This document shows, piece by piece, positions 1-64,000 of a stretch of 64,000 bases of DNA. The position numbers and the translations under genes are program-made. The stretch spans positions 1 to 64,000 of the forward strand of contig JAOZGP010000005.1 of the NCBI GenBank assembly GCA_027491735.1, given 5' to 3'. Every line of letters begins with the position of its first letter. Within the stretch, counting starts at the first letter, position 1. The notes under the pieces are model-generated. The model was not told the origin of the DNA and did not search any database. It saw only the letters and a program-made list of their open reading frames with translations. Source of the DNA: Thermoproteota archaeon. Lineage in GTDB: Archaea > Korarchaeota > Korarchaeia > Korarchaeales > Korarchaeaceae.

Positions 1-405
1 AGCACGAACAAAGGTAGATTGCCTCCGGATATGATAGAGGATATGCGTAGATGCTATAAGGAATGCGAACCCTTCCTGACAACAGTTACAGCTGAGGTTG
101 AGCAGGCAGATGTTGTTAAGCAGGCTAAGATTGAGGCATTGAAAAGTATAGCTAAGACTCTTTTGGGAATTGATCTGTTAGAAGTTAAGATTGCTAAGGA
201 GAAGGAGTTGGGTAAGAAGCTGAGCATAGATGAGGAGATAGAGCTATTTGAAAACGAGATTAAGAAGATTAGGGAGAATCCAGATCCGCAGAGAATAGTT
301 AGAGAAGAGGAATTAGAGAAATACTTAGCTGAGGGGTGGGAGTTTGTCTCTGTACTGCCATCTAGAAGGATATTGATTAAGAAGAATGGGAAGCTTGTCC
401 GATGA
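1..405 (+). CDS. C-terminal part of a probable tyrosine recombinase/integrase-like protein (continues off the left edge)
   Basis: ORF is open to the window edge; tail 'IVREEELEKYLAEGWEFVSVLPSRRILIKK' resembles C-termini of archaeal phage-type integrases as I remember them; catalytic domain not visible. Confidence 0.4.
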   Translation, partial: STNKGRLPPDMIEDMRRCYKECEPFLTTVTAEVEQADVVKQAKIEALKSIAKTLLGIDLLEVKIAKEKELGKKLSIDEEIELFENEIKKIRENPDPQRIVREEELEKYLAEGWEFVSVLPSRRILIKKNGKLVR

Positions 406-938
406 GTGAGTTTCGAGAGATAAGGAAACGCATTGAGAATTACAGGAGGGGGTTGGAGGAACGTGTAAAGGAGACGTGTATAATAGTTGTTCTCCTAGGA
501 GCTGGTGGTGAGGGACTCAGGAAAAGAAGGAAGATTAGAAGGAAGCTTGAGAAGAATGGAATACTTGGGTTAATACCTGAAGATGATTTCTCTCCTGACG
601 TTGCCCCAAGCGTAACTGAAGAGGCAGTTTTGGAGAGGGCCGACGTCGATTTAATATTTGTAAACGTTGAATCTTGGGGATCAGCCACAGAATTTGCACA
701 GTTCCATGATAAGAAACTCATAGCTCCAAAGCTCAGGGTATTAGTTCCATATAAACATCACCCACTTTACGGGAGTTCCAAAAGCTACTTAACAGACCTA
801 TATCTGACCCACTTAGCAATATACGGGCATGTTTATGCTTATGATGATGAATGGGAAAGCATCTTTCCGACTTCTGAGAAAATTATAGTGACCTTATCTC
901 TCCGATACAGAAGGCTGAAGGCTATAGGTAAAATTTAA
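402..938 (+). CDS. Rossmann-like nucleotide-binding protein (TIR/SLOG/deoxyribosyltransferase-like)
   Basis: VVLLGAGGEG...ILGLIPEDDF...TEEAVLERADVDLIFVNVESWGSATEFAQF pattern; 4-nt overlap with preceding ORF. Confidence 0.4.
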   Translation: MSEFREIRKRIENYRRGLEERVKETCIIVVLLGAGGEGLRKRRKIRRKLEKNGILGLIPEDDFSPDVAPSVTEEAVLERADVDLIFVNVESWGSATEFAQFHDKKLIAPKLRVLVPYKHHPLYGSSKSYLTDLYLTHLAIYGHVYAYDDEWESIFPTSEKIIVTLSLRYRRLKAIGKI

Positions 939-995
939 TTTTTCAGATAAAAATTTATTTACCTATCTCACAATTAATTAATTGGTGAAACAAGG

Positions 996-1247
996 ATGAA
1001 AGAAACAAAACTAGAGTTTTCAGAAGGAATTGTAATAGCTGAAGCAAATGTTAAATTTCTAGAGGTAGGAAAAGATTTCGATGATACCCTTTTTAGAATT
1101 TCAAGGAGGTTCTTTGGAGCGGGCCTAGCGACTTTAGGTATTGGAGCAATTTATAACGCCATGAAAGAAGAACAAACTGCAGCAGTTATTAAGGGAATAG
1201 TTGGAGTTGTATCGGGACTCATAGGACTGTATTTAATTTTCAGCTAG
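996..1247 (+). CDS. small hypothetical membrane protein
   Basis: 83 aa with hydrophobic C-terminal helices. Confidence 0.5.
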   Translation: MKETKLEFSEGIVIAEANVKFLEVGKDFDDTLFRISRRFFGAGLATLGIGAIYNAMKEEQTAAVIKGIVGVVSGLIGLYLIFS

Positions 1248-1258
1248 AGGGTGTGAAT

Positions 1259-1552
1259 ATGGAAGAAGCTCGCAGGATGCTAAAAATATACAGGGTGCTA
1301 GATAACGATCACAGGTTAAACATCCTCATCACCTTGTTTAACGAGCCTGATATGGCTTTTAATGATATAGCGAGGGAAACTGGAATAGAAAGAGGGTTGC
1401 TTGCCTATCATCTAGGGCTTCTTAGGCGTGTTGGATTGGTTGAGATGGAGTATGATAGGAGAAGTAAAAAGTCAACTAAATACAGACTGACGGATGAAGG
1501 TGTAAAGATACTCAAGGAGCTTAAATTAGTTAAAGCATACAAAAAAGCTTAA
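1259..1552 (+). CDS. ArsR-like winged-helix transcriptional regulator
   Basis: DHRLNILITLFNEPDMAFNDIARETGIERGLLAYHLGLLRRVGLVEMEYDRRSKKSTKYRLTDEG. Confidence 0.75.
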   Translation: MEEARRMLKIYRVLDNDHRLNILITLFNEPDMAFNDIARETGIERGLLAYHLGLLRRVGLVEMEYDRRSKKSTKYRLTDEGVKILKELKLVKAYKKA

Positions 1553-1651
1553 TTATTTCATTTTATTCACATTAAAGAGGGATAAGAGGAGATAATATAT
1601 GAAACATGCTAAATCGATAATTGGTGAGATTAGAGATGAGGAAAGAGGGAA

Positions 1652-2176
1652 TTGCATTACTTGATTTTCTGCATTATTTTTTTCAGGGGCGGAGCCGAAC
1701 AAGCTTTAGAACGCCTAAAACAAAGGAAGATACTTAGTAACGATGAAGCTAATAGGCTTAAAGATGCTATTTTAAGAAATTATCAAATCTGGTATTTAAT
1801 TGACAGTGCAAGGGAAAATTTTAGCTTGAATGTCGATGAAAATTGGGCTTTAGCCTTGATCTCTTCAGTTTTGATCGAGAATATCGTGAAAAAATCTCTT
1901 CTTGAATTCGAAGCTACTCCAACACGGAGTTTTGAAGAAAATGCAAAGAAACTGTATAAAATACTTGAAGAGCAAGATATATTAACAGATTTACAGAAAA
2001 AAGTAAGATTTGATCTGCATGAACTTAGTGAGGCATGGAGCAGTAGAAAAATTCTAGCGCATGAAGTTTATAATTATCCTATAACTCCGCAATCAGCGCA
2101 AAGAGCTTATGAACGTGCATTAAGCATGTTAGGGTATTTTCTTTTATCAAGAATCTTAAGCGAAAAATATTTGTGA
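1652..2176 (+). CDS. HEPN-like domain protein (candidate RNase toxin)
   Basis: all-helical ORF with Rx4H motif 'SSRKILAHEVYNY'; N-terminus uncertain (frame switch possible at a T-run near 1677). Confidence 0.5.
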   Translation: MHYLIFCIIFFRGGAEQALERLKQRKILSNDEANRLKDAILRNYQIWYLIDSARENFSLNVDENWALALISSVLIENIVKKSLLEFEATPTRSFEENAKKLYKILEEQDILTDLQKKVRFDLHELSEAWSSRKILAHEVYNYPITPQSAQRAYERALSMLGYFLLSRILSEKYL

Positions 2177-2406
2177 TAGACTGGTCAGAACCGTCTTCTC
2201 CCTTAACGGGGAATAGAGTAATTGTAATTGGTGATAAAGCCTATGCTATGGGCGAGCCTTATGATTCTTGGGTTAAAGAAAAGAGAATTCGAATAGAGAG
2301 AAGACTCTCAACCGAAGATTTTCTCGCATATTTAGAGTCTATAGGGGTTCAATATACTAACCAACAACCTCCATCAATTAAATGGCTAGAGGGAAAACTA
2401 AAATAA
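2173..2406 (+). CDS. small partner of the HEPN-like protein (candidate antitoxin)
   Basis: overlaps the upstream stop by 4 nt; 77 aa; no family recognised. Confidence 0.4.
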   Translation: MIDWSEPSSPLTGNRVIVIGDKAYAMGEPYDSWVKEKRIRIERRLSTEDFLAYLESIGVQYTNQQPPSIKWLEGKLK

Positions 2407-2524
2407 TTTTTATTTTTCTTAGGCAATTTAAGGAAATTGGATGTTGTTCATGCCGCTTAGTGTAAGTCCAGAAGAGAAAAGATTAGCATATATATTTATT
2501 GATACTACAAATAGGGGGATAATT

Positions 2525-3112
2525 ATGAAAATAGGTGTTCCTAAGACGCCAGAACTTATTGAAATATTAGAATTGATAGATAAGGGTGAATTGAGAATCC
2601 CTGAGTTTCAGAGGGATTTTAGATGGGAAATAAATGATATATGCGAACTTATAGGTTCATTATTGAGTGGTTACCCGGCTGGAGTGTTATTGTTTTGGGG
2701 TATATCTGAAAGGAGGGACAGGTTACCGAGTAGATTAGTAGAAGGGGTTGACGAAAGACGTGCAAATCCAGTTAAACTTCTGATACTAGATGGTCAACAA
2801 AGACTCACGTCCCTTTATCAACTCTTTTATAGAGAATTTGTTGAATTAAGAGGTGGAAGGAAACATATATTTTTCCTTAATCTAGATAAGATTAAGAGTG
2901 GTGAACTATATGATGCTACAGAATATTTTAGTTTAAGAGATTATAGGAGGAAAGGACTTGATAAAAGAGCTAAGCAGTATGAAAGGGATCTTTTGCCTTT
3001 TAATATCCTTTTAAAGGAAAAGGAATTGCGGGACTGGTTCCGCGGATACGTAAGATATCAACTTTCAAAGAGAGAAAAAGACTCTAACACAGATTCTAGA
3101 TCAACTGCTTAG
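2525..3112 (+). pseudogene. DUF262 (GmrS/ParB-like) N-terminal domain, truncated
   Basis: LRIPEFQRDFRWEINDICELIGSLLSGYPAGVLLFW...LLILDGQQRLTSLYQLFY; ends abruptly at the junction with orc1/cdc6 sequence near 3045-3060. Confidence 0.65.
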
Positions 3113-3862
3113 GCAGGTTGAGATGCCTGTAGCAGATTCCAAACTTTCAGTCAAGCTATCTGCATTAGAGAGAGAAAGATTAACCGTAAACCCTGTGTAA
3201 TCGCATTAGATGAAGTGGATAAGCTAAGGAGAAGGGAGTTGAACGATATACTATACGCATTAAAGAGTTTAGGTAAGATTGGATTAATCTGTATATCAAA
3301 TACTCGACGATATTTTCTAACATTAGATCCAAGGATTACCTCTAGACTAAGCTTCAAATCAATCCACTTCCCACCATACTCAAACGAAGAGTTATACATA
3401 ATATTAAAGCAAAGAATCGAATGTAGAGCATTGTATCCAAACACATGTTCTAAGAAAACTTTAGAGCTTATAGCTGATTTAGCAGCTGGGGATGCAAGGA
3501 TAGCGATACAGACTCTTAGAAACGCGGCATATATAGCTGAAGAACAAGATAAGCATAGAATTACTAGCGAGGATATCGAGAAAGCGTATGAAGAGGTGAG
3601 GGAGTTAAAAAGGAAGTATACGCTAGAGAAGTTAGGAGAACACTATAAGTTAATCTATCAAGTTATTAAGGAGAATCCGGGTATAACTTCGGGAAAACTA
3701 TATCAAGCTTATAAGAGGATCTGTAGAAAAGAAGGGTTAGAGTCTAAATCTCGAAGGACATTAAACAACTATATAGATAAGCTTATGGCTTTAAAGTATG
3801 TTAAAAGTGAGAGGGCAAGTATTAGAGGGAATGTTAGAACATTTTCAGTTAATTTTAATTGA
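3054..3862 (+). pseudogene. orc1/cdc6 relic lacking Walker A, with an internal frameshift
   Basis: Frame 3: ...TLTQILDQLLRQVEMPVADSKLSVKLSALE; switches near 3160 to frame 2: RERKINRKPCVIALDEVDKL (Walker B) through sensor and wHTH regions. Confidence 0.7.
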
Positions 3863-3927
3863 TGTATTTGAATAGATTTTTATAGGTTATTGACATGGAT
3901 ACATATGTTTACTTGATGGATAGGTTT

Positions 3928-4224
3928 TTATGTTTTTTGAATTTTAGAATATCTGTTATAAACTCTATAGGCAGCGTCTTCCATACTTTCTCTCAGTTCT
4001 TTAAGATTAACTATTCTTCTAGCAGCCATTTCTAAAGCCGATTCTTCAAGAAAATTATCAAGCATACCCGTTAAGCCTGATGCTGCAACAACTCCAACAA
4101 CACTCTCACCTATCCTTAGCTCATGAATTTTCTTTTCTTCAAGAGCCTCTGGACCACGAACTATGCGTCTATCGCTGGCAATAATAATCCCGTCTTTACA
4201 TACCAAGCCTATTATACAGGTCAA
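3928..4224 (-). CDS. half-length proteasome/HslV-like Ntn-hydrolase
   Basis: MTCIIGLVCKDGIIIASDRR...EKKIHELRIGESVVGVVAASG: Thr after Met, Asp and Lys in N-terminal catalytic context; ends after 98 aa. Confidence 0.5.
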   Translation of the reverse strand: MTCIIGLVCKDGIIIASDRRIVRGPEALEEKKIHELRIGESVVGVVAASGLTGMLDNFLEESALEMAARRIVNLKELRESMEDAAYRVYNRYSKIQKT

Positions 4225-5139
4225 CCCTATCCCTCCTTACGTCATTTTCGGCATATCGATTAAGAACCTCCTCAACTATCGAAATTACGCGTCACTATAT
4301 AAATTTTATCCGTTTTTTATAGAAACTGTCAATTTTAAGACCAGAGACTTGCACCAAGTAAGTCCAGGCACCACTTAATTCACATGATTAAAAAGGTATT
4401 CACTTAATTTATTTAATTGTATACCGGGCCCGCTACCGCGTTTAACTCTGCATGCATAATTCACCAAAAAGGACCGAATGTATGTCTAGTATGAGAAAGA
4501 TAGCTCAAAACTTTGGCAGATTCATCAAATCGAAGATGAACTACAGCATCATCGAATTGGTTGGTACTAGAAAGGAGAGCTTAGTTAAGGATGTTCTCGA
4601 TTATTTTGGAGATGAAGCATTGTTTGTCGTCACTTTAAAGGGATACGAAGAAAATTCTCAGAGATAAGCTACCGAATTCTGTATTATACACCCTATCCGA
4701 GAAATACTTTTAGCTGAGGCTTAGCGTGAAGACTATGCAGAATTTAAAACTTGTAAAGCGAATTGTAAATGAATTATCCACTGAGATAAAGAGAACTAAT
4801 CTCAGAACGGTTATAATCTATAGGGCAAATGACCTACCTCTAGTCATATTTGGGTGGGTCAGAATATCGTTGAAGAGGAGTTCTGGAGGGTTGCTTACGA
4901 TGGATTTGAGAAATCCGGATGCAAAGTTCTTTTTCGTCTACGAGAAGACAGAGAACAAACCGGATATATTGTCCCAGTTTGCCGATGAGATAATAACAAT
5001 GAGTCATCCACCTCAAATATGGAGAATGTTAAATGAGCAATTTTTTCCACATTCTCGTTCGGGGCAATTGCAGACATGGCCCCGAATCTCGTCAGACCAG
5101 TCCACACTTTCCTCACAGGTGAGATATGTAAAAGGAGAC

Positions 5140-5212
5140 AGCCCCGGCCGGATTCGAACCGGCGTCCCCGGGTCCAAAGCCCGGGATGCTTGGCCAGCTA
5201 CACCACGGGGCT
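5140..5212 (-). tRNA. tRNA-Gln(TTG)
   Basis: cloverleaf on minus strand; acceptor AGCCCCG/CGGGGCT; anticodon loop CTTTGGA. Confidence 0.88.
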
Positions 5213-5431
5213 ACCTCAGAGGACATGGAGGAATAGCACACCTAAAAAAGTTGCTCGGTGAGGATGAATGCCGGAGTAAATTTCACATCCCCGTTCGAAC
5301 CCTTAGCTCGATGGGTTTTAAAGTGCTCGAAAAGGAGTGCGAGATAGAAACTTCATATAGAAGTAGATCCTGATTTTTAACACCTTTTTCAACTAGAGGG
5401 GTGAGAATTAGCCTATCTTTGGCTCAGAATA

Positions 5432-5519
5432 TGGTGCGGGGGGTGGGATTTGAACCCACGAACCCCTAAGGGACGAGGTCCTAAGCCTCGCGCCTTTGAC
5501 CTGGCTTGGCTACCCCCGC
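5432..5519 (-). tRNA. tRNA-Leu(TAG), CCA apparently encoded
   Basis: class II tRNA with long variable arm; anticodon loop CTTAGGA; GCGGGGG...CCCCCGC A CCA. Confidence 0.88.
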
Positions 5520-5554
5520 CATGAGGAAGATCGTTCACTTGAGGTATTAGAATT

Positions 5555-6565
5555 TTACTTCAGGATTTGCGATACAACCTCAGGCACATCCTTGACGCTG
5601 TGGATCGTGTAGCATTTCCCTCCTCCTAATCTAGCTAGCCTGACACATGACATAGGAGCATCTCCCCTGGATACGCTTACCACATTAAGATTATTCATCT
5701 TTTTGGCAATATCTGATGGATCCCCACCCACGTTGTATTTTCCATCTGTCACCAGAATGTATTTGACATTTTTATAATCTTTAGCTTGGTGTTTCGCCAG
5801 GAGGAGTGCCTCCCTCATGTTCGTATAACCCATGGGTACTACGTCCAGTATCCTCTCGACCAGATGGGTGGAACTCGACCTGCGACCGAGGGGATGTAAT
5901 ATCTCTGCCTTAGAGTTGAAGAGGATCACGGAGTAATCGCTACCTCTCAATAGGTAAGCTACCGCTGCTGTGAGGACGGAGGCTATAGCCATCTTCTTTC
6001 CACTCATTGATCCACTGGAGTCCAGCAGCAGAACTGCCCTCTTTTTCTCTCTTCTCCTTTCAAGAGCCACTATGTCTTCGTAGGTTATCTCATCTAATCT
6101 TTTGGATTTTGAGAGAAGGGCCTCTATTGTTTCCTCAATGTCGAAGTCCAAACCAGGGGCGTAGTCCACCTTTGTTGGAGCTCCATGATCGGACATTGTC
6201 CTGAATGCGTTTGAGATCAGGCCAGCAGCCTGCCTCACTAAAAGTTTGCTCAACACTGAACGGAACAATCTTCTCGTCCTGAGGTTGAGGGACCAGCGTA
6301 CCATGCAGTACAGATGAACCCCTTCCTCTGGATTCAATGAAATCGCTTTAAAAAGCTCATCAGGAAGCCCTTCATGAAGCGAAAGTTGTTTTGCTACTAG
6401 ATCGCTGCTTATCTCCGCTAGAGAGATCAGCATACCTAGATTTCCAGAGCTCAGAGCTATGTTTATAGCTGTGGACAGGAGCTCGTAGTCCACAACGTCC
6501 ATGTGGCTCATCAGGGAGTTAAGGAGATAAGTCGTATCGCTGTGCGAACGAGGTGGTTCAGTCAT
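5555..6565 (-). CDS. VWA-domain (CoxE-like) protein
   Basis: AVLLLDSSGSMSGKKMAIASVLTAAVAYLL MIDAS motif; overlaps the MoxR gene stop by 4 nt. Confidence 0.8.
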   Translation of the reverse strand: MTEPPRSHSDTTYLLNSLMSHMDVVDYELLSTAINIALSSGNLGMLISLAEISSDLVAKQLSLHEGLPDELFKAISLNPEEGVHLYCMVRWSLNLRTRRLFRSVLSKLLVRQAAGLISNAFRTMSDHGAPTKVDYAPGLDFDIEETIEALLSKSKRLDEITYEDIVALERRREKKRAVLLLDSSGSMSGKKMAIASVLTAAVAYLLRGSDYSVILFNSKAEILHPLGRRSSSTHLVERILDVVPMGYTNMREALLLAKHQAKDYKNVKYILVTDGKYNVGGDPSDIAKKMNNLNVVSVSRGDAPMSCVRLARLGGGKCYTIHSVKDVPEVVSQILK

Positions 6566-7518
6566 TGGGGGACCTTTTGTTTCCCCCTCAGCCTGGGAAA
6601 ATCCTCTGATTCGGATCCTTTGAGAACCCTGTCGACTATCCTTCTTATCACCTCGTCCTCTGAGAGAGGCGCCCCCTCTCGAATTTCTATCCTCTTGGGA
6701 AGGACCATCTGAGCCAGAGAGTACCAATCCACATCTCCTGACGAGCTCATGGATTTAGCTATGGTAGCCATGTCTATGGCAGACCTGACAGAGGCTCCCC
6801 GCCTCACAGCCGGGTCCACACGGGTCTCTCTACAGATCATCACAGAGATCCTTGTTAATTTCGTTGGTGCACCGCTTCTGAGCTTCACTATCTCGAGCTC
6901 TTCTTCTAACGATTGGTAATCAAGTTTTATCAGAACAAAACGGTCTTTTAGGGCTTCAGAAAGCCTAGTAACCCCAACACTTTCCTCAGGATTCTGCGTC
7001 GCTATTATCATAAAGCCATCTCTCGCTTTTATTGTTCCTAGGCGAGGCACCGTTATTATCCCCTCGTCCATGATCGGAAGCAAGGCGTTCTGAGCGGAGT
7101 CAGGCATCCTGTTAAGCTCGTTTATGAAGAGAACAGCTCCTCGCTTAGCGGCCAGCATAAGAGGCCCTTCTATGAAGGCTTCCTCGATGTAACCCGTTTT
7201 AAGAACCTTGGGGGGGTCCCAATAGCCTATTAGCTTATTCTCGTTGAATCTCTCGTCGCCATCCACTCTGATGAACTCGCGCGAGAGGTAATCTGAAATA
7301 GCCCTAGCTAACAGAGTCTTTCCGACTCCCACCGGACCCTCCAGGAGTATATGCCTCTTGGATAGGGCCGCTAGGAGCATGAGACGGAGCTCTCTATCCC
7401 TCCCCACTATTTGATGCTTTCTCTTTATTCTGTTGATGGCTTTATCGAGGTCTGGGATGGAGCCGATCAATACCAACGCACCATGTTCTCTTAGGGGGGA
7501 GGGGAATAAAAAGGTCAT
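6562..7518 (-). CDS. MoxR-family AAA+ ATPase
   Basis: LLEGPVGVGKTLLARAI Walker A; ...GAVLFINELNRMP...; ATQNPEE. Confidence 0.88.
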   Translation of the reverse strand: MTFLFPSPLREHGALVLIGSIPDLDKAINRIKRKHQIVGRDRELRLMLLAALSKRHILLEGPVGVGKTLLARAISDYLSREFIRVDGDERFNENKLIGYWDPPKVLKTGYIEEAFIEGPLMLAAKRGAVLFINELNRMPDSAQNALLPIMDEGIITVPRLGTIKARDGFMIIATQNPEESVGVTRLSEALKDRFVLIKLDYQSLEEELEIVKLRSGAPTKLTRISVMICRETRVDPAVRRGASVRSAIDMATIAKSMSSSGDVDWYSLAQMVLPKRIEIREGAPLSEDEVIRRIVDRVLKGSESEDFPRLRGKQKVPQ

Positions 7519-8201
7519 CTAGGCCTGTCTGGTGCTTCGCTCCATATCCTGTATCCAGAGCTTGTTCCTAACCTGTGGGCTCCTGCCTTTATAAGCTCTA
7601 GGGCCTGCTCATAGGTCCTGATTCCTCCAGCGGCCTTTATTTTCAGTGACCCTCCGGAGATCTCCTTGAGCAGGAGAACGTCCTCCTTGATAACGGGCCT
7701 AACGTTGAACCCGGTCGACGTCTTAACGAAGGAGGCTCCTCCTTCCAGGACAGCTTTACACGCAAGCTCAGCCTCCTGCCTGGTGAGGAGCGGCAGCTCT
7801 ATTATCACTTTAACGTTTTCGATCCCCCTGGCTACTCTCACCACCTCTTTGATCTCCCTGACAACGAAGCTATACTTTCCCTCCTTAAGTGCGCCCAGAT
7901 TTATCACCATATCCAGCTCGTCAGCACCACGTTCCACTGCCTTCTTGGCCTCCAGCACCTTAGTCTCGATAAAGGTAGCTCCGAGTGGAAAGCCCACCAC
8001 ACAGGACACGAGAACATCTGAATCCCTTAGGAGCTTCTTAGCGTATTGAACGTGACAAGGGTTAACGCACACCGAGTAAAAACCTGCTTTCTTCGCTTCC
8101 ATCACTAGCAAGGAGATATCATCTGATGTTGCCTGAGGGCGGAGATTGGTGTGATCTATGTACTTGGCCAGCTGTTTTTTAGTCAGCTCCACCTGAACCA
8201 C
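7515..8201 (-). CDS. deoC: deoxyribose-phosphate aldolase
   Basis: IDHTNLRPQATSDDI...FVKTSTGF...KAAGGIRT. Confidence 0.9.
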   Translation of the reverse strand: MVQVELTKKQLAKYIDHTNLRPQATSDDISLLVMEAKKAGFYSVCVNPCHVQYAKKLLRDSDVLVSCVVGFPLGATFIETKVLEAKKAVERGADELDMVINLGALKEGKYSFVVREIKEVVRVARGIENVKVIIELPLLTRQEAELACKAVLEGGASFVKTSTGFNVRPVIKEDVLLLKEISGGSLKIKAAGGIRTYEQALELIKAGAHRLGTSSGYRIWSEAPDRPR

Positions 8202-8763
8202 CCCCAAGGCGGTAGACGATATATCTGCTAACCAGGTCGAAAACCTCATCTTCGTCTAGATGAGTCGTGTCTATCACTAGATTGAACACCGTGAGATCAT
8301 CACCGAGTTTGAAGCCATAAAGTCTTCTGTATTGATCTTTAGATGATTTATCCTTCTTCTTTATCGCTTTTTTGGCATCCTTAAAAGTGATCCCATCTCT
8401 TAAAGATACTCTACGAGCTCTTTCGTCTAGATCTGCCTTGAGATATATCTTTATGGCGTCTCCCCTATTGTATAGATAGGCAGCAGTCCAAGAGTCCACC
8501 ACCACGTCGTTTTCGTCCTGGAGCACGTTTAAGAGGAAATTGTCCACCTTCCTATCGAAGTCCTCGTTGAGAGATCTCTTTTGAAAAGCCTCTTCTCCTC
8601 TCTCTGACTCCCACCAACCTCTTTCTTCTAAGGATCCCTCTCCAGCTATAAGTTTTCTTAGAAGGTCTCCTCCCGAGAAATACTTAAGGTTAAACTCTTT
8701 GGCAAGCCTCTTAGCGAGGGTGCTCTTACCAGATCCAGTAAAACCTGTTACTATGATTTTCAT
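8179..8763 (-). CDS. cmk: archaeal-type cytidylate kinase
   Basis: MKIIVTGFTGSGKSTLAKRLAKEFNLKYFSGGDLLRKL. Confidence 0.75.
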   Translation of the reverse strand: MKIIVTGFTGSGKSTLAKRLAKEFNLKYFSGGDLLRKLIAGEGSLEERGWWESERGEEAFQKRSLNEDFDRKVDNFLLNVLQDENDVVVDSWTAAYLYNRGDAIKIYLKADLDERARRVSLRDGITFKDAKKAIKKKDKSSKDQYRRLYGFKLGDDLTVFNLVIDTTHLDEDEVFDLVSRYIVYRLGGGSGGAD

Positions 8764-8766
8764 CTG

Positions 8767-9753
8767 TTAACACCCATTCAGATCGATCAACGGCCAGACT
8801 AGGTCGTCCAGTCGCCACGTTGACCTTATGTGGCTGGCCTCGATATCAACATGTTCCCCTCTCTGATGAGCCAGTATAGCGGTCCAAGCTATCATAGCTC
8901 CATTATCTCTGGCAAGAGAGGGAGGGGGGGTTGAGAACTTAACCCCTCGATCTTCACACATGATCTTAAGCTTTTCTCTGAGTTTAGGAGAAGCGGCCAC
9001 TCCCCCAACGAGCATGAGCTCTTTCTTCCTCGTGTGAGCCAATGCTCTCTCGGAGACCTCAGTTATCATTGAGAGGCAAACCTCCATGAAGCTCCATACT
9101 ACGTCCTCCACCCTTTCTCCCCTACCTATGCGCCTCTCAGCCTCCGTGACAATGCCGCTGAACGCCAGATCCATTCCCTTGACGGTATATGGTAGATCTA
9201 TCCACCGACCTTCTATCCTATCCATGTGTGGACCTGCTGGGAACGGGAGACCTATGATCCTCCCCAACTTCTCTTGAGCGTTTCCAAAGCCGATATCCAG
9301 AGTCTCCCCGAGAACGCAATATCTGTCTTCCACATGAGCTATTATCTGTGTGTTCCCTCCCGAGATGTATACGATTAGAGGATCTATAGCTCCAGTAACG
9401 AGCCTGCCTATCTCTATATGGGCTATAGGGTGGTTCACTCCGACCAAGGGAACCTTTAGCACCTGCGAGATCATCCTAGCGATGGCTCCTCCGATAGCCA
9501 GTGCTTGACCTATTCCTGGGCCTTGAGAGAACCCTACTAAGTCTATATCGCTTTTGGAGATCTGAGCTTCCTTAAATGCTGATCTTACAACTCTTGGAGC
9601 AACTTTTGAATGATGCTCCGCAAGATCGAAGGGTCTCATGCCTCCCTTCACAGAGACGTAGCTATCGGAGACGTTTGCCAGTATGTTCCCATCGGATGAT
9701 ACGATTCCGACCCCGAAGGTGTGGGCGGTTGATTCTATCCCCAGAGCTATCAT
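8767..9753 (-). CDS. kae1: tRNA N6-threonylcarbamoyladenosine protein Kae1
   Basis: MIALGIESTAHTFGVGIV...AEHHSKVAPR...HPIAHIEIGR...VYISGGNTQ. Confidence 0.95.
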   Translation of the reverse strand: MIALGIESTAHTFGVGIVSSDGNILANVSDSYVSVKGGMRPFDLAEHHSKVAPRVVRSAFKEAQISKSDIDLVGFSQGPGIGQALAIGGAIARMISQVLKVPLVGVNHPIAHIEIGRLVTGAIDPLIVYISGGNTQIIAHVEDRYCVLGETLDIGFGNAQEKLGRIIGLPFPAGPHMDRIEGRWIDLPYTVKGMDLAFSGIVTEAERRIGRGERVEDVVWSFMEVCLSMITEVSERALAHTRKKELMLVGGVAASPKLREKLKIMCEDRGVKFSTPPPSLARDNGAMIAWTAILAHQRGEHVDIEASHIRSTWRLDDLVWPLIDLNGC

Positions 9754-9822
9754 CGCTCCACGACAGATATTGCCTGAGAGGTTATTTTTTAACTTCCCTA
9801 AGGCCCTGAAGAGGGGGACAAA

Positions 9823-10719
9823 ATGGAGGAGCTCGAAGGATATGCCAAAGTCGGAAGAGCTCTGGCGTTAATACTGAGTAAATGGTCCTCCGCCATTAGA
9901 GAGGGAGACTCCCTACTTCATGTAGCGGAGGAAATCGAGGGAGAGATCCGCGGTCTTGGTTTTAAACCAGCCTTTCCGGTTAACTTGTCGCTTAACGAGA
10001 TAGCAGCTCACTACACCCCTCCTCCGGAGGACTGCTCTGTTGTACAGGAGGGATCCCTCCTGAAGCTTGATGTGGGAGTGGAGTTTGAGGGGTACATAGC
10101 TGATGCTGCTAGAAGTGTTTATTTTGATGACAGGCATGAACGTATGGTGGAAGTAGCGCGTCAGGCCTTCGAAGCAGCCACCAAGCTGATGAGGCCAGGG
10201 ACTAGGATAAGAGAGGTGAGCAAAGCGATATACGAGACCATTAAGTCTGAAGGATTCATCCCGATCAGAAACCTAGCAGGACACAAGATAACGAAGTACA
10301 AGCTGCACTCAGGAGTTGACATACCTAACTCACCAACCCTGAGCTTTTACAAGATCAAGGAAGGAGATGTCTTCGCCATAGAACCGTTCGTCACTGATAG
10401 GGAGTGCTCTGGCTTGGTCAAGGATGAGAAGATCGCCTATATCTTCTCGTTCAAGAGATCCGTGAGGACCTCCTCGTCCTTGGAGAAGAGGATTCTCAGA
10501 ATAGCTGCTAAAGATTTCCATGGATTGCCATTCTGTGCTAGATGGCTCATCAGCTCAGTTAGCAGGAAGGGCCTTGACAGAGCCTTGAGTGGTCTGGTGA
10601 GGAAAGGCGGCATATACGCCTATCCTGTGCTTGTGGAGGTGAATTCCTGTACTGTAGCCCAGTACGAAAACACGGTTTTCGTCACAAACAATGGTCCCGT
10701 TGTCCTCACTGAACTTTAG
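9823..10719 (+). CDS. map: methionine aminopeptidase type II
   Basis: LKLDVGVEFEGYIADAARSV, GHKITKYKLHSG, FAIEPFVT. Confidence 0.92.
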   Translation: MEELEGYAKVGRALALILSKWSSAIREGDSLLHVAEEIEGEIRGLGFKPAFPVNLSLNEIAAHYTPPPEDCSVVQEGSLLKLDVGVEFEGYIADAARSVYFDDRHERMVEVARQAFEAATKLMRPGTRIREVSKAIYETIKSEGFIPIRNLAGHKITKYKLHSGVDIPNSPTLSFYKIKEGDVFAIEPFVTDRECSGLVKDEKIAYIFSFKRSVRTSSSLEKRILRIAAKDFHGLPFCARWLISSVSRKGLDRALSGLVRKGGIYAYPVLVEVNSCTVAQYENTVFVTNNGPVVLTEL

Positions 10720-10731
10720 TGTGATGGAAAA

Positions 10732-11148
10732 ATGGTTAGGAAAGGTATTAGATCAGAAAGGTCCCTCCTGGACTTCTTATGGAGAAGTGGTATTGCCGCA
10801 TTGAGAGTGGCTGGAAGCGGATCCACGGGGCACCCGTCTTCTGATATAATCGCTGGATATCGTGGCAGAATTGTGATCATAGAGGTTAAAAGCACCAGAA
10901 AGGAAGTCATCTACTTGGATAACACAAGAGTGACGTCCTTAAGGATTCTGGCTGACAAGATCGGTGGCGATGCCTGGATAGCAGTCAGGTTCCTTCCGAG
11001 GAGAAAGTTCTTCTTCATAAGGTTGGAGGATTTAGAACCTGCAAGGAGGGGGTGGAAGATAAGCAGCGCGCTAGTCAACAGAAAGGGAGTAGATCAGTCC
11101 TCCTTTGTTCGAATTCTCCTGAAGGAGACATCCCAGATAGATGTTTAA
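10732..11148 (+). CDS. hjc: Holliday junction resolvase Hjc
   Basis: G-SERSLLDFLWRSGIAALRVAGSGSTGHPSSDIIAGYRGRIVIIEVKSTRKEVIYL. Confidence 0.88.
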   Translation: MVRKGIRSERSLLDFLWRSGIAALRVAGSGSTGHPSSDIIAGYRGRIVIIEVKSTRKEVIYLDNTRVTSLRILADKIGGDAWIAVRFLPRRKFFFIRLEDLEPARRGWKISSALVNRKGVDQSSFVRILLKETSQIDV

Positions 11149-11154
11149 CGCTTA

Positions 11155-12234
11155 CTATACACCGCTCCAGAAAACTCTGTAGTTGAGTAATCTTGTGGCC
11201 GTTATAACGCTAACTACGAGCTCCTTTCTTACGCTGGAAGCTATTCTCCCAGCCCTTATGATGTCGACGGGACTCACCTTCTCAGTGAGTCTGCCCACCA
11301 GACATAGGTAGGGTGCGTGATCTATGCCGGGGCCTTCCCTGTATATCATGTAATGGACGCCGTACTTCGGAGCTGGTTTAACCACATATCCTAGGTCTCT
11401 CCAGTATGTGAACACCTTCATCTTGTCATCGAAGTCTCTCTTTATCTCCCTGCCCAACCTCTCCAGATCGTCGCTCTTGATGATGCCCCCAACAGGATCT
11501 TTTATCTCTAAGATGCCTTTTTTGTTCAGATACAGGGCTTCAAGGATATTCAGCTGGAGGGGCTCCTCAAATCTGGTTCCTGGGGGCACTTTTTTAAGTC
11601 CGACGGGATGTCCCCAGAAACCGCTCGAATAAAGTTCATTTGCTACATCCCTGTCCCAAACGAACACCCTGTCGTAGATCAGAGTTCCCTCTCCACTAAG
11701 CTCTGGTAGTGCTCGATTTATCTTCTCTGGTTCATAGAGGGATGCTGTATAATATATCACGTCGAGCCTGTCGTCCACAACAGCCAGCAAGAGCTCCTTT
11801 CTCAACCTTCTGGCTGTAACTAAAGCGTCTATCAATTTCCTGTGAGGAAGAACAACTTCTTCCTGAAGGGGAAGGACAAGCTGTCTTCCCGCTTTTTCCC
11901 CGATTCTAGCTCCAGGTGAGTAGACCCTCAGAAAAGGAGTTTTTCGCTCCTGAACAACGACTAGGGATTTATCTCGGAGATCGGAGTAGACTACGAACTT
12001 CAGAAAATTGTCCCTCTTCTCCGTCACCATCTTCTTCAGAAGTTCCCTGAAATCCACGTCCATCTCCAACAATCCCTTCCTCGTGAGATATGCCACCTCC
12101 ACAAGATCTAGCTCTAGTTCTCCTTCCCTGAGCTCGCCGTACCCCTTGCTGTAGAGTTTCTTTACATCTTTTCCCTTTAAGATCAAGTGCTTCCCTCTCC
12201 AAAAGACCTTTAGGCGCTCCATGACCTCCACCAC
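11155..12234 (-). CDS. endA: tRNA-intron endonuclease, two-unit fused form
   Basis: two EndA-like repeats in 359 aa; C-terminal YGVHYMIYREGPGIDHAPYLCLV ... RIASSVRKELVVSVI. Confidence 0.8.
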   Translation of the reverse strand: MVEVMERLKVFWRGKHLILKGKDVKKLYSKGYGELREGELELDLVEVAYLTRKGLLEMDVDFRELLKKMVTEKRDNFLKFVVYSDLRDKSLVVVQERKTPFLRVYSPGARIGEKAGRQLVLPLQEEVVLPHRKLIDALVTARRLRKELLLAVVDDRLDVIYYTASLYEPEKINRALPELSGEGTLIYDRVFVWDRDVANELYSSGFWGHPVGLKKVPPGTRFEEPLQLNILEALYLNKKGILEIKDPVGGIIKSDDLERLGREIKRDFDDKMKVFTYWRDLGYVVKPAPKYGVHYMIYREGPGIDHAPYLCLVGRLTEKVSPVDIIRAGRIASSVRKELVVSVITATRLLNYRVFWSGV

Positions 12235-12237
12235 AAC

Positions 12238-13170
12238 TCAAAGCTTGTTCTCCAACCCATCGAAAAGAGTCTCAAGGACATTTTTAGCGAACTCAGCACC
12301 TATTTCTGGATCTCTCCCAGCAGACACATGATCTACGAAGGTTTGTAGTTCCTCTAAGAGAGGTTCCTTGCGCCTCAGGATCGGCATGAACGTTCCTTCG
12401 TGTTTGTCCAGAACTAGCTGTTGATTTAGGTAATCCAGAACTGCACTTCCATGGGATCCAGTGAACCTCATCCTCCTCACTCCTATGGGAGTGAGCCAGT
12501 TTGAAATTATTATTCCGGATGCTGCTGCCCCGTCATTGAAGTTCAGAAGGAAAACGACTAGATCTTCATATCTATCCGAGCTCTTCTTCGACACATAGGC
12601 CCTGGACTGAGGCCTGCTCTCCAGGAGCCACATTTGTACGTAGAGTTCATGTATCGCTAGATCCAAGGATACTCCGATGTTCCACCTTAGATTCCTCTTG
12701 GGGACTCTTCCTATCCTCTCAGAGGAAAGGACAAGTGGTTCACCCAACTCCTCCTTCTGAATTCTCTCCTTAAGGGCTATGACAGCTGGATTGAAGAGTT
12801 CTATGAAGCCGGGCATGAAAATTGATCCTGTCGATTTTATCTTGGAGATGAGTTTAAAGAGCTCTTGTCTGCTGGTCGACAGAGGTTTCTCTAGAAGCAC
12901 TGCCGCACCAGAATCCATGGCCAGTATCGCAGTCTCGGTCAGGTGTTGAGGCGTCACAGCTATGCTTACGGCATCGAGGTCCTCCCTCCGTATCATCTTT
13001 TCGATGTCTGTATACGCTTTGACGTTATACCTTTTAGCCAAAGCTCTAGCAGCGGATGGGTTGATGTCAGCTACAGCAATTAGATCAGCTCCAGAGATCT
13101 CACGGAAAACCCTTGCATGAGCACTACCAAACCAACCACAGCCAATGACTCCTACTCTAACGCGCCTCAT
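12238..13170 (-). CDS. Gfo/Idh/MocA-family oxidoreductase
   Basis: RVGVIGCGWFGSAHARVFREI...LLEKPLSTS. Confidence 0.85.
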   Translation of the reverse strand: MRRVRVGVIGCGWFGSAHARVFREISGADLIAVADINPSAARALAKRYNVKAYTDIEKMIRREDLDAVSIAVTPQHLTETAILAMDSGAAVLLEKPLSTSRQELFKLISKIKSTGSIFMPGFIELFNPAVIALKERIQKEELGEPLVLSSERIGRVPKRNLRWNIGVSLDLAIHELYVQMWLLESRPQSRAYVSKKSSDRYEDLVVFLLNFNDGAAASGIIISNWLTPIGVRRMRFTGSHGSAVLDYLNQQLVLDKHEGTFMPILRRKEPLLEELQTFVDHVSAGRDPEIGAEFAKNVLETLFDGLENKL

Positions 13171-13238
13171 TGAATCAGCCTTACAGAAGGCGGAGGAACT
13201 TTTTTGTATTTAAGACTTTAAACTCATCGCGACTGTCC

Positions 13239-14093
13239 ATGAATCGGCAGCTTAGTGCTTATGTCGAGCTGACAAGACCGAAGAATGCAATAATGTCGAT
13301 GCTGGGGACTCTGGTTGGATGGCTTACTGTTAGCACCACCATGAACTGCAACCTCCTTCTGGCCATTATGGTCCCCCCTCTTGTGTTAGCAGGTGGCAAT
13401 GCCATAAACGACTACTTCGATGTGGACATAGATCTAGTCAACAGACCGCACAGGCCGATCCCAAGTGGAAGGATTAGTAGAAGAGATGCTCTTCAGGTTT
13501 ACGTAATCCTCTCAAGCTCTGGAGTCTGTATTTCGCTTTTATTAGGGTTTATTCAGTTTACATTAGCGTTTATCTTCTCTGTAGCTTGGTACGCATACGG
13601 AAGGTGGATCAAGAGAACAGGACTTCCGGGCAACATGCTGGTGAGCGCTGGAGTAGCGTGTACGCTCATCTTCGGTGGCGTAACGGCGGGGACGCCTAAC
13701 CTAAGGCTTGCTCTGTACACCTTGATAGCCTTCTCGGTCAACCTCATGAGGGAGATCGTGAAGGATGTGGAAGACATCCCTGGAGATTTAGCTGTCGGGC
13801 TAAGGACCTTGCCGATAAGAGCAGGATCCAGAAAAACGGGGGTTTTTCTCTTCGCTCTTGGCGTACTGTCCGCAGTTTTATCCCTTCTTCCCATCGTCTT
13901 GGGACTGGTGGGTCTCCTGTATAAGGCCATAATAGCCCCTGCCCTGATCCTGTTGGTCGCCTCGGCTATCTATGGTCTTCGGGTAAATCAAGAGTTCGCC
14001 GGTAAGTTGTCCGGTATGTTGAAGATAGCTATGCTGCTGGGACTGCTTGCAATGATGTCAGATCCCCTTGCCGCTGGTTTTATCTGGAGATGA
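13239..14093 (+). CDS. UbiA prenyltransferase (DGGGP synthase-like)
   Basis: AYVELTRPKNAIMSMLGTLVGWL; GGNAINDYFDVDIDLVNRPHRPIPSGRIS. Confidence 0.85.
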   Translation: MNRQLSAYVELTRPKNAIMSMLGTLVGWLTVSTTMNCNLLLAIMVPPLVLAGGNAINDYFDVDIDLVNRPHRPIPSGRISRRDALQVYVILSSSGVCISLLLGFIQFTLAFIFSVAWYAYGRWIKRTGLPGNMLVSAGVACTLIFGGVTAGTPNLRLALYTLIAFSVNLMREIVKDVEDIPGDLAVGLRTLPIRAGSRKTGVFLFALGVLSAVLSLLPIVLGLVGLLYKAIIAPALILLVASAIYGLRVNQEFAGKLSGMLKIAMLLGLLAMMSDPLAAGFIWR

Positions 14094-14105
14094 GAGGGCT
14101 TGACC

Positions 14106-14918
14106 TTACGAGATCTCCTTGTATATGCGGATCAGAATCGATTTTCTTTCTAACACGCCTAACAGCTCTCTTTTCTCACTGAGGACAGGTAGCGCTGGTT
14201 CTCTGGCTTCTATAAACTTGCTAATCGCAGATCCTATCCTTTCATCAGGACTTAATACCTGCAGGAGTTCGTTCATCACGTCATCGACCAAGATCCTCCT
14301 AACAAAAGTATCCTGATGTACAATCTCCCTCTCTGTTCGAACCCTGTAGAAGGCCCACGCCAATGCCCTTTCCGTGACAACTCCAAGAAAATTGTTGCCC
14401 TCCACGACAGGTAGAATCCTGGCCCCTGTTTTCAGCATTATGGATCTAGCATGAACTATCCTGCTTATGGGCATCACCTTCGGGTAGGTCGTCTTCATCA
14501 GATCCTTAACGAACATGAGGCGAGGTTTGAGATTTCTTACCATATCCGTCTCGGAAACAACGCCTATTGGAAGGCGTTCTTCATCTACGACTGGTAGAAA
14601 GCTGAAGTCGTTCTCTATCATGAGCTTCATAGCATTTGTAATGCTGTCTTTGCGGTTTACCACAACAGGAGGTTCACTCATCACAGCACTCACGTGAATC
14701 CTCGTCGCTGGTGTGTTCTTGAACCTGGATGATCCCAGGACATCCATGAGATCCCATGTCGAGAGAACGCCCACAACTTTTCCCTCATCATTTGTTATTA
14801 CCAGGTGAGCTATCCTCCTATTATCCATGATTTCCAGGGCCTCTCCTATGGGCCTATCCTTGACCACACATATGGCTGGACTGGTCATTACGGTCTCAAC
14901 TGGATCTTCTCCCCGCAA
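14106..14918 (-). CDS. CBS-domain protein
   Basis: repeated V.DVM/MTSP..V....DS...A...M..N....LPVV CBS patterns. Confidence 0.85.
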   Translation of the reverse strand: MRGEDPVETVMTSPAICVVKDRPIGEALEIMDNRRIAHLVITNDEGKVVGVLSTWDLMDVLGSSRFKNTPATRIHVSAVMSEPPVVVNRKDSITNAMKLMIENDFSFLPVVDEERLPIGVVSETDMVRNLKPRLMFVKDLMKTTYPKVMPISRIVHARSIMLKTGARILPVVEGNNFLGVVTERALAWAFYRVRTEREIVHQDTFVRRILVDDVMNELLQVLSPDERIGSAISKFIEAREPALPVLSEKRELLGVLERKSILIRIYKEIS

Positions 14919-15762
14919 GGTGGACCCCTCTCACCACGCCTCTTTTGGTTAGCACCCCGACCAACTTTTTATTTTCTACTACCGGAAGACCGGGAACGTT
15001 CCACTCTAGCAGCAATCTGCCGGCATTTGAGATATCCATCTCAGGGCTTAAAAAAACATCTACTTCATGAACGAGCTCTGAGACCCTTCCCTGCTTGACG
15101 TCTATGGAGATTCTACCTGATCTAGCATCGAGAACCTCGTACTTCCCAGAAGCTTCTAGCCCAAAGAAGATTATATTGCTCTCGCTGAGAATTCCAAGTG
15201 AATTGGGCAACCGAACCAAAAGCACTTCCTCCTTTCCTGCGTAAAGCAAGCGAGCTGCTTTCTTCAGTGGAGTACCCTCTCGGAGGACAACAGGTCGTTT
15301 CATGCAATTCCTGACCTTAACGATTCCCTTGATCTCGTCAACGACAGCCCTCAATATGTCCGTCTTGGTTAGAATTCCCACAAGTCTGTTGTCTGAGACG
15401 ACTGGAAGCGAGCTTATTCTTCTTGTGGTCATCTTGGCCGCTGCCTCGATGAGGAGATCATCTGTTCCTACGGTTATGGGATTGGGAGTCATCACTCTAT
15501 CTACCAAACGACTTTCCCACGACCTCCATCTCCAAGGAGTCCCTCCCTTGGACATAGCCCTGAGAACATCAGAGATAGAAACTATCCCCAGGAGCTCCTC
15601 GCACTCGCCAATCACTGGAAAGTGGTGAAACCGCCTTTCCAGCATCAAATTCTTAATATAACCCAAAGTATCATATGAATGTATGACCGTTACCGGGGAC
15701 GACATGTAGTCCCTAACCTTAATGCCTGAGAACATCCTATCAATCCCTCGTACACCTAACAA
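14896..15762 (-). CDS. CBS-domain protein
   Basis: multiple CBS repeats (VRDYMSSPVTVIHSYDTL..., VDRVMTPNPITVGTDDLL...). Confidence 0.85.
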   Translation of the reverse strand: MLGVRGIDRMFSGIKVRDYMSSPVTVIHSYDTLGYIKNLMLERRFHHFPVIGECEELLGIVSISDVLRAMSKGGTPWRWRSWESRLVDRVMTPNPITVGTDDLLIEAAAKMTTRRISSLPVVSDNRLVGILTKTDILRAVVDEIKGIVKVRNCMKRPVVLREGTPLKKAARLLYAGKEEVLLVRLPNSLGILSESNIIFFGLEASGKYEVLDARSGRISIDVKQGRVSELVHEVDVFLSPEMDISNAGRLLLEWNVPGLPVVENKKLVGVLTKRGVVRGVHLAGRRSS

Positions 15763-15774
15763 GAAGCTGAAACC

Positions 15775-16266
15775 CTATACGAGGCCCCACCCAGGACGGC
15801 CTCTGGCCTGCCTTAGCTTTTCGGAGAGTATGAAGTATATGTGTGGAGCTATCTTTATTATGTCCCTAGCTGATATTATCCCGACCACTTCACCCTTGCT
15901 GTTCGTGACTATGAGTCTCCTTATCCCCTTCTCAACCATCTTCCTCGCAGCCTCCATCAATCCAGTGTTCTCTTTTACTGCTACCGGATCTCTGGTCATT
16001 ATCTCCTCGACTGAGACCGTATCAGGGGTTCTTCCAGGGAACTCGGCTACGTATCTCACTACAATATCTCTCTCAGTAACTATGCCAACCACCTTCCCGT
16101 TTTCTAGAACCACGACCGAACCTATGTTGTTCTCCCTCATCAACTCAGCTACATCCTTCACTGTAGCGTTAGTAGGAACTGAAATTATGTTTCGGGTCAT
16201 TACCTCCGATACAAAGAGGTTGAGATCATCTACGTCTCTCTTTCTGGGAGGAATAGGCGACAGCAT
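15775..16266 (-). CDS. CBS-domain pair protein
   Basis: VSEVMTRNIISVPTNATV...; VEEIMTRDPVAVKENTGL... Confidence 0.88.
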   Translation of the reverse strand: MLSPIPPRKRDVDDLNLFVSEVMTRNIISVPTNATVKDVAELMRENNIGSVVVLENGKVVGIVTERDIVVRYVAEFPGRTPDTVSVEEIMTRDPVAVKENTGLMEAARKMVEKGIRRLIVTNSKGEVVGIISARDIIKIAPHIYFILSEKLRQARGRPGWGLV

Positions 16267-16272
16267 GAGAAA

Positions 16273-18153
16273 CTACCCCAAGTCGAGGTGGAAGCCCCCG
16301 GGAGGTAGTGCCCTTGATAAACCTCTTAAACTTATGTTTATGAGGACACCCTTGGCCAGAGCCTCTTTCTCCATATGGTTTTTTATTCTCCTTATTGCCT
16401 CCTCCTTGGATATCTCTCCCGGACGAACCCTCACCTTGAAATTAAGACTGGCAGCTGCGGAGGGAGGCGCAGCCAGCAATAGATATTCTTCGTCTTCTAA
16501 TATCACTCCAACATCCAGCACAAGCTCAGCCTTCACGTAGTTCCTCTTCCCTTCGATGAAGAAGGAGCCTTTAGGTATGTACATGCCAGGAGGTGCGTGT
16601 TCCCTCACCTGGCTCCCGGTCACATAGTAGACATCTGCGTAGCTGAGCCTCTCCTTCCAAGCCCTAGAAAAGCTTGCAGCCGCTACAGCCGCTTCTTTAA
16701 TTGTGTTTGCTCCAGGAGATCTTCCCTCTGTCTTCACTAAGACCACTGCTCCTCCCGGAAGATCCACGTGGAAGAAGAGGTCGTCTTCTTTCAGATACTT
16801 CTTCACCAGAGTCCTGTTAGTCGCCTTGTCCCTTCCGATGACGACCAAAAAACCTTCAGAGGATCGGAACCACCGGAACTCTCTATACCAATTCTTCACA
16901 GCTTTGGGTCTGAGATATTTCCCCTTCTTCCTTGGAATGGATCCTTTAAGGGATTCTATGGTAACTCGGATGTTCTTCAGCTTGGACTCCAGTTTCTTGG
17001 CTACCTCGTATAATCTTTGAGCATTTTCGGAGGCCCTAATTGCGAAGTTAAGCTCGATGATCTCTCCTCCTATGGAAATTTTGGTTACCTTGTTCCTGTA
17101 GTCCACCTGAAGGCATTCTGCAGGCGATCTACCGGAGCGGATCTGCCTCAGGACCTCTTCCACATATCCTATATTTTGAAATATCGTGTTTGCTTTCCTT
17201 CTGTACTCTTCAGCCCTGAGTCGGTACGTCTCATACAGCTTCTCCTGCCGCTCTATTTCCTTCCTTGCCCTTTCTATGCCGGAGCGCTCCTCCTTATTTA
17301 TCTCAGATTTTAAGATATCTAGAAAATAATCGTCTAGTAGAGAGATGAAACTGGGATAAGACCTTCTATTTGTGCTCTCTACCGTGGAAAGCCTTATAAC
17401 TGAGAAGTCCGTGGGTGTGCCGTCGTCTGACAGATACATCGTCGGTTGGGGATCTTCAATTGAGTTTTTATGGATCAAAGAAACTGCTTCTGAGAGCCTC
17501 GATATCTGGTGCTCGCTCAATCTTGATAGCAGTTCTCTCGGATTCACGCCAGAGAGTGCTGCAACCTCGTCTATGTAGGGAGAGCCAAGGCCACAGAAGC
17601 TTGTAAGAAATCTCCAAACCTCCATGTCACCATCGAGCAAAACATTTCTCGGATCTAGTTCCACCTTCGGATTCGAGGGAAGCTTGTACTTCTCACCAGG
17701 AAGAATCCTTCGAGATCTAAAAACTCTCTTCTTCAGAGCTAACACTATTCTTTTCTCGTCGTCCACTAACAACAGGTTACCTCCGCCGAAAAGCTCTAGT
17801 ATCAGGTCAAACTCGCCGTTCCTACCCGAGAAAGATAGTCTCAGCACCCTTTCCATTCCTGGATGACTTATCTCAGTTAGTTTCGATCCCCTCAAGCGTT
17901 TTCTAACCGCCATTACGAATGGATGAGGGAGGGAGGGTCTAGGTATAGCTTCTCCGGTCATGAAGACGTAGGATTTGGAGAACACAAGCTCTCTCCTAAC
18001 TCCAAGCCCTGGGTAGAATGTTATCGAAAACGTCCCTTCTGCTAACCCATAGAAGTTCCTGACGATGCTCCCCTTCAGCGGTTCCATTTCACGTTTTAGA
18101 ACTTCGACCTCTAGGCCGACTAGTCCTGTTCTTCTGATCACCGATGACCCCAC
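16273..18153 (-). CDS. RqcH/NEMF/FbpA-like ribosome quality-control protein
   Basis: 626 aa; NFACT-N-like start, coiled coil, WYREFRWFRSSEGFLVVIGRDKATNRTLVKKYLKEDDLFFHVDLPGGAVVLVKTEG. Confidence 0.85.
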   Translation of the reverse strand: MGSSVIRRTGLVGLEVEVLKREMEPLKGSIVRNFYGLAEGTFSITFYPGLGVRRELVFSKSYVFMTGEAIPRPSLPHPFVMAVRKRLRGSKLTEISHPGMERVLRLSFSGRNGEFDLILELFGGGNLLLVDDEKRIVLALKKRVFRSRRILPGEKYKLPSNPKVELDPRNVLLDGDMEVWRFLTSFCGLGSPYIDEVAALSGVNPRELLSRLSEHQISRLSEAVSLIHKNSIEDPQPTMYLSDDGTPTDFSVIRLSTVESTNRRSYPSFISLLDDYFLDILKSEINKEERSGIERARKEIERQEKLYETYRLRAEEYRRKANTIFQNIGYVEEVLRQIRSGRSPAECLQVDYRNKVTKISIGGEIIELNFAIRASENAQRLYEVAKKLESKLKNIRVTIESLKGSIPRKKGKYLRPKAVKNWYREFRWFRSSEGFLVVIGRDKATNRTLVKKYLKEDDLFFHVDLPGGAVVLVKTEGRSPGANTIKEAAVAAASFSRAWKERLSYADVYYVTGSQVREHAPPGMYIPKGSFFIEGKRNYVKAELVLDVGVILEDEEYLLLAAPPSAAASLNFKVRVRPGEISKEEAIRRIKNHMEKEALAKGVLINISLRGLSRALPPGGFHLDLG

Positions 18154-18194
18154 CCTTTTAATAGTAATTCATATGAGACCTATCTTGGTCGGAC

Positions 18195-19079
18195 ATGGAC
18201 ATCGTGAAGAAGGTGTTCCTGAGCAAGGTCGCCGTATTCTCGGTAGTAGGCGCTATAGTTGGAGTTCTGGGCATAGACTACCCCACAGGAATTTCGCTTA
18301 TCCTCTTCTTAACGATATTGGTTGGTTTCATTTTTATCTTAACGGGTAAAACGCAGGAATATCTATCGCTGGGAAAGGTTTACAGAGAAGGGGAAGGGAC
18401 AGCTATTCTAGGCTTTTTCTTGTTCTGGATACTGGCGATGAATCTGGTGAGTGGATGCAGCCCCTCAGTATATGTGGTGCATGCCTCAAAGACGGGAGCC
18501 TGGCCCATACAGGAAGTTAACGGGAAAATAGTCCACGAACTGAACCCACCTGGGTTCAATGCTTCATATGTCGTGCTCAAGGAGAAAACCACCTTGTTCC
18601 TATTCAAGAGCGAGGATGTGGTGGATATGTGGTTGGGATATCAGATGCCGATTCCTCCGAAAGGTGAACCCCTTAGAGTCAATTGCCTCAACTTCTCCAT
18701 TGAGAACGGAAGTGTGAGCTTCTCGTTCAATGCGAACGCCACTGAGGGAGGGAGTGAGATCATCAAGGGACCCATCAAGAAGGAGGGAACTCAGTTTTTA
18801 GTGAAGCTTGGGCAAAGTAGTGTTACCGTTCAGGAGAACTCATCCAACGAGATAAGATTAGGAAACTTCGTCTTAGAGGTATCTTCCAGAGGAGATTTGC
18901 TTATGTTTGAGTTAAGAGGAGTTCCCCTGAGCTCCGACCCTGTTGATCTCTCCTCTTACGGTCTGAACATCTTGGTGATGAAGGCCAACGGGACATTGTT
19001 CATATTCACGGATAAACCTTCCAGGATCAGCAGGACCGCGAGGGTCGACGATAAGTACATAGTGGTCCTTCCTTCCTAG
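18195..19079 (+). CDS. hypothetical membrane protein with extracytoplasmic domain
   Basis: N-terminal transmembrane helices then beta-rich C-terminal part. Confidence 0.55.
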   Translation: MDIVKKVFLSKVAVFSVVGAIVGVLGIDYPTGISLILFLTILVGFIFILTGKTQEYLSLGKVYREGEGTAILGFFLFWILAMNLVSGCSPSVYVVHASKTGAWPIQEVNGKIVHELNPPGFNASYVVLKEKTTLFLFKSEDVVDMWLGYQMPIPPKGEPLRVNCLNFSIENGSVSFSFNANATEGGSEIIKGPIKKEGTQFLVKLGQSSVTVQENSSNEIRLGNFVLEVSSRGDLLMFELRGVPLSSDPVDLSSYGLNILVMKANGTLFIFTDKPSRISRTARVDDKYIVVLPS

Positions 19080-19090
19080 AAGGGACCTTT

Positions 19091-19510
19091 ATGTATGAGT
19101 ACATAGAGTTGGAGGGAGATGCCGGTTTTGTGATTAGGGCCAGGAGACTCGATTCCCTCTTCTCAAAGGCCTCCGAAGCCCTTTATAACATAATGGTGGA
19201 TATCTCCAAGGTCCATCCTGTCGAGGAGAGGTTCGTCGAGGTCTCAAGCGAGAGTCTAGACATATTGCTACATCACTGGCTGGAGGAGCTCCTCTTCCTA
19301 ACAGACACCGAGAACCTAGTCTTCTCGAAGTTTAACGTGGAGGTGTGCAAGGAGGAGATCCTGAAGGCCAGAGGGAAAGTACTGGGGGAGCCTATAGATC
19401 CGGTAAAGCACGACCTGAGGGTGGCTGTAAAGGCGATAACTTACCATAGACTCTACCTGAAGAAAAGGAATGATGGTACATGGGAAGCGGGAGTTATAGT
19501 GGACCTGTGA
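19091..19510 (+). CDS. archease
   Basis: GDAGFVIRARRLDSLFSKASEALYNIMVD...LHHWLEELLFLTDTENLVFSKF...HDLRVAVKAITYHRL. Confidence 0.88.
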   Translation: MYEYIELEGDAGFVIRARRLDSLFSKASEALYNIMVDISKVHPVEERFVEVSSESLDILLHHWLEELLFLTDTENLVFSKFNVEVCKEEILKARGKVLGEPIDPVKHDLRVAVKAITYHRLYLKKRNDGTWEAGVIVDL

Positions 19511-19513
19511 ACT

Positions 19514-20938
19514 CTATTCTTCAAACCACCAGATGGAATCCCCATTTTTATCCTCAACAGCCACACCTAGGTCCTTGAGCTTAGCCCTTATGGCGTCAGA
19601 TATGTCATACATTCTCCTTTTTCTGAGTTCTTTTCTAACCTCGATAAGAGTCTCTATATACGGTAAGGAGTCCCTCCTTTGATATCTGGGCAGGACATCT
19701 ATCCCTAACAGTGAAGAAGTTCGATCCATTAAATAGACAACCTCAGAAGCTAGGTTTGGAGAGAGACCTTCGGACACGATCCGGGAGGCCATCGAGGCCA
19801 GTGCGTCCAAGGAGGCGTACGCTACCGGAGTGTTGAAGTCGTCGCTTAGGGCTGAGAAGAACTTCTTGGTCTCCAAGTGCATCTCTCTCCTCACCTCCAT
19901 CTCACTCTCATTGAGTTCTCCCTTCCTACCCTCTAAGGAGTACCGCGCCGCTTTCGCAGCGGCCTCTTTCCAGAAGAGAACTCTATTCTCGGTTGACTTC
20001 AGGGCATTTTCGGAGAACTCAAGAGGTTTGCGGTAATGAGCTGAGGTCAAGAAAATGCGCAGGACATCCGGATCATATCTCCGAAGAGCAGCTTTGACAG
20101 AAAAGTAATTCTTAAGGGATTTAGCCATCTTCTCTCCTTTGACGTTCAGGAGACCGACGTGCATCCAATACCTGACAAAGGGGCTCTTCCCGGTAAAGGC
20201 TTCGCTTTGAGCTATCTCGTTCTCGTGGTGAGGGAATATCAGATCAGACCCTCCCCCGTGTATGTCTATTTGTTCGCCCAAGAGAGCGTATATCATGGCG
20301 CTACACTCTATATGCCAGCCAGGGCGCCCATCCCCCCAAGAGGCAGGCCATCTAGGCTCTCCTGGTTTAGAAAACTTCCAAAGAGCAAAGTCGGCTGGGT
20401 GTTTTTTCTTCTCACTGGTTTTGACCCTAGCATCCCTGACTAAGCTATCCAATTTCACTTTAGAGAGCTTACCATACCCTTCGAAGGTCTCCACACTAAA
20501 GTAAACGCCATCAGGAGTGACATAAGCATATCCGGACTTTACAAGACTGGAGATGAGCTCCAATATCTTGTCTATATATTCCGTGGCTCTAGGGTTTGCT
20601 GTGGCGGCGATCACCTTGAGATCCTGCATCGCCCTGAAGTACTCCTCCTCATATCTCCTGGCAACCTCCTTCCAATCCACCCCTTCCCTAGCAGCTCGGG
20701 CGATTATTTTGTCATCTATATCTGTCACGTTTGTGACGTAGAAGATGGAGTAGCCAGCCCAAGCGAGATATCTCCTGACCACGTCAAAGAAAACTGCTGT
20801 CTTCGCGTGACCCAGGTGGGGCTCATCGTAGACCGTGGGACCACAGACGTACATCTTCACATCGGGAGGGGAGATCGGCTCGAAGACCTCCTTAGTGCCG
20901 CGAAGAGTATCTGTGACCATGATTCTTTCGCTGAACAT
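19514..20938 (-). CDS. cysS: cysteinyl-tRNA synthetase
   Basis: MYVCGPTVYDEPHLGHAKTAVFFDVVRRYL; GEKMAKSLKN. Confidence 0.95.
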   Translation of the reverse strand: MFSERIMVTDTLRGTKEVFEPISPPDVKMYVCGPTVYDEPHLGHAKTAVFFDVVRRYLAWAGYSIFYVTNVTDIDDKIIARAAREGVDWKEVARRYEEEYFRAMQDLKVIAATANPRATEYIDKILELISSLVKSGYAYVTPDGVYFSVETFEGYGKLSKVKLDSLVRDARVKTSEKKKHPADFALWKFSKPGEPRWPASWGDGRPGWHIECSAMIYALLGEQIDIHGGGSDLIFPHHENEIAQSEAFTGKSPFVRYWMHVGLLNVKGEKMAKSLKNYFSVKAALRRYDPDVLRIFLTSAHYRKPLEFSENALKSTENRVLFWKEAAAKAARYSLEGRKGELNESEMEVRREMHLETKKFFSALSDDFNTPVAYASLDALASMASRIVSEGLSPNLASEVVYLMDRTSSLLGIDVLPRYQRRDSLPYIETLIEVRKELRKRRMYDISDAIRAKLKDLGVAVEDKNGDSIWWFEE

Positions 20939-21000
20939 CAGTTAAGAGGAATGTAGGCATATTTTTAATTGTACCGTCACTGCCAGTTCATCGGGAACAC

Positions 21001-22140
21001 ATGCGTGAAGATCTCTCGCTCGTGTTGAGGGGAGTTGCTGAGCCGCTAGAGGACATGGTGATGACTCTCGATGAAGTCAAGGAGATCATGAAGAGAGAGG
21101 AGAAAAGAACTTACATAGGATATGAACCCTCCGGCCCGATACATATGGGGGCTGCATCGACGATCCTCAAATTGGAGGAGATGGCGAGGGCTGGATTTAC
21201 GTCAATAGCTCTCATCGCTGATGTTCACGCGGTTTTGAACAGAAAAGGTCCTGAGAGCATCATTAGAGATCTTGGAAACACTTACTATGAGGTCGTGTTC
21301 AAAGAACTAGGTTCTGGAAGGATAAAATCTATTTTAGGGAGCGATTATCAGTTGTCTGAGGATTATGTGATGGATCTCCTGTATCTTTCAACAAAGGTCA
21401 CCTCAAAGAGGGCCTGGAGAGCGATGTCCGTCATAGCCAGGGAGAGTGAGAACCCCTACGTATCCCAGATGATATATCCGCTCATGCAGGCGTTGGACAT
21501 ATTATACCTCAAGGTTAATGTAGCCATCGGTGGAACGGACCAGAGGAAGATCCATGCTTTAGCAAGAGATATCTTCGCTAGACCATTGGACCTCAGAGTC
21601 GAGAGGTATGTCCCCTCGGCCATACATATAAACATAACTCCAGGACTTCTCAGAGGTGAGAAGATGTCCAAATCAAAGCCCCAGACCCATGTAGCTGTGC
21701 ATGATCCACCAGAACTCATCATAAGGAAGATGAACTCTGCTTACTGCCCACCCAGCGACGAAGACCAGTATGATCAAGAGGGAAACCTGAGAAACCCAGT
21801 GCTTGGAGTTTTTAGGGACCTCATACTGAGAGGAGAGCAGACCATTCTGATTGAAAGGGCCAGGTCTAAGGGGGGAGGCGTGATGGAGATCAGTGATTAC
21901 AAGGAATTGGAGAAGTTGTACATCAGCGGAGAGATTCATCCAGCTGATCTCAAGAGAAGAGCTGCTGATTACCTGATCGATCTCTTTGAACCTATAAGAG
22001 AGAGGTTCGAGAGTGAGCCGGAGCTTATAAAACCCTTATATTATCTGCAGAGGTGGCAGAGAAAGGAAGGATTGTTCGGTGACCTGGAATGGAAGCTCGC
22101 CCTCGAGTCGATGAAACCGTATTTGGGAGAGCTCTCCTGA
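21001..22140 (+). CDS. tyrS: tyrosyl-tRNA synthetase
   Basis: YIGYEPSGPIHMGAASTI; NVAIGGTDQRKIHALARD; GEKMSKSKP. Confidence 0.92.
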   Translation: MREDLSLVLRGVAEPLEDMVMTLDEVKEIMKREEKRTYIGYEPSGPIHMGAASTILKLEEMARAGFTSIALIADVHAVLNRKGPESIIRDLGNTYYEVVFKELGSGRIKSILGSDYQLSEDYVMDLLYLSTKVTSKRAWRAMSVIARESENPYVSQMIYPLMQALDILYLKVNVAIGGTDQRKIHALARDIFARPLDLRVERYVPSAIHINITPGLLRGEKMSKSKPQTHVAVHDPPELIIRKMNSAYCPPSDEDQYDQEGNLRNPVLGVFRDLILRGEQTILIERARSKGGGVMEISDYKELEKLYISGEIHPADLKRRAADYLIDLFEPIRERFESEPELIKPLYYLQRWQRKEGLFGDLEWKLALESMKPYLGELS

Positions 22141-23627
22141 TAGAGAGCTTGGAGGATCTGGTGGCCATAGAGGAGAACTCAGAGTGGTTGGGAGTGTCCA
22201 AGCTCCTCATGATGGAGAACGCTGCTACGGCAGTTGTTGAAGCCTGTAGGGATATTTTAAAGGATTTGAGGGGGAAGAGAATCGCCGTAGTTTGTGGTAA
22301 GGGCAACAACGGAGGGGATGGAATAGCTGCCGGAAGAAAGATGGCTGCTGAAGGAGCTCATATCACCATATTCATGTTGTACAAGGAGCCTGAGTCACAT
22401 GAGGCCAAATATAACTTTGATATCGTTAAGAGATTGCCCTACAGCGTGGAGGTCAGGAGAATCAGGGAGGAAAAAGATCTGGATGTTTTGAGAACCTATG
22501 ATCTGATCGTGGACGCCCTACTAGGTACTGGAACCAGAGGCGCGCCCTATGGTCTGACAGCTAGCGCTATTAGGAAGATAAACTCCTCAGGAAGACCTGT
22601 CGTGAGTGTCGATGTTCCATCGGGACTTGACCCGTTCTCAGGAAGAGCCCCAGGGGAAGTGGTCAGGGCCACGATCACCGTCACGTTCCACGGGATGAAG
22701 AGCGGACTTAGGCCTGAGTTCTCCGGTAGGATTATCGTATATCCAGCGGGATCACCTCTAGAAGCCCTCTGGGGATGTGGACCTGGAGATCTTAGGGCCT
22801 TGATTAAAAGAAGAGATCCTTGGAGCCATAAAGGTGATTTTGGAAGGATCCTCGTGATCGGCGGGTCATGTCTGTATACGGGAGCTCCTGCTTTGGCAGC
22901 AATGTCTGCTCTAAGGTCTGGAGCTGACCTAGCAATAGTTCTGACTCCCAGATCAGTATCCAATATCGTTAGATCCTTTTCACCTGAGATAATAGTTAAT
23001 CGGTTGAGATCTGAAGACTTTCTAGGGGAGGACGAGAGAGACCTCGATCTGATACTTAGAGAGGCCGAGAGATCTTCCGTGGTGCTTATAGGTCCAGGTC
23101 TAGGATCCGAGAGATGCGTGATAGAGATGGCGTCCAGGATATTAGAGGAGCTGAGAGCTCGATCAACCAAGGTGGTCGTCGACGCTGATGCTCAGAGAGC
23201 CCTGTCCCCAAGAAAGGGGTGGGAGAACTTGATAGTCACGCCACACGCTGGAGAGTTCGAGAGAATATTCAGCGTAGTTCCTCCGAAGGATTTGAGAGGG
23301 CGTATGGACACTGTTGCCAGAAATGCTGCTAAATTGCCTGGAACCGTTCTCCTGAAGGGGCATGTAGATGTCATATCAGACGGCAGAAGGATTAAGATCA
23401 ACTTCACAGGCAACCCAGGAATGACTGTCGGCGGCACAGGAGATGTGCTCTCAGGCGTGACCGCAGCCATGTTCTCCTTGGGAGAGGATCCCATGAGAGC
23501 CGCCTCCTGCGCAGCTTGGATAGTTGGGTCTGCTGGAGACCTCGCTTATGAGAAGGTCGGAAATTCCCTTACGCCCCTTGACGTGATAGGGAACATCCCT
23601 GAGATCGTCAGGAAACACGCGCCTTGA
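22089..23627 (+). CDS. nnr: bifunctional NAD(P)HX epimerase/dehydratase
   Basis: VVCGKGNNGGDGIAAGR; VSVDVPSGLDPFSG; NFTGNPGMTVGGTGDVLSG. Confidence 0.92.
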   Translation: MEARPRVDETVFGRALLIESLEDLVAIEENSEWLGVSKLLMMENAATAVVEACRDILKDLRGKRIAVVCGKGNNGGDGIAAGRKMAAEGAHITIFMLYKEPESHEAKYNFDIVKRLPYSVEVRRIREEKDLDVLRTYDLIVDALLGTGTRGAPYGLTASAIRKINSSGRPVVSVDVPSGLDPFSGRAPGEVVRATITVTFHGMKSGLRPEFSGRIIVYPAGSPLEALWGCGPGDLRALIKRRDPWSHKGDFGRILVIGGSCLYTGAPALAAMSALRSGADLAIVLTPRSVSNIVRSFSPEIIVNRLRSEDFLGEDERDLDLILREAERSSVVLIGPGLGSERCVIEMASRILEELRARSTKVVVDADAQRALSPRKGWENLIVTPHAGEFERIFSVVPPKDLRGRMDTVARNAAKLPGTVLLKGHVDVISDGRRIKINFTGNPGMTVGGTGDVLSGVTAAMFSLGEDPMRAASCAAWIVGSAGDLAYEKVGNSLTPLDVIGNIPEIVRKHAP

Positions 23628-23679
23628 GGAGGACAACTTTTTGGTATTTCCATAGAGAGATTTTGTGGTGGGAGGGATC

Positions 23680-24111
23680 TCCATGAACGATGTTCCTGAG
23701 GACAGATATTATTCGAAAACTCACGAATGGGTGCTTCCTGTAGGTGAGAACAAAGCCAAGGTGGGGATTACCGGATATGCTGTCGAAGAGCTCGGAGATA
23801 TAACCTACTTAGAGGTAAGAGCTGTGGGATCTGAGGTCAAGGCTGGAGAGCGTATTGGCACGGTTGAGAGCAACAAAGCTACAGAGGACATCTACGCTCC
23901 AGTCAGCGGGAAGATAATTGAGATAAACAAGGAAGCAGGGGTCGTTGAGGAGGGATCAAGCGAGTTCTCAGGAGAGCTTGAGCGTATCTCGGAGGATCCT
24001 TATGGAGAAGGATGGATCGTCGTACTAGAGACGTTCAACATGAAGGAAGAGCTGAAGGGTCTTATGGATGCGCATGAGTACGTTGAGATGCTTAAGAAGG
24101 AGCAAAAATAG
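23680..24111 (+). CDS. gcvH: glycine cleavage system H protein
   Basis: RYYSKTHEWVLPVGENKAKVGITGYAVEELGDITYLEV; GTVESNKATEDIYAPVSG lipoyl site; start codon approximate. Confidence 0.93.
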   Translation, partial: SMNDVPEDRYYSKTHEWVLPVGENKAKVGITGYAVEELGDITYLEVRAVGSEVKAGERIGTVESNKATEDIYAPVSGKIIEINKEAGVVEEGSSEFSGELERISEDPYGEGWIVVLETFNMKEELKGLMDAHEYVEMLKKEQK

Positions 24112-24475
24112 CTTCCTGATCCTCGCACCACCAGATCACTTAACTGAGATCGAGGAGGGTGTTGAGCTCATCAGAGGTCTGCTTCCAGTCGAGATGAAGG
24201 TCCTCGCTTACAAGATGAATTCGCTGGAGGAAAACTGTTACGAATGGGAAGGCTATGCTAGGATCGATGAAGGAGTCGCTAAAGTATTCTTATCATCGAA
24301 GGATCCACGAGAGATAGCCAAACTGCTCCTTCATGAGATTGGTCATCTTCTAGGTTTACCTCACTGTCGAGATCCTGGATGCGTTATGTGGGACTCACCT
24401 TTGGGAGAAGAGAGGAACCTAAGGATCTGTAGAGCATGTCGTGAGAAGTTTCTCTCCGCCATTGGGGAGGACTGA
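24068..24475 (+). CDS. short archaemetzincin-like metalloprotease
   Basis: HEIGHLLGLPHCRDPGCVM...CRAC (HExxHxxGxxHCx4CxM...CxxC). Confidence 0.82.
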   Translation: MRMSTLRCLRRSKNSFLILAPPDHLTEIEEGVELIRGLLPVEMKVLAYKMNSLEENCYEWEGYARIDEGVAKVFLSSKDPREIAKLLLHEIGHLLGLPHCRDPGCVMWDSPLGEERNLRICRACREKFLSAIGED

Positions 24476-24508
24476 AAGTTTTTATCGCCTTATACCGCAT
24501 GCTACTCG

Positions 24509-25768
24509 GTGTTCCTGTTGAAGTACATCAAAGACCCCATTCACGGATACATCAGGCTTAATGATCTGGAGCTGGCTTTGATCGAGACCAGAGCAGTTCA
24601 GAGACTTAGAAGAATAAGACAGTTAGCTGGATCCGAATACGTATACCCTGGAGCGATACATACGAGGTTCGAGCACTCGCTTGGAACTATGTTTGTGGCG
24701 GGGCTTATGGGAACGACCCTAGCTGAGAGGGCCGAAGAGGAAAGCAGTATCGTTCAGATCACAAGACTCCAGGGATTATTACACGATATAGGTCATGGTC
24801 CCTTCTCTCACGTCTTCGAGCCCGTGATGGAGGAGTTCTGTGGACTGACTCATGAGGATATGAGCAGAAAAATTATAGAGAAGTCCGAGATAGCGGACAT
24901 ACTCTCCTCACATGGATTTGATCCCAAAAACGTCGCTGACCTATCGGTAGGCCTCAAAGAGGGAGAGAAAGTCTTAAACAAGGTCATCAGATCCCCTTTC
25001 GATGCCGATAAACTGGACTTCACGAACAGAGATTCCTACCACACAGGCGCTGGGTATTATATAGACGTACACAGGATAGCCTACAATGTAGAGATTTTTG
25101 ATGGGGAGCTCTGCCTGAACATCAAAGCTCTGCCTACGATGGAGTCCCTAGTTATCTCCAGACTGCTAGCATTCCGATCAATTTACTTCCATAGGACATC
25201 CAGAGCTGCGCAAGTCATGATGATAGAGGCCATGAGGAGGATCGCCAGGGATGTTCTTGAGATAGAGGAGACCGTGAAGGACGTGGACCGTTATCTGGAT
25301 ATGGATGACTTTACAGTTTGGTGTGCCTTGAAGAGGGATCCGAGGACACGACAGATATTAGAAGATCTAGCAAACAGAAGACTTCTCAAGGTGGCTTATG
25401 AAATGGTTTTTTACAGAAAAGAGGGAGAAATCGGCTTCCTAGATTCCAGAGCCATCCTCGGGAGACTACGAGAGGAGATCTCTGCTAGAGCGGATGTTGA
25501 TCTGGGAGATATCTTCATAGATATCCCTCTGCTGAGAACAGTGCCTGTGGAAGGATTTGAGGAAACCATCACCTTCTTGGAGCCAGAAGGTAGAGGACGT
25601 GTGGCTCTCAAAGCTGAAGAGATCTCTCCGATAATCTCTCAGCTGAAGAGAACCCTCCTGAGCATAGTTAGAATTTACACAAGAAAAGAGCTCGTGAACC
25701 GTGTGGAGAAGGCGGCCAAGGAGGTGCTAAGTGGAGAGGAGAGGTTTTATCACAAGGTGTCCTATTGA
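24509..25768 (+). CDS. HD-domain phosphohydrolase
   Basis: KDPIHGYIRLNDLELALIETRAVQRLRRIRQL...RFEHSLG...LLHDIGHGPFSH. Confidence 0.9.
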   Translation: MFLLKYIKDPIHGYIRLNDLELALIETRAVQRLRRIRQLAGSEYVYPGAIHTRFEHSLGTMFVAGLMGTTLAERAEEESSIVQITRLQGLLHDIGHGPFSHVFEPVMEEFCGLTHEDMSRKIIEKSEIADILSSHGFDPKNVADLSVGLKEGEKVLNKVIRSPFDADKLDFTNRDSYHTGAGYYIDVHRIAYNVEIFDGELCLNIKALPTMESLVISRLLAFRSIYFHRTSRAAQVMMIEAMRRIARDVLEIEETVKDVDRYLDMDDFTVWCALKRDPRTRQILEDLANRRLLKVAYEMVFYRKEGEIGFLDSRAILGRLREEISARADVDLGDIFIDIPLLRTVPVEGFEETITFLEPEGRGRVALKAEEISPIISQLKRTLLSIVRIYTRKELVNRVEKAAKEVLSGEERFYHKVSY

Positions 25769-27948
25769 GCTTCGTTGATCATCCTCTGATAAGGAAAGAA
25801 AGGTTAGAGTCCAGGGTCTATCAGCAGGTCATAGCCGCCAACGCCTCAAGAAAAAACACTCTGGTGGTGGTGCCCACTGGACTCGGAAAGACCTCAATAG
25901 CCATACTGGTGATAGCACATAGGCTCTACAAGAAGGGTGGAAAGGTTCTGTTTCTGGTCCCAACAAAGCCGCTCGCCGTTCAACATCACAGGAGGCTGAA
26001 GGAAGTTCTTAATATAGATGAAAACGAAGTAATTCTTTTAACTGGAGAAGTCTCTCCCAACAAGAGGATCTCTCTATGGCGGAAGGGAAGGGTTGTGGTT
26101 TCCACTCCTCAGGTTGTGCAGAACGACATCATCTCAGGTCGAATAACCCTTGAAAACTTCACGCTTATTGTGTTCGACGAGGCCCACAGGGCCGTGGGCT
26201 CCTATCCATATGTGTTCATAGCGGAGCACTACATGAGGACAGCAAGGTCTCCCCTGATACTAGGTCTGACGGCATCTCCGGGAAGCACCAAGGAATCAAT
26301 ACGTGAGGTTGTCAGGAACCTGTTCATAGAGGGGATAGAGTATAGGAGCAGAGATAGCCCAGACGTTCTACCGTACCTGGCTTCTCTAAGGGTTAAAGTC
26401 GTCAAAGTTCCCCTTAGTGAGAGGGAGCGTTCGGCTCTGGCCGTTCTAAAGGAGATCAAAAGAGACTTCATCAGGAAGGTCAACTCCTATGGAAGAGTTA
26501 TAGTAGGAGAAAACTCAGGGTTGAGAAATCTAATCGAGACGCAGAGGGTCCTGTTATCGGAGAGAGCTCCAAGCGAGATTATCTCGCTCGTCACGGCACT
26601 TATAAAATTGGTTCATCTCATGGATGTGATAGAGAGCCAGGGACCGAGAACGGCTCTCAGATACATTTACAAACTTAAGAAGTCGCCTTCAAAGGCAAAT
26701 AAGGTGATCTTAGAGGATGTAAGGTTCAGAAGGGTTGAGGAACTTCTCTCCATGGCATCCAGGGACCTTCCGAGGAAGGCCATCATTTTGATGGACCTCA
26801 TCAAACGCCTAGTCGGAGAGGAGAAAAAACGTGTGATAGTCTTCTGTAATTACAGAAGCACTGTAACGGAGATATGCGATCTGCTCTCCAACATGGGAAT
26901 AAGGGCCGGAGCCCTTTTGGGAAAAGGAGGGAGAAGAGAGAAGGGGGCTGTTACCCAGGAGGATCAAAAGCTCGTCATAGAGAGGTTTGTATTAGGAGAT
27001 CTGGAGGTTTTGGTCTCCACCAGCGTGGGGGAGGAGGGGTTGGACCTGCCCGACGCAGATGCAGTGATACTATATGACGCCACCCCTTCGGGAATTAGAC
27101 ACATACAGAGAAAGGGAAGGGTGGGAAGGGTGCGTCCGGGTGTAGTGATTGCGCTCATATCGGAGGGGAGAGAACTTGGTTTCTACAGGATAGCCAAAAG
27201 GAGAGAATACTCTATGAGGAGAATGCTCGAAGAAGTGTTAACAGAGCTGTGCACTAAGGAATTAAGTCTTGAGAGTTCCTCGAAGGTTTTAAATCGGCCC
27301 AAGATCAGGGTTGCCATGGATTTCAGGGAGATAAGCAGTCCTGTAGCCAAAATACTTGCTTCGGATGATGAAATACTCCTTGAGACCTCCAAGCTAGACC
27401 TCGGCGATTACTCCGTGAGCAAGGACCTGCTTGTAGAGAGGAAAACCGTTTCGGACTTTGTGAACTCATTGGTGGATGGAAGGCTGTTTGAGCAGGCCAT
27501 ATCGATGAGAAACCTCTACAGACATCCGGTGATCATAGTTGAGGGGGAGGACTTCACCACCGAGAGAAATGTCTCTGAAGAGTCGCTCTATGGAGCTATA
27601 GCAGCCCTGATCGGAATGTCCATTGCCGTCCTCAGAACTCGGTCTCCAGAGGAAACTGCCAAGGTGATAAAAGCTCTGGCCAAGAGGGAGCAACTCGAGA
27701 AGAGAAAGGGTATTTCTTTAAAGAGGAGACCCTCCTCCTCTGAGGCCGAGGAGTTAATAAATGTGCTCACTTCGATACGCGGCGTGGGAGTCGAGATAGC
27801 CAAAGCTATACTCAGGAGGTTAGGGTCTTTGGAGAAAGTATTCACAGTGGACGAGAAAGAGCTTTTGGAGATCGAAGGCGTTGGCAAGGTCTTGGCTAGG
27901 AGGATAAGGGAGTTGGCTACCAGGAAGTATTCGGAGGATTATCTATGA
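25765..27948 (+). CDS. hef: Hef helicase-nuclease (FANCM/XPF-like)
   Basis: VVPTGLGKTSIAI; FDEAHRAVG; IQRKGRVGR; nuclease VERKTVSDFVNSLVDGRLFEQ (ERKxxxD); C-terminal HhH2. Confidence 0.93.
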   Translation: MSFVDHPLIRKERLESRVYQQVIAANASRKNTLVVVPTGLGKTSIAILVIAHRLYKKGGKVLFLVPTKPLAVQHHRRLKEVLNIDENEVILLTGEVSPNKRISLWRKGRVVVSTPQVVQNDIISGRITLENFTLIVFDEAHRAVGSYPYVFIAEHYMRTARSPLILGLTASPGSTKESIREVVRNLFIEGIEYRSRDSPDVLPYLASLRVKVVKVPLSERERSALAVLKEIKRDFIRKVNSYGRVIVGENSGLRNLIETQRVLLSERAPSEIISLVTALIKLVHLMDVIESQGPRTALRYIYKLKKSPSKANKVILEDVRFRRVEELLSMASRDLPRKAIILMDLIKRLVGEEKKRVIVFCNYRSTVTEICDLLSNMGIRAGALLGKGGRREKGAVTQEDQKLVIERFVLGDLEVLVSTSVGEEGLDLPDADAVILYDATPSGIRHIQRKGRVGRVRPGVVIALISEGRELGFYRIAKRREYSMRRMLEEVLTELCTKELSLESSSKVLNRPKIRVAMDFREISSPVAKILASDDEILLETSKLDLGDYSVSKDLLVERKTVSDFVNSLVDGRLFEQAISMRNLYRHPVIIVEGEDFTTERNVSEESLYGAIAALIGMSIAVLRTRSPEETAKVIKALAKREQLEKRKGISLKRRPSSSEAEELINVLTSIRGVGVEIAKAILRRLGSLEKVFTVDEKELLEIEGVGKVLARRIRELATRKYSEDYL

Positions 27949-28421
27949 TCACCGAGAAGTATCTCTTCCTCGACGATGATTTAGAAAAGCTCTTCTCGAG
28001 CATGCTCATAGCTCTGAACAAGCTTAATAACCTCAAGGATCCCATTCTTTTGTCAACGAGCAGGGGGGAGAAGGTCAGAGGAAGGAGACAAATAGAGATC
28101 TCACTCAAGGATAAGGGAAAGCTTCTTGTCTTCGATTGGAAGCTTGCTAGAAAGTTTGTGTTGGCGTCATTAAGTAGAGGAGAGCTCGTCCCTTTGAAGT
28201 TCATTGTCGTGTTCAAGTATTACTATCTGAGAAGCTTTAGGAGGATTCACCTTAAGTACGACAGATACGAGATGTGTGTGGTCCCCGAAAAAAGAGGAAT
28301 TTTGGTCTCAGTGAGAGCTATAAAAACCATGTACAGGACATCTCCTGAGATCTTAGTACAGATGATCAGGGAAGAGGTTTCCAGAGTTCTGGGGAAACAT
28401 GTTCGCATCGAGCTACTTTAA
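27945..28421 (+). CDS. hypothetical protein downstream of hef
   Basis: 158 aa ORF overlapping the hef stop; basic; no recognised family. Confidence 0.55.
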   Translation: MITEKYLFLDDDLEKLFSSMLIALNKLNNLKDPILLSTSRGEKVRGRRQIEISLKDKGKLLVFDWKLARKFVLASLSRGELVPLKFIVVFKYYYLRSFRRIHLKYDRYEMCVVPEKRGILVSVRAIKTMYRTSPEILVQMIREEVSRVLGKHVRIELL

Positions 28422-28796
28422 CCTTCTCCTATAGATCATATTCTCGACCTTTAGGAGAACGCCAGCAGCCGTGTTCATTCTCGTCAAAATGTCCAGATCC
28501 TCGTTCTCCGAAGGCTCGAGCTTGTCGCTTAGATGAGACAGATATCTTATGAGGTTGGCGCGAACATGTCTTAGGGCAAGCTCGATCCTTACCTCCTCGG
28601 CCTCCTCTTCAGAGGAGACTAACTTGACGGGAATGTTGCAGTAAACACAAATTATTTCGCCACTTGGTTTCTTGAACAAGGGAGTTCCACAGCGAGGGCA
28701 GGTGTCATGAAGCATCGTCCACCCTCTTTTAAGGGCAGATGACATTTTCCTAAATTTCTCTTCCTCATCTATTGTTTTAGATCCCATGGGGATCAA
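28413..28796 (-). CDS. Sjogren/scleroderma autoantigen-like zinc-ribbon protein
   Basis: MLHDTCPRCGTPLFKKPSGEIICVYC; N-terminal LKRGWTML motif. Confidence 0.8.
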   Translation of the reverse strand: MIPMGSKTIDEEEKFRKMSSALKRGWTMLHDTCPRCGTPLFKKPSGEIICVYCNIPVKLVSSEEEAEEVRIELALRHVRANLIRYLSHLSDKLEPSENEDLDILTRMNTAAGVLLKVENMIYRRRLK

Positions 28797-28864
28797 ATTT
28801 ATAGAAGCTTAGGGAGTATTTAACTTAGCCCCTTTCCTCGACATCCTTTGGGAGGTGATTTTTC

Positions 28865-29152
28865 TTGGCAAGAAAAAGTAAGTCCAAGAGAAAGAAGGAG
28901 TATGCCAAGTTGATACAGGAGGTTATTGCCAGGCTGGATCGCGTTTCTCAGAACAGAAACGTACCGAGAAATATAAGAAAAGCCACAACTGATGCCATAG
29001 ATGTGCTCAGGGAAGAGAGCCTCTCCTATGGCGTCCGCTCAAGCAAGGCCATGTCCATATTAAATGAGATCATAAACGACATAAACATGCCTTTCCCAAC
29101 CCGATCCGAACTCCTTTTGGTCGTGGGAATTCTTGAGAAGATCAAAGACTAA
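28865..29152 (+). CDS. UPF0147 family protein
   Basis: DRVSQNRNVPRNIRKATTDAIDVLREESLSYGVRSSKAMSILNEIINDINMPFPTRSELLLVVGILEKI. Confidence 0.85.
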   Translation: MARKSKSKRKKEYAKLIQEVIARLDRVSQNRNVPRNIRKATTDAIDVLREESLSYGVRSSKAMSILNEIINDINMPFPTRSELLLVVGILEKIKD

Positions 29153-29167
29153 TAGACGAGTTGGGAG

Positions 29168-29239
29168 TGCCGGGGGTGGGATTCGAACCCACGACCGCTC
29201 GGTCTTCAGCCGAGCGCTCTCCCCCTGAGCTACCCCGGC
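29168..29239 (-). tRNA. tRNA-Phe(GAA)
   Basis: minus-strand cloverleaf GCCGGGG...CCCCGGC A; anticodon loop CTGAAGA. Confidence 0.9.
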
Positions 29240-29270
29240 ACAGATTCCTCATGGCCACACTAGATTAAAA

Positions 29271-29344
29271 TGGACCGAGGGGGATTCGAACCCCCGACCT
29301 CCCGCATGCCAAGCGGGCGCGCTACCAGACTGCGCCACCGGCCC
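29271..29344 (-). tRNA. tRNA-Ala(GGC)
   Basis: minus-strand cloverleaf GGGCCGG...TCGGTCC A; anticodon loop TTGGCAT. Confidence 0.9.
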
Positions 29345-29389
29345 GATGAAGTCTTACGAGGAAGGGTATAAAAACCTATCACCGAGCGC

Positions 29390-29581
29390 TCACACAACCC
29401 TAACCCTCTTCCAAGATATCTTGTTGGCCCATTGGTATTTCCTCATTCTCCTGCTCCTTCCAAATCCACAGGCGGCGCAGTACTTCTTTCTAATGTTGTA
29501 AGAGTGACGTCCACACCTGCGACATCTTATATGGGTTTTTCCTCTGCTCCTACGACCCATGGAAGGGGTTCCCTTCGTCAT
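29390..29581 (-). CDS. rpl37e: ribosomal protein eL37
   Basis: [43 protein letters not shown]. Confidence 0.95.
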
Positions 29582-29583
29582 AA

Positions 29584-29841
29584 CTACTCACCTCTGTCGG
29601 GTGTTGATATCGCTACGACTACGTCTCCCCTTATAAGTACCCTCTTCCCAAGCCTCACAATCCTTCTATCCTCCAAGCCTCCACCAGATTTTGGCAGCAC
29701 CAGCTCCTCTGCGTTATCAAGGACTAGGTTTAGGTGTCGGTCAAACGATTGTAGGATACCTCTAACCCAAGAGCCTGTTTTTAGGGAGACGAGAACGGTC
29801 TCCTTTATGTTCTTAGCGAGGTACTCTGCTGTGTCAGGCAT
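29584..29841 (-). CDS. LSm (Sm-like) protein
   Basis: [32 protein letters not shown]...[12 protein letters not shown]. Confidence 0.92.
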
Positions 29842-29968
29842 ACCGCAACACCATGAGTTTATCTAAAACCTATTCCCTTCAGATCTAAATAAAAACGTTT
29901 TTTCTAGAGGAGCTCACAAAGAAGCCCACTCAAAGGAGATCCTACTTCTGTGGAGAATCATTTAAATA

Positions 29969-30382
29969 GTGGGTCTAGACCCTAAGACCAGGGGTCTCCT
30001 AGTGGGATTTCTGAGGAAAATCTTCGGAGGAAAGGAGAGAAGGGAGGAATTAGAGGAGGAGCTTCCTGAGCCGGGGGATTACTTTTCCGGAGAACCTGCT
30101 GCGGTGAACTTGGAGAAAGCTATCGCCATCAAGCCAATGGTGCTGCATAGCGCCGAGGACATAGAGCTTGTTTTAAATGAAATAAATAATGGAAATATAG
30201 TTCTATTAAAATATGATGATCTGATATTTGAAAATAAGGAGAGGGTCAGGAGTGTCATAGAGAGGCTCAAGGAGAGGATACTCGAGGCAGGAGGAGATCT
30301 CGTACTCATAAAGTATGACAGGGCGCCACCCATATTGATAGTTCCCCGCTTCGTGGAGATATGGAGAAGGCCGGAGAAGTAG
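29969..30382 (+). CDS. sepF: SepF-like cell division protein
   Basis: IAIKPMVLHSAEDIELVLNEINNGNIVLLKYDDL...LILVPRFVEIWR-type SepF domain. Confidence 0.78.
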   Translation: MGLDPKTRGLLVGFLRKIFGGKERREELEEELPEPGDYFSGEPAAVNLEKAIAIKPMVLHSAEDIELVLNEINNGNIVLLKYDDLIFENKERVRSVIERLKERILEAGGDLVLIKYDRAPPILIVPRFVEIWRRPEK

Positions 30383-30416
30383 GAACTTGTCCGGGAGATG
30401 TATTAGCGTAGGAGGC

Positions 30417-32321
30417 TCACACAAGTCTGAGCTTCTCTCCAACGGAGGGAGCCATGACAGCGGTCCCTCTACCCAGCATCTTAGATAAAAGTGGTTTGAA
30501 GGATCTTATTTTCTCTGACTCCCCATGGACGAGGATTATTCTCGTTGGTCTGGGAGAGATCTTGGATGCATATGTTAGGAGTTGAACCTTGTCGGCGTGA
30601 GCAGAAAAACCCTCAACCACGTGGACCGAGGCCTTAACCTCTATAGCACTGAGAGACCCATTACCGTCTGGAATTCGCACTACTTTGGCTCCGTTCTTAA
30701 GCAATCTTCCGAGAGTTCCTTTAGCCTGATAGCTGACCAGAACTATCGAGTTCTTCTTGTCAGGGGCCATCTTTTTGAAGTATTCCACACTGGGCCCGCC
30801 GTTAAGCATTCCTGAAGGTGCTATTATCACGCTGGGCCCTCCTTCTATGACAGAATCTCTCTCCTCTACTCCTTTAAGCATGGAGAAGTGCTCGTCCGTG
30901 AAGGGATCCACATCCTCCTTGAACACCTTGCTCTTTATGTAATCTGATAGGTAGTTCGGGTAAGCGGAGTGTATTGCTGTGGAGTCGTAGATCATCCCAT
31001 CTATGTAGACAGGGATGTCCGGCAACTCCTTCTTAGAGAAGGCCTCCACGAGGGCTAGCATGATTTCCTGACCTCTTCCCACAGATAAGGCTGGTATGAG
31101 GACTTTCCCGCCGATCTCCACCGTATTCTTTATTATGTTCACCAGAGACCTCTCCGCCTCCCATAGAGGAGGAAGAACGTCCTCTTCACCACCGTACGTG
31201 GTCTCCATTATCATAGTTTCGACTTTGGGAAATGTAGAGGCTGCCTTATTCAAAAGTTTTGTATCTCTGAACCTGAAGTCCCCCGTGTAGAGGATATTAT
31301 GCCTCATGCTCCTGACGTTCAGATGAATCAGAGCGGATCCCAGAATGTGGCCGGCATTGTATAGGGTCAGCTTCATATCCGGCGATATATCGACCGTCTC
31401 CTCGTAATCTAAGGTGACTATGTGATTGAGCATTTCATTCACATCCGACTTGGAGAAGAAGGAAGTGATCCCCGTCCTCTCACACAACTTAAGATAGTCG
31501 AGCAGCAGGAGAATTATCAGGTCCCTTGTAGGTTTGGTTGTGTAGACAGGTCCTCTGTACCCATATTTGAAGAGAAGAGGAAGAGCTCCCGCGTGATCTA
31601 GATGAGCGTGCGATATGACTACTGCGTCCAGTTCATCTAGAGTGAATTCAGGAAGGTCAAATCGAGGAAAGGGCTCCTCCCCCCCGACGCTTATGCCAGC
31701 ATCAAGAAGCACAGAGCCTTCCCTTGCGGTCACCAATATAGCGCTTCGACCGACCTCCCTTGCTCCCCCCAGGAAACTCAAGTACAGTCCTCTGTTCAAC
31801 CCGATAGGTTCCCTGTAGATCCTTCTGGCCATCATCCTGAGATTTTTCTTCCGTTTCCTGGCGCCTTCGATTATAAATTTGTAGATCTCATTGAGAAGCT
31901 CGGATCTTATTGTTGGAGCACGTAAGATTACAGGCCTCCATCCAGTCCTCTTGAGGATCTCATTTATGCAGGCCCCTCCTCTACCCACGACATACCCTGT
32001 CCTTTTAGCTATTATGTAAGCTTCTCTAGTTTCTTTGACCAAGTTTATGCTTGAGATCTCTGCTTTATCCGGTATCACAGATCTTATCGCCTTTATGGCC
32101 TCATCCTCTAGGGTCATGGGTTTATCTGCCATTATTATGATCTTCTTTCTGAGAGCCTTCGCTACTTCGGCAATAGCCCCGCTGTCCAAGAACTCGGCAG
32201 GGTTTCTTACGTAAACAACGACGAATGGTCCCTCAAAATCTATCTTGCTTATCTTCCCTATTTTGGAGAGATGCTCGCGGACCTTCTTTTTGAGGTCCTC
32301 GAAGTTTTCCATATCTCTCAA
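30417..32321 (-). CDS. aCPSF1 (KH + beta-CASP ribonuclease)
   Basis: KH region GRGGACINEILKRTGW; VVISHAHLDHAGALP; VEGFSAHADKVQLL; 634 aa. Confidence 0.93.
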   Translation of the reverse strand: MRDMENFEDLKKKVREHLSKIGKISKIDFEGPFVVVYVRNPAEFLDSGAIAEVAKALRKKIIIMADKPMTLEDEAIKAIRSVIPDKAEISSINLVKETREAYIIAKRTGYVVGRGGACINEILKRTGWRPVILRAPTIRSELLNEIYKFIIEGARKRKKNLRMMARRIYREPIGLNRGLYLSFLGGAREVGRSAILVTAREGSVLLDAGISVGGEEPFPRFDLPEFTLDELDAVVISHAHLDHAGALPLLFKYGYRGPVYTTKPTRDLIILLLLDYLKLCERTGITSFFSKSDVNEMLNHIVTLDYEETVDISPDMKLTLYNAGHILGSALIHLNVRSMRHNILYTGDFRFRDTKLLNKAASTFPKVETMIMETTYGGEEDVLPPLWEAERSLVNIIKNTVEIGGKVLIPALSVGRGQEIMLALVEAFSKKELPDIPVYIDGMIYDSTAIHSAYPNYLSDYIKSKVFKEDVDPFTDEHFSMLKGVEERDSVIEGGPSVIIAPSGMLNGGPSVEYFKKMAPDKKNSIVLVSYQAKGTLGRLLKNGAKVVRIPDGNGSLSAIEVKASVHVVEGFSAHADKVQLLTYASKISPRPTRIILVHGESEKIRSFKPLLSKMLGRGTAVMAPSVGEKLRLV

Positions 32322-32992
32322 AACTCTCGATTACCTCCTCTCAATTTTTTGATAACCTCATTCACCTCTTCCGCAGTGAGGAAGTGAACTCCATCGCTGT
32401 CAACCACAGTCAGATCTATGCCATCGCCGGTGGCGGAGTCCCTAGATAAAGCCGCTAACATCGCATTTATCACCAAGAGTTTAGCGTTCTCAATACTCAT
32501 CTTAGGTGAGTAACCCTCCTCCACCACAGATATGGCTATTGGGGAACCGGATCCGGTAGCGAGATAGTCCTCCTCCGTCAAAGTCCCAAGAAAGTCCACG
32601 TTAAACAGATGAAAGCCCATGTCATCGAGACCGCCGACTATTAGGTGAGCTAGCATCAGGGGTCGATAGGACCTGAGCAGGATTGCCAGGTATCTGGCCA
32701 GTGAGCCTATCCTCAGAGATTTTCCCTCTTCATAGAAATGAAGATCTGAGATCATTCTTAGCATATTGGTCAGGTACTGGCCATCTGCCACCATTCCAGA
32801 TATTGTGGCCACGGCATGATCAGATATCTTTATTGTCTTATTTGCTCTCTTGCTTGCCACAAAAGTTTCCACTGAGGCTCTCTTGTCCGATGCTATTATG
32901 ACGCCCTCCTCAAACTTCACGCCCACAGTCGTGGTGCCCTTTAGGACCTTATCCATAAAGCTCGAGCGATCTGGTAGATTATGCATCTGCAT
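32318..32992 (-). CDS. psmB: proteasome beta subunit
   Basis: LKGTTTVGVKFEEGVIIASDKRASVETFVASKRANKTIKISDHAVATISGMVAD; start approximate. Confidence 0.93.
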   Translation of the reverse strand: MQMHNLPDRSSFMDKVLKGTTTVGVKFEEGVIIASDKRASVETFVASKRANKTIKISDHAVATISGMVADGQYLTNMLRMISDLHFYEEGKSLRIGSLARYLAILLRSYRPLMLAHLIVGGLDDMGFHLFNVDFLGTLTEEDYLATGSGSPIAISVVEEGYSPKMSIENAKLLVINAMLAALSRDSATGDGIDLTVVDSDGVHFLTAEEVNEVIKKLRGGNREF

Positions 32993-33136
32993 AAGAAGAA
33001 CACCTTCCTCCTGAAGAGAGGAGCAAATCAGATCTCGACAACTGGAATGAAACTCCTCCTTGACCTCCAATAAGGAGGTCGAGCAAATATAAAAACATAG
33101 ACATCTCATGATATTAGGTTCTCTGAGGTGCGAGTG

Positions 33137-33586
33137 ATGGAGGGAAGGATTGTTCTAGTGCCTAAATACTTGGCGAGAATTGGAGAAAAGTTTCAATTCT
33201 TGGAATACTCGGACAGATGTTTTGAATGTAAGTATAGAGCAGCTTGCATTGAGGGCTTAATCCCAGGGCGTGTTTATATTATTAAGGGGATAAAGGATAA
33301 GGAACTAGAGTGCCCGATCCATGGACCGATGGTTCCTGCTAGAGTTTTTGTGAGCGATGTGGAGGTCGCTATCCCCGCCAAAATCGCCGTTAAAGGGGCA
33401 ACGATCATATACAATAGGCCTTGGAGATGCGGTTCCCTGACATGTAAGTACTACCCAGTCTGCTTTCCCATCGGAGTGATCCCTGGAGATAAGATAAGGA
33501 TAGAGGAGTTTCTAGGGGAGATCCCTTCCTGTGAACACTTTAGCGAAAAAAGAGTTTCTTGTAGAGTTAGGGTTAAGGAAACCTGA
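33137..33586 (+). CDS. UPF0179 family protein
   Basis: MEGRIVLVPKYLARIGEKFQFLEYSDRCFECKYRAACIEGLIPGRVYII, Cys clusters. Confidence 0.82.
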   Translation: MEGRIVLVPKYLARIGEKFQFLEYSDRCFECKYRAACIEGLIPGRVYIIKGIKDKELECPIHGPMVPARVFVSDVEVAIPAKIAVKGATIIYNRPWRCGSLTCKYYPVCFPIGVIPGDKIRIEEFLGEIPSCEHFSEKRVSCRVRVKET

Positions 33587-33596
33587 GTTTCGTGCC

Positions 33597-34322
33597 TCAA
33601 GGTCCTTCTGGTATTTCGTATTCCTCTATAAACAGAACGTTTTTTATGTCCTTCATCTTCTTCATCAGATCGGAGATCACTCTAAGTTTCCTGGAGAAGG
33701 CATCTCTCTTCGTGTAGGCCACGGGTGGAATCTTTATCCTCACGGACCCGCCAAGAACCTCCACATCCACTTCTGAGTCGAGAGATATCTCGAATCGGCT
33801 TATCACGAGAGACCTTATCAGATCTTCCCTTGTTCTGGGCTTGTTTAGTATCTCAACCTCCACCTTCAGTTTCCTGCCAGCCATTGGATGATTGAAGTCT
33901 ATTCTAACCCTCCCCCCATCAACAGATATAACTTTGCCTATCTCCCCGTTTATCTTCACATAATCTCCTTTTTTGATATCTCTTATGCCATCTCTCTCCA
34001 ATCTTTTCACTGAAAACACCTTTATCTTCTTGGAATCGTGTTTTCCAAAGGTTTCCTCGGGATCCAGTTCTAAGATAGTTCTATCGCCCTCCTTTGAACT
34101 TCTGACGAAGTCTTCAACCTTCTTGAAGACTGCACCCTCCCCAGGTATCACCAAAATCGGAAGATAGAGACGACTATCTTCGGAGTACTTTCCTTCCTCC
34201 TTAGCGATTTTCTCCACAGTGGTGTCCAATAGCTCTCCCGTTTCAGCATCCCTTATTGTTAGATTTATCCAAGCCATTTCGTCGCAGCCGACGTCAAATG
34301 GTCCAGCACCCAGAATCATCAC
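33597..34322 (-). CDS. FKBP-type peptidyl-prolyl isomerase (SlyD-like)
   Basis: LPILVIPGEGAVFKKVEDFV...LDPEETFGKHDSKKIKVF; VRIDFNHPMAGRKLKVEVEI. Confidence 0.88.
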   Translation of the reverse strand: MMILGAGPFDVGCDEMAWINLTIRDAETGELLDTTVEKIAKEEGKYSEDSRLYLPILVIPGEGAVFKKVEDFVRSSKEGDRTILELDPEETFGKHDSKKIKVFSVKRLERDGIRDIKKGDYVKINGEIGKVISVDGGRVRIDFNHPMAGRKLKVEVEILNKPRTREDLIRSLVISRFEISLDSEVDVEVLGGSVRIKIPPVAYTKRDAFSRKLRVISDLMKKMKDIKNVLFIEEYEIPEGP

Positions 34323-34351
34323 CCTCCAGAGGCCGAAGTGTTGAGTGTTTT

Positions 34352-35803
34352 TTAACCTTTAACGACCCCTATGGGTGTCATCCTGACCACGAGCTTAGCT
34401 ATACCGGCTCTGTGCGTGGAGAGGGCTACCTCGTCCACGTTCTTGTAGGCTCCAGGAGCTTCCTCAGCGGCTACAGCAAACGACGCAGGTTTTACTATTA
34501 TGCCCTTTCTCTCCAGAGAAGCTACTATTTCAGTGCCCCTGAACATTCTCTTCGCTTTTGCTCGACTCATGACTCTCCCCGCTCCATGGGCGCTGGATCC
34601 GAAGGTTTCCTTCATAGACCTCTCTGTTCCCACCATAACGTAGGAAGCAGTTCCCTCAGACCCAGGTATCAGGACGGGTTGGCCTACATCACGATAGTCC
34701 TGCGGGATGTCAGGATGTCCGGGAGGAAATGCTCTAGTAGCTCCTTTCCTGTGAACAAACACTTTAACTTTTTTACCATCGACCTCGTGGGTCTCCACTT
34801 TAGCTATGTTGTGGGCCACATCATATACAAGCTGCATCCAAAGATCTTCTGGTGTCCTCTTAAACACCTGAGCGAAGGATTCCCTGACCCACTGCGTTAT
34901 TATCTGCCTGTTGGCCCAAGCATAGTTCGCAGCGCCCATCATCGCCTTGAAGTATCTATCAGCCAGATCTGACCCTGAATAAGCGAATATGAGCTGCCTA
35001 TCCACGAGCTTCATCCTAAGCTGATTTATGTTCCTCATCATCACATCTAAGTAGTCTGAGGCTACTTGATGTCCGAAACCTCTGCTTCCTGTGTGTATCA
35101 TCACAGTTATCTGGCCCTCCTGTGTGATACCCAAGCTTCTCGCAGCCTCCTCATCGTATATATTATCGACCCGTTGAACCTCCAGGAAGTGGTTTCCACT
35201 ACCCAATGTCCCCAGCTGAGGTGCTCCTCTCGACTTGGCTTTATTGCTTATGTATGAGGGATCGGCACCCTCCATGCTTCCATTTTCCTCACAGTGGCTC
35301 AGATCCTCCCTCCAGCCATATCCCTGCTCAACAGCCCATCTGGCTCCCTCAACTATCACTTCATCCAGCTGTTGGAAGGATAGCTTCAGACGTCCCCTGC
35401 TTCCTAACCCTGATGGAATGTTTCCGAAGAGAGTGTTCACTAAGTCTTTTAGCACCGGACGAACTTCTCTCTCTGAAAGATCAGTTCTTATCAGTCTAAC
35501 TCCGCAGTTTATATCAAAACCTACTCCTCCGGGGCTTATTATTCCCTCATAGTAGTCGAAGGCTGCGACACCTCCTATCGGAAAACCGTACCCTGTGTGT
35601 ATATCGGGCATCGCTATCGCGTATTTGTATATTCCTGGAAGCGTGGCAACGTTGGCGAGCTGCTCTATCGAGCCCCTCTCTATCATTGAGAGAAGCTTCT
35701 CAGAAGCTATAACCACGCCAGGAACTCTCATTCCAGGCTTGTAATCCTGAGGAAGCACCCATCTTACATCATCGATTCTCTTCAGGAGGTTCATGATGCT
35801 CAT
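34352..35803 (-). CDS. rtcB: RNA 3'-P/5'-OH ligase RtcB
   Basis: AMPDIHTGYGFPIGGVAAFD; GVGFDINCGVRLIRT; LGSGNHFLEVQ; HGAGRVMSRAKAK; no intein seen. Confidence 0.96.
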   Translation of the reverse strand: MSIMNLLKRIDDVRWVLPQDYKPGMRVPGVVIASEKLLSMIERGSIEQLANVATLPGIYKYAIAMPDIHTGYGFPIGGVAAFDYYEGIISPGGVGFDINCGVRLIRTDLSEREVRPVLKDLVNTLFGNIPSGLGSRGRLKLSFQQLDEVIVEGARWAVEQGYGWREDLSHCEENGSMEGADPSYISNKAKSRGAPQLGTLGSGNHFLEVQRVDNIYDEEAARSLGITQEGQITVMIHTGSRGFGHQVASDYLDVMMRNINQLRMKLVDRQLIFAYSGSDLADRYFKAMMGAANYAWANRQIITQWVRESFAQVFKRTPEDLWMQLVYDVAHNIAKVETHEVDGKKVKVFVHRKGATRAFPPGHPDIPQDYRDVGQPVLIPGSEGTASYVMVGTERSMKETFGSSAHGAGRVMSRAKAKRMFRGTEIVASLERKGIIVKPASFAVAAEEAPGAYKNVDEVALSTHRAGIAKLVVRMTPIGVVKG

Positions 35804-35863
35804 AGCTCTATCCTATGAGGTGTCCGTCCACCACTCTTTAAATTTGCCATCGACATAACATAT

Positions 35864-36586
35864 ATGCAGGGTTCCTTGAGGGCCAAGATTGGTCAGCATT
35901 TCCTCAGATCTCGTAAACATATATCGATCATATGTGATGCAGCGGATATTCGCAGCCGAGACGTGGTCGCCGACCTAGGGGCGGGGAGGGGAGCTATTTC
36001 CAAAGAGCTTCTAAAAAGGAATCCCAAATCCCTGTATGTTGTAGAAATTGATGAGTGTTTGTGTCGCTCTTTACAGAAGAAGCTACAGCACGAAAACGTT
36101 GTGATCCTATGCAGGAATCTGCTCGAGGTACTTCCGTCCGATGAGTTCGATAAGATAGTGTCTTCTCCTCCTTACTACATCTCAAGCAAACTTATTGAGA
36201 GACTCGCCATGTCCAGGTTTAAGAGGGCCGTGCTCGTCCTGCAGAGCGAGTATGTAGGTAAAATGCTTGCCAAACCAGGAACCCGTAAGTATGGATGGCT
36301 CTCTGCGATCTCCCAAGCGTGCTTTCGGATCGAAGTCATCTCTTTTGTGCCCAAGGAGTGTTTTGATCCACCTCCCAGGGTGGACTCCCTTGTGATTTCC
36401 TTAGCTCAGAAGAGACGTGCTTCTCAGAGGTTCATAAGGCTCGTCAGATCGGCCTTCCTCTCCAGAAGAAGGAAAGTAAAGAACTCATCCCTAGCAAAAA
36501 TAGTCAAGGAAACTCAACTCAGGGAAAAGAGAGTTTTTGAGTTAACTCCTGAGGATTTCGTTGTGATTCTGAGGGATAACTCTTGA
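35864..36586 (+). CDS. rsmA: rRNA adenine dimethyltransferase
   Basis: IGQHFLRSRKHISIICDAADIRSRDVVADLGAGRGAISKELL; SSPPYYISS. Confidence 0.9.
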   Translation: MQGSLRAKIGQHFLRSRKHISIICDAADIRSRDVVADLGAGRGAISKELLKRNPKSLYVVEIDECLCRSLQKKLQHENVVILCRNLLEVLPSDEFDKIVSSPPYYISSKLIERLAMSRFKRAVLVLQSEYVGKMLAKPGTRKYGWLSAISQACFRIEVISFVPKECFDPPPRVDSLVISLAQKRRASQRFIRLVRSAFLSRRRKVKNSSLAKIVKETQLREKRVFELTPEDFVVILRDNS

Positions 36587-37182
36587 GAAAGACGGTGTTT
36601 CATGGAATCCGGCTGATCATTCCGGAAACCGTGTATGAACCAGCAGAGGACACGAAACTCATACTGGAGGCGTTGGAAGAGCTATCTCCTGAAGGTAAGT
36701 TGGCTGCAGATGTAGGATGTGGATCCGGGATCTTGAGCATCTACCTTGCCAGATCTTTTGAGAGGGTCATCGGGATGGATGTTAATCCTGACGCTCTGTC
36801 AGCTCTCCGCGAGAACGCATCCCTAAACGAAGTAAGTGATAAGATCTTGATGGTCTGCTCTGATGTCATCTCGCCGTTGCGAGTTAAACTCGATCTAGCG
36901 GTGTTCAACCCTCCATATCTCCCAGAGTCTCCCCGAAAAGAGGATCTGTTGACCTATTCATGGTGCGGTGGGCGCCGGGGGAGAGAGGTCTTGGATAGGT
37001 TCCTGCTCCAGGTCAGGGATGCCGTCCGAGATGGAGGCCACGTGATCTTTCTGCAGACAGAGAGAAACGGTGTTCCTGAAACCGAGACGTTGCTTTCATC
37101 CCTGGGATTTAGGGGGCAGATATTGAAGGAGAGAAAGCTCTGCTTCGACAGACTGCTGGTCTGGATGGCCCAGAAAATCTGA
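36583..37182 (+). CDS. HemK/PrmC-related methyltransferase
   Basis: VYEPAEDTKLILEAL; ADVGCGSGILSIYLA; AVFNPPYLP (NPPY). Confidence 0.88.
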   Translation: MRKTVFHGIRLIIPETVYEPAEDTKLILEALEELSPEGKLAADVGCGSGILSIYLARSFERVIGMDVNPDALSALRENASLNEVSDKILMVCSDVISPLRVKLDLAVFNPPYLPESPRKEDLLTYSWCGGRRGREVLDRFLLQVRDAVRDGGHVIFLQTERNGVPETETLLSSLGFRGQILKERKLCFDRLLVWMAQKI

Positions 37183-37236
37183 TTATATAAAATACAAATT
37201 TTTAGCTTTGTAGGGGTGAGTAGCCTCAGATGATAC

Positions 37237-38454
37237 ATGCCCCCGAGAGACCTGATGACTATCGATGATCTCGCCCTTGAGGGGAAGAAGGTGTTTCTGA
37301 GGGTTGATTTCAATGTACCTGTTGATAAGGAGGGAAGAATCTCCGACCCGGCGAAGATAAAGGATGCTGTGCCCACTGTAAGAGAGCTGTTGGATAAGGG
37401 AGCATCTCTTGTTATAGGAACTCATCAGGGTAGACCAGGAAGTTATGATTTTCTTTCAACAGAGCAGCATGCTCATTATCTCTCAGAGTTTCTCGGAATG
37501 GAGGTAGAGCACGTAGACGAAGTCCTATCGAAGAGAGTTCAGGAGAGGGTCAAGTCACTTAGACCGGGAGAGGTGATCATGTTGGAGAATCTCAGATTCG
37601 CTGCTGAAGAGAATATAGAACTTCCATTATCAAAGCTTCTTAAAACCAACCTCGTGAGGAGGCTCTCTCCGCTTTTTGATGCCTACGTCAACGACGCTTT
37701 CCAAACAGCTCATCGGGGACATCCCTCGCTGGTGGCCTTCCCATATCTGATGCCCTCCGCAGCTGGAAGGCTCATGGAGCGCATGGTCAGGGAAATGGCC
37801 GAGATCGACTCCATACCAGGGAGGAGAACTTTTTTGTTGGGCGGATCCAAGGTCGAGGACAAGCTTAAGGTTGCAATTCATTCTCTCAAGAATCACAGAG
37901 CGGAAACCATCCTGACTGGAGGATTGGTGGGGGCTCTTCTGGCCTACGCTGCAGGAAACAAGATAGGGATAACGCTTGATTACATGAAGGACCTCGATAT
38001 CCTCGTGCCAGCAGCCAAGGAGGTGTTGGGGGAGTTCAGGGAGAGAATATATTATCCTGTGGATTTTATCGTTGTGAGAAACAGGAACAGGAGAGTAGTG
38101 CCTGTTTATGGTGTACCGGATGATGCTGAGATAGTTGATATAGGGCCAGGAACTCTCGAGATCTACAAAGAGAAGTTAGAAGAGTCCGATCTCGTCGTAG
38201 CAAATGGACCCATGGGTGTCTTTGAAGATCCAGAGTTCAGAAGGGGAACTGTAGAGCTTATAAAGATTGCTGAACGCTCATCCGGCGAATTTGTCTTCTG
38301 TGGGGGGCATCTAAGCTCTGCTGCAAAAGCTCTTGGTCTAGAAAGGAGTAGTAGGGTTTACACAGCTGGAGGAGCGATACTATACAGCTTGGCGGGACTC
38401 CCTCTTCCCGCCATAAAAGCCCTGAGGGAGGGGCAGAGGCATGCCCATCATTAA
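37237..38454 (+). CDS. pgk: phosphoglycerate kinase
   Basis: GKKVFLRVDFNVPVDKEGRI; VANGPMGVFEDPEF. Confidence 0.96.
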   Translation: MPPRDLMTIDDLALEGKKVFLRVDFNVPVDKEGRISDPAKIKDAVPTVRELLDKGASLVIGTHQGRPGSYDFLSTEQHAHYLSEFLGMEVEHVDEVLSKRVQERVKSLRPGEVIMLENLRFAAEENIELPLSKLLKTNLVRRLSPLFDAYVNDAFQTAHRGHPSLVAFPYLMPSAAGRLMERMVREMAEIDSIPGRRTFLLGGSKVEDKLKVAIHSLKNHRAETILTGGLVGALLAYAAGNKIGITLDYMKDLDILVPAAKEVLGEFRERIYYPVDFIVVRNRNRRVVPVYGVPDDAEIVDIGPGTLEIYKEKLEESDLVVANGPMGVFEDPEFRRGTVELIKIAERSSGEFVFCGGHLSSAAKALGLERSSRVYTAGGAILYSLAGLPLPAIKALREGQRHAHH

Positions 38455-39466
38455 GGTCGGAGTAGTCGGTTTCGGAACCATAGGGAGCAGGGTTGCTGAC
38501 GCCGTCCTCCGGCAACCTGACATGAAGCTCGTCGGCGTGGCCAAGGTCACTCCTGATTACAAGGCCAAGCTCGCCCTCGAAAGAGAGATAAATGTCTTCG
38601 TACCCGAGAGTTCTATGGATAGATGGGAAGAGCTCGGCCTGAAGATATCAGGTACAGTGGAGGACCTGATAGACTCCTCGGACATAGTGATCGACGCCAC
38701 TCCCGGAGGAGTTGGATTAAAGAACCTCGAGCTATACAAAAAGGCGGGCAGAAAGGCTATACTTCAAGGAGGAGAAAGGGGAGAAGCCGTCGAGGCCACG
38801 ATTGTGCCCCAGGTCAACTACCATGAGGCGCGGGGTAAGATGGTGGTCAGGGTCCCCTCCTGCAACACCACCGGATTGGTGAGATGTATCTGGGGATTGA
38901 GACGAGAGGTTGGAGTTGAGAGAGTCTTCGCGTTCTTGGTCAGAAGATCTGCTGATCCAGCTGATAAGAAAGGCGGCCCCTTGGACTCCATGGAGCTCAA
39001 TCCCGTAAGACCACCATCCCATCACGGAGAGGATGTCAGGACTGTTCTCAGAGATTTAAGCATCTTCACCACTGCTGTAAAGACCCCGGTTACCCATGCC
39101 CACGTGCACATGTTGCTTATCAAGCTGAGCAAAGCGATCCCCAGGAGGGATGTGGTGGATATCCTGGCAGAGGAAAGAAGAGTGCTTTTGGTTCCCGAGA
39201 GTCTCGGAATGAGGCGTACATCCGACGTCTTTGAGTTGAGCAGGCATCTTAAAAGGCCTTTCAACAACATATACGAGAACATTGTGTGGTTGGACTCCAT
39301 ACACTGTGATGAGGGATGGGTCTATCTCGCTCAAGCGATCCACCAGGAGGCCATAGTTGTCCCAGAGAACGTGGATGTGATTAGAGCCATGTGCACCGAT
39401 GTGGATGCGGAAAGCTCCATGAACACCACAGACATCAGACTTGGCATCAGAAAGGGCATACTGTGA
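38441..39466 (+). CDS. gap: archaeal glyceraldehyde-3-phosphate dehydrogenase
   Basis: KVGVVGFGTIGSRVADAVLRQPDMKLVGVAKVTPDYKA; VPSCNTTGL. Confidence 0.95.
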   Translation: MPIIKVGVVGFGTIGSRVADAVLRQPDMKLVGVAKVTPDYKAKLALEREINVFVPESSMDRWEELGLKISGTVEDLIDSSDIVIDATPGGVGLKNLELYKKAGRKAILQGGERGEAVEATIVPQVNYHEARGKMVVRVPSCNTTGLVRCIWGLRREVGVERVFAFLVRRSADPADKKGGPLDSMELNPVRPPSHHGEDVRTVLRDLSIFTTAVKTPVTHAHVHMLLIKLSKAIPRRDVVDILAEERRVLLVPESLGMRRTSDVFELSRHLKRPFNNIYENIVWLDSIHCDEGWVYLAQAIHQEAIVVPENVDVIRAMCTDVDAESSMNTTDIRLGIRKGIL

Positions 39467-40839
39467 AGAAGGGTGAATTTCTCTTGGGGCTCGTTTTCAC
39501 GCCATTAGGGATAAGAGGTGTCTTCGGAAGGGACCTTACGACATTAGATGTGCTCATGATAACAAACTCGTTTGGGAGATTGCTTGGAGAAGGATCGACG
39601 GTGGTTCTCGGAATGGATACAAGAAGTAGTAGCCCTCTCGTCTCGAAAGCTGTTTCAGCGGGGTTGTTATCTGCTGGTGTAGATGTCATCGACATAGGAG
39701 TTGCTCCCACTCCGACTATAGAGTGGGCGGTGGATTTTCTCAATGCCGATGGCGGAGTTGTGGTTTCTGCCTCCCACAATCCACCTGAGTGGAATGCTTT
39801 GAAGCTTCTTGGAGAGAGAGGAATTTTGATAGACCCCAAAGATTCTGAGACCATTAGAGAGGACTATCTGGGTAGGAAGTTTGACAGCGTCCCTTGGGAT
39901 AAAGTAGGAAACGAGATGGAGGCCGATGTCGTAGAGGATTACATAGCAGCTATCTTATCATTGGTGGACGTTGACTCCGTGAGAGAGGCTGGGCTCAAGG
40001 TCGTATTAGATCCTAACGGAGGAGCTGGCTCGATCGTGACTCCTTACCTCCTCAGGGAGATGGGAGTCGAGTTGACCACCCTGAACTCCGTCCCTGGAAT
40101 TTTCTGCAGGGAACTGGAGCCTCGACCAGAGGTGTTAAAGAATCTGGTCAGCTTGGTCAGGGCCGTAGATGCAGATGTGGGATTCGCGCATGACACCGAT
40201 GCCGATAGGCTTGCTATAGTCACTGAGAGGGGAGAGGCTGTGGCGGAGGATGTGACCTTAGCCCTGGTCGTGGAGAAGGTTTTAAAGGAGAGGAGAGGGG
40301 GTACTCTCGTTGTCAACATAGCTTCCTCAAGGATTTTCGATGACCTAGCGGAAAGATACGGAGGGAAGGTTGTTCGTGTTCCTGTCGGAGAGGTGTACGT
40401 TGCTAGGAAGATGCTGGAGCTGTCCGCTGATGTAGGAGGGGAAGGCAGCTGTGGCGGAGTTATTTATCCAGCACTTCACTATGGAAGAGATGGTCCTCTA
40501 GCAGCTGCTATGATATTGGAGCGGCTCGCTAAGGAGGGAAGAAAATTAAGCGAGCTCGTAGCAGATCTTCCTCAGTATGCTACTGTGAGAGGGAGTGTTT
40601 CTGGAGAGGTGAACTGGAATGCCCTGAGGGAGGAGATCCTCAAGATATCCAAGGAGAGAAGTATAGTAGGGATCAGTGAGTTGGATGGAGTTCGGATCGA
40701 CTCTGAGGACTTCTGGGTGCTGGTCAGACCTTCTCGTACAGAGCATAAGGTAAGGATAGTCGTTGAAGCGAAAGAGAGGAGAAAGGCTGAGAGATTGTTT
40801 AATGAATTTGTGAGAATCGTCAGGGACCATGTCTCATAG
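39463..40839 (+). CDS. phosphoglucosamine/phosphomannomutase
   Basis: GIRGVFGRDLT; VVSASHNPPEWNALKLL; DTDADRLAIV; GTG start approximate. Confidence 0.92.
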   Translation: MKKGEFLLGLVFTPLGIRGVFGRDLTTLDVLMITNSFGRLLGEGSTVVLGMDTRSSSPLVSKAVSAGLLSAGVDVIDIGVAPTPTIEWAVDFLNADGGVVVSASHNPPEWNALKLLGERGILIDPKDSETIREDYLGRKFDSVPWDKVGNEMEADVVEDYIAAILSLVDVDSVREAGLKVVLDPNGGAGSIVTPYLLREMGVELTTLNSVPGIFCRELEPRPEVLKNLVSLVRAVDADVGFAHDTDADRLAIVTERGEAVAEDVTLALVVEKVLKERRGGTLVVNIASSRIFDDLAERYGGKVVRVPVGEVYVARKMLELSADVGGEGSCGGVIYPALHYGRDGPLAAAMILERLAKEGRKLSELVADLPQYATVRGSVSGEVNWNALREEILKISKERSIVGISELDGVRIDSEDFWVLVRPSRTEHKVRIVVEAKERRKAERLFNEFVRIVRDHVS

Positions 40840-41275
40840 CTTCCCTCACTTTTTCCATCTTCAACTGCAATCTCTTCCAGGTAGACCACATAAGGACGTA
40901 GGATATCAGGATATATGGCATGTAAAGGAGGAGGTTCTCCACAGGCGTCTTGGCCACAGGAGAGAACATGCCGGCGAGAGGTATGCCCACGCCGGCCACC
41001 AGAATTCCTCTTTTGAAATAACGAATAATTTCCCCCAGGTATTCAGATAACATCATCCTCTTGGCCTGCGATTCGCAGAAGAAAAACAGCGCCAGCGCCG
41101 CGGTCATTGTGAGAAAGGTGCCCAATGGATACTTCTCGTAGGGAATGTTTACAAAGGATATCCTGAGGGAGGAGATCACGAGAAAAACAGCCGGTATGAG
41201 AGCGATTCCCCCCATCAGCTTCTCCATCTCAGATAAGCTTTCAACGATCCCGTCCTCACCAGCCGTGTGAAACAC
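40820..41275 (-). CDS. hypothetical membrane protein
   Basis: four hydrophobic segments; 151 aa. Confidence 0.6.
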   Translation of the reverse strand: MFHTAGEDGIVESLSEMEKLMGGIALIPAVFLVISSLRISFVNIPYEKYPLGTFLTMTAALALFFFCESQAKRMMLSEYLGEIIRYFKRGILVAGVGIPLAGMFSPVAKTPVENLLLYMPYILISYVLMWSTWKRLQLKMEKVREAMRHGP

Positions 41276-41506
41276 CCAGAGGGTTACCTGCGGACCAGTT
41301 TAAAAGTATCCTCAGGGTTTCGGAGGTTGAAGATAAAGAGCATACATCACAACGAATTTTCTAATTTACATAAATCTGTCTTCAGCTCATCGACCAAGCA
41401 TGATCCCCCGAAGGGAAGTTTTATATTTCCCCCGGCTCAAAGAACTGACGGCAGGTCGATAGTTTAAAAAGGTGATCAGGCTACGTGATTTGGTGAGGTG
41501 TTTCGG

Positions 41507-42772
41507 ATGGCTGAAAAGGAACATGTAAACCTTATATTCGTTGGTCACGTGGACCATGGAAAGTCCACCGCTATAGGAAGGCTTCTGCTGGACCTTAACT
41601 TGATTAAGGACCTCCCCCCTGAGGAAGTCGCTGGTGATGCCAGGTTAGCGTGGGTGGTCGACAGACTCAAGGAGGAGAGAGAAAGAGGAATGACAATAGA
41701 CCTAGCTCACACCAAGATAGAGACCCCACACAAGATGATAACCATAATAGACGCTCCAGGACATCGAGACTTCGTTAAGAACATGATAACCGGGGCCAGC
41801 CAGGCCGATGCGGCCATATTGGTGGTGAGTGCTAAGAAGGGAGAAGGTGTGCAGGCCCAGACCATAGAGCACACCTTCCTGCTTAAGACCCTAGGAGTCA
41901 ATCAGCTGGCCGTTGCTATAAACAAGCTGGACGATCAGACAGTCAACTACAGCAGAGATAGGTACGAGGAGATAAAGGCCAAGGTCTCTGAACTCCTCAA
42001 GAAGGTGGGATATGACGTATCAAAAATACATTTTATACCGATAAGCGCTTGGAATGGGGATAACATCGTGAAGAAGAGCGATAGGACCCCCTGGTACAAT
42101 GGACCTACCCTCTACGAGGTTCTTGACACGTTCTCGGCTCCTCCAAAACCTGTAGATAAACCACTAAGGATACCGGTCCAGGACGTCTTCAGCATAAGAG
42201 GAGTCGGCACAGTGGTGGTTGGGAGAGTGGAGACAGGGGTCATAAAGCCCGGGGACAAGATCATAATAGAGCCTCTGCATAAGACCGCTGAGGTCAAGAG
42301 CATTGAGATGCACCACCAGCCCCTCCCGAAGGCGGAACCGGGAGACAACATAGGAATAAACATAAAGGGTATAGAGAGAAGTGAGATAAGGAGAGGGGAC
42401 GTTTTGGGACATGTCAACAATCCACCGACCGTGGTGAGTGAGTTCACTGCGCAGATAGTCGTCCTACAGCATCCCACAGCCATAGCTCCTGGATACACCC
42501 CGGTAATACATGCCCACACTGGACATATGGCCTGTAAGATGATCTCTATAGAGAAGAAGATCGATCCAAGAACGGGACAGGTGATAGAGGAAAATCCATC
42601 CTTCATAAAGAGAGGGGAGGCGGCTGTAGTGAAGTTCAAGCCCCTAAAGCCCTTTGTAATTGAGAAATATAAGGACTTTCCTGCCCTGGGGAGGTTCGCT
42701 GTCAGAGACATGGGCATAACGATAGCTGCTGGAATAGTGCTGGACGTAGTGCCCATTGAGAGGAAGAAGTGA
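41507..42772 (+). CDS. tuf: translation elongation factor EF-1 alpha
   Basis: [53 protein letters not shown]. Confidence 0.98.
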
Positions 42773-42811
42773 GATTGCTCCTTCTCTCATTTTTATCAAA
42801 GGGGGGTTAAC

Positions 42812-43132
42812 TTGGAGACATTAAGAATAGAGCTTGTCGGTACAAACCACAAAAGCCTTGACGAGGTTTCGAGTAGGTTCAAGGAGGTAGCCGAGAAGAT
42901 GGGGGTCAGACTCAAGGGACCGATACCTCTACCGACCAAGAGGTTGAGGATAGTCACCCTGAAGAATCCCTCAGGGGAGGGCACAAACACTTATCACAAG
43001 TTCGAACTCAGGATCCACAAAAGGATAATAGATGTGCCAAACCCGGATAACAGGTTTATAAGGAGGATAATGGAAATCCCTCTTCCGGAGGACGTTAGGA
43101 TAAGCATAATAATGCTCACGTCGACGAGATGA
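42812..43132 (+). CDS. rps10: ribosomal protein uS10
   Basis: GPIPLPTKRLRIVTLKNPSGEGTNTYHKFELRIHKRIIDV. Confidence 0.95.
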   Translation: METLRIELVGTNHKSLDEVSSRFKEVAEKMGVRLKGPIPLPTKRLRIVTLKNPSGEGTNTYHKFELRIHKRIIDVPNPDNRFIRRIMEIPLPEDVRISIIMLTSTR

Positions 43133-43242
43133 GAGACTTCCTTGTCTTCGAAAGCTGGCCCTTGCCAAAAATCGAGCCGATTTTTAGCGCTCTTTTAGCC
43201 GAAAAGAGTAAGAATACGAATTATTTTTGGCTTAGGATATAG

Positions 43243-43329
43243 CGCCGGGGGTGGGATTTGAACCCACGCGGCCCATCGGGCCACCGGCTCTCAAGGCCGG
43301 CGCCTTGGTCCTGGCTAGGCTACCCCGGC
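43243..43329 (-). tRNA. tRNA-Ser(TGA)
   Basis: class II minus-strand cloverleaf GCCGGGG...CCCCGGC G; anticodon loop CTTGAGA. Confidence 0.9.
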
Positions 43330-43430
43330 CTCCTGTCATTAGGAGGATTCCCTGCTATGTAAAGTTGGAATGATGAAATTTCACTAGTTACTGAAAGGGA
43401 AATATGAAGAGGAAACATTCGAAAAGTCGA

Positions 43431-43829
43431 TCACTTCAATGGAAGGAACTTGCTGGACCTGGTAGCCCCCTTGCCAGGACTACTGTGCCTCACGATCTTA
43501 TTGGTCATGGCGAACTCGCCTAGATAGTGACCTATCATCTCAGGGGTTACAGTGACCTCCACGAACTCCTTGCCGTTGTGAACTGCCATCTTCATTCCTA
43601 CCATCTCAGGGAGAATGAGCATATCCCTCCTATGAGTTCTTATCACTTTGTTCATGCCAAGTTTTCTGTACTTCCTGATTTTCTCTAGTATTTTTTTGTT
43701 TTCAGGGGAAAGGCCACGATTAAGTGTTCTTCTTGCCCTAGCATTAAGGATTTTAGCTAACTCACTAAGAGACATTTGCTGCAACTCCTCCAGCGTGTAA
43801 CCTCTGAGCCGGAACTCCTTAGTTGACAC
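43431..43829 (-). CDS. rps19: ribosomal protein uS19
   Basis: [70 protein letters not shown]. Confidence 0.95.
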
Positions 43830-43998
43830 TTTCGACCTCCAGAGAGAATGACCGCCTGAAGGACTACTTAAACGTTATCATTTAGGATCTTTATATAAAT
43901 TTGTAAGAAGACATGTTGAAATCAGTGGATGGAATTGCTGTGGTCAGGTAGGCTTAAGCCAAGGATCCTCCCTGAGATGTTTTCCAGAGATAGAAGCA

Positions 43999-44010
43999 TT
44001 TAAATATTTC
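43999..44010 (+). promoter_or_regulatory. TATA-like promoter element of the structured ncRNA candidate
   Basis: atTTTAAATATTT-type box about 25-30 nt upstream of the GC-rich segment. Confidence 0.5.
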
Positions 44011-44031
44011 AAAACTACATCCTTTTGTACT

Positions 44032-44270
44032 TAAGAACAGCGAGCGTGAGGTCGCCGCCTGCGGCCGATGGGCGCCGCTCCAATCCCTGCGGGGAATGAC
44101 CCGGATGGGAGCCCCATGCCGTTGGGCTTGACAGCCGTCCATGGCCACATAACCCTGACCCGAGGACGAGGTGGGCTCCCTAAGGAGGTTCCATCGAGGT
44201 CCTGCTGCAGCACAACACGCTATCTGAGCGGAATGAGGCGGCGGGGACAAACGGTAACCCAAAGTCCAGA
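44032..44270 (+). ncRNA. GC-rich structured ncRNA candidate (possibly RNase P RNA; identity unresolved)
   Basis: sharp GC increase, no credible ORF, many complementary pairs: AGCGTG/CACGCT, GGGAGCCC/GGGCTCCC, TCCC-TGCG-GGGA, CGTCC/GGACG; upstream TATA. Confidence 0.5.
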
Positions 44271-44374
44271 GCTAGGGGCAGAAGCACATCTATCAGTCTT
44301 ACTTGGATGGAGTAAAAAGAAATTGGAGCTAGAAGAATTGTGAGGGATGCTTAGAGAGCTGCAAAGCTGTGGTC

Positions 44375-46126
44375 TCAGCCATTCTCCTGGCATTCACGTG
44401 GTATCACTGTTATCGCCTCGTAAGGCACGGTGGAATTGGGGACAAGAGGAGATCTTAATCCCAGGACGAACGCAACATCTGGAAACCCCGATCTTCCAGC
44501 GGCGTAGTATATGAACTCGGTCTTCTCAAAGATCCTCTTGCATAGGGCCAATCCGGCAGCCATGGTTCCATACCTATCGCTTCCTGCTACCACTACGACA
44601 TCTGATCCCCAAGGTCTGCCGTTCGCGTACTCCACAGCCCCAACTCCTGATCCTATCTTGAGTATCAGGGACCTGTCAATGGTGTAGTTGGAGACTCCCC
44701 ACATGGTCGCCAACCTGAGGACGTCGTTCAGATCATAGGACTTTCCTTCACACCTCAGGCCATCTCTTTCTATGGTAGTGTTCAGGTACCCCTTAGCCTG
44801 AAGGTAGTTGACGAGTTCGTTGACCCTCGGTCCTCCTATAAGTATGAGCGTCTTCCCCTGAAGCTCGGGGGATAGCTCTCCATTGACGAACACCTGCCTG
44901 TCGGTATATATCGGAACGACCTTGGAGAACACAGTTCCCGGACTTTTGATCCTGAGAACATCCCTGCCGCCGAGGTACATATACTGAGGCATGGCCACCC
45001 TTAGAACCTTCATCCTCCCGGAGTGATCACAGTTGACAATGTGATCGGTCTTCGCGCACACGTTTAGGAGTGCGTACGCCTTCCCATTGAAGATCTTAAC
45101 CTCACCACGCGACCAGCTTCGGTTACCCTCGAACAGGACGATATAATCTCCCTCAACCCTATATCCCGTGACGTTCTCCCAGGAGTTGGGCAGGTAGTAA
45201 GTGTAGTTGTTTCTATTTGAGCTGAACATCAAAGCTCGGCCGCTCTCTGGCAGCTCAGCGTTAAACAGAGCACTGGAACCCTTTTTCCAGAAATTATATC
45301 CCTCTGGGGGTATCAGGAGAGAGGTGAGCCTGACCTTAATCTCACCCACTGAGACGTTGAAGTCCTCCTTCTCTATGTTGAAAGCCACCAGGCCAGAGAG
45401 CCCATCTCCTTTTATTATGGGTCTCCTGACCACTATAATGCTCCCGGAGATGGGAAACTGGAACCCCCATGCCATAGTTCCTGGGGTTATCCGAGCAGCG
45501 GCGTATATCCAACCTTCTCTCCTCACCAACAGGTTGAGCTCGTAATCACTCGAACTTCTTATGATGACCCTCTGAGCTGATATATTGTACCTGATCCAGG
45601 GCAGGTAGTAAGTGGTTCCGTTCCTCAGCTCCAACCAATCCGTCTTGAAGACAAGCCTCCCGTTCTCCACAATCATGTCTCCTTTCGGCTTAATTCTCTT
45701 TCCTACCAGATAGATGAACTCCTCAGACACTTCAGTCTGTGGGATGATCACACGATCGCCCAACTGATACTCCTCTCCAACTACATGGTTTCCCTGGATG
45801 AGCTCCACTCTATTTCTAGAAAACACTGGCTTAAAGACATCCCCGAACCTTGGGCAGTAGTAAGGATTAGTCGGAAGCTTGGTCAGATTCACGCCCTCAA
45901 GATTCTCTATGCTCTTCGCTATCATGACCGCTGTGTAGAGGTCGGTATAGCTGGCATTCGATCCTATGACTATCACCACATCCGGGGATCCATCAGAATC
46001 CCAGTCCACCGACCCGTTTCTGATGAAAGTTTCGGGAAGGCTTGACAGAGGGGGATGGGCGCTCAAAGCTGCAACGCTCAGGATCAGCATCATGAACAGC
46101 AGAAGAATAACTAAGGCAACCCTCAT
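44375..46126 (-). CDS. S-layer-like secreted protein
   Basis: signal peptide; DSDGSPDVVIVIGSNASYTDLYTAVMIAKSIE and WGSDVVVVAGSDRYGTMAAGLALC resemble archaeal S-layer domain motifs; many N-glycosylation sequons. Confidence 0.65.
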   Translation of the reverse strand: MRVALVILLLFMMLILSVAALSAHPPLSSLPETFIRNGSVDWDSDGSPDVVIVIGSNASYTDLYTAVMIAKSIENLEGVNLTKLPTNPYYCPRFGDVFKPVFSRNRVELIQGNHVVGEEYQLGDRVIIPQTEVSEEFIYLVGKRIKPKGDMIVENGRLVFKTDWLELRNGTTYYLPWIRYNISAQRVIIRSSSDYELNLLVRREGWIYAAARITPGTMAWGFQFPISGSIIVVRRPIIKGDGLSGLVAFNIEKEDFNVSVGEIKVRLTSLLIPPEGYNFWKKGSSALFNAELPESGRALMFSSNRNNYTYYLPNSWENVTGYRVEGDYIVLFEGNRSWSRGEVKIFNGKAYALLNVCAKTDHIVNCDHSGRMKVLRVAMPQYMYLGGRDVLRIKSPGTVFSKVVPIYTDRQVFVNGELSPELQGKTLILIGGPRVNELVNYLQAKGYLNTTIERDGLRCEGKSYDLNDVLRLATMWGVSNYTIDRSLILKIGSGVGAVEYANGRPWGSDVVVVAGSDRYGTMAAGLALCKRIFEKTEFIYYAAGRSGFPDVAFVLGLRSPLVPNSTVPYEAITVIPRECQENG

Positions 46127-46199
46127 CTCTTCCCAGTCCCCAATCCCTTTACAAAATATAAAAAGGGAGTCATCCCCCAGGGCATGGTCCAATCGATGA

Positions 46200-46595
46200 T
46201 CAGCGAATCATCTCCTCTATCCTCGACAGAAATCGCTCCCGGTCCACTATAAACCTCTCATGGAAGCCCTCGCCGATCTTCTTTCCATTCCAGTAGGCTT
46301 CGACCCTAAATCTGAGCCTCCTACCGCTAACCTCGATAAGCTCAGATATAACCTCTATCTCTGCCCCGAGAGGGGCAGCTTTCAGATGATTGATCTCAAC
46401 TCTGGTTCCCACTGTAGTTTCTCCACTCTCAAGCTTATCCTCAACGCTCCTTCTGCAGGTCTCCTCCATGAAAGCTATCATCGAGGGAGTGGACAAAACG
46501 CTCACATCACCGCTGCCGAGAAAGCTGGCGGTGTGTTCTCTCCCAACCCTGAAGGTCTTCTTGTTCCTGATACCTAGCTTCAACATGAGCACCAC
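46200..46595 (-). CDS. hotdog-fold thioesterase
   Basis: TPSMIAFMEETCRRSVEDKLESGETTVGTRVEINHLKAAPLGAEIEV. Confidence 0.82.
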   Translation of the reverse strand: MVLMLKLGIRNKKTFRVGREHTASFLGSGDVSVLSTPSMIAFMEETCRRSVEDKLESGETTVGTRVEINHLKAAPLGAEIEVISELIEVSGRRLRFRVEAYWNGKKIGEGFHERFIVDRERFLSRIEEMIR

Positions 46596-46638
46596 CTCGA
46601 AATCATCTTGAATACTGAAAAGAAAAATTTTGGTGATA

Positions 46639-47235
46639 TCAGAACCGACCTTCTATCACCCTATAGATGGGATGCCTTCTCTTGCTCTCCTCCAGGATCT
46701 GGATCATTAGGGCAACTAAACAAACGATAAATGCTACAATCTCCGTCCAAATCCCATACTCCAGGTGCCATCTTATCCAGATCGGTAAACTTGAGCTCAT
46801 GTTTATTATCCTCTCCATGCGAAGTGGAAGGTCCATGACGAGGGTTCCCATCACAAAGAAAATCAGGGAGGCAGCTACACATCCCAAAGCGGATCCTAGC
46901 CTAACCTTGCTGCCTATTATGCCCCCCCATACAATAAGCAATAGTCCTGTGAAGTGGAGCAACGCTGCCAAGAGGAAGGAGGTTCTCGACAATCCTATCT
47001 TAGCTCTCGAAGTCGTTGGAAAGTAGCCCTGCTCACTGAGCCAGTCCACCATAGAGTAGAACCTCGACAAAGAGGACTTGGGGCTGGCGTGAGTGCTCCA
47101 CCACAGCATCGTAAAGGGGTTCAGGGTTAGCTTCACGTAGCCGTTACTGTTCGGTGTTGATCCTTCGGCGACGAACCATGGAAGGAATGACGCTAGTATT
47201 AGGAGGATCAGCGAAATGACTGCCAGCTTGTTCAT
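46639..47235 (-). CDS. hypothetical membrane protein
   Basis: four hydrophobic segments. Confidence 0.6.
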   Translation of the reverse strand: MNKLAVISLILLILASFLPWFVAEGSTPNSNGYVKLTLNPFTMLWWSTHASPKSSLSRFYSMVDWLSEQGYFPTTSRAKIGLSRTSFLLAALLHFTGLLLIVWGGIIGSKVRLGSALGCVAASLIFFVMGTLVMDLPLRMERIINMSSSLPIWIRWHLEYGIWTEIVAFIVCLVALMIQILEESKRRHPIYRVIEGRF

Positions 47236-47307
47236 CCGGGATTGGGGGATAACCTTCTAAATAAAGGTTGATATCCTATCGATGAGAGGTCCAAGGGAGG
47301 TAATCGC

Positions 47308-48093
47308 TTGAGCTACTCCAAGGTAGCTGAGGTGATAGAGGGATTTATAAAAGGGTTTGTAGTCGGATCTGGAGCTAAAGGATGCGTGATAGGGCTTAGT
47401 GGTGGTCTGGACTCCTCCACTGTAGCTCATCTCCTCGTCAGAGCTCTCAGTAAGGAGAAGGTTCTCGGACTGATAATGCCAATGTCTGGCATTACTAAGC
47501 AGGAGGATCTGGACGATGCAGTCTCTTTGGCGGAAGATCTCGGTATAGACTATAGGATAATGGATATAAGAGAGATCTTTGAGGCATATGCCTCTACGAA
47601 TCATCTCTTCGACGAGAACGACAAGATAGCCAACGGCAACCTTCAGGCTAGAATAAGAATGACGCTCCTCTACTACGCTGCTAATAGAAAGGGCCTTCTC
47701 GTGGCAGGAACATCCGACAGGAGTGAGATACTGCTCGGGTACTTCACCAAATATGGAGATGGAGCCTCCGACTTTATACCGATAGGAGACCTCTACAAGA
47801 CTCAGGTCAGGAAACTGGCGAGGAGCATAGGGGTTCCGGATAAGATAGTGAACAAGCCCAGCAGCCCAGGTCTTTGGATCGGTCAGACAGCGGAGGGGGA
47901 GCTTGGTCTAAGTTATGACATAATCGATAGGATACTGACAGCTCTCTTCGACAAGAAGATGGAGATAAATAAGGCCGCTGAGGATGTTGGAGTGAGCAAG
48001 GAGGTTGTTGAGAGGATCATGGAGATGTGCAGGAACTCTGCTCATAAGAGATCCCTGCCTCCCAAGCCGTCCGTCAGAATTCTCCTGAGGTGA
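47308..48093 (+). CDS. nadE: NH3-dependent NAD+ synthetase
   Basis: GCVIGLSGGLDSSTVAHL; GTSDRSEILLGYFTKYGDGASDFIPIGDLYKTQVR. Confidence 0.93.
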   Translation: MSYSKVAEVIEGFIKGFVVGSGAKGCVIGLSGGLDSSTVAHLLVRALSKEKVLGLIMPMSGITKQEDLDDAVSLAEDLGIDYRIMDIREIFEAYASTNHLFDENDKIANGNLQARIRMTLLYYAANRKGLLVAGTSDRSEILLGYFTKYGDGASDFIPIGDLYKTQVRKLARSIGVPDKIVNKPSSPGLWIGQTAEGELGLSYDIIDRILTALFDKKMEINKAAEDVGVSKEVVERIMEMCRNSAHKRSLPPKPSVRILLR

Positions 48094-48095
48094 AC

Positions 48096-48686
48096 TTGTT
48101 GAATGAGCTGGAGATTATAGCGGAGGAAGTCAGGAGGTGCAGAAGGTGTTCTCTACACAAGACTAGGAAGAACCCCGTTCCTGGAGAGGGAGCCGAGGAC
48201 GCTGAGATAATGTTCGTGGGTGAGGCTCCTGGAAGGAACGAGGATGAGCAAGGAAAACCGTTTGTCGGAGCAGCCGGTGAGTTCTTGACAGAGCTCATAA
48301 GCATGATAGGGATGACAAGGGACGAGGTCTTCATAACGAATGTAGTTAAATGCAGACCACCTCACAACAGAGATCCCAAGCCCGAGGAGATAGAGGCCTG
48401 TTCTCCCTTCCTGGACAGGCAGATAAAAGCCATATCCCCCAGGATCATAGTTAGTCTGGGAAGGCACAGCACATCATACCTATTCAGAAAGGCTGGGCTT
48501 GAATTCAGATCGATAGGGGCGGTCAGGGGAAGGATTGTTGAGGTTGAGATCTTGGGGCTCAGCGTGAAGCTTCTCCCTACATATCATCCGGCGGCAAGCC
48601 TCTATAATCCAGCTGTGAGGAGCAAGATAGTGGAAGATCTCCTCAAGCTAAGGAGAGAAGGAACTGATCTGACGAAGTACCTCTGA
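48096..48686 (+). CDS. uracil-DNA glycosylase, 4Fe-4S type (family 4)
   Basis: CRRCSLHKTRKNPVPGEGAEDAEIMFVGEAPGRNEDEQGKPFVGAAGEFL; YHPAASLYNP. Confidence 0.92.
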   Translation: MLNELEIIAEEVRRCRRCSLHKTRKNPVPGEGAEDAEIMFVGEAPGRNEDEQGKPFVGAAGEFLTELISMIGMTRDEVFITNVVKCRPPHNRDPKPEEIEACSPFLDRQIKAISPRIIVSLGRHSTSYLFRKAGLEFRSIGAVRGRIVEVEILGLSVKLLPTYHPAASLYNPAVRSKIVEDLLKLRREGTDLTKYL

Positions 48687-48701
48687 GGAGGTGAGTTCAT
48701 C

Positions 48702-49277
48702 TTGATGGAAGCGATGGTTCAGCGGGTGATCTCCCTGATAGAAGCAGGGTCATACCCAGCGATAACAGGACTGATGATCCTTGAAAGCGCCTTGATACCC
48801 ATACCAAGCGAGGTCATAATGCCCTTTGCAGGGTTTTTGGTGTCAAGAGGGAAGCTAAACCTAGCTTTGGTTATTCTAAGTGGGACCTTCGGAAATCTGA
48901 TCGGCTCCCTCATAGCTTATCTGCTGGGACTGAGGATCACATGGTCTCCGATAAAGAGGCTTCCCCTGATACGAAGGGAAGCCCTTCGAGCTGAGTGCTT
49001 TATGGCAAAGCATGGGGACATATCGGTTTTCCTCGGGAGGATTATGCCAGGTGTGAGGACCTTCATATCTCTTCCAGCTGGACTGTCAAGGATGAACCTT
49101 CTCAAATTCTCAGCGTACACTCTGGCTGGAAGCATTCCTTGGAATCTCTTTATGACATATTTAGGCATGATTCTGGAGGAGCGATGGAAGATAATATCCT
49201 TCTACCTCGATCCTCTGGCCTTGATTGTGTTCCTGATTATTCTGATATACCTTTTCCTGTGGAGGGATGAAATGTGA
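48702..49277 (+). CDS. DedA-family membrane protein
   Basis: ESALIPIPSEVIMPFAGFLVSRGKLNL; FLGRIMPGVRTFISLPAGLSRMN. Confidence 0.88.
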   Translation: MMEAMVQRVISLIEAGSYPAITGLMILESALIPIPSEVIMPFAGFLVSRGKLNLALVILSGTFGNLIGSLIAYLLGLRITWSPIKRLPLIRREALRAECFMAKHGDISVFLGRIMPGVRTFISLPAGLSRMNLLKFSAYTLAGSIPWNLFMTYLGMILEERWKIISFYLDPLALIVFLIILIYLFLWRDEM

Positions 49278-50035
49278 GGCTGTTCGATGTTCACTGTCAC
49301 CTGGAGGATCCCTCCTTTGATGTTGACAGGGAGGAGGTTATCACACGGGCTGTAAGGGCTGGAGTTCTTCGAATGGTGACCTCGCCACTCGGAAGAGACC
49401 AGGTCCTGAGATCTCTCAAGATCTTTTCCAAGAACGAACATGTGCTGATATCCGCTGGCATGGATCCAAGGGAGTTCATTAGTAAACCTAAGGCCTCGGA
49501 ACTCATCTCTCTCGTGAGGAAGATCGGCGATATGATTGTGGCGATAGGAGAAGTTGGTCTCGACTACAAGATCGCTAGAACCGAGGCTGAGAGGGCGATC
49601 CAGAGGGAGGTATTTCGGGAGTTCATAAGGCTGGCTGACTCCGTGAATAAACCGCTTGTGGTTCACAGCAGATGGGCTCAGAGACCAGTTTTGAGGGTTC
49701 TGGATGAAATGTATGCCGTGGATGTCATTCTACACTCATTTGGGGGGAACGAAACTGACGTCAAGTTTGCTGCTGAGAGAGACTGGTTCATGAGTGTGCC
49801 GACGAGTATCACCTACTCTGCAAACATCAGAAAGGTGGCCAAACTTGTTCCAGACGAGCTTCTTCTTCTTGAGACAGACTCTCCAGTGATGTCTCCTCAT
49901 AGATATGGGAGAAACGAACCAGCAAACCTAATCATCTCAGCGATAGAGATAGCGTCTATCCGGGGAATCAGCACCGACGAGCTATCAGATCTGACCTTCT
50001 CAAACTCGTGTAAGGCCTATAAGGTGGTTTTTTGA
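49274..50035 (+). CDS. TatD-related metal-dependent hydrolase
   Basis: LFDVHCHLEDPSFD; AIGEVGLDYK; VVHSRWA; LLLETDSPVMSP. Confidence 0.9.
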   Translation: MRLFDVHCHLEDPSFDVDREEVITRAVRAGVLRMVTSPLGRDQVLRSLKIFSKNEHVLISAGMDPREFISKPKASELISLVRKIGDMIVAIGEVGLDYKIARTEAERAIQREVFREFIRLADSVNKPLVVHSRWAQRPVLRVLDEMYAVDVILHSFGGNETDVKFAAERDWFMSVPTSITYSANIRKVAKLVPDELLLLETDSPVMSPHRYGRNEPANLIISAIEIASIRGISTDELSDLTFSNSCKAYKVVF

Positions 50036-50829
50036 AGCTTTCATATGGCTTGGACATAATAGGATCCAGAGATACCGGAGCTGTGGCTATAATAAAGCTG
50101 AACTACAGCGGAGATCCTATGGAGATAGCCAAGGAGGTGATTAGCAGATATAAACATGTGAAATCTGTCCTCTTGGAGGAAAGCCCTCGGAATGGTGAGC
50201 TCAGGACCAGAGAACTACAGCTCCTGCTCGGGTCTGAGGACACGGAGGTGATTCACGTTGAATACGGGATGAGGTTGAAGTTGGATCCTAGAAAAGTCTA
50301 CTTCTCTCCGAGAGAGGCTACAGAGAGGCAGAGAATAGCCTCCAAGGTTCTGCCCGGCGAGAGGGTCCTGGTGATGTTTGCTGGAATCGGCCCCTATGCA
50401 ATCGCAGTAGCGAGGAAACAGCCCCTCGTCGAGGAGGTAGTTGGAGTTGAGCTGAACAGGTCGGCTTACGAGTACTTTCTCGAGAACATCAGACTTAACA
50501 GGGTGGAGGGAAAAGTGAAGGCAGTATGGGGGGACGTCAGGGAAGTATGTTCCTCGATGTCCGGACTCTTCGACAGGATCGTCATGCCTCTTCCCAAGGG
50601 GGCATATAGATTTCTGGATCTGGCAATCTCATGTCTTAAAGACGGAGGAGGGTGCATTCATTTCTACTACTGGGGGGGTGAAGATGCTTTCCGGAGAGCC
50701 GAAGAGCTTGTGAGAAGTAAGTCCGAGAGTGAGGGGTTTGAGGTGAGGATAGAGGAGAAAAGAAGAGTGTCCAGTTACTCTCCTCACGTGTGGAAAATCA
50801 GGCTAGACATTCTCCTGAGGAGGATGTAG
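50032..50829 (+). CDS. Trm5/Tyw2-like tRNA methyltransferase
   Basis: EYGMRLKLDPRKVYFSPREATERQRIASKVLPGERVLVMFAGIGPYAIAVAR; MPLPKGAYRFLDLA. Confidence 0.9.
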   Translation: MKLSYGLDIIGSRDTGAVAIIKLNYSGDPMEIAKEVISRYKHVKSVLLEESPRNGELRTRELQLLLGSEDTEVIHVEYGMRLKLDPRKVYFSPREATERQRIASKVLPGERVLVMFAGIGPYAIAVARKQPLVEEVVGVELNRSAYEYFLENIRLNRVEGKVKAVWGDVREVCSSMSGLFDRIVMPLPKGAYRFLDLAISCLKDGGGCIHFYYWGGEDAFRRAEELVRSKSESEGFEVRIEEKRRVSSYSPHVWKIRLDILLRRM

Positions 50830-50879
50830 CTTCATAGCCCAAAGAAGCATATATATTTTCGGAAGGTTGTGGAGTCACC

Positions 50880-50942
50880 ATGCATCATACATGCTGCTTC
50901 ATATTTTCCTGCCCTAGTTGCGGAGGTAGCACGCAAGCATAA
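50880..50942 (+). CDS. 20-aa Cys-rich microprotein (candidate)
   Basis: MHHTCCFIFSCPSCGGSTQA; TATA (catatatattt) at about 50849-50858 gives leaderless spacing; T-rich tract follows stop. Confidence 0.4.
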   Translation: MHHTCCFIFSCPSCGGSTQA

Positions 50943-51002
50943 TCTCATCTTTTTATCTTCCTCCTTTCAATTTTCACTTGGCGACCTCGAGGAGGATTGC
51001 TC

Positions 51003-51689
51003 ATGTCAAGCAATGCTGAAAAGAGAGTACAGCTAGAGGAGCTGAGGAACAGAATCGTAGAGGAGTACAAGAGGAAGTATCTTGCCATGATAGATTCTCT
51101 AGAATCTGAATCTGCCTCAAACGTGATCTCCATATCCGTTCGCAAGTTCATGGACTCCATGACTGTCAAGAAGCTGGAGTTCAGGGACAACTTCGTGAGG
51201 GACGTGAAGTTCGCCTTGGGAGATGGGGGGAAGCTCACTGAGAGGGACCTTGAGGTGATAGCTGAGGCCTTCGAGAATCAGCTGAGCGACATAATATCTG
51301 CTGCTATAACATCGATACACGAATCCATAGCTGCTTACTACAAGTTTAACTCGGATACAGTCGCTAGAAAGGCTAGGTCGATTCTCAAGGAGATGCTCAA
51401 TGAGATGATCGATCTAAGGCTGAGAATGTCCGAACTTGAGAAGAGAATGATGAGCCTGAAGGGAATGATCCGCCAGAAATACATGGACAAGGACACCATG
51501 TACAAGGTGCTAGCGATACTGGAGGACAAGGGTCCGATGACCGTCACGGATGTGGCCGCAGAGATAAGAAGATCGGAGACTACTGCCAGGAGATACTTGG
51601 ATGTGCTGGTCAACAAACATTACGTGGCCCGGGACAAGAGAAAGAAGCCTTATGTTTACAAATTTGTTAAAGCCCCGTGGACCGTATGA
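51003..51689 (+). CDS. coiled-coil plus C-terminal winged-helix protein
   Basis: long helical region then YKVLAILEDKGPMTVTDVAAEIRRSETTARRYLDVLVNKHYVAR; start approximate. Confidence 0.7.
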   Translation: MSSNAEKRVQLEELRNRIVEEYKRKYLAMIDSLESESASNVISISVRKFMDSMTVKKLEFRDNFVRDVKFALGDGGKLTERDLEVIAEAFENQLSDIISAAITSIHESIAAYYKFNSDTVARKARSILKEMLNEMIDLRLRMSELEKRMMSLKGMIRQKYMDKDTMYKVLAILEDKGPMTVTDVAAEIRRSETTARRYLDVLVNKHYVARDKRKKPYVYKFVKAPWTV

Positions 51690-51931
51690 GAGTCAAAGTA
51701 ATCTCCTCTCCTCTTTGCTTGAGGTGCAATGAGATCGTCCTGAGCATAGTAGAAGTATGCAAAAAGCTCGGATTGGAAGTCGAGGAGATATCTTGCTTCT
51801 CGCTGGATGGGTCTAGATTAATGAACGAGTTGAAGATCGAGTATGTGCCTGCCGTAGTCGTCGCTGGAAGGGTTTACTATCCTAGATCTCCAGATGAAGC
51901 GAGGAAATTGATATGCGAGCTGAAGTCCTGA
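51686..51931 (+). CDS. thioredoxin/glutaredoxin-like small protein (CLRC)
   Basis: VKVISSPLCLRCNEIVLSIVEVCKKLGLEVEEI...IEYVPAVVVAGRVYYPRSPDEARKLI; start approximate. Confidence 0.72.
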   Translation: MRVKVISSPLCLRCNEIVLSIVEVCKKLGLEVEEISCFSLDGSRLMNELKIEYVPAVVVAGRVYYPRSPDEARKLICELKS

Positions 51932-53061
51932 TAGTTGGGGCCGGAATCTCCGGTCTGCTTGTATCATATCTCCTGGCTAGAGAAGGTGTTGACGTGGTTC
52001 AGGTGGACTCCTCTCCAGGACCTGGGAGGAGACCCCACTGCTCTGGAATCCTTGGCATGGACTGCTGGCGCCTTCTTCCCTTCCGTTCGGATGGATGGAG
52101 GCTCAACAATATAAGAGAAGCCACGTTCATATCTCCAAAGGGTAGCTCCAAAACCATCAGAGGGGATATAGCTCTAGTCGTTGATAGAGAGAGAATGGAG
52201 GAGGATCTGGTCTCAGAGGTACTCTCGGAGGGGGTTAAGCTCAGTTTTGGTTCCAAATTTATAGGAGTTTCTGGTAGAAAAGCCTTGATAAAGACACAGT
52301 CAGGCAGAACAGATGTAGGGTTCTTCATAGCAATAGGAGCTGACGGTTCCAGGTCCAAAGTAGCTCACTCAACTCTTGGAGGATATCTTCCCTTGGACTT
52401 TGGGGTGAACATGGCCGTAAGATCAAGGACAGGTGAGAGATATATCGTGAGGCTAAGAAGAGGAAGCTACTTCTCCTGGGTTCATCCGAGAGGAGATATA
52501 ACTTATGTAGGGGCTGTAGGTCCCACTCCCGAGCTTGCTGTAGAGTGGGCGAGGAAGGAGGCTTCCGTAGTTGGTGGAGAGATCATTAAGACAATGTGTC
52601 ATCCAATACCAGCCTCCATACGGAGCAGGTTTTCCTCTAAGAACATCGCCGTCTTAGGAGATGCAGCAGGCCAGGTCAAGCCCTTGAGTCGTGGTGGAGT
52701 TTTCTTCTCTCTCATAGCAGCAATGAATCTGTCCAGGGAAGTTGTCAGGTCGTTGGAGGGAGATCACATAGATCTGACAACCTATGACAGACGCTGGTGG
52801 AAGACTCTGGGTGGAGAGGTTCGCCTTGGGTATGCTGTGAGGTCCTTCCTGGATAACTCCTCTGAGGAGAAGATAGAGAGAATGTTCTCTCTGGTGAACA
52901 TTGAGTCCTTCTCTGAGCTCTTCAATACAGACAAGCAGGTCATCTCTTTGTTGAGATCAGTGAGTCCAGATAAACTCTTTCTGGAGGTTATCTCGAGCCC
53001 CTCAGCAGCTGCTAAGTCGGCTGCCAAGTTTTTAATTCCCTGGCTCGATGTCAAGGGATAA
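51913..53061 (+). CDS. geranylgeranyl reductase-like FAD oxidoreductase
   Basis: EVLIVGAGISGLLVSYLLAREGVDVVQVD; IAVLGDAAGQVKPLSRGGVFFSL. Confidence 0.85.
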   Translation: MRAEVLIVGAGISGLLVSYLLAREGVDVVQVDSSPGPGRRPHCSGILGMDCWRLLPFRSDGWRLNNIREATFISPKGSSKTIRGDIALVVDRERMEEDLVSEVLSEGVKLSFGSKFIGVSGRKALIKTQSGRTDVGFFIAIGADGSRSKVAHSTLGGYLPLDFGVNMAVRSRTGERYIVRLRRGSYFSWVHPRGDITYVGAVGPTPELAVEWARKEASVVGGEIIKTMCHPIPASIRSRFSSKNIAVLGDAAGQVKPLSRGGVFFSLIAAMNLSREVVRSLEGDHIDLTTYDRRWWKTLGGEVRLGYAVRSFLDNSSEEKIERMFSLVNIESFSELFNTDKQVISLLRSVSPDKLFLEVISSPSAAAKSAAKFLIPWLDVKG

Positions 53062-53063
53062 CT

Positions 53064-53681
53064 GTGAATGTGCTGACGAGCGTGGCAGTGGCAGTCCTGA
53101 CGTTCTTCTTGGTTCATAAGGAGAGGAGGAACGCTGTGGTTACAGCTTCCTTGATAAGCACAAATATCCTAGTTTATCTGATATTCTCCGACGGGATAGC
53201 CACCTACAGCTGGTTCATGTACAGGTGGGGCGACTCCTTGGCGAACGTGTTAAATGGGAACCCATGGGTTCTTGTGACTGCCTGCTTTATACATGTAAAC
53301 ATAATACATATCCTCATGAATATGTACGCCCTCTACGTGTTCGGAGAGGTTTTGGAGCCTCATCTCGGCGGATGGAAATTTTTCACGCTCTACATTGTAG
53401 CGGGAGTGGCAGGGAATATCCTTTCAATTCTTTTAGATCCATATTCAACTGGTGTGGGGGCTTCGGGAGCTATATTGGGGCTTTTTGGATATTTGATCGC
53501 TCACGAGTACAAGATGAGCGGAAAGATAAGCTTATCGAGCGCGCTGATAGCGATATTCGTCATAGCAGGTGGTTTCATGCCGGACGTTGACATACTAGCG
53601 CACTTAGGAGGGTTTCTCGCGGGAGTCATCTGTGGCGTGGTGAGCACGAGGAAGGGATTCAGCGGACGTAGCCTTTTATAG
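53064..53681 (+). CDS. rhomboid-family intramembrane protease
   Basis: FIHVNIIHILMNMYALYVFGEVLE; GASGAILGLFGYL; ILAHLGGFLAGVICG. Confidence 0.92.
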   Translation: MNVLTSVAVAVLTFFLVHKERRNAVVTASLISTNILVYLIFSDGIATYSWFMYRWGDSLANVLNGNPWVLVTACFIHVNIIHILMNMYALYVFGEVLEPHLGGWKFFTLYIVAGVAGNILSILLDPYSTGVGASGAILGLFGYLIAHEYKMSGKISLSSALIAIFVIAGGFMPDVDILAHLGGFLAGVICGVVSTRKGFSGRSLL

Positions 53682-53845
53682 ACATGCGTTCGCCTCGGGA
53701 CACATAAACTTCAGCTCCCTCAGGGTTCATCGGGAGCATATCATCGGTCTCGCACCTGTTACTGACAGTCGTGATCGGGCTACACGAGGCTCAACATATT
53801 TATTAAACACGAGGCCAACAATTCCCTCCGGGAGGCCTCCTGGTA

Positions 53846-54673
53846 ATGAACAAACTGGTCTCAATGATGTCGATCTTGGCACTCGCCTTCGTCATGACCT
53901 CCACATCGATCTCAGCTCTGCCCGTTATGGAGGGTCACAAAGCTCCGGAGTTTGTGGTGATAGGATACAACTCCAACAAAACAGCCTATGTGCTCAACAG
54001 TCACATGCTAAGGAACAGGACAGTGATAGTGGTGTTCTTCGCTCACTACTGTCCTCACTGCCGCAGTGAGATGGAGAACCTGATTAAAGCCTGGGATCTA
54101 TATGCCGACAAATCCAGAGACGTTATGATCCTGGTTGGCGTTAGTGGTAGCGCTGAGAGGGACTGGGACCTCTTTAAGGCGAACTGCAGAGAGGGCTGGT
54201 ACTTCGTCCCCGAAAACTACACCTTGGCGGACATGTTCAAGATCGATGCAGTCCCTGCCACCTTCGTTGTGGATGGCAGCTGGACGGTGCAGCTGACTCA
54301 CATAGGTGAGATAGGAATGGGTATGCTTACTCTAGCGATACAGCAGGCCCACAGAGGACCCTGGACTGACATGCCCGTTACTCCGATAGAGAAATTTATT
54401 AAGAAAAATGAAACTAAGAAGACCACAGAGAAAGCAATAAAATCGAACATACCGGAAAACGCTGAGAAGTACTTCCTCATAGGAGCTCTAGGGGCATTCA
54501 TCACAGCGTTAGCCGTGCTCGCGACTAGAAGTTTCTACAGAGGACGTTCTAGAGAGGATAAGCCAGCTGAGAGCGAGGAAATTGTGAGGGGCGGTGTTGA
54601 AGGATCTGAGGAGGCCCAATACCTAGTGGAGGAGGAGAATGAACAGATTATCAACGGGAATCCGGAAGCTTGA
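53846..54673 (+). CDS. secreted membrane-anchored thioredoxin-like (TlpA-like) protein
   Basis: signal peptide; VVVFFAHYCPHCRSEMENLIKAW; C-terminal TM and acidic tail. Confidence 0.85.
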   Translation: MNKLVSMMSILALAFVMTSTSISALPVMEGHKAPEFVVIGYNSNKTAYVLNSHMLRNRTVIVVFFAHYCPHCRSEMENLIKAWDLYADKSRDVMILVGVSGSAERDWDLFKANCREGWYFVPENYTLADMFKIDAVPATFVVDGSWTVQLTHIGEIGMGMLTLAIQQAHRGPWTDMPVTPIEKFIKKNETKKTTEKAIKSNIPENAEKYFLIGALGAFITALAVLATRSFYRGRSREDKPAESEEIVRGGVEGSEEAQYLVEEENEQIINGNPEA

Positions 54674-55421
54674 TGACATGTTGGAGGGAGGGATTCCTTC
54701 AGGTTTTTTCGTTGCTCTTACCGGAGAACCCGGAACAGGAAAATCGATAACATGTCAACATTTCGCCTGGAGTGGTGTGCTTGAGGAGGACAAGGTGATA
54801 TACGTCACCACTGAGGAGTCCAAGGAGTCAGTTTTAAGCCAAGCCTCTCAGTTCGGAATGGATCTGAGGGGAGCAGTTGAGGAAGGGAAGGCTATCGTAA
54901 TAGATGCTCTCCTAGGAGGAGATAAGTGGAGTCTGTCGTCGCTTGACCCAGAGGACATGGTCGAGAAAGTGCTGGAGGCCAAGAGGGAGTTGGGATATGG
55001 AAGAGGTCGACTAATAATAGATTCTCTAAGCGCTTTCTGGCTTGATAAACCAGCCATGGCCAGGAAGTACAGTTATTACATAAAAAAAGTCTTTCATAAG
55101 TGGGACCTTACGATAATGGTCACGTCCCAGTACGCCATAACAACTTCAGAGGCCTTTGGTTTTGGTGTGGAGCACGTCGCCGATGGGATAATCCGGTTCA
55201 GAAGGTCTGTGAGGGGAGGAGTCCTGAGGCGGTACCTTATGGTAGAAAAGATGAGACAGACAAATCATGATCTGAGGATGTACTTAATAAAAATAGTTCC
55301 CAATAAGGGAATAGAGCTCGAAGGTCCTGTTTCCTTTACCAGAGAGGATCTCGCTCTGCCCTATGGGGTAACCGAGAGGATAATAAGGTCCAAGATCAAG
55401 AAGGAAAGGGAAACTCCTTGA
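54639..55421 (+). CDS. KaiC-like RecA-superfamily ATPase
   Basis: GIRKLDDMLEGGIPSGFFVALTGEPGTGKSITCQHF; RLIIDSLSAFWL. Confidence 0.9.
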   Translation: MNRLSTGIRKLDDMLEGGIPSGFFVALTGEPGTGKSITCQHFAWSGVLEEDKVIYVTTEESKESVLSQASQFGMDLRGAVEEGKAIVIDALLGGDKWSLSSLDPEDMVEKVLEAKRELGYGRGRLIIDSLSAFWLDKPAMARKYSYYIKKVFHKWDLTIMVTSQYAITTSEAFGFGVEHVADGIIRFRRSVRGGVLRRYLMVEKMRQTNHDLRMYLIKIVPNKGIELEGPVSFTREDLALPYGVTERIIRSKIKKERETP

Positions 55422-56296
55422 TCTCCTGCGCTGATCTCAGGGCCCACTTCAGCAGATCTGAGGTGATAGAAGAGAGCTTCAAGTTCCTAAAGGGGAGATG
55501 GATCGCTGCCACTCTACAGCTCGATGATGAGGTGGTGTTCAGGAGGTACATCGATGGAGCTCCTATGAGAGCCGAAACAGAGAAGCAACTAGCTGATCTC
55601 CTAGAGAACTTAAGATGTGTCAGAACTCTGTACGGATCAATAGAGATCTACAAGGTAGTGAGGAGGAGGGAGGATCTCTTCGATCCGGAGAACATAATCT
55701 CGTGCATGCCTGTCTGGGACATAGACAGCTCGATCGAGTACTGGGAAGTTACCAAGGAGGCCGCTCGCCTTATCCTCAAAAAACTGGATGAATTTGGGGT
55801 TAAAAACTCAAAGTTTGTTCTGTGGAGCGGCAATGGGGCTCATGTACACCTGAATCACAGGTCCATCTCTGATAGGGTTCTCGAGAAACATTCTCCTTTG
55901 GACACAGCTTGGAGCATCGTGGAACTGATACGGATTAAAGCTCAGAAAGACCTCAGGGAACTTATTTCTGAACACAGATCAAAAAAATTGGATATTTGTA
56001 ATGAGATAATGCCTAGGAGAGTCTTCACAGCTCCTCTCTCCATACACAGAAAGCTCGAAGTCGTGACCGTGCCGCTCTCCCCGGAAGACCTGGAGGAGTT
56101 CTCCATCGAGTGGACGGATCCCGGCTCCTTTAAATACTCAAAGGATTGGAATAATTTCTTTGAGGGAGAAGCTGATGATCTCGCTCTCGAGGCACTTAGG
56201 AGGGTTGGTGGATATCCTGCTCCGTCAAGAAAAAGGGTGAGGATGACGAGACCTCTAGAGGATATGATCAGGAGAGCATTAAGGAACACAACCTAA
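55418..56296 (+). CDS. archaeo-eukaryotic primase (PriS/AEP)-like protein
   Basis: PVWDIDSSIEYW (DxD), LWSGNGAHVHL (SxH), RRVFTAPLSIHRKLEVVTVPLSPEDL. Confidence 0.72.
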   Translation: MISCADLRAHFSRSEVIEESFKFLKGRWIAATLQLDDEVVFRRYIDGAPMRAETEKQLADLLENLRCVRTLYGSIEIYKVVRRREDLFDPENIISCMPVWDIDSSIEYWEVTKEAARLILKKLDEFGVKNSKFVLWSGNGAHVHLNHRSISDRVLEKHSPLDTAWSIVELIRIKAQKDLRELISEHRSKKLDICNEIMPRRVFTAPLSIHRKLEVVTVPLSPEDLEEFSIEWTDPGSFKYSKDWNNFFEGEADDLALEALRRVGGYPAPSRKRVRMTRPLEDMIRRALRNTT

Positions 56297-57909
56297 AGCC
56301 TACTCTTGAGTTCTCTCTCTATCTCGGCGATTCTGGACTTCATGTCTCTTAGCCTTTTGACGATCTCCGTTAAAACCTCCTTACTACTATCCGAAGCCAC
56401 CTCTGTGCTCCTGACAAGCTCGAGGTACTCCCTCAACTCTTCTTCGAGGTTAGGAGGAATCTCCACGCCCATGGATTTTAACTTCTCCAGAGCTTGATGC
56501 ATTCTCTCCAACCTATCCCTCAAGCTTTCCCTGACTTGTATGAATGAATCCATGGTGAAGGCATAGCTCAGTTTGTTGTTCGGAAGAGGTATGACCTCTC
56601 CCGACTTCACAAGCCTGCTGATGACAAGCCTTCTCCACTTAGGAGGTATCTTGATGAGCTCATCAACACTCACAGTTTTTCTTTTCTGCAGCTCTGCGAG
56701 CACATACTTCTCCCATATGGGAATGAACTTGCGAGACTCAAGCATCATTTCTCTCAGAGACTCCAAAGATCTTCTAGCCTCATATAACCTTCTGAAAGCT
56801 GCTCTTCCAGCATCTATTCTGGAAAGTTCTCTACTAATAGCTAAGCTCTTCAACGAATTGAAGAGCTTGGACACATCGGGATCCTCATATGCTAAGAGCT
56901 CTGCTAAGGGAAACCCTGTTTTCTTCATGTCGTTAAAGAACTCTATTACCGTGCTCGCTATCTCATACTCCTCTAGTTTTTTGAAGAATTCATCTATTTC
57001 CTCAGAGCGCTCGATCTTCACCTCCCCTTTAAGCGAGGGGATTAAAGTGCTGTTTATGTATCTTACATACTCAGAGAAAATTAATGTATTAAATATATCA
57101 TCTAATTCTAATATTATCGAACTTTCGAGTTCATTCACCGACAAGCCGCTGAGGATCTCCCTCAGGTCCTCAAGTTTTTCCTCTACAGCTCTCATCTCCG
57201 AGAGGAGACCCTTCAGCTCCTCAATGCCTCTGCTCAAACACTCTTTACTGTTCCTACATTCCTTAAGGAGGTCTCTCCTGATCCTTGAGGAAAACTCATT
57301 TATCAAATTATCTATCGGCAAGATTCCCTCGGACAGGGATTTCAGATCCTCTATCTTCTTTATACACATAGAAGTAAGCTTCTCAACCTCTTCCTTGAGT
57401 CTCTCAACATCACCTTTCTCCGAGAGGATTTCAGATATCTTCTTCTCTATTAGTCTCATTTTCTCCTCTATCTGAGAATATTTTTCCTTGGAGATGGTAT
57501 CCGATAGGTTCTCCACATCAGAGAGAAACTTCTCAGCTCCCGGAACAACCGAATCTAGATCTATCGAGGATATCATAGCAAAATTCCTTATCTTAACTGC
57601 TTTAGATCTAAGTTCACTGCTATCAGCAAGATCTGAGGCTATGATCTCACGGGGATCCCTTCCTCGAATTAGCTGACGGACTACCTCTTCAACGTCCTGA
57701 GGACGAAAAACTCTATCATCTATGACAACAGAGGGCAACTCATCCACGCCGTACCTCATTGCCATGAGAGCGACTTCAGGACTATCCACTCTAAATATCC
57801 CTACATCGCACTCATATCTCCTCCTTAAAACACTTTTCAGTTCCTTGAAGGCTTTCTCTACCCATAGCGAGTAGTCATCGTCTGAGGTAAAGACGAGAAC
57901 TCGTGTCAT
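56293..57909 (-). CDS. thioredoxin-fold / long coiled-coil / winged-helix-like protein
   Basis: N-term RVLVFTSDDDY...VDELPSVVIDDRVFRPQDVEEVVRQLI without CxxC; coiled coil; VLAELQKRKTVSVDELIKIPPKWRRLVISRLVKSGEVIPL. Confidence 0.55.
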   Translation of the reverse strand: MTRVLVFTSDDDYSLWVEKAFKELKSVLRRRYECDVGIFRVDSPEVALMAMRYGVDELPSVVIDDRVFRPQDVEEVVRQLIRGRDPREIIASDLADSSELRSKAVKIRNFAMISSIDLDSVVPGAEKFLSDVENLSDTISKEKYSQIEEKMRLIEKKISEILSEKGDVERLKEEVEKLTSMCIKKIEDLKSLSEGILPIDNLINEFSSRIRRDLLKECRNSKECLSRGIEELKGLLSEMRAVEEKLEDLREILSGLSVNELESSIILELDDIFNTLIFSEYVRYINSTLIPSLKGEVKIERSEEIDEFFKKLEEYEIASTVIEFFNDMKKTGFPLAELLAYEDPDVSKLFNSLKSLAISRELSRIDAGRAAFRRLYEARRSLESLREMMLESRKFIPIWEKYVLAELQKRKTVSVDELIKIPPKWRRLVISRLVKSGEVIPLPNNKLSYAFTMDSFIQVRESLRDRLERMHQALEKLKSMGVEIPPNLEEELREYLELVRSTEVASDSSKEVLTEIVKRLRDMKSRIAEIERELKSRL

Positions 57910-57997
57910 CCATGAAAGGACCGAAAATTATCCTTTAAATGTTTACATCCTCTATCTTGTCCAAGTCAGCACGACAACATTTTTACGATTCTGCCGA

Positions 57998-59824
57998 TCA
58001 ACTCCCAACAACAATCCCGCTCTTTTCAGTTAATACATCGATCTTCCCTCCGAGCATGTCGTGTCTGGTCGGAATCATATCGTCTCTCACGAAGTCCGGA
58101 AGAAGCCTCCTGTAGGTAGCCCTCCTGAACCTATAATCCCCCAGTACGAATATCCCTCTATCCTCCTCACGCCTTATAACCCTCCCAATAGCCTGTGAAA
58201 CTCTTCTGAGGGCGGGAACCACATAGGAAAGATATCGTCCTCTCCTGATCCCATAAAGCCTCTGATAGTAGTCGATGTACAGCCTAGTTCTCATGGTGAG
58301 TCTGTCAAACGGTATTCCCACTATAAAGGCTCCCAACAGCTCCTCTCCGGGGAAGTCAGCTCCCTCAGCAAATCTCCCACCCGTGGTCGCTAGGAGGACA
58401 CCCCTTCCTTCACCTCTAGCCTTCATTTTAAACTCGTTCAGCAGGCCTCTAGCCACATCTCCCTCCATTCCCTTTTTCTCTTCGAAAACTCTGACTCCTA
58501 ATTCATCACAGAACTCCTTTACAGGACCTGATATCTCGCTTTGAATTCGATAACTTGCATAGAAGACAGCTACATTACCTTTCACGCGCTCTATGAACGA
58601 ACATATGGCTTTGCAGTATCTGCTTCTCATCATGCTCGATAGCTCCTCTCCTCTGGTGGTTACATCGGTTAACACAAACGAGATCACATTCTCTCTCCTG
58701 ACGAAGGATTCCCTTACTATTTCAGAACATCTATTCACTCCGACGACCTCAGAGAAGGCATCTACGGGCTTCAGGGTGCCGGACATGAAGACGACCTTGC
58801 GGAAGCTCGGCCAGAACTCCTTTAAGACCTCAGAACATCTCATGTCAGCTAGATTGAGGGAAAACCTTCCATTCTCTCTGGACATCAGATCGTAAACCCC
58901 AAGCACGTTCCTTAGCTCGAGGGTTTTGGTGAAGAAGGATGCCATATGTCGCAGGTGAGATCTAGGGCTTTTCCCTTGGGCCAGCTTTCTCTCTAGGATC
59001 TTATTTCCAAACTTATAAATTATCCTGAGGTCCTCAACTGAGATTCCGGACCTCGTGAGAAGATCTTCAGGATCATACACGTTGTCCTCGCCAGAGAGGG
59101 ATCTATTAAGAGCCTCCATGTTCTTCTTCAGTGATATTAAAGAGACCAGAATATCTGGAGGGAAGTCGGGAAGACTTCTTGCCTCTTTTATACATCCCTC
59201 AACCGCTCCGAGGGTCAAACAATCGCTATTAAGGTTTGGAATAACTTTCTGGAGATTATGGGCCTCATCCACCACTAGAAAACTCCTTCTAAATGGCAGG
59301 AGTCTCCTGATAACCCATCCAACTGGGGAGAAAATATAGTTATAGCTCATGGATACCAGGTCAGCTTGTTTAAGCATCCTCAACTGGAGAAAGTAGGGAC
59401 ATACCTCCCAACGTCTTCCTATCTTAATGATCTCGGAGAACAACAGCGGTTCATCCAGAAGGTCAAGCTCGCGACGATCGAGCCTTCTGTAATAGGGGCA
59501 TCTTTTCCGATACATCGAGCAGAAATTGTTCACGGATTCGTAATCCCTTATTCCCCTGGTTCTAGCCGCGAGGCACATATCCCTCTTACCTCTAAACGAC
59601 AGACCGAATACGTCAACGTTGAATCTCCTCTTTACGACCTTAAGCTCCTCCACGGGTCTATCCGTCTCATTACCCGTCCTCACAGACCAGAGTATGTGGC
59701 ATCCCTCCTCCATGGCCAGAGGCAGCAGAACCGACAGAACGGCTATGGTCTTTCCGAAGCCTGTGGGAGCATGCAGGCAGATGAAACTGCTTCTTCTGAG
59801 TTCATGTTCTAGATGATCAATCAA
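57998..59824 (-). CDS. XPD/Rad3-like superfamily 2 helicase
   Basis: LHAPTGFGKTIAVLSVLLPLA; LVVDEAHNL; ATTGGRFAEGADFPGE; RRVSQAIGRVIRREED; Cys residues consistent with an FeS domain. Confidence 0.9.
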   Translation of the reverse strand: MIDHLEHELRRSSFICLHAPTGFGKTIAVLSVLLPLAMEEGCHILWSVRTGNETDRPVEELKVVKRRFNVDVFGLSFRGKRDMCLAARTRGIRDYESVNNFCSMYRKRCPYYRRLDRRELDLLDEPLLFSEIIKIGRRWEVCPYFLQLRMLKQADLVSMSYNYIFSPVGWVIRRLLPFRRSFLVVDEAHNLQKVIPNLNSDCLTLGAVEGCIKEARSLPDFPPDILVSLISLKKNMEALNRSLSGEDNVYDPEDLLTRSGISVEDLRIIYKFGNKILERKLAQGKSPRSHLRHMASFFTKTLELRNVLGVYDLMSRENGRFSLNLADMRCSEVLKEFWPSFRKVVFMSGTLKPVDAFSEVVGVNRCSEIVRESFVRRENVISFVLTDVTTRGEELSSMMRSRYCKAICSFIERVKGNVAVFYASYRIQSEISGPVKEFCDELGVRVFEEKKGMEGDVARGLLNEFKMKARGEGRGVLLATTGGRFAEGADFPGEELLGAFIVGIPFDRLTMRTRLYIDYYQRLYGIRRGRYLSYVVPALRRVSQAIGRVIRREEDRGIFVLGDYRFRRATYRRLLPDFVRDDMIPTRHDMLGGKIDVLTEKSGIVVGS

Positions 59825-59938
59825 CTCGTTTTGTCCAGTTCTTGGGGTGTATGGGAATAGTCTTTCTATGTTATCACTCCGTCAAGATCCCAACAGAATA
59901 AGTTTTTAGCATTATTCACCTCAGTCCTCGGATTCAAA

Positions 59939-60928
59939 TTGGTGATCCTGAGGTCCATCTCACTTCACATATCCAAGCCCTCTGATCTGAATGGGTCTCT
60001 CCTCAACAGATTCTTGGAGCTCTCAGAGTCACTGGGTGATGTGTGGACTAGAAGAGCTGTTCTCCCGGAGGGAGTTCGTGAGGAGACCATAACGGGTCTG
60101 ATAGACATGCTGAACCAGGTCGATCTGATAGCAGTTCCTTTTAACAAACCTTCACCATTCATGATGAAGCTTCTTGAGGACCCCAAGATCTTCACCTCGC
60201 TTCCTCTGATGGAGAAATCAGCAGATTTCGTCTGTGAGATCAGCAAGAATCTAGGAGAAAGAGCTTGCGCACAACTGGGTTTCTTTCATGGGAGCAGACC
60301 CATGACCCCCTACTTTCCCATAACCAGGTCAACTCGAACGGGTTTTTCCTCCTGCATGAGGGTGATACCAGATCTGATCAGCTCTGAGAATCCAGTGGAG
60401 AGGTTCTGGAAGATCTCCAGGGAGATCAACGACCTTCTCATTGAGGCATCCACTGAACACTCCATTCCCTTTCTCGGGATCGATCTCTCGATCTCTCCGT
60501 GGATGGAGGAGAGCTGTGTGGACCTCATGAAAGCCATGTTCGGAGTGATCATTGGGGAACCGGGAACGATCTCAGCGATCTGGAACATGAACAGACTTCT
60601 AGGTAAGGTGTCCAAGAAGGTCAGATCTATTGGATTTAATGAGTTGATGCTTCCCTACGCGGAGGATAACGGCCTCATGAAGCTGGCCAGAGAGAGTCGT
60701 CTGAGAGCGAGAGATCTCGTATCCATAATCTCTGTTTGCGTGGCGGGCTTTGACATGGCTGTCATACCACGAGACCTGGAGGTAATCCGAGCTCTGTTGA
60801 GGGATGCTCAAGCGATAGCCGTGAAAAAGAGAAGGAGCGTCGGAGTTCGTGTCATACCTACTGAGGCTCAGATCGGGGAGGAGGTCAAACTTGAGGGATT
60901 CACAACAGTACCGGTGATGTCCCCGTGA
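59939..60928 (+). CDS. DUF711/UPF0210-like protein
   Basis: FHGSRPMTPYFPITRS; FLGIDLSISPWMEESCVDLM; GFNELMLPYAEDNGLMKLA; GFDMAVIP. Confidence 0.78.
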   Translation: MVILRSISLHISKPSDLNGSLLNRFLELSESLGDVWTRRAVLPEGVREETITGLIDMLNQVDLIAVPFNKPSPFMMKLLEDPKIFTSLPLMEKSADFVCEISKNLGERACAQLGFFHGSRPMTPYFPITRSTRTGFSSCMRVIPDLISSENPVERFWKISREINDLLIEASTEHSIPFLGIDLSISPWMEESCVDLMKAMFGVIIGEPGTISAIWNMNRLLGKVSKKVRSIGFNELMLPYAEDNGLMKLARESRLRARDLVSIISVCVAGFDMAVIPRDLEVIRALLRDAQAIAVKKRRSVGVRVIPTEAQIGEEVKLEGFTTVPVMSP

Positions 60929-61368
60929 GCTCAGATCAGCCTCTAGTCTTCCTTGGAATCGACGACATGGAGACCACGGAGGAGATCATAAGGAAAATAA
61001 AGAAGGTGTTGGAATCCGGAGGCATAAGAACAGGCGAGATTCGTGGATTCGATGTTCTCCGGGGGAGGGCTTGGGCCTCCTTGGCCCTGGGCGATCCCGG
61101 AATCATAGCTGATCTAGCCGGTGAGGTGGTCTCACTTTTGGGGGAGGGCAATCCGGGAATGGTGCTGGTGATAGATGGTGTGGACAGGGCGGCTGCTGTG
61201 CTGGCTGAGGGCATCAGAAAGAAGGAGGTCTCAAAGAACGAGATTTACAACATGGCGGATATGTTCAGGAACATATGGCTCTTCGAGCTTGGGGGGAACG
61301 GCCAGGGAATCATAGGTGCATTCGCGGCGGCCGTCCTCCTCGCGTGCAAGCGCGTGGGTTCCCCTTGA
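60925..61368 (+). CDS. small protein resembling part of TiaS (tRNA-Ile2 agmatinylcytidine synthetase)
   Basis: LVFLGIDDMETTEEI; EGNPGMVLVIDG; WLFELGGNGQGIIGAFAAAVL. Confidence 0.55.
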   Translation: MSSDQPLVFLGIDDMETTEEIIRKIKKVLESGGIRTGEIRGFDVLRGRAWASLALGDPGIIADLAGEVVSLLGEGNPGMVLVIDGVDRAAAVLAEGIRKKEVSKNEIYNMADMFRNIWLFELGGNGQGIIGAFAAAVLLACKRVGSP

Positions 61369-61650
61369 CCACCCTCGCTAAGAAGGCTCCGTCTGCAAGG
61401 GCGGAGATGAATCAGGGGGGTGGTTGGTGGAGAGTTAAACTCATAAAGCCTCGCTGCACACGTTTAATGCTGGGTGGGCGGGAGGGTCAACCAAGTCCCC
61501 GCAAGGGAAACTACAGCCCACCTCTCTGCTCCTTGCGGGCAGGTTGGTTTAACGGGGTGCTGGCCCACCCCACGTATATCCTTGGCAAGGGGCTGAGGAT
61601 ATACGCAACCGTTAGGAATCCTCGCACTTCAGTGCGGGGAGGAGGTCAAC
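61365..61650 (+). mobile_element. ORF-less IS200/IS605-like mini-element (MITE/PATE-type, omega-RNA-like content)
   Basis: TTGAC at 61365-61369; LE-type hairpin 61387-61406 (CTCCGTC tgcaag GGCGGAG); RE-type hairpin 61620-61639 (CTCGCAC ttca GTGCGGG); TCAAC at 61646-61650; no tnpA/tnpB. Confidence 0.62.
61472..61486 (+). other. perfect G-quadruplex motif with 1-nt loops
   Basis: GGGTGGGCGGGAGGG. Confidence 0.8.
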
Positions 61651-61697
61651 TAACCCTAGCATAAGTTTATCAAAAGTGGTTTTTGTTAATAGTTGCT

Positions 61698-61756
61698 GGC
61701 CTGTGATGATAATTCCTTCGTCCAATGGAATGACGATTGACGGGCGGACTGAGGCC
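61698..61756 (+). ncRNA. C/D-box sRNA, D guide predicted to target 16S rRNA at C1402 (E. coli numbering)
   Basis: GGCC stem / C box GTGATGA (61703-61709) / ...TTGACGGGCGGA / D box CTGA (61749-61752) / GGCC stem; guide complementary to CCGCCCGTCAA. Confidence 0.72.
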
Positions 61757-61796
61757 GTAATCGTTTTATACTCCTCACGAATCCTAAACTGAAGAT

Positions 61797-62744
61797 ATGC
61801 CGGGCAAGATCTCGGGATGGCTTCTCTCCCTCAGGATTAATATGTACGGAACCCTAACGCTTCTGATCGGGGTGGCAACCCTTATATTTGTCGTGGTGGT
61901 GGCTCCATTCTGGGGAGTCGTCCCAGCGCTGATCTTGGCCCTGGCCTTCAACGTGCTGATGTGGATATTCTCTCCCAAGATAATCGAAAGCGCATATGGT
62001 CTCAGAAAGATAGAGAGAAACGAGATGCCATGGCTTCACGAGATAGTTGACAGATTATCGTTGAGGAGTGAGATAAGAAAACCAGAGCTGATGTTAGCTC
62101 CTACAGATGTGCCAAATGCTTTTGCTTACGGAAACCCGTTCACCGGATATAGGGTGGCGGTCACCAGCGGAATACTGAAGGTCCTCAACAGGGACGAGAT
62201 CGAAGCAGTCATAGGACATGAGATAGGACACATAAAACATGGAGACATGCAGATAATGATGATAGCATCGGCCATACCAGCGGTCTTCTCACTGCTCGGA
62301 AGGATCTTCCTGTGGTCTAGCTACGCATCAATAGGAGATGATAGGGACAACTTACCTCCGATGGCTGCTGTGGGTGGATTGCTCCTGCTAGTAGCCGTTG
62401 TCCTCCAGCTCATGTCCTTGAGACTGAGCAGACTCAGGGAGTTTTATGCCGATGCTCACAGTGCTATGTCGGTGGACGGCGGGGCTGAGAAGCTGCAGAG
62501 AGCTCTCGTCAAGATTTCTGTGTCCAACAACCCAGCTAAGGCAGAGAAGCTCTCACACTTCAGACCTTTAATGATATCCGACCCCCTGAAGTCGTATTCA
62601 CTCGATCTCGATGGAAATATTGTCGAAAAATTGAAAAACAGGGAGGTCTCAATCACTGAGAGGATATTAGGGATATTCTCAACACACCCGAACATAAGGG
62701 ACAGACTGAGGGCTCTGGACAGACTCTCACATGAACTCAGCTAG
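61797..62744 (+). CDS. htpX: HtpX-like membrane zinc metalloprotease
   Basis: VIGHEIGHIKHGD (HExxH); REFYADAHSAMS; N-terminal TM helices. Confidence 0.93.
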   Translation: MPGKISGWLLSLRINMYGTLTLLIGVATLIFVVVVAPFWGVVPALILALAFNVLMWIFSPKIIESAYGLRKIERNEMPWLHEIVDRLSLRSEIRKPELMLAPTDVPNAFAYGNPFTGYRVAVTSGILKVLNRDEIEAVIGHEIGHIKHGDMQIMMIASAIPAVFSLLGRIFLWSSYASIGDDRDNLPPMAAVGGLLLLVAVVLQLMSLRLSRLREFYADAHSAMSVDGGAEKLQRALVKISVSNNPAKAEKLSHFRPLMISDPLKSYSLDLDGNIVEKLKNREVSITERILGIFSTHPNIRDRLRALDRLSHELS

Positions 62745-63065
62745 GTACTTGTCCAGAAGCTCTCTGACGGTTCCACCCTCGGCTATGAAGGCGTTGATTC
62801 CCCACTGATCGAGTTTCTCTATCATGTTGTTCTCGATCCTTGGAGCTATGAGTACGTCCACTCTCTTATGCTTCAGCCAAGATACCAGGCTTCTATCCCT
62901 CCTCAACACCAAGAAGGTGGAGACGGGGTTTCTCACAGCGTGTACCTCTCTTATCTCTTTATCCTCCAGGTCTACTATTATCATGAAGGGTGCTCCTAGC
63001 GGCCTGGGATGAACCTTGGCATCAAGCCCCTCATCAGACCAAGCTGGTATGGCCAATCTGAACAT
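62727..63065 (-). CDS. NifX/NifB-type dinitrogenase cofactor domain protein
   Basis: RLAIPAWSDEGLDAKVHPRPLGAPFMIIVDLED...IEKLDQWGINAFIAEGGTVRELLDKYL. Confidence 0.75.
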   Translation of the reverse strand: MFRLAIPAWSDEGLDAKVHPRPLGAPFMIIVDLEDKEIREVHAVRNPVSTFLVLRRDRSLVSWLKHKRVDVLIAPRIENNMIEKLDQWGINAFIAEGGTVRELLDKYLAEFM

Positions 63066-63106
63066 CAAGGGACGAAGTTCAGAACTAAGAAAAAGTTGAT
63101 GATGTT

Positions 63107-63286
63107 CTATGATTCCTCCTGAGAATCTTCGCTTATCTCTATCTCCCCGTAGACGGGACCTCTGTACCCACAGTCAGGACAGAACCACTCCTCAGGAGTC
63201 AACCATCCTGAGAAAGGAGATACCTTCTCCAGACGCGGGCTTCCACACACAGGGCAGACCCTGAGCTTGTGCTTTCTCTTTCTCAT
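63107..63286 (-). CDS. 59-aa zinc-ribbon protein (not in supplied ORF track)
   Basis: MRKRKHKLRVCPVCGSPRLEKVSPFSGWLTPEEWFCPDCGYRGPVYGEIEISEDSQEES; two CPxCG knuckles. Confidence 0.75.
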   Translation of the reverse strand: MRKRKHKLRVCPVCGSPRLEKVSPFSGWLTPEEWFCPDCGYRGPVYGEIEISEDSQEES

Positions 63287-63381
63287 GAGAAGACCTTCAA
63301 GACAGGATCCAATGGACCTACATAAAACTAACCTCCTGTTTGCTCAACGACTTCCCTTCTTCCTTGGACTGTCGGGAGACC

Positions 63382-63561
63382 GTGAAACCGAGGTTTTCCA
63401 GGAGGAGGGGGATATCCGGGACAATAGAACAAGCAATTCTGCTGGCGCTGACTGTGGCCCTCTTTCTCACGATAATAGTCAGTCCTGCAATGCATGCAGT
63501 TAATTTCCTGTCAAATCTTCCATCAACCCTCAACAACAACCTCACCTTAGCCGTCAAGTAG
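63382..63561 (+). CDS. type IV pilin/archaellin-like small protein, GTG start
   Basis: VKPRFSRRRGISGTIEQAILLALTVALFLTIIVSPAMHAV...; class III-like signal peptide (RRG|ISGTIE + hydrophobic); GGGAG upstream. Confidence 0.6.
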   Translation: MKPRFSRRRGISGTIEQAILLALTVALFLTIIVSPAMHAVNFLSNLPSTLNNNLTLAVK

Positions 63562-63604
63562 ATAGATGAGAACGTTGCTAATCTATTCTCCTCCCCTTAA
63601 TTTT

Positions 63605-63931
63605 TTAAATAATTAAAATTTCAATTATTATCAATAATATTATACCTGATATTATGAGCTTCTTTCCCTTATACGAAAATATGTCACTAGCCCACAGCAC
63701 CACGCCTAGCGCTATGAGAGCGCCTGCCATAATCCTTCCGACCTCCACAGCAGCGTCCTTTATTAAATTGAGGACGAGGATTATCATATCCTTCACCCTC
63801 TTTATCATGGAGTTGAACCTGACGTTGAAGTCATTCGTCATGTTTTCAGACGAGTTCCCACCGCATCTAACCTCAACCGCTAAGAGGAGAAGAATTACCA
63901 TCAATGAGGCAACTAGCGCTCTTCTCATCAA
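63605..63931 (-). CDS. small secreted/membrane protein with signal peptide and two TM helices
   Basis: MMRRALVASLMVILLLLAVEVRCGG...; MAGALIALGVVLWASDIFS; LIISGIILLIIIEILII. Confidence 0.55.
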   Translation of the reverse strand: MMRRALVASLMVILLLLAVEVRCGGNSSENMTNDFNVRFNSMIKRVKDMIILVLNLIKDAAVEVGRIMAGALIALGVVLWASDIFSYKGKKLIISGIILLIIIEILII

Positions 63932-64000
63932 AATCCTCCCTCAATGAGAAAGTAGGCGTGTAAAAGAGCGGTAAGTTTCTCTCAAAGCTCCTGTCTTGTC

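Follow-up and report, generated by a model that had tools for sequence, protein, structure and literature searches.

An ORF-less IS605-type mini-element of a Korarchaeales genome appears to retain a TnpB guide RNA scaffold

Near the end of the window, by which we mean the whole 64,000-nt stretch of Korarchaeales DNA that was analyzed, lies an ORF-less IS200/IS605-type mini-element of 280 bp (Table 1). We interpret this sequence as a non-autonomous IS605 derivative that would be moved by TnpA in trans and would still encode its own guide RNA, a reading to which we assign a probability of about 0.65. It is an evenly balanced question whether hyperthermophilic archaea more generally harbor widespread mobile elements that encode a TnpB guide RNA alone, behind their own promoter, and borrow both TnpA and TnpB. 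The HgcC RNAs would be included in that class, each being either the omegaRNA of a neighboring tnpB or a TnpB-less mini-element.

A preliminary description of this locus had proposed a non-autonomous, PATE-like member of IS200/IS605. This proposal is borne out by repeats in the host genome, TTGAC and TTTAC targets, a TCAA end, subterminal hairpins and autonomous relatives with matching ends. The TTGAC, both hairpins and the terminal TCAAC can be read directly in the sequence where they had been placed, and the TGA within TTGAC (61366-61368) is indeed the stop codon of the upstream ORF. Both ends carry subterminal hairpins, with neither terminal inverted repeats nor a target duplication, and the element is inserted 3' of a short TTAC-like target, of which TTGAC is a variant, and terminates in a TCAA-like right end. 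The right edge is placed to within 1-2 bases because TCAACT is common to three of the element's own copies. The description had also reported about 210 nt without an ORF. No transposase or TnpB ORF was found inside the mini-element, and Pfam returned no match for the ORF running through it (61275-61664, which yields 'RNPRTSVRGGGQLT'); this stretch is nevertheless a conserved structured RNA rather than empty filler.

Table 1. Features of the mini-element and its borders (positions in the window)
Feature	Position	Strand	Remarks
Target / TAM-like TTGAC	61365..61369	+	left of element; holds the upstream gene's stop codon
Mini-element, 280 bp	61370..61649	+	copies with different flanks; relatives
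Conserved motif CGCTAAGAA	61376-61384	+	precedes left-end hairpin
Left-end subterminal hairpin CTCCGTC-tgcaag-GGCGGAG	61387..61406	+	read in sequence
Weak TATA-like box CTCATAAA	61440..61447	+	homologous site of relatives is CTTATAAA or TTTATAAA
Putative omegaRNA core	61503..61649	+	homologous to last tnpB codons and right end
Helix H1	61517..61547	+	
Helix H2 (GGGGTG / CACCCC)	61554..61571	+	
Helix H3 (ACGTATATCC / GGATATACGC)	61572..61606	+	
Right-end hairpin (H4) CCTCGCAC-ttca-GTGCGGGG	61620..61639	+	
Right cleavage-site motif TCAA	61646..61649	+	TCAA(C) is 61646-61650
Predicted guide (host flank directly 3' of right end)	61650..61669	+	predicted from position, as in TnpB systems

The upstream gene (60925-61368, + strand, 147 aa) has no Pfam match and is conserved beside a DUF711 gene in two relatives (G001 and G002). 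A C/D-box-like sRNA (61697-61760, + strand) follows the stop of this gene by 343 nt in the window. In four relatives (G001, G002, G003 and G007), the sRNA motif is located 5-81 nt after the orthologue of the upstream gene with no mini-element in between, and a search of these orthologous loci with our covariance model of the element's RNA (R1) gave no match. These relatives are too divergent (27-43% protein identity) for an empty site to be defined at the level of bases, so absence was judged by synteny and covariance search; on these grounds, the empty-site comparison that had been proposed shows the orthologous locus without the element in all four. The sRNA itself matches Rfam sR2 weakly, and its ACGGGCGG stretch resembles a sequence complementary, in antisense, to 16S rRNA in the conserved region around position 1400. 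The insertion precisely at a stop codon beside a conserved sRNA, together with the preserved RNA structure, would suit a domesticated RNA that regulates host genes, for instance with a nuclease-dead TnpB-like protein. We consider such a role highly improbable: a sequence that is missing from relatives and occurs nearly unchanged at several unrelated sites behaves as a mobile element would, and no dedicated protein partner was found.

We then consider the copies within the host assembly (G000; 1.36 Mb in 41 contigs, 88% complete). The repeat search revealed partial copies at the ends of three other contigs, all with different flanks: the first 127 bp of contig C16 correspond to the left end (99% identity), which is preceded by a TTTAC target, and the last 126 bp of both C14 and C15 correspond to the right end (100% identity). 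Since these contigs end exactly within the element, they look like assembly breaks at a repeat, which leaves the window copy as the only one seen whole. The 99-100% identity among host copies implies that the element has probably been mobile recently. An ancestral single-copy RNA gene unconnected to any transposon would account for the presence of a structured RNA, but not for repeat copies with different flanks, precise common edges and autonomous relatives; this candidate was ruled out by the repeat copies and the absence at orthologous loci. The preliminary description would have been undermined by a lack of TnpA/TnpB relatives with matching ends or by an ancestral locus, and we found that such relatives exist and that the orthologous locus is without the element in four relatives.

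The host also contains a second family of TnpB-less mini-elements, whole at C28:7850-8130 and cut at C22:1-115 and C23:39780-39903, with TTTAC on the left and TCAC on the right. The RNA part of this family resembles the decayed tnpB 3' end at C36:77207, from which it is apparently derived. Searching the host for the left-end pattern with one mismatch gave 121 matches against 58 in the control, which are largely noise. In this assembly (88% complete), we found no intact TnpA (one truncated Y1 fragment), no intact TnpB (fragments or pseudogenes only) and no autonomous Y1-TnpA element with matching ends. A decayed TnpB on contig C18, with a frameshift and a stop, aligns with the core of the mini-element (78% identity over the longest intact part). 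The lack of intact TnpB and TnpA in the assembly argues against function in this host, despite the recent movement that the copies imply. No plasmid match to the element was found in a search for a vector. A TnpA with 52% identity is present in an IS of Sulfolobus virus SMV1. Contigs C1 (L096) and C26 (L105) share identical first 127 bases and then diverge, which constitutes another unresolved repeat.

About 150 nt of the interior (~61503-61649) can be aligned to TnpB-coding elements, over the final codons of their tnpB and their right end. The + strand folds far more stably than shuffled sequences (z = -4.3; minus strand, z = -3.4), and four helices are supported across 16 aligned sequences. 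In this alignment, which mixes mini-elements and tnpB-linked copies whose kinship inflates such shuffle tests, 93.1% of cells are paired (shuffled: 82.3, sd 1.0), two-sided changes occur in 18 of 32 pairs (shuffled: 9.6, sd 1.6) and two-sided cells number 52 (shuffled: 16.7, sd 2.9). None of 500 shuffles reached this level of covariation, and pairing drops to 42-58% with shifted partners. When the comparison is limited to the lineage of the window element, 34 of 37 pairs are preserved, where an equal number of random changes would leave 30.8 (P = 0.02), and a second within-lineage comparison gave 23 of 24 against 20.1 (P = 0.013). Covariation inside this lineage alone gives modest support (P of 0.01-0.02).

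At gathering level the Rfam scan returned tRNAs only, and the RNA signal appears under a permissive threshold alone. The full sot0042 model matches 61483-61640 (E = 1.2e-7 in 301 bases; 34.6 bits against a gathering score of 88) and HgcC (RF00062) matches 61552-61660 (E = 7.5e-6; 31.9 bits against a gathering score of 50). Beyond the full-length sot0042 match, the window RNA shares with the TnpB omegaRNA/sotRNA (RF02656; TnpB nuclease, PMC8612924) its position at the tnpB 3' end and right end, its helix layout, and a right-end hairpin followed by the guide position. It differs in lacking tnpB in cis and in presenting a 5' extension that was not seen in tnpB copies. The sotRNAs RF02656 and RF02657 are treated as omegaRNAs by the authors of PMC12558985. 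Judged from homology and covariation, the interior of the element is a TnpB omegaRNA scaffold, and an intact-looking one. The earlier suggestion of a relic kept for its RNA holds at the level of anatomy, with helices that show compensatory changes.

We further searched 60 relatives and detected full-length protein-less copies at 75% identity in a genome of another phylum (G035), which we take to be the Archaeoglobaceae MAG JALWDS. Three identical 300-bp mini-elements, each without protein genes, are present on a closed chromosome (G061; 1,560,622 bp) that is presumably that of Archaeoglobus profundus; their left targets are GTTAC, TTTAC and CTTAC and their flanks differ after TCAA. The same chromosome carries an autonomous IS605 (G061:C1:361685-363470) encoding a Y1 TnpA (PF01797, 5e-41) and a TnpB (PF01385, PF07282). 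This element presents the same left-end motif as the mini-elements, a similar right end and the omegaRNA core, and differs in carrying TnpA and TnpB and in lacking the mini-element's 5' RNA extension. Another autonomous IS605 of this kind was found in G069. The search for autonomous copies sharing both ends, as proposed at the outset, thus yielded TnpA+TnpB elements with matching ends in Archaeoglobaceae. Because the mini-elements of the window, G035 and A. profundus share a 5' extension that is absent in the tnpB copies examined, they look like one lineage, and this lineage looks as though it crossed phyla. Terminal-only derivatives of ~50 bp also exist (L064). In G061, three loci (L279, L282 and L284) are left-right terminal fusions with a ~130-bp insert at the hairpin and CACAGTA/TACTGTG-like flanking repeats; the insert recalls small mobile repeats of Haloquadratum, which have PATEs as their targets.

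The distribution of TnpB-less copies was analyzed by running R1 over 31 + 60 genomes (~90 archaeal) and counting the 57 matches with E <= 1e-4 and enough upstream sequence. TnpB was found upstream in 22 of the 57 and the remaining 35 were without it, a rough sorting in which linkage was called from an upstream zinc-finger motif or an upstream ORF of 300 aa or more, some TnpB-less matches being decayed tnpB and a long ORF possibly being a neighbor gene. Most of the 35 TnpB-less matches present the left-end motif 33-217 nt upstream, and the usual layout is left end, TATA-like box, omegaRNA and right end. One genome (G005) contains one tnpB copy and about seven mini-elements; G084 and Alkanophaga possess mini-elements of their own types. 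Across 15 mini-elements, the summed best score of the TATA-like boxes is 138 against 74 in shuffles (sd 9; P = 0.00025, the floor of the test, with TATA regions hand-picked after inspection). Taken alone, the TATA-like site in the window is weak (P = 0.13), and no such box lies between left end and omegaRNA in the C28 family. Autonomous copies also have a TATA-like box after their left end, so an internal deletion that brings promoter and omegaRNA together would produce the layout of the mini-elements.

This last point favors a simpler interpretation, in which the element is a plain MITE or PATE formed by internal deletion and moved by TnpA in trans, its omegaRNA part being the functionless leftover of a deletion that did not reach the right end. 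Any deletion that starts inside tnpA and finishes inside tnpB would automatically spare promoter and omegaRNA, intact TnpB was not found in the host assembly, and remnants of the tnpB 3' end have been described in PATEs before (PMC7290912, PMC3119063). Indeed, the Halanaerobium PATE-like element keeps its left end, the final 58 nt of tnpB and a complete right end (PMC7290912), and HqIRS71 of Haloquadratum walsbyi retains part of the tnpB C-terminal region (PMC3119063). Like the window element, these PATEs derive from IS605 and are free of transposase, have palindromes close to their termini, cause no target duplication and show kinship to IS605 ends. Here, in contrast, what is retained is an omegaRNA scaffold with covarying helices, preceded by a TATA-like box and found in several lineages across phyla; the two PATE studies (PMC3119063, PMC7290912) predate or leave out the topic of guide RNAs. 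The ~50-bp terminal-only forms show that the ends do not need the scaffold, which makes its retention in intact multi-copy mini-elements informative. Nearly all helix pairs are kept among the mini-elements of the window, G035 and A. profundus despite 25% divergence, and several RNA types of TnpB-less copies recur among unrelated archaea. For these reasons we regard a functionless leftover as possible but doubtful. The window element is a real, recently mobile and protein-less PATE with an intact-looking omegaRNA.

The HgcC RNAs seem to belong to the same class of TnpB-less guide-RNA mini-elements. HgcC and the window RNA share the right-end hairpin and GGAGGAGGTCA, and by the score test (31.9 vs 50) the window RNA is a relative of HgcC and not a member. 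Elsewhere, HgcC is found at the tnpB 3' end or in TnpB-less mini-elements with a left end and a TATA-like box. Eight matches above the gathering score were detected in G035, and the loci read there consist of a left-end hairpin, a TATA-like box, the HgcC RNA and the right end GGAGGAGGTCAG, with no TnpB. In Thermococcaceae, 50 of 61 genomes have HgcC matches. Among the 29 top loci, an ORF of >400 aa runs into or beside the RNA in 15 (the two tested were both TnpB), and several have no TnpB; several top-scoring loci have a TnpB-like gene in head-to-head orientation, and the one such gene tested contains a TNB domain. The transcriptome of T. kodakarensis indicates that HgcC1-3 are transcribed from within transposase genes and that HgcC4 and HgcC5 have their own start sites apart from transposase genes (PMC4247193). 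A 2017 genome paper still gave the function of HgcC as unresolved (PMC5732400), and our search of the open-access literature, which covered few subscription journals, found no paper naming both HgcC and TnpB.

Y1 TnpA moves IS200/IS605 elements at TTAC-like and TCAA-like sites, and TnpB works at the donor site as a nuclease guided by RNA; both are established for the family. The element would have lost tnpA and tnpB while keeping its single-strand transposition ends and a complete omegaRNA gene. From the ends, targets and copies, we infer that a Y1 TnpA acting in trans recognizes the subterminal hairpins and excises the element between TTNAC and TCAA; the excised element would then be inserted 3' of another TTNAC. 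A short RNA starting downstream of the left end may fold as the omegaRNA scaffold and extend into ~16-20 nt of host flank as a guide. Loaded into a TnpB made elsewhere, this RNA would direct cutting of the re-closed donor site (TTNAC plus flank) after excision. Restoration of the copy from the sister chromosome, as known TnpB biology suggests, would mean that the element is retained by a guide whose nuclease is supplied from elsewhere.

If this is true, guide-only elements would be parasites of a parasite, depending on TnpA for moving and on TnpB for retention. Earlier descriptions treated transposase-free IS605 derivatives as degenerate ends. Should the interiors of these derivatives function as guide RNAs, a single TnpB could support entire families of elements in trans, and an element could profit from RNA-guided retention without coding for the nuclease. 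This reading also gives HgcC a testable identity.
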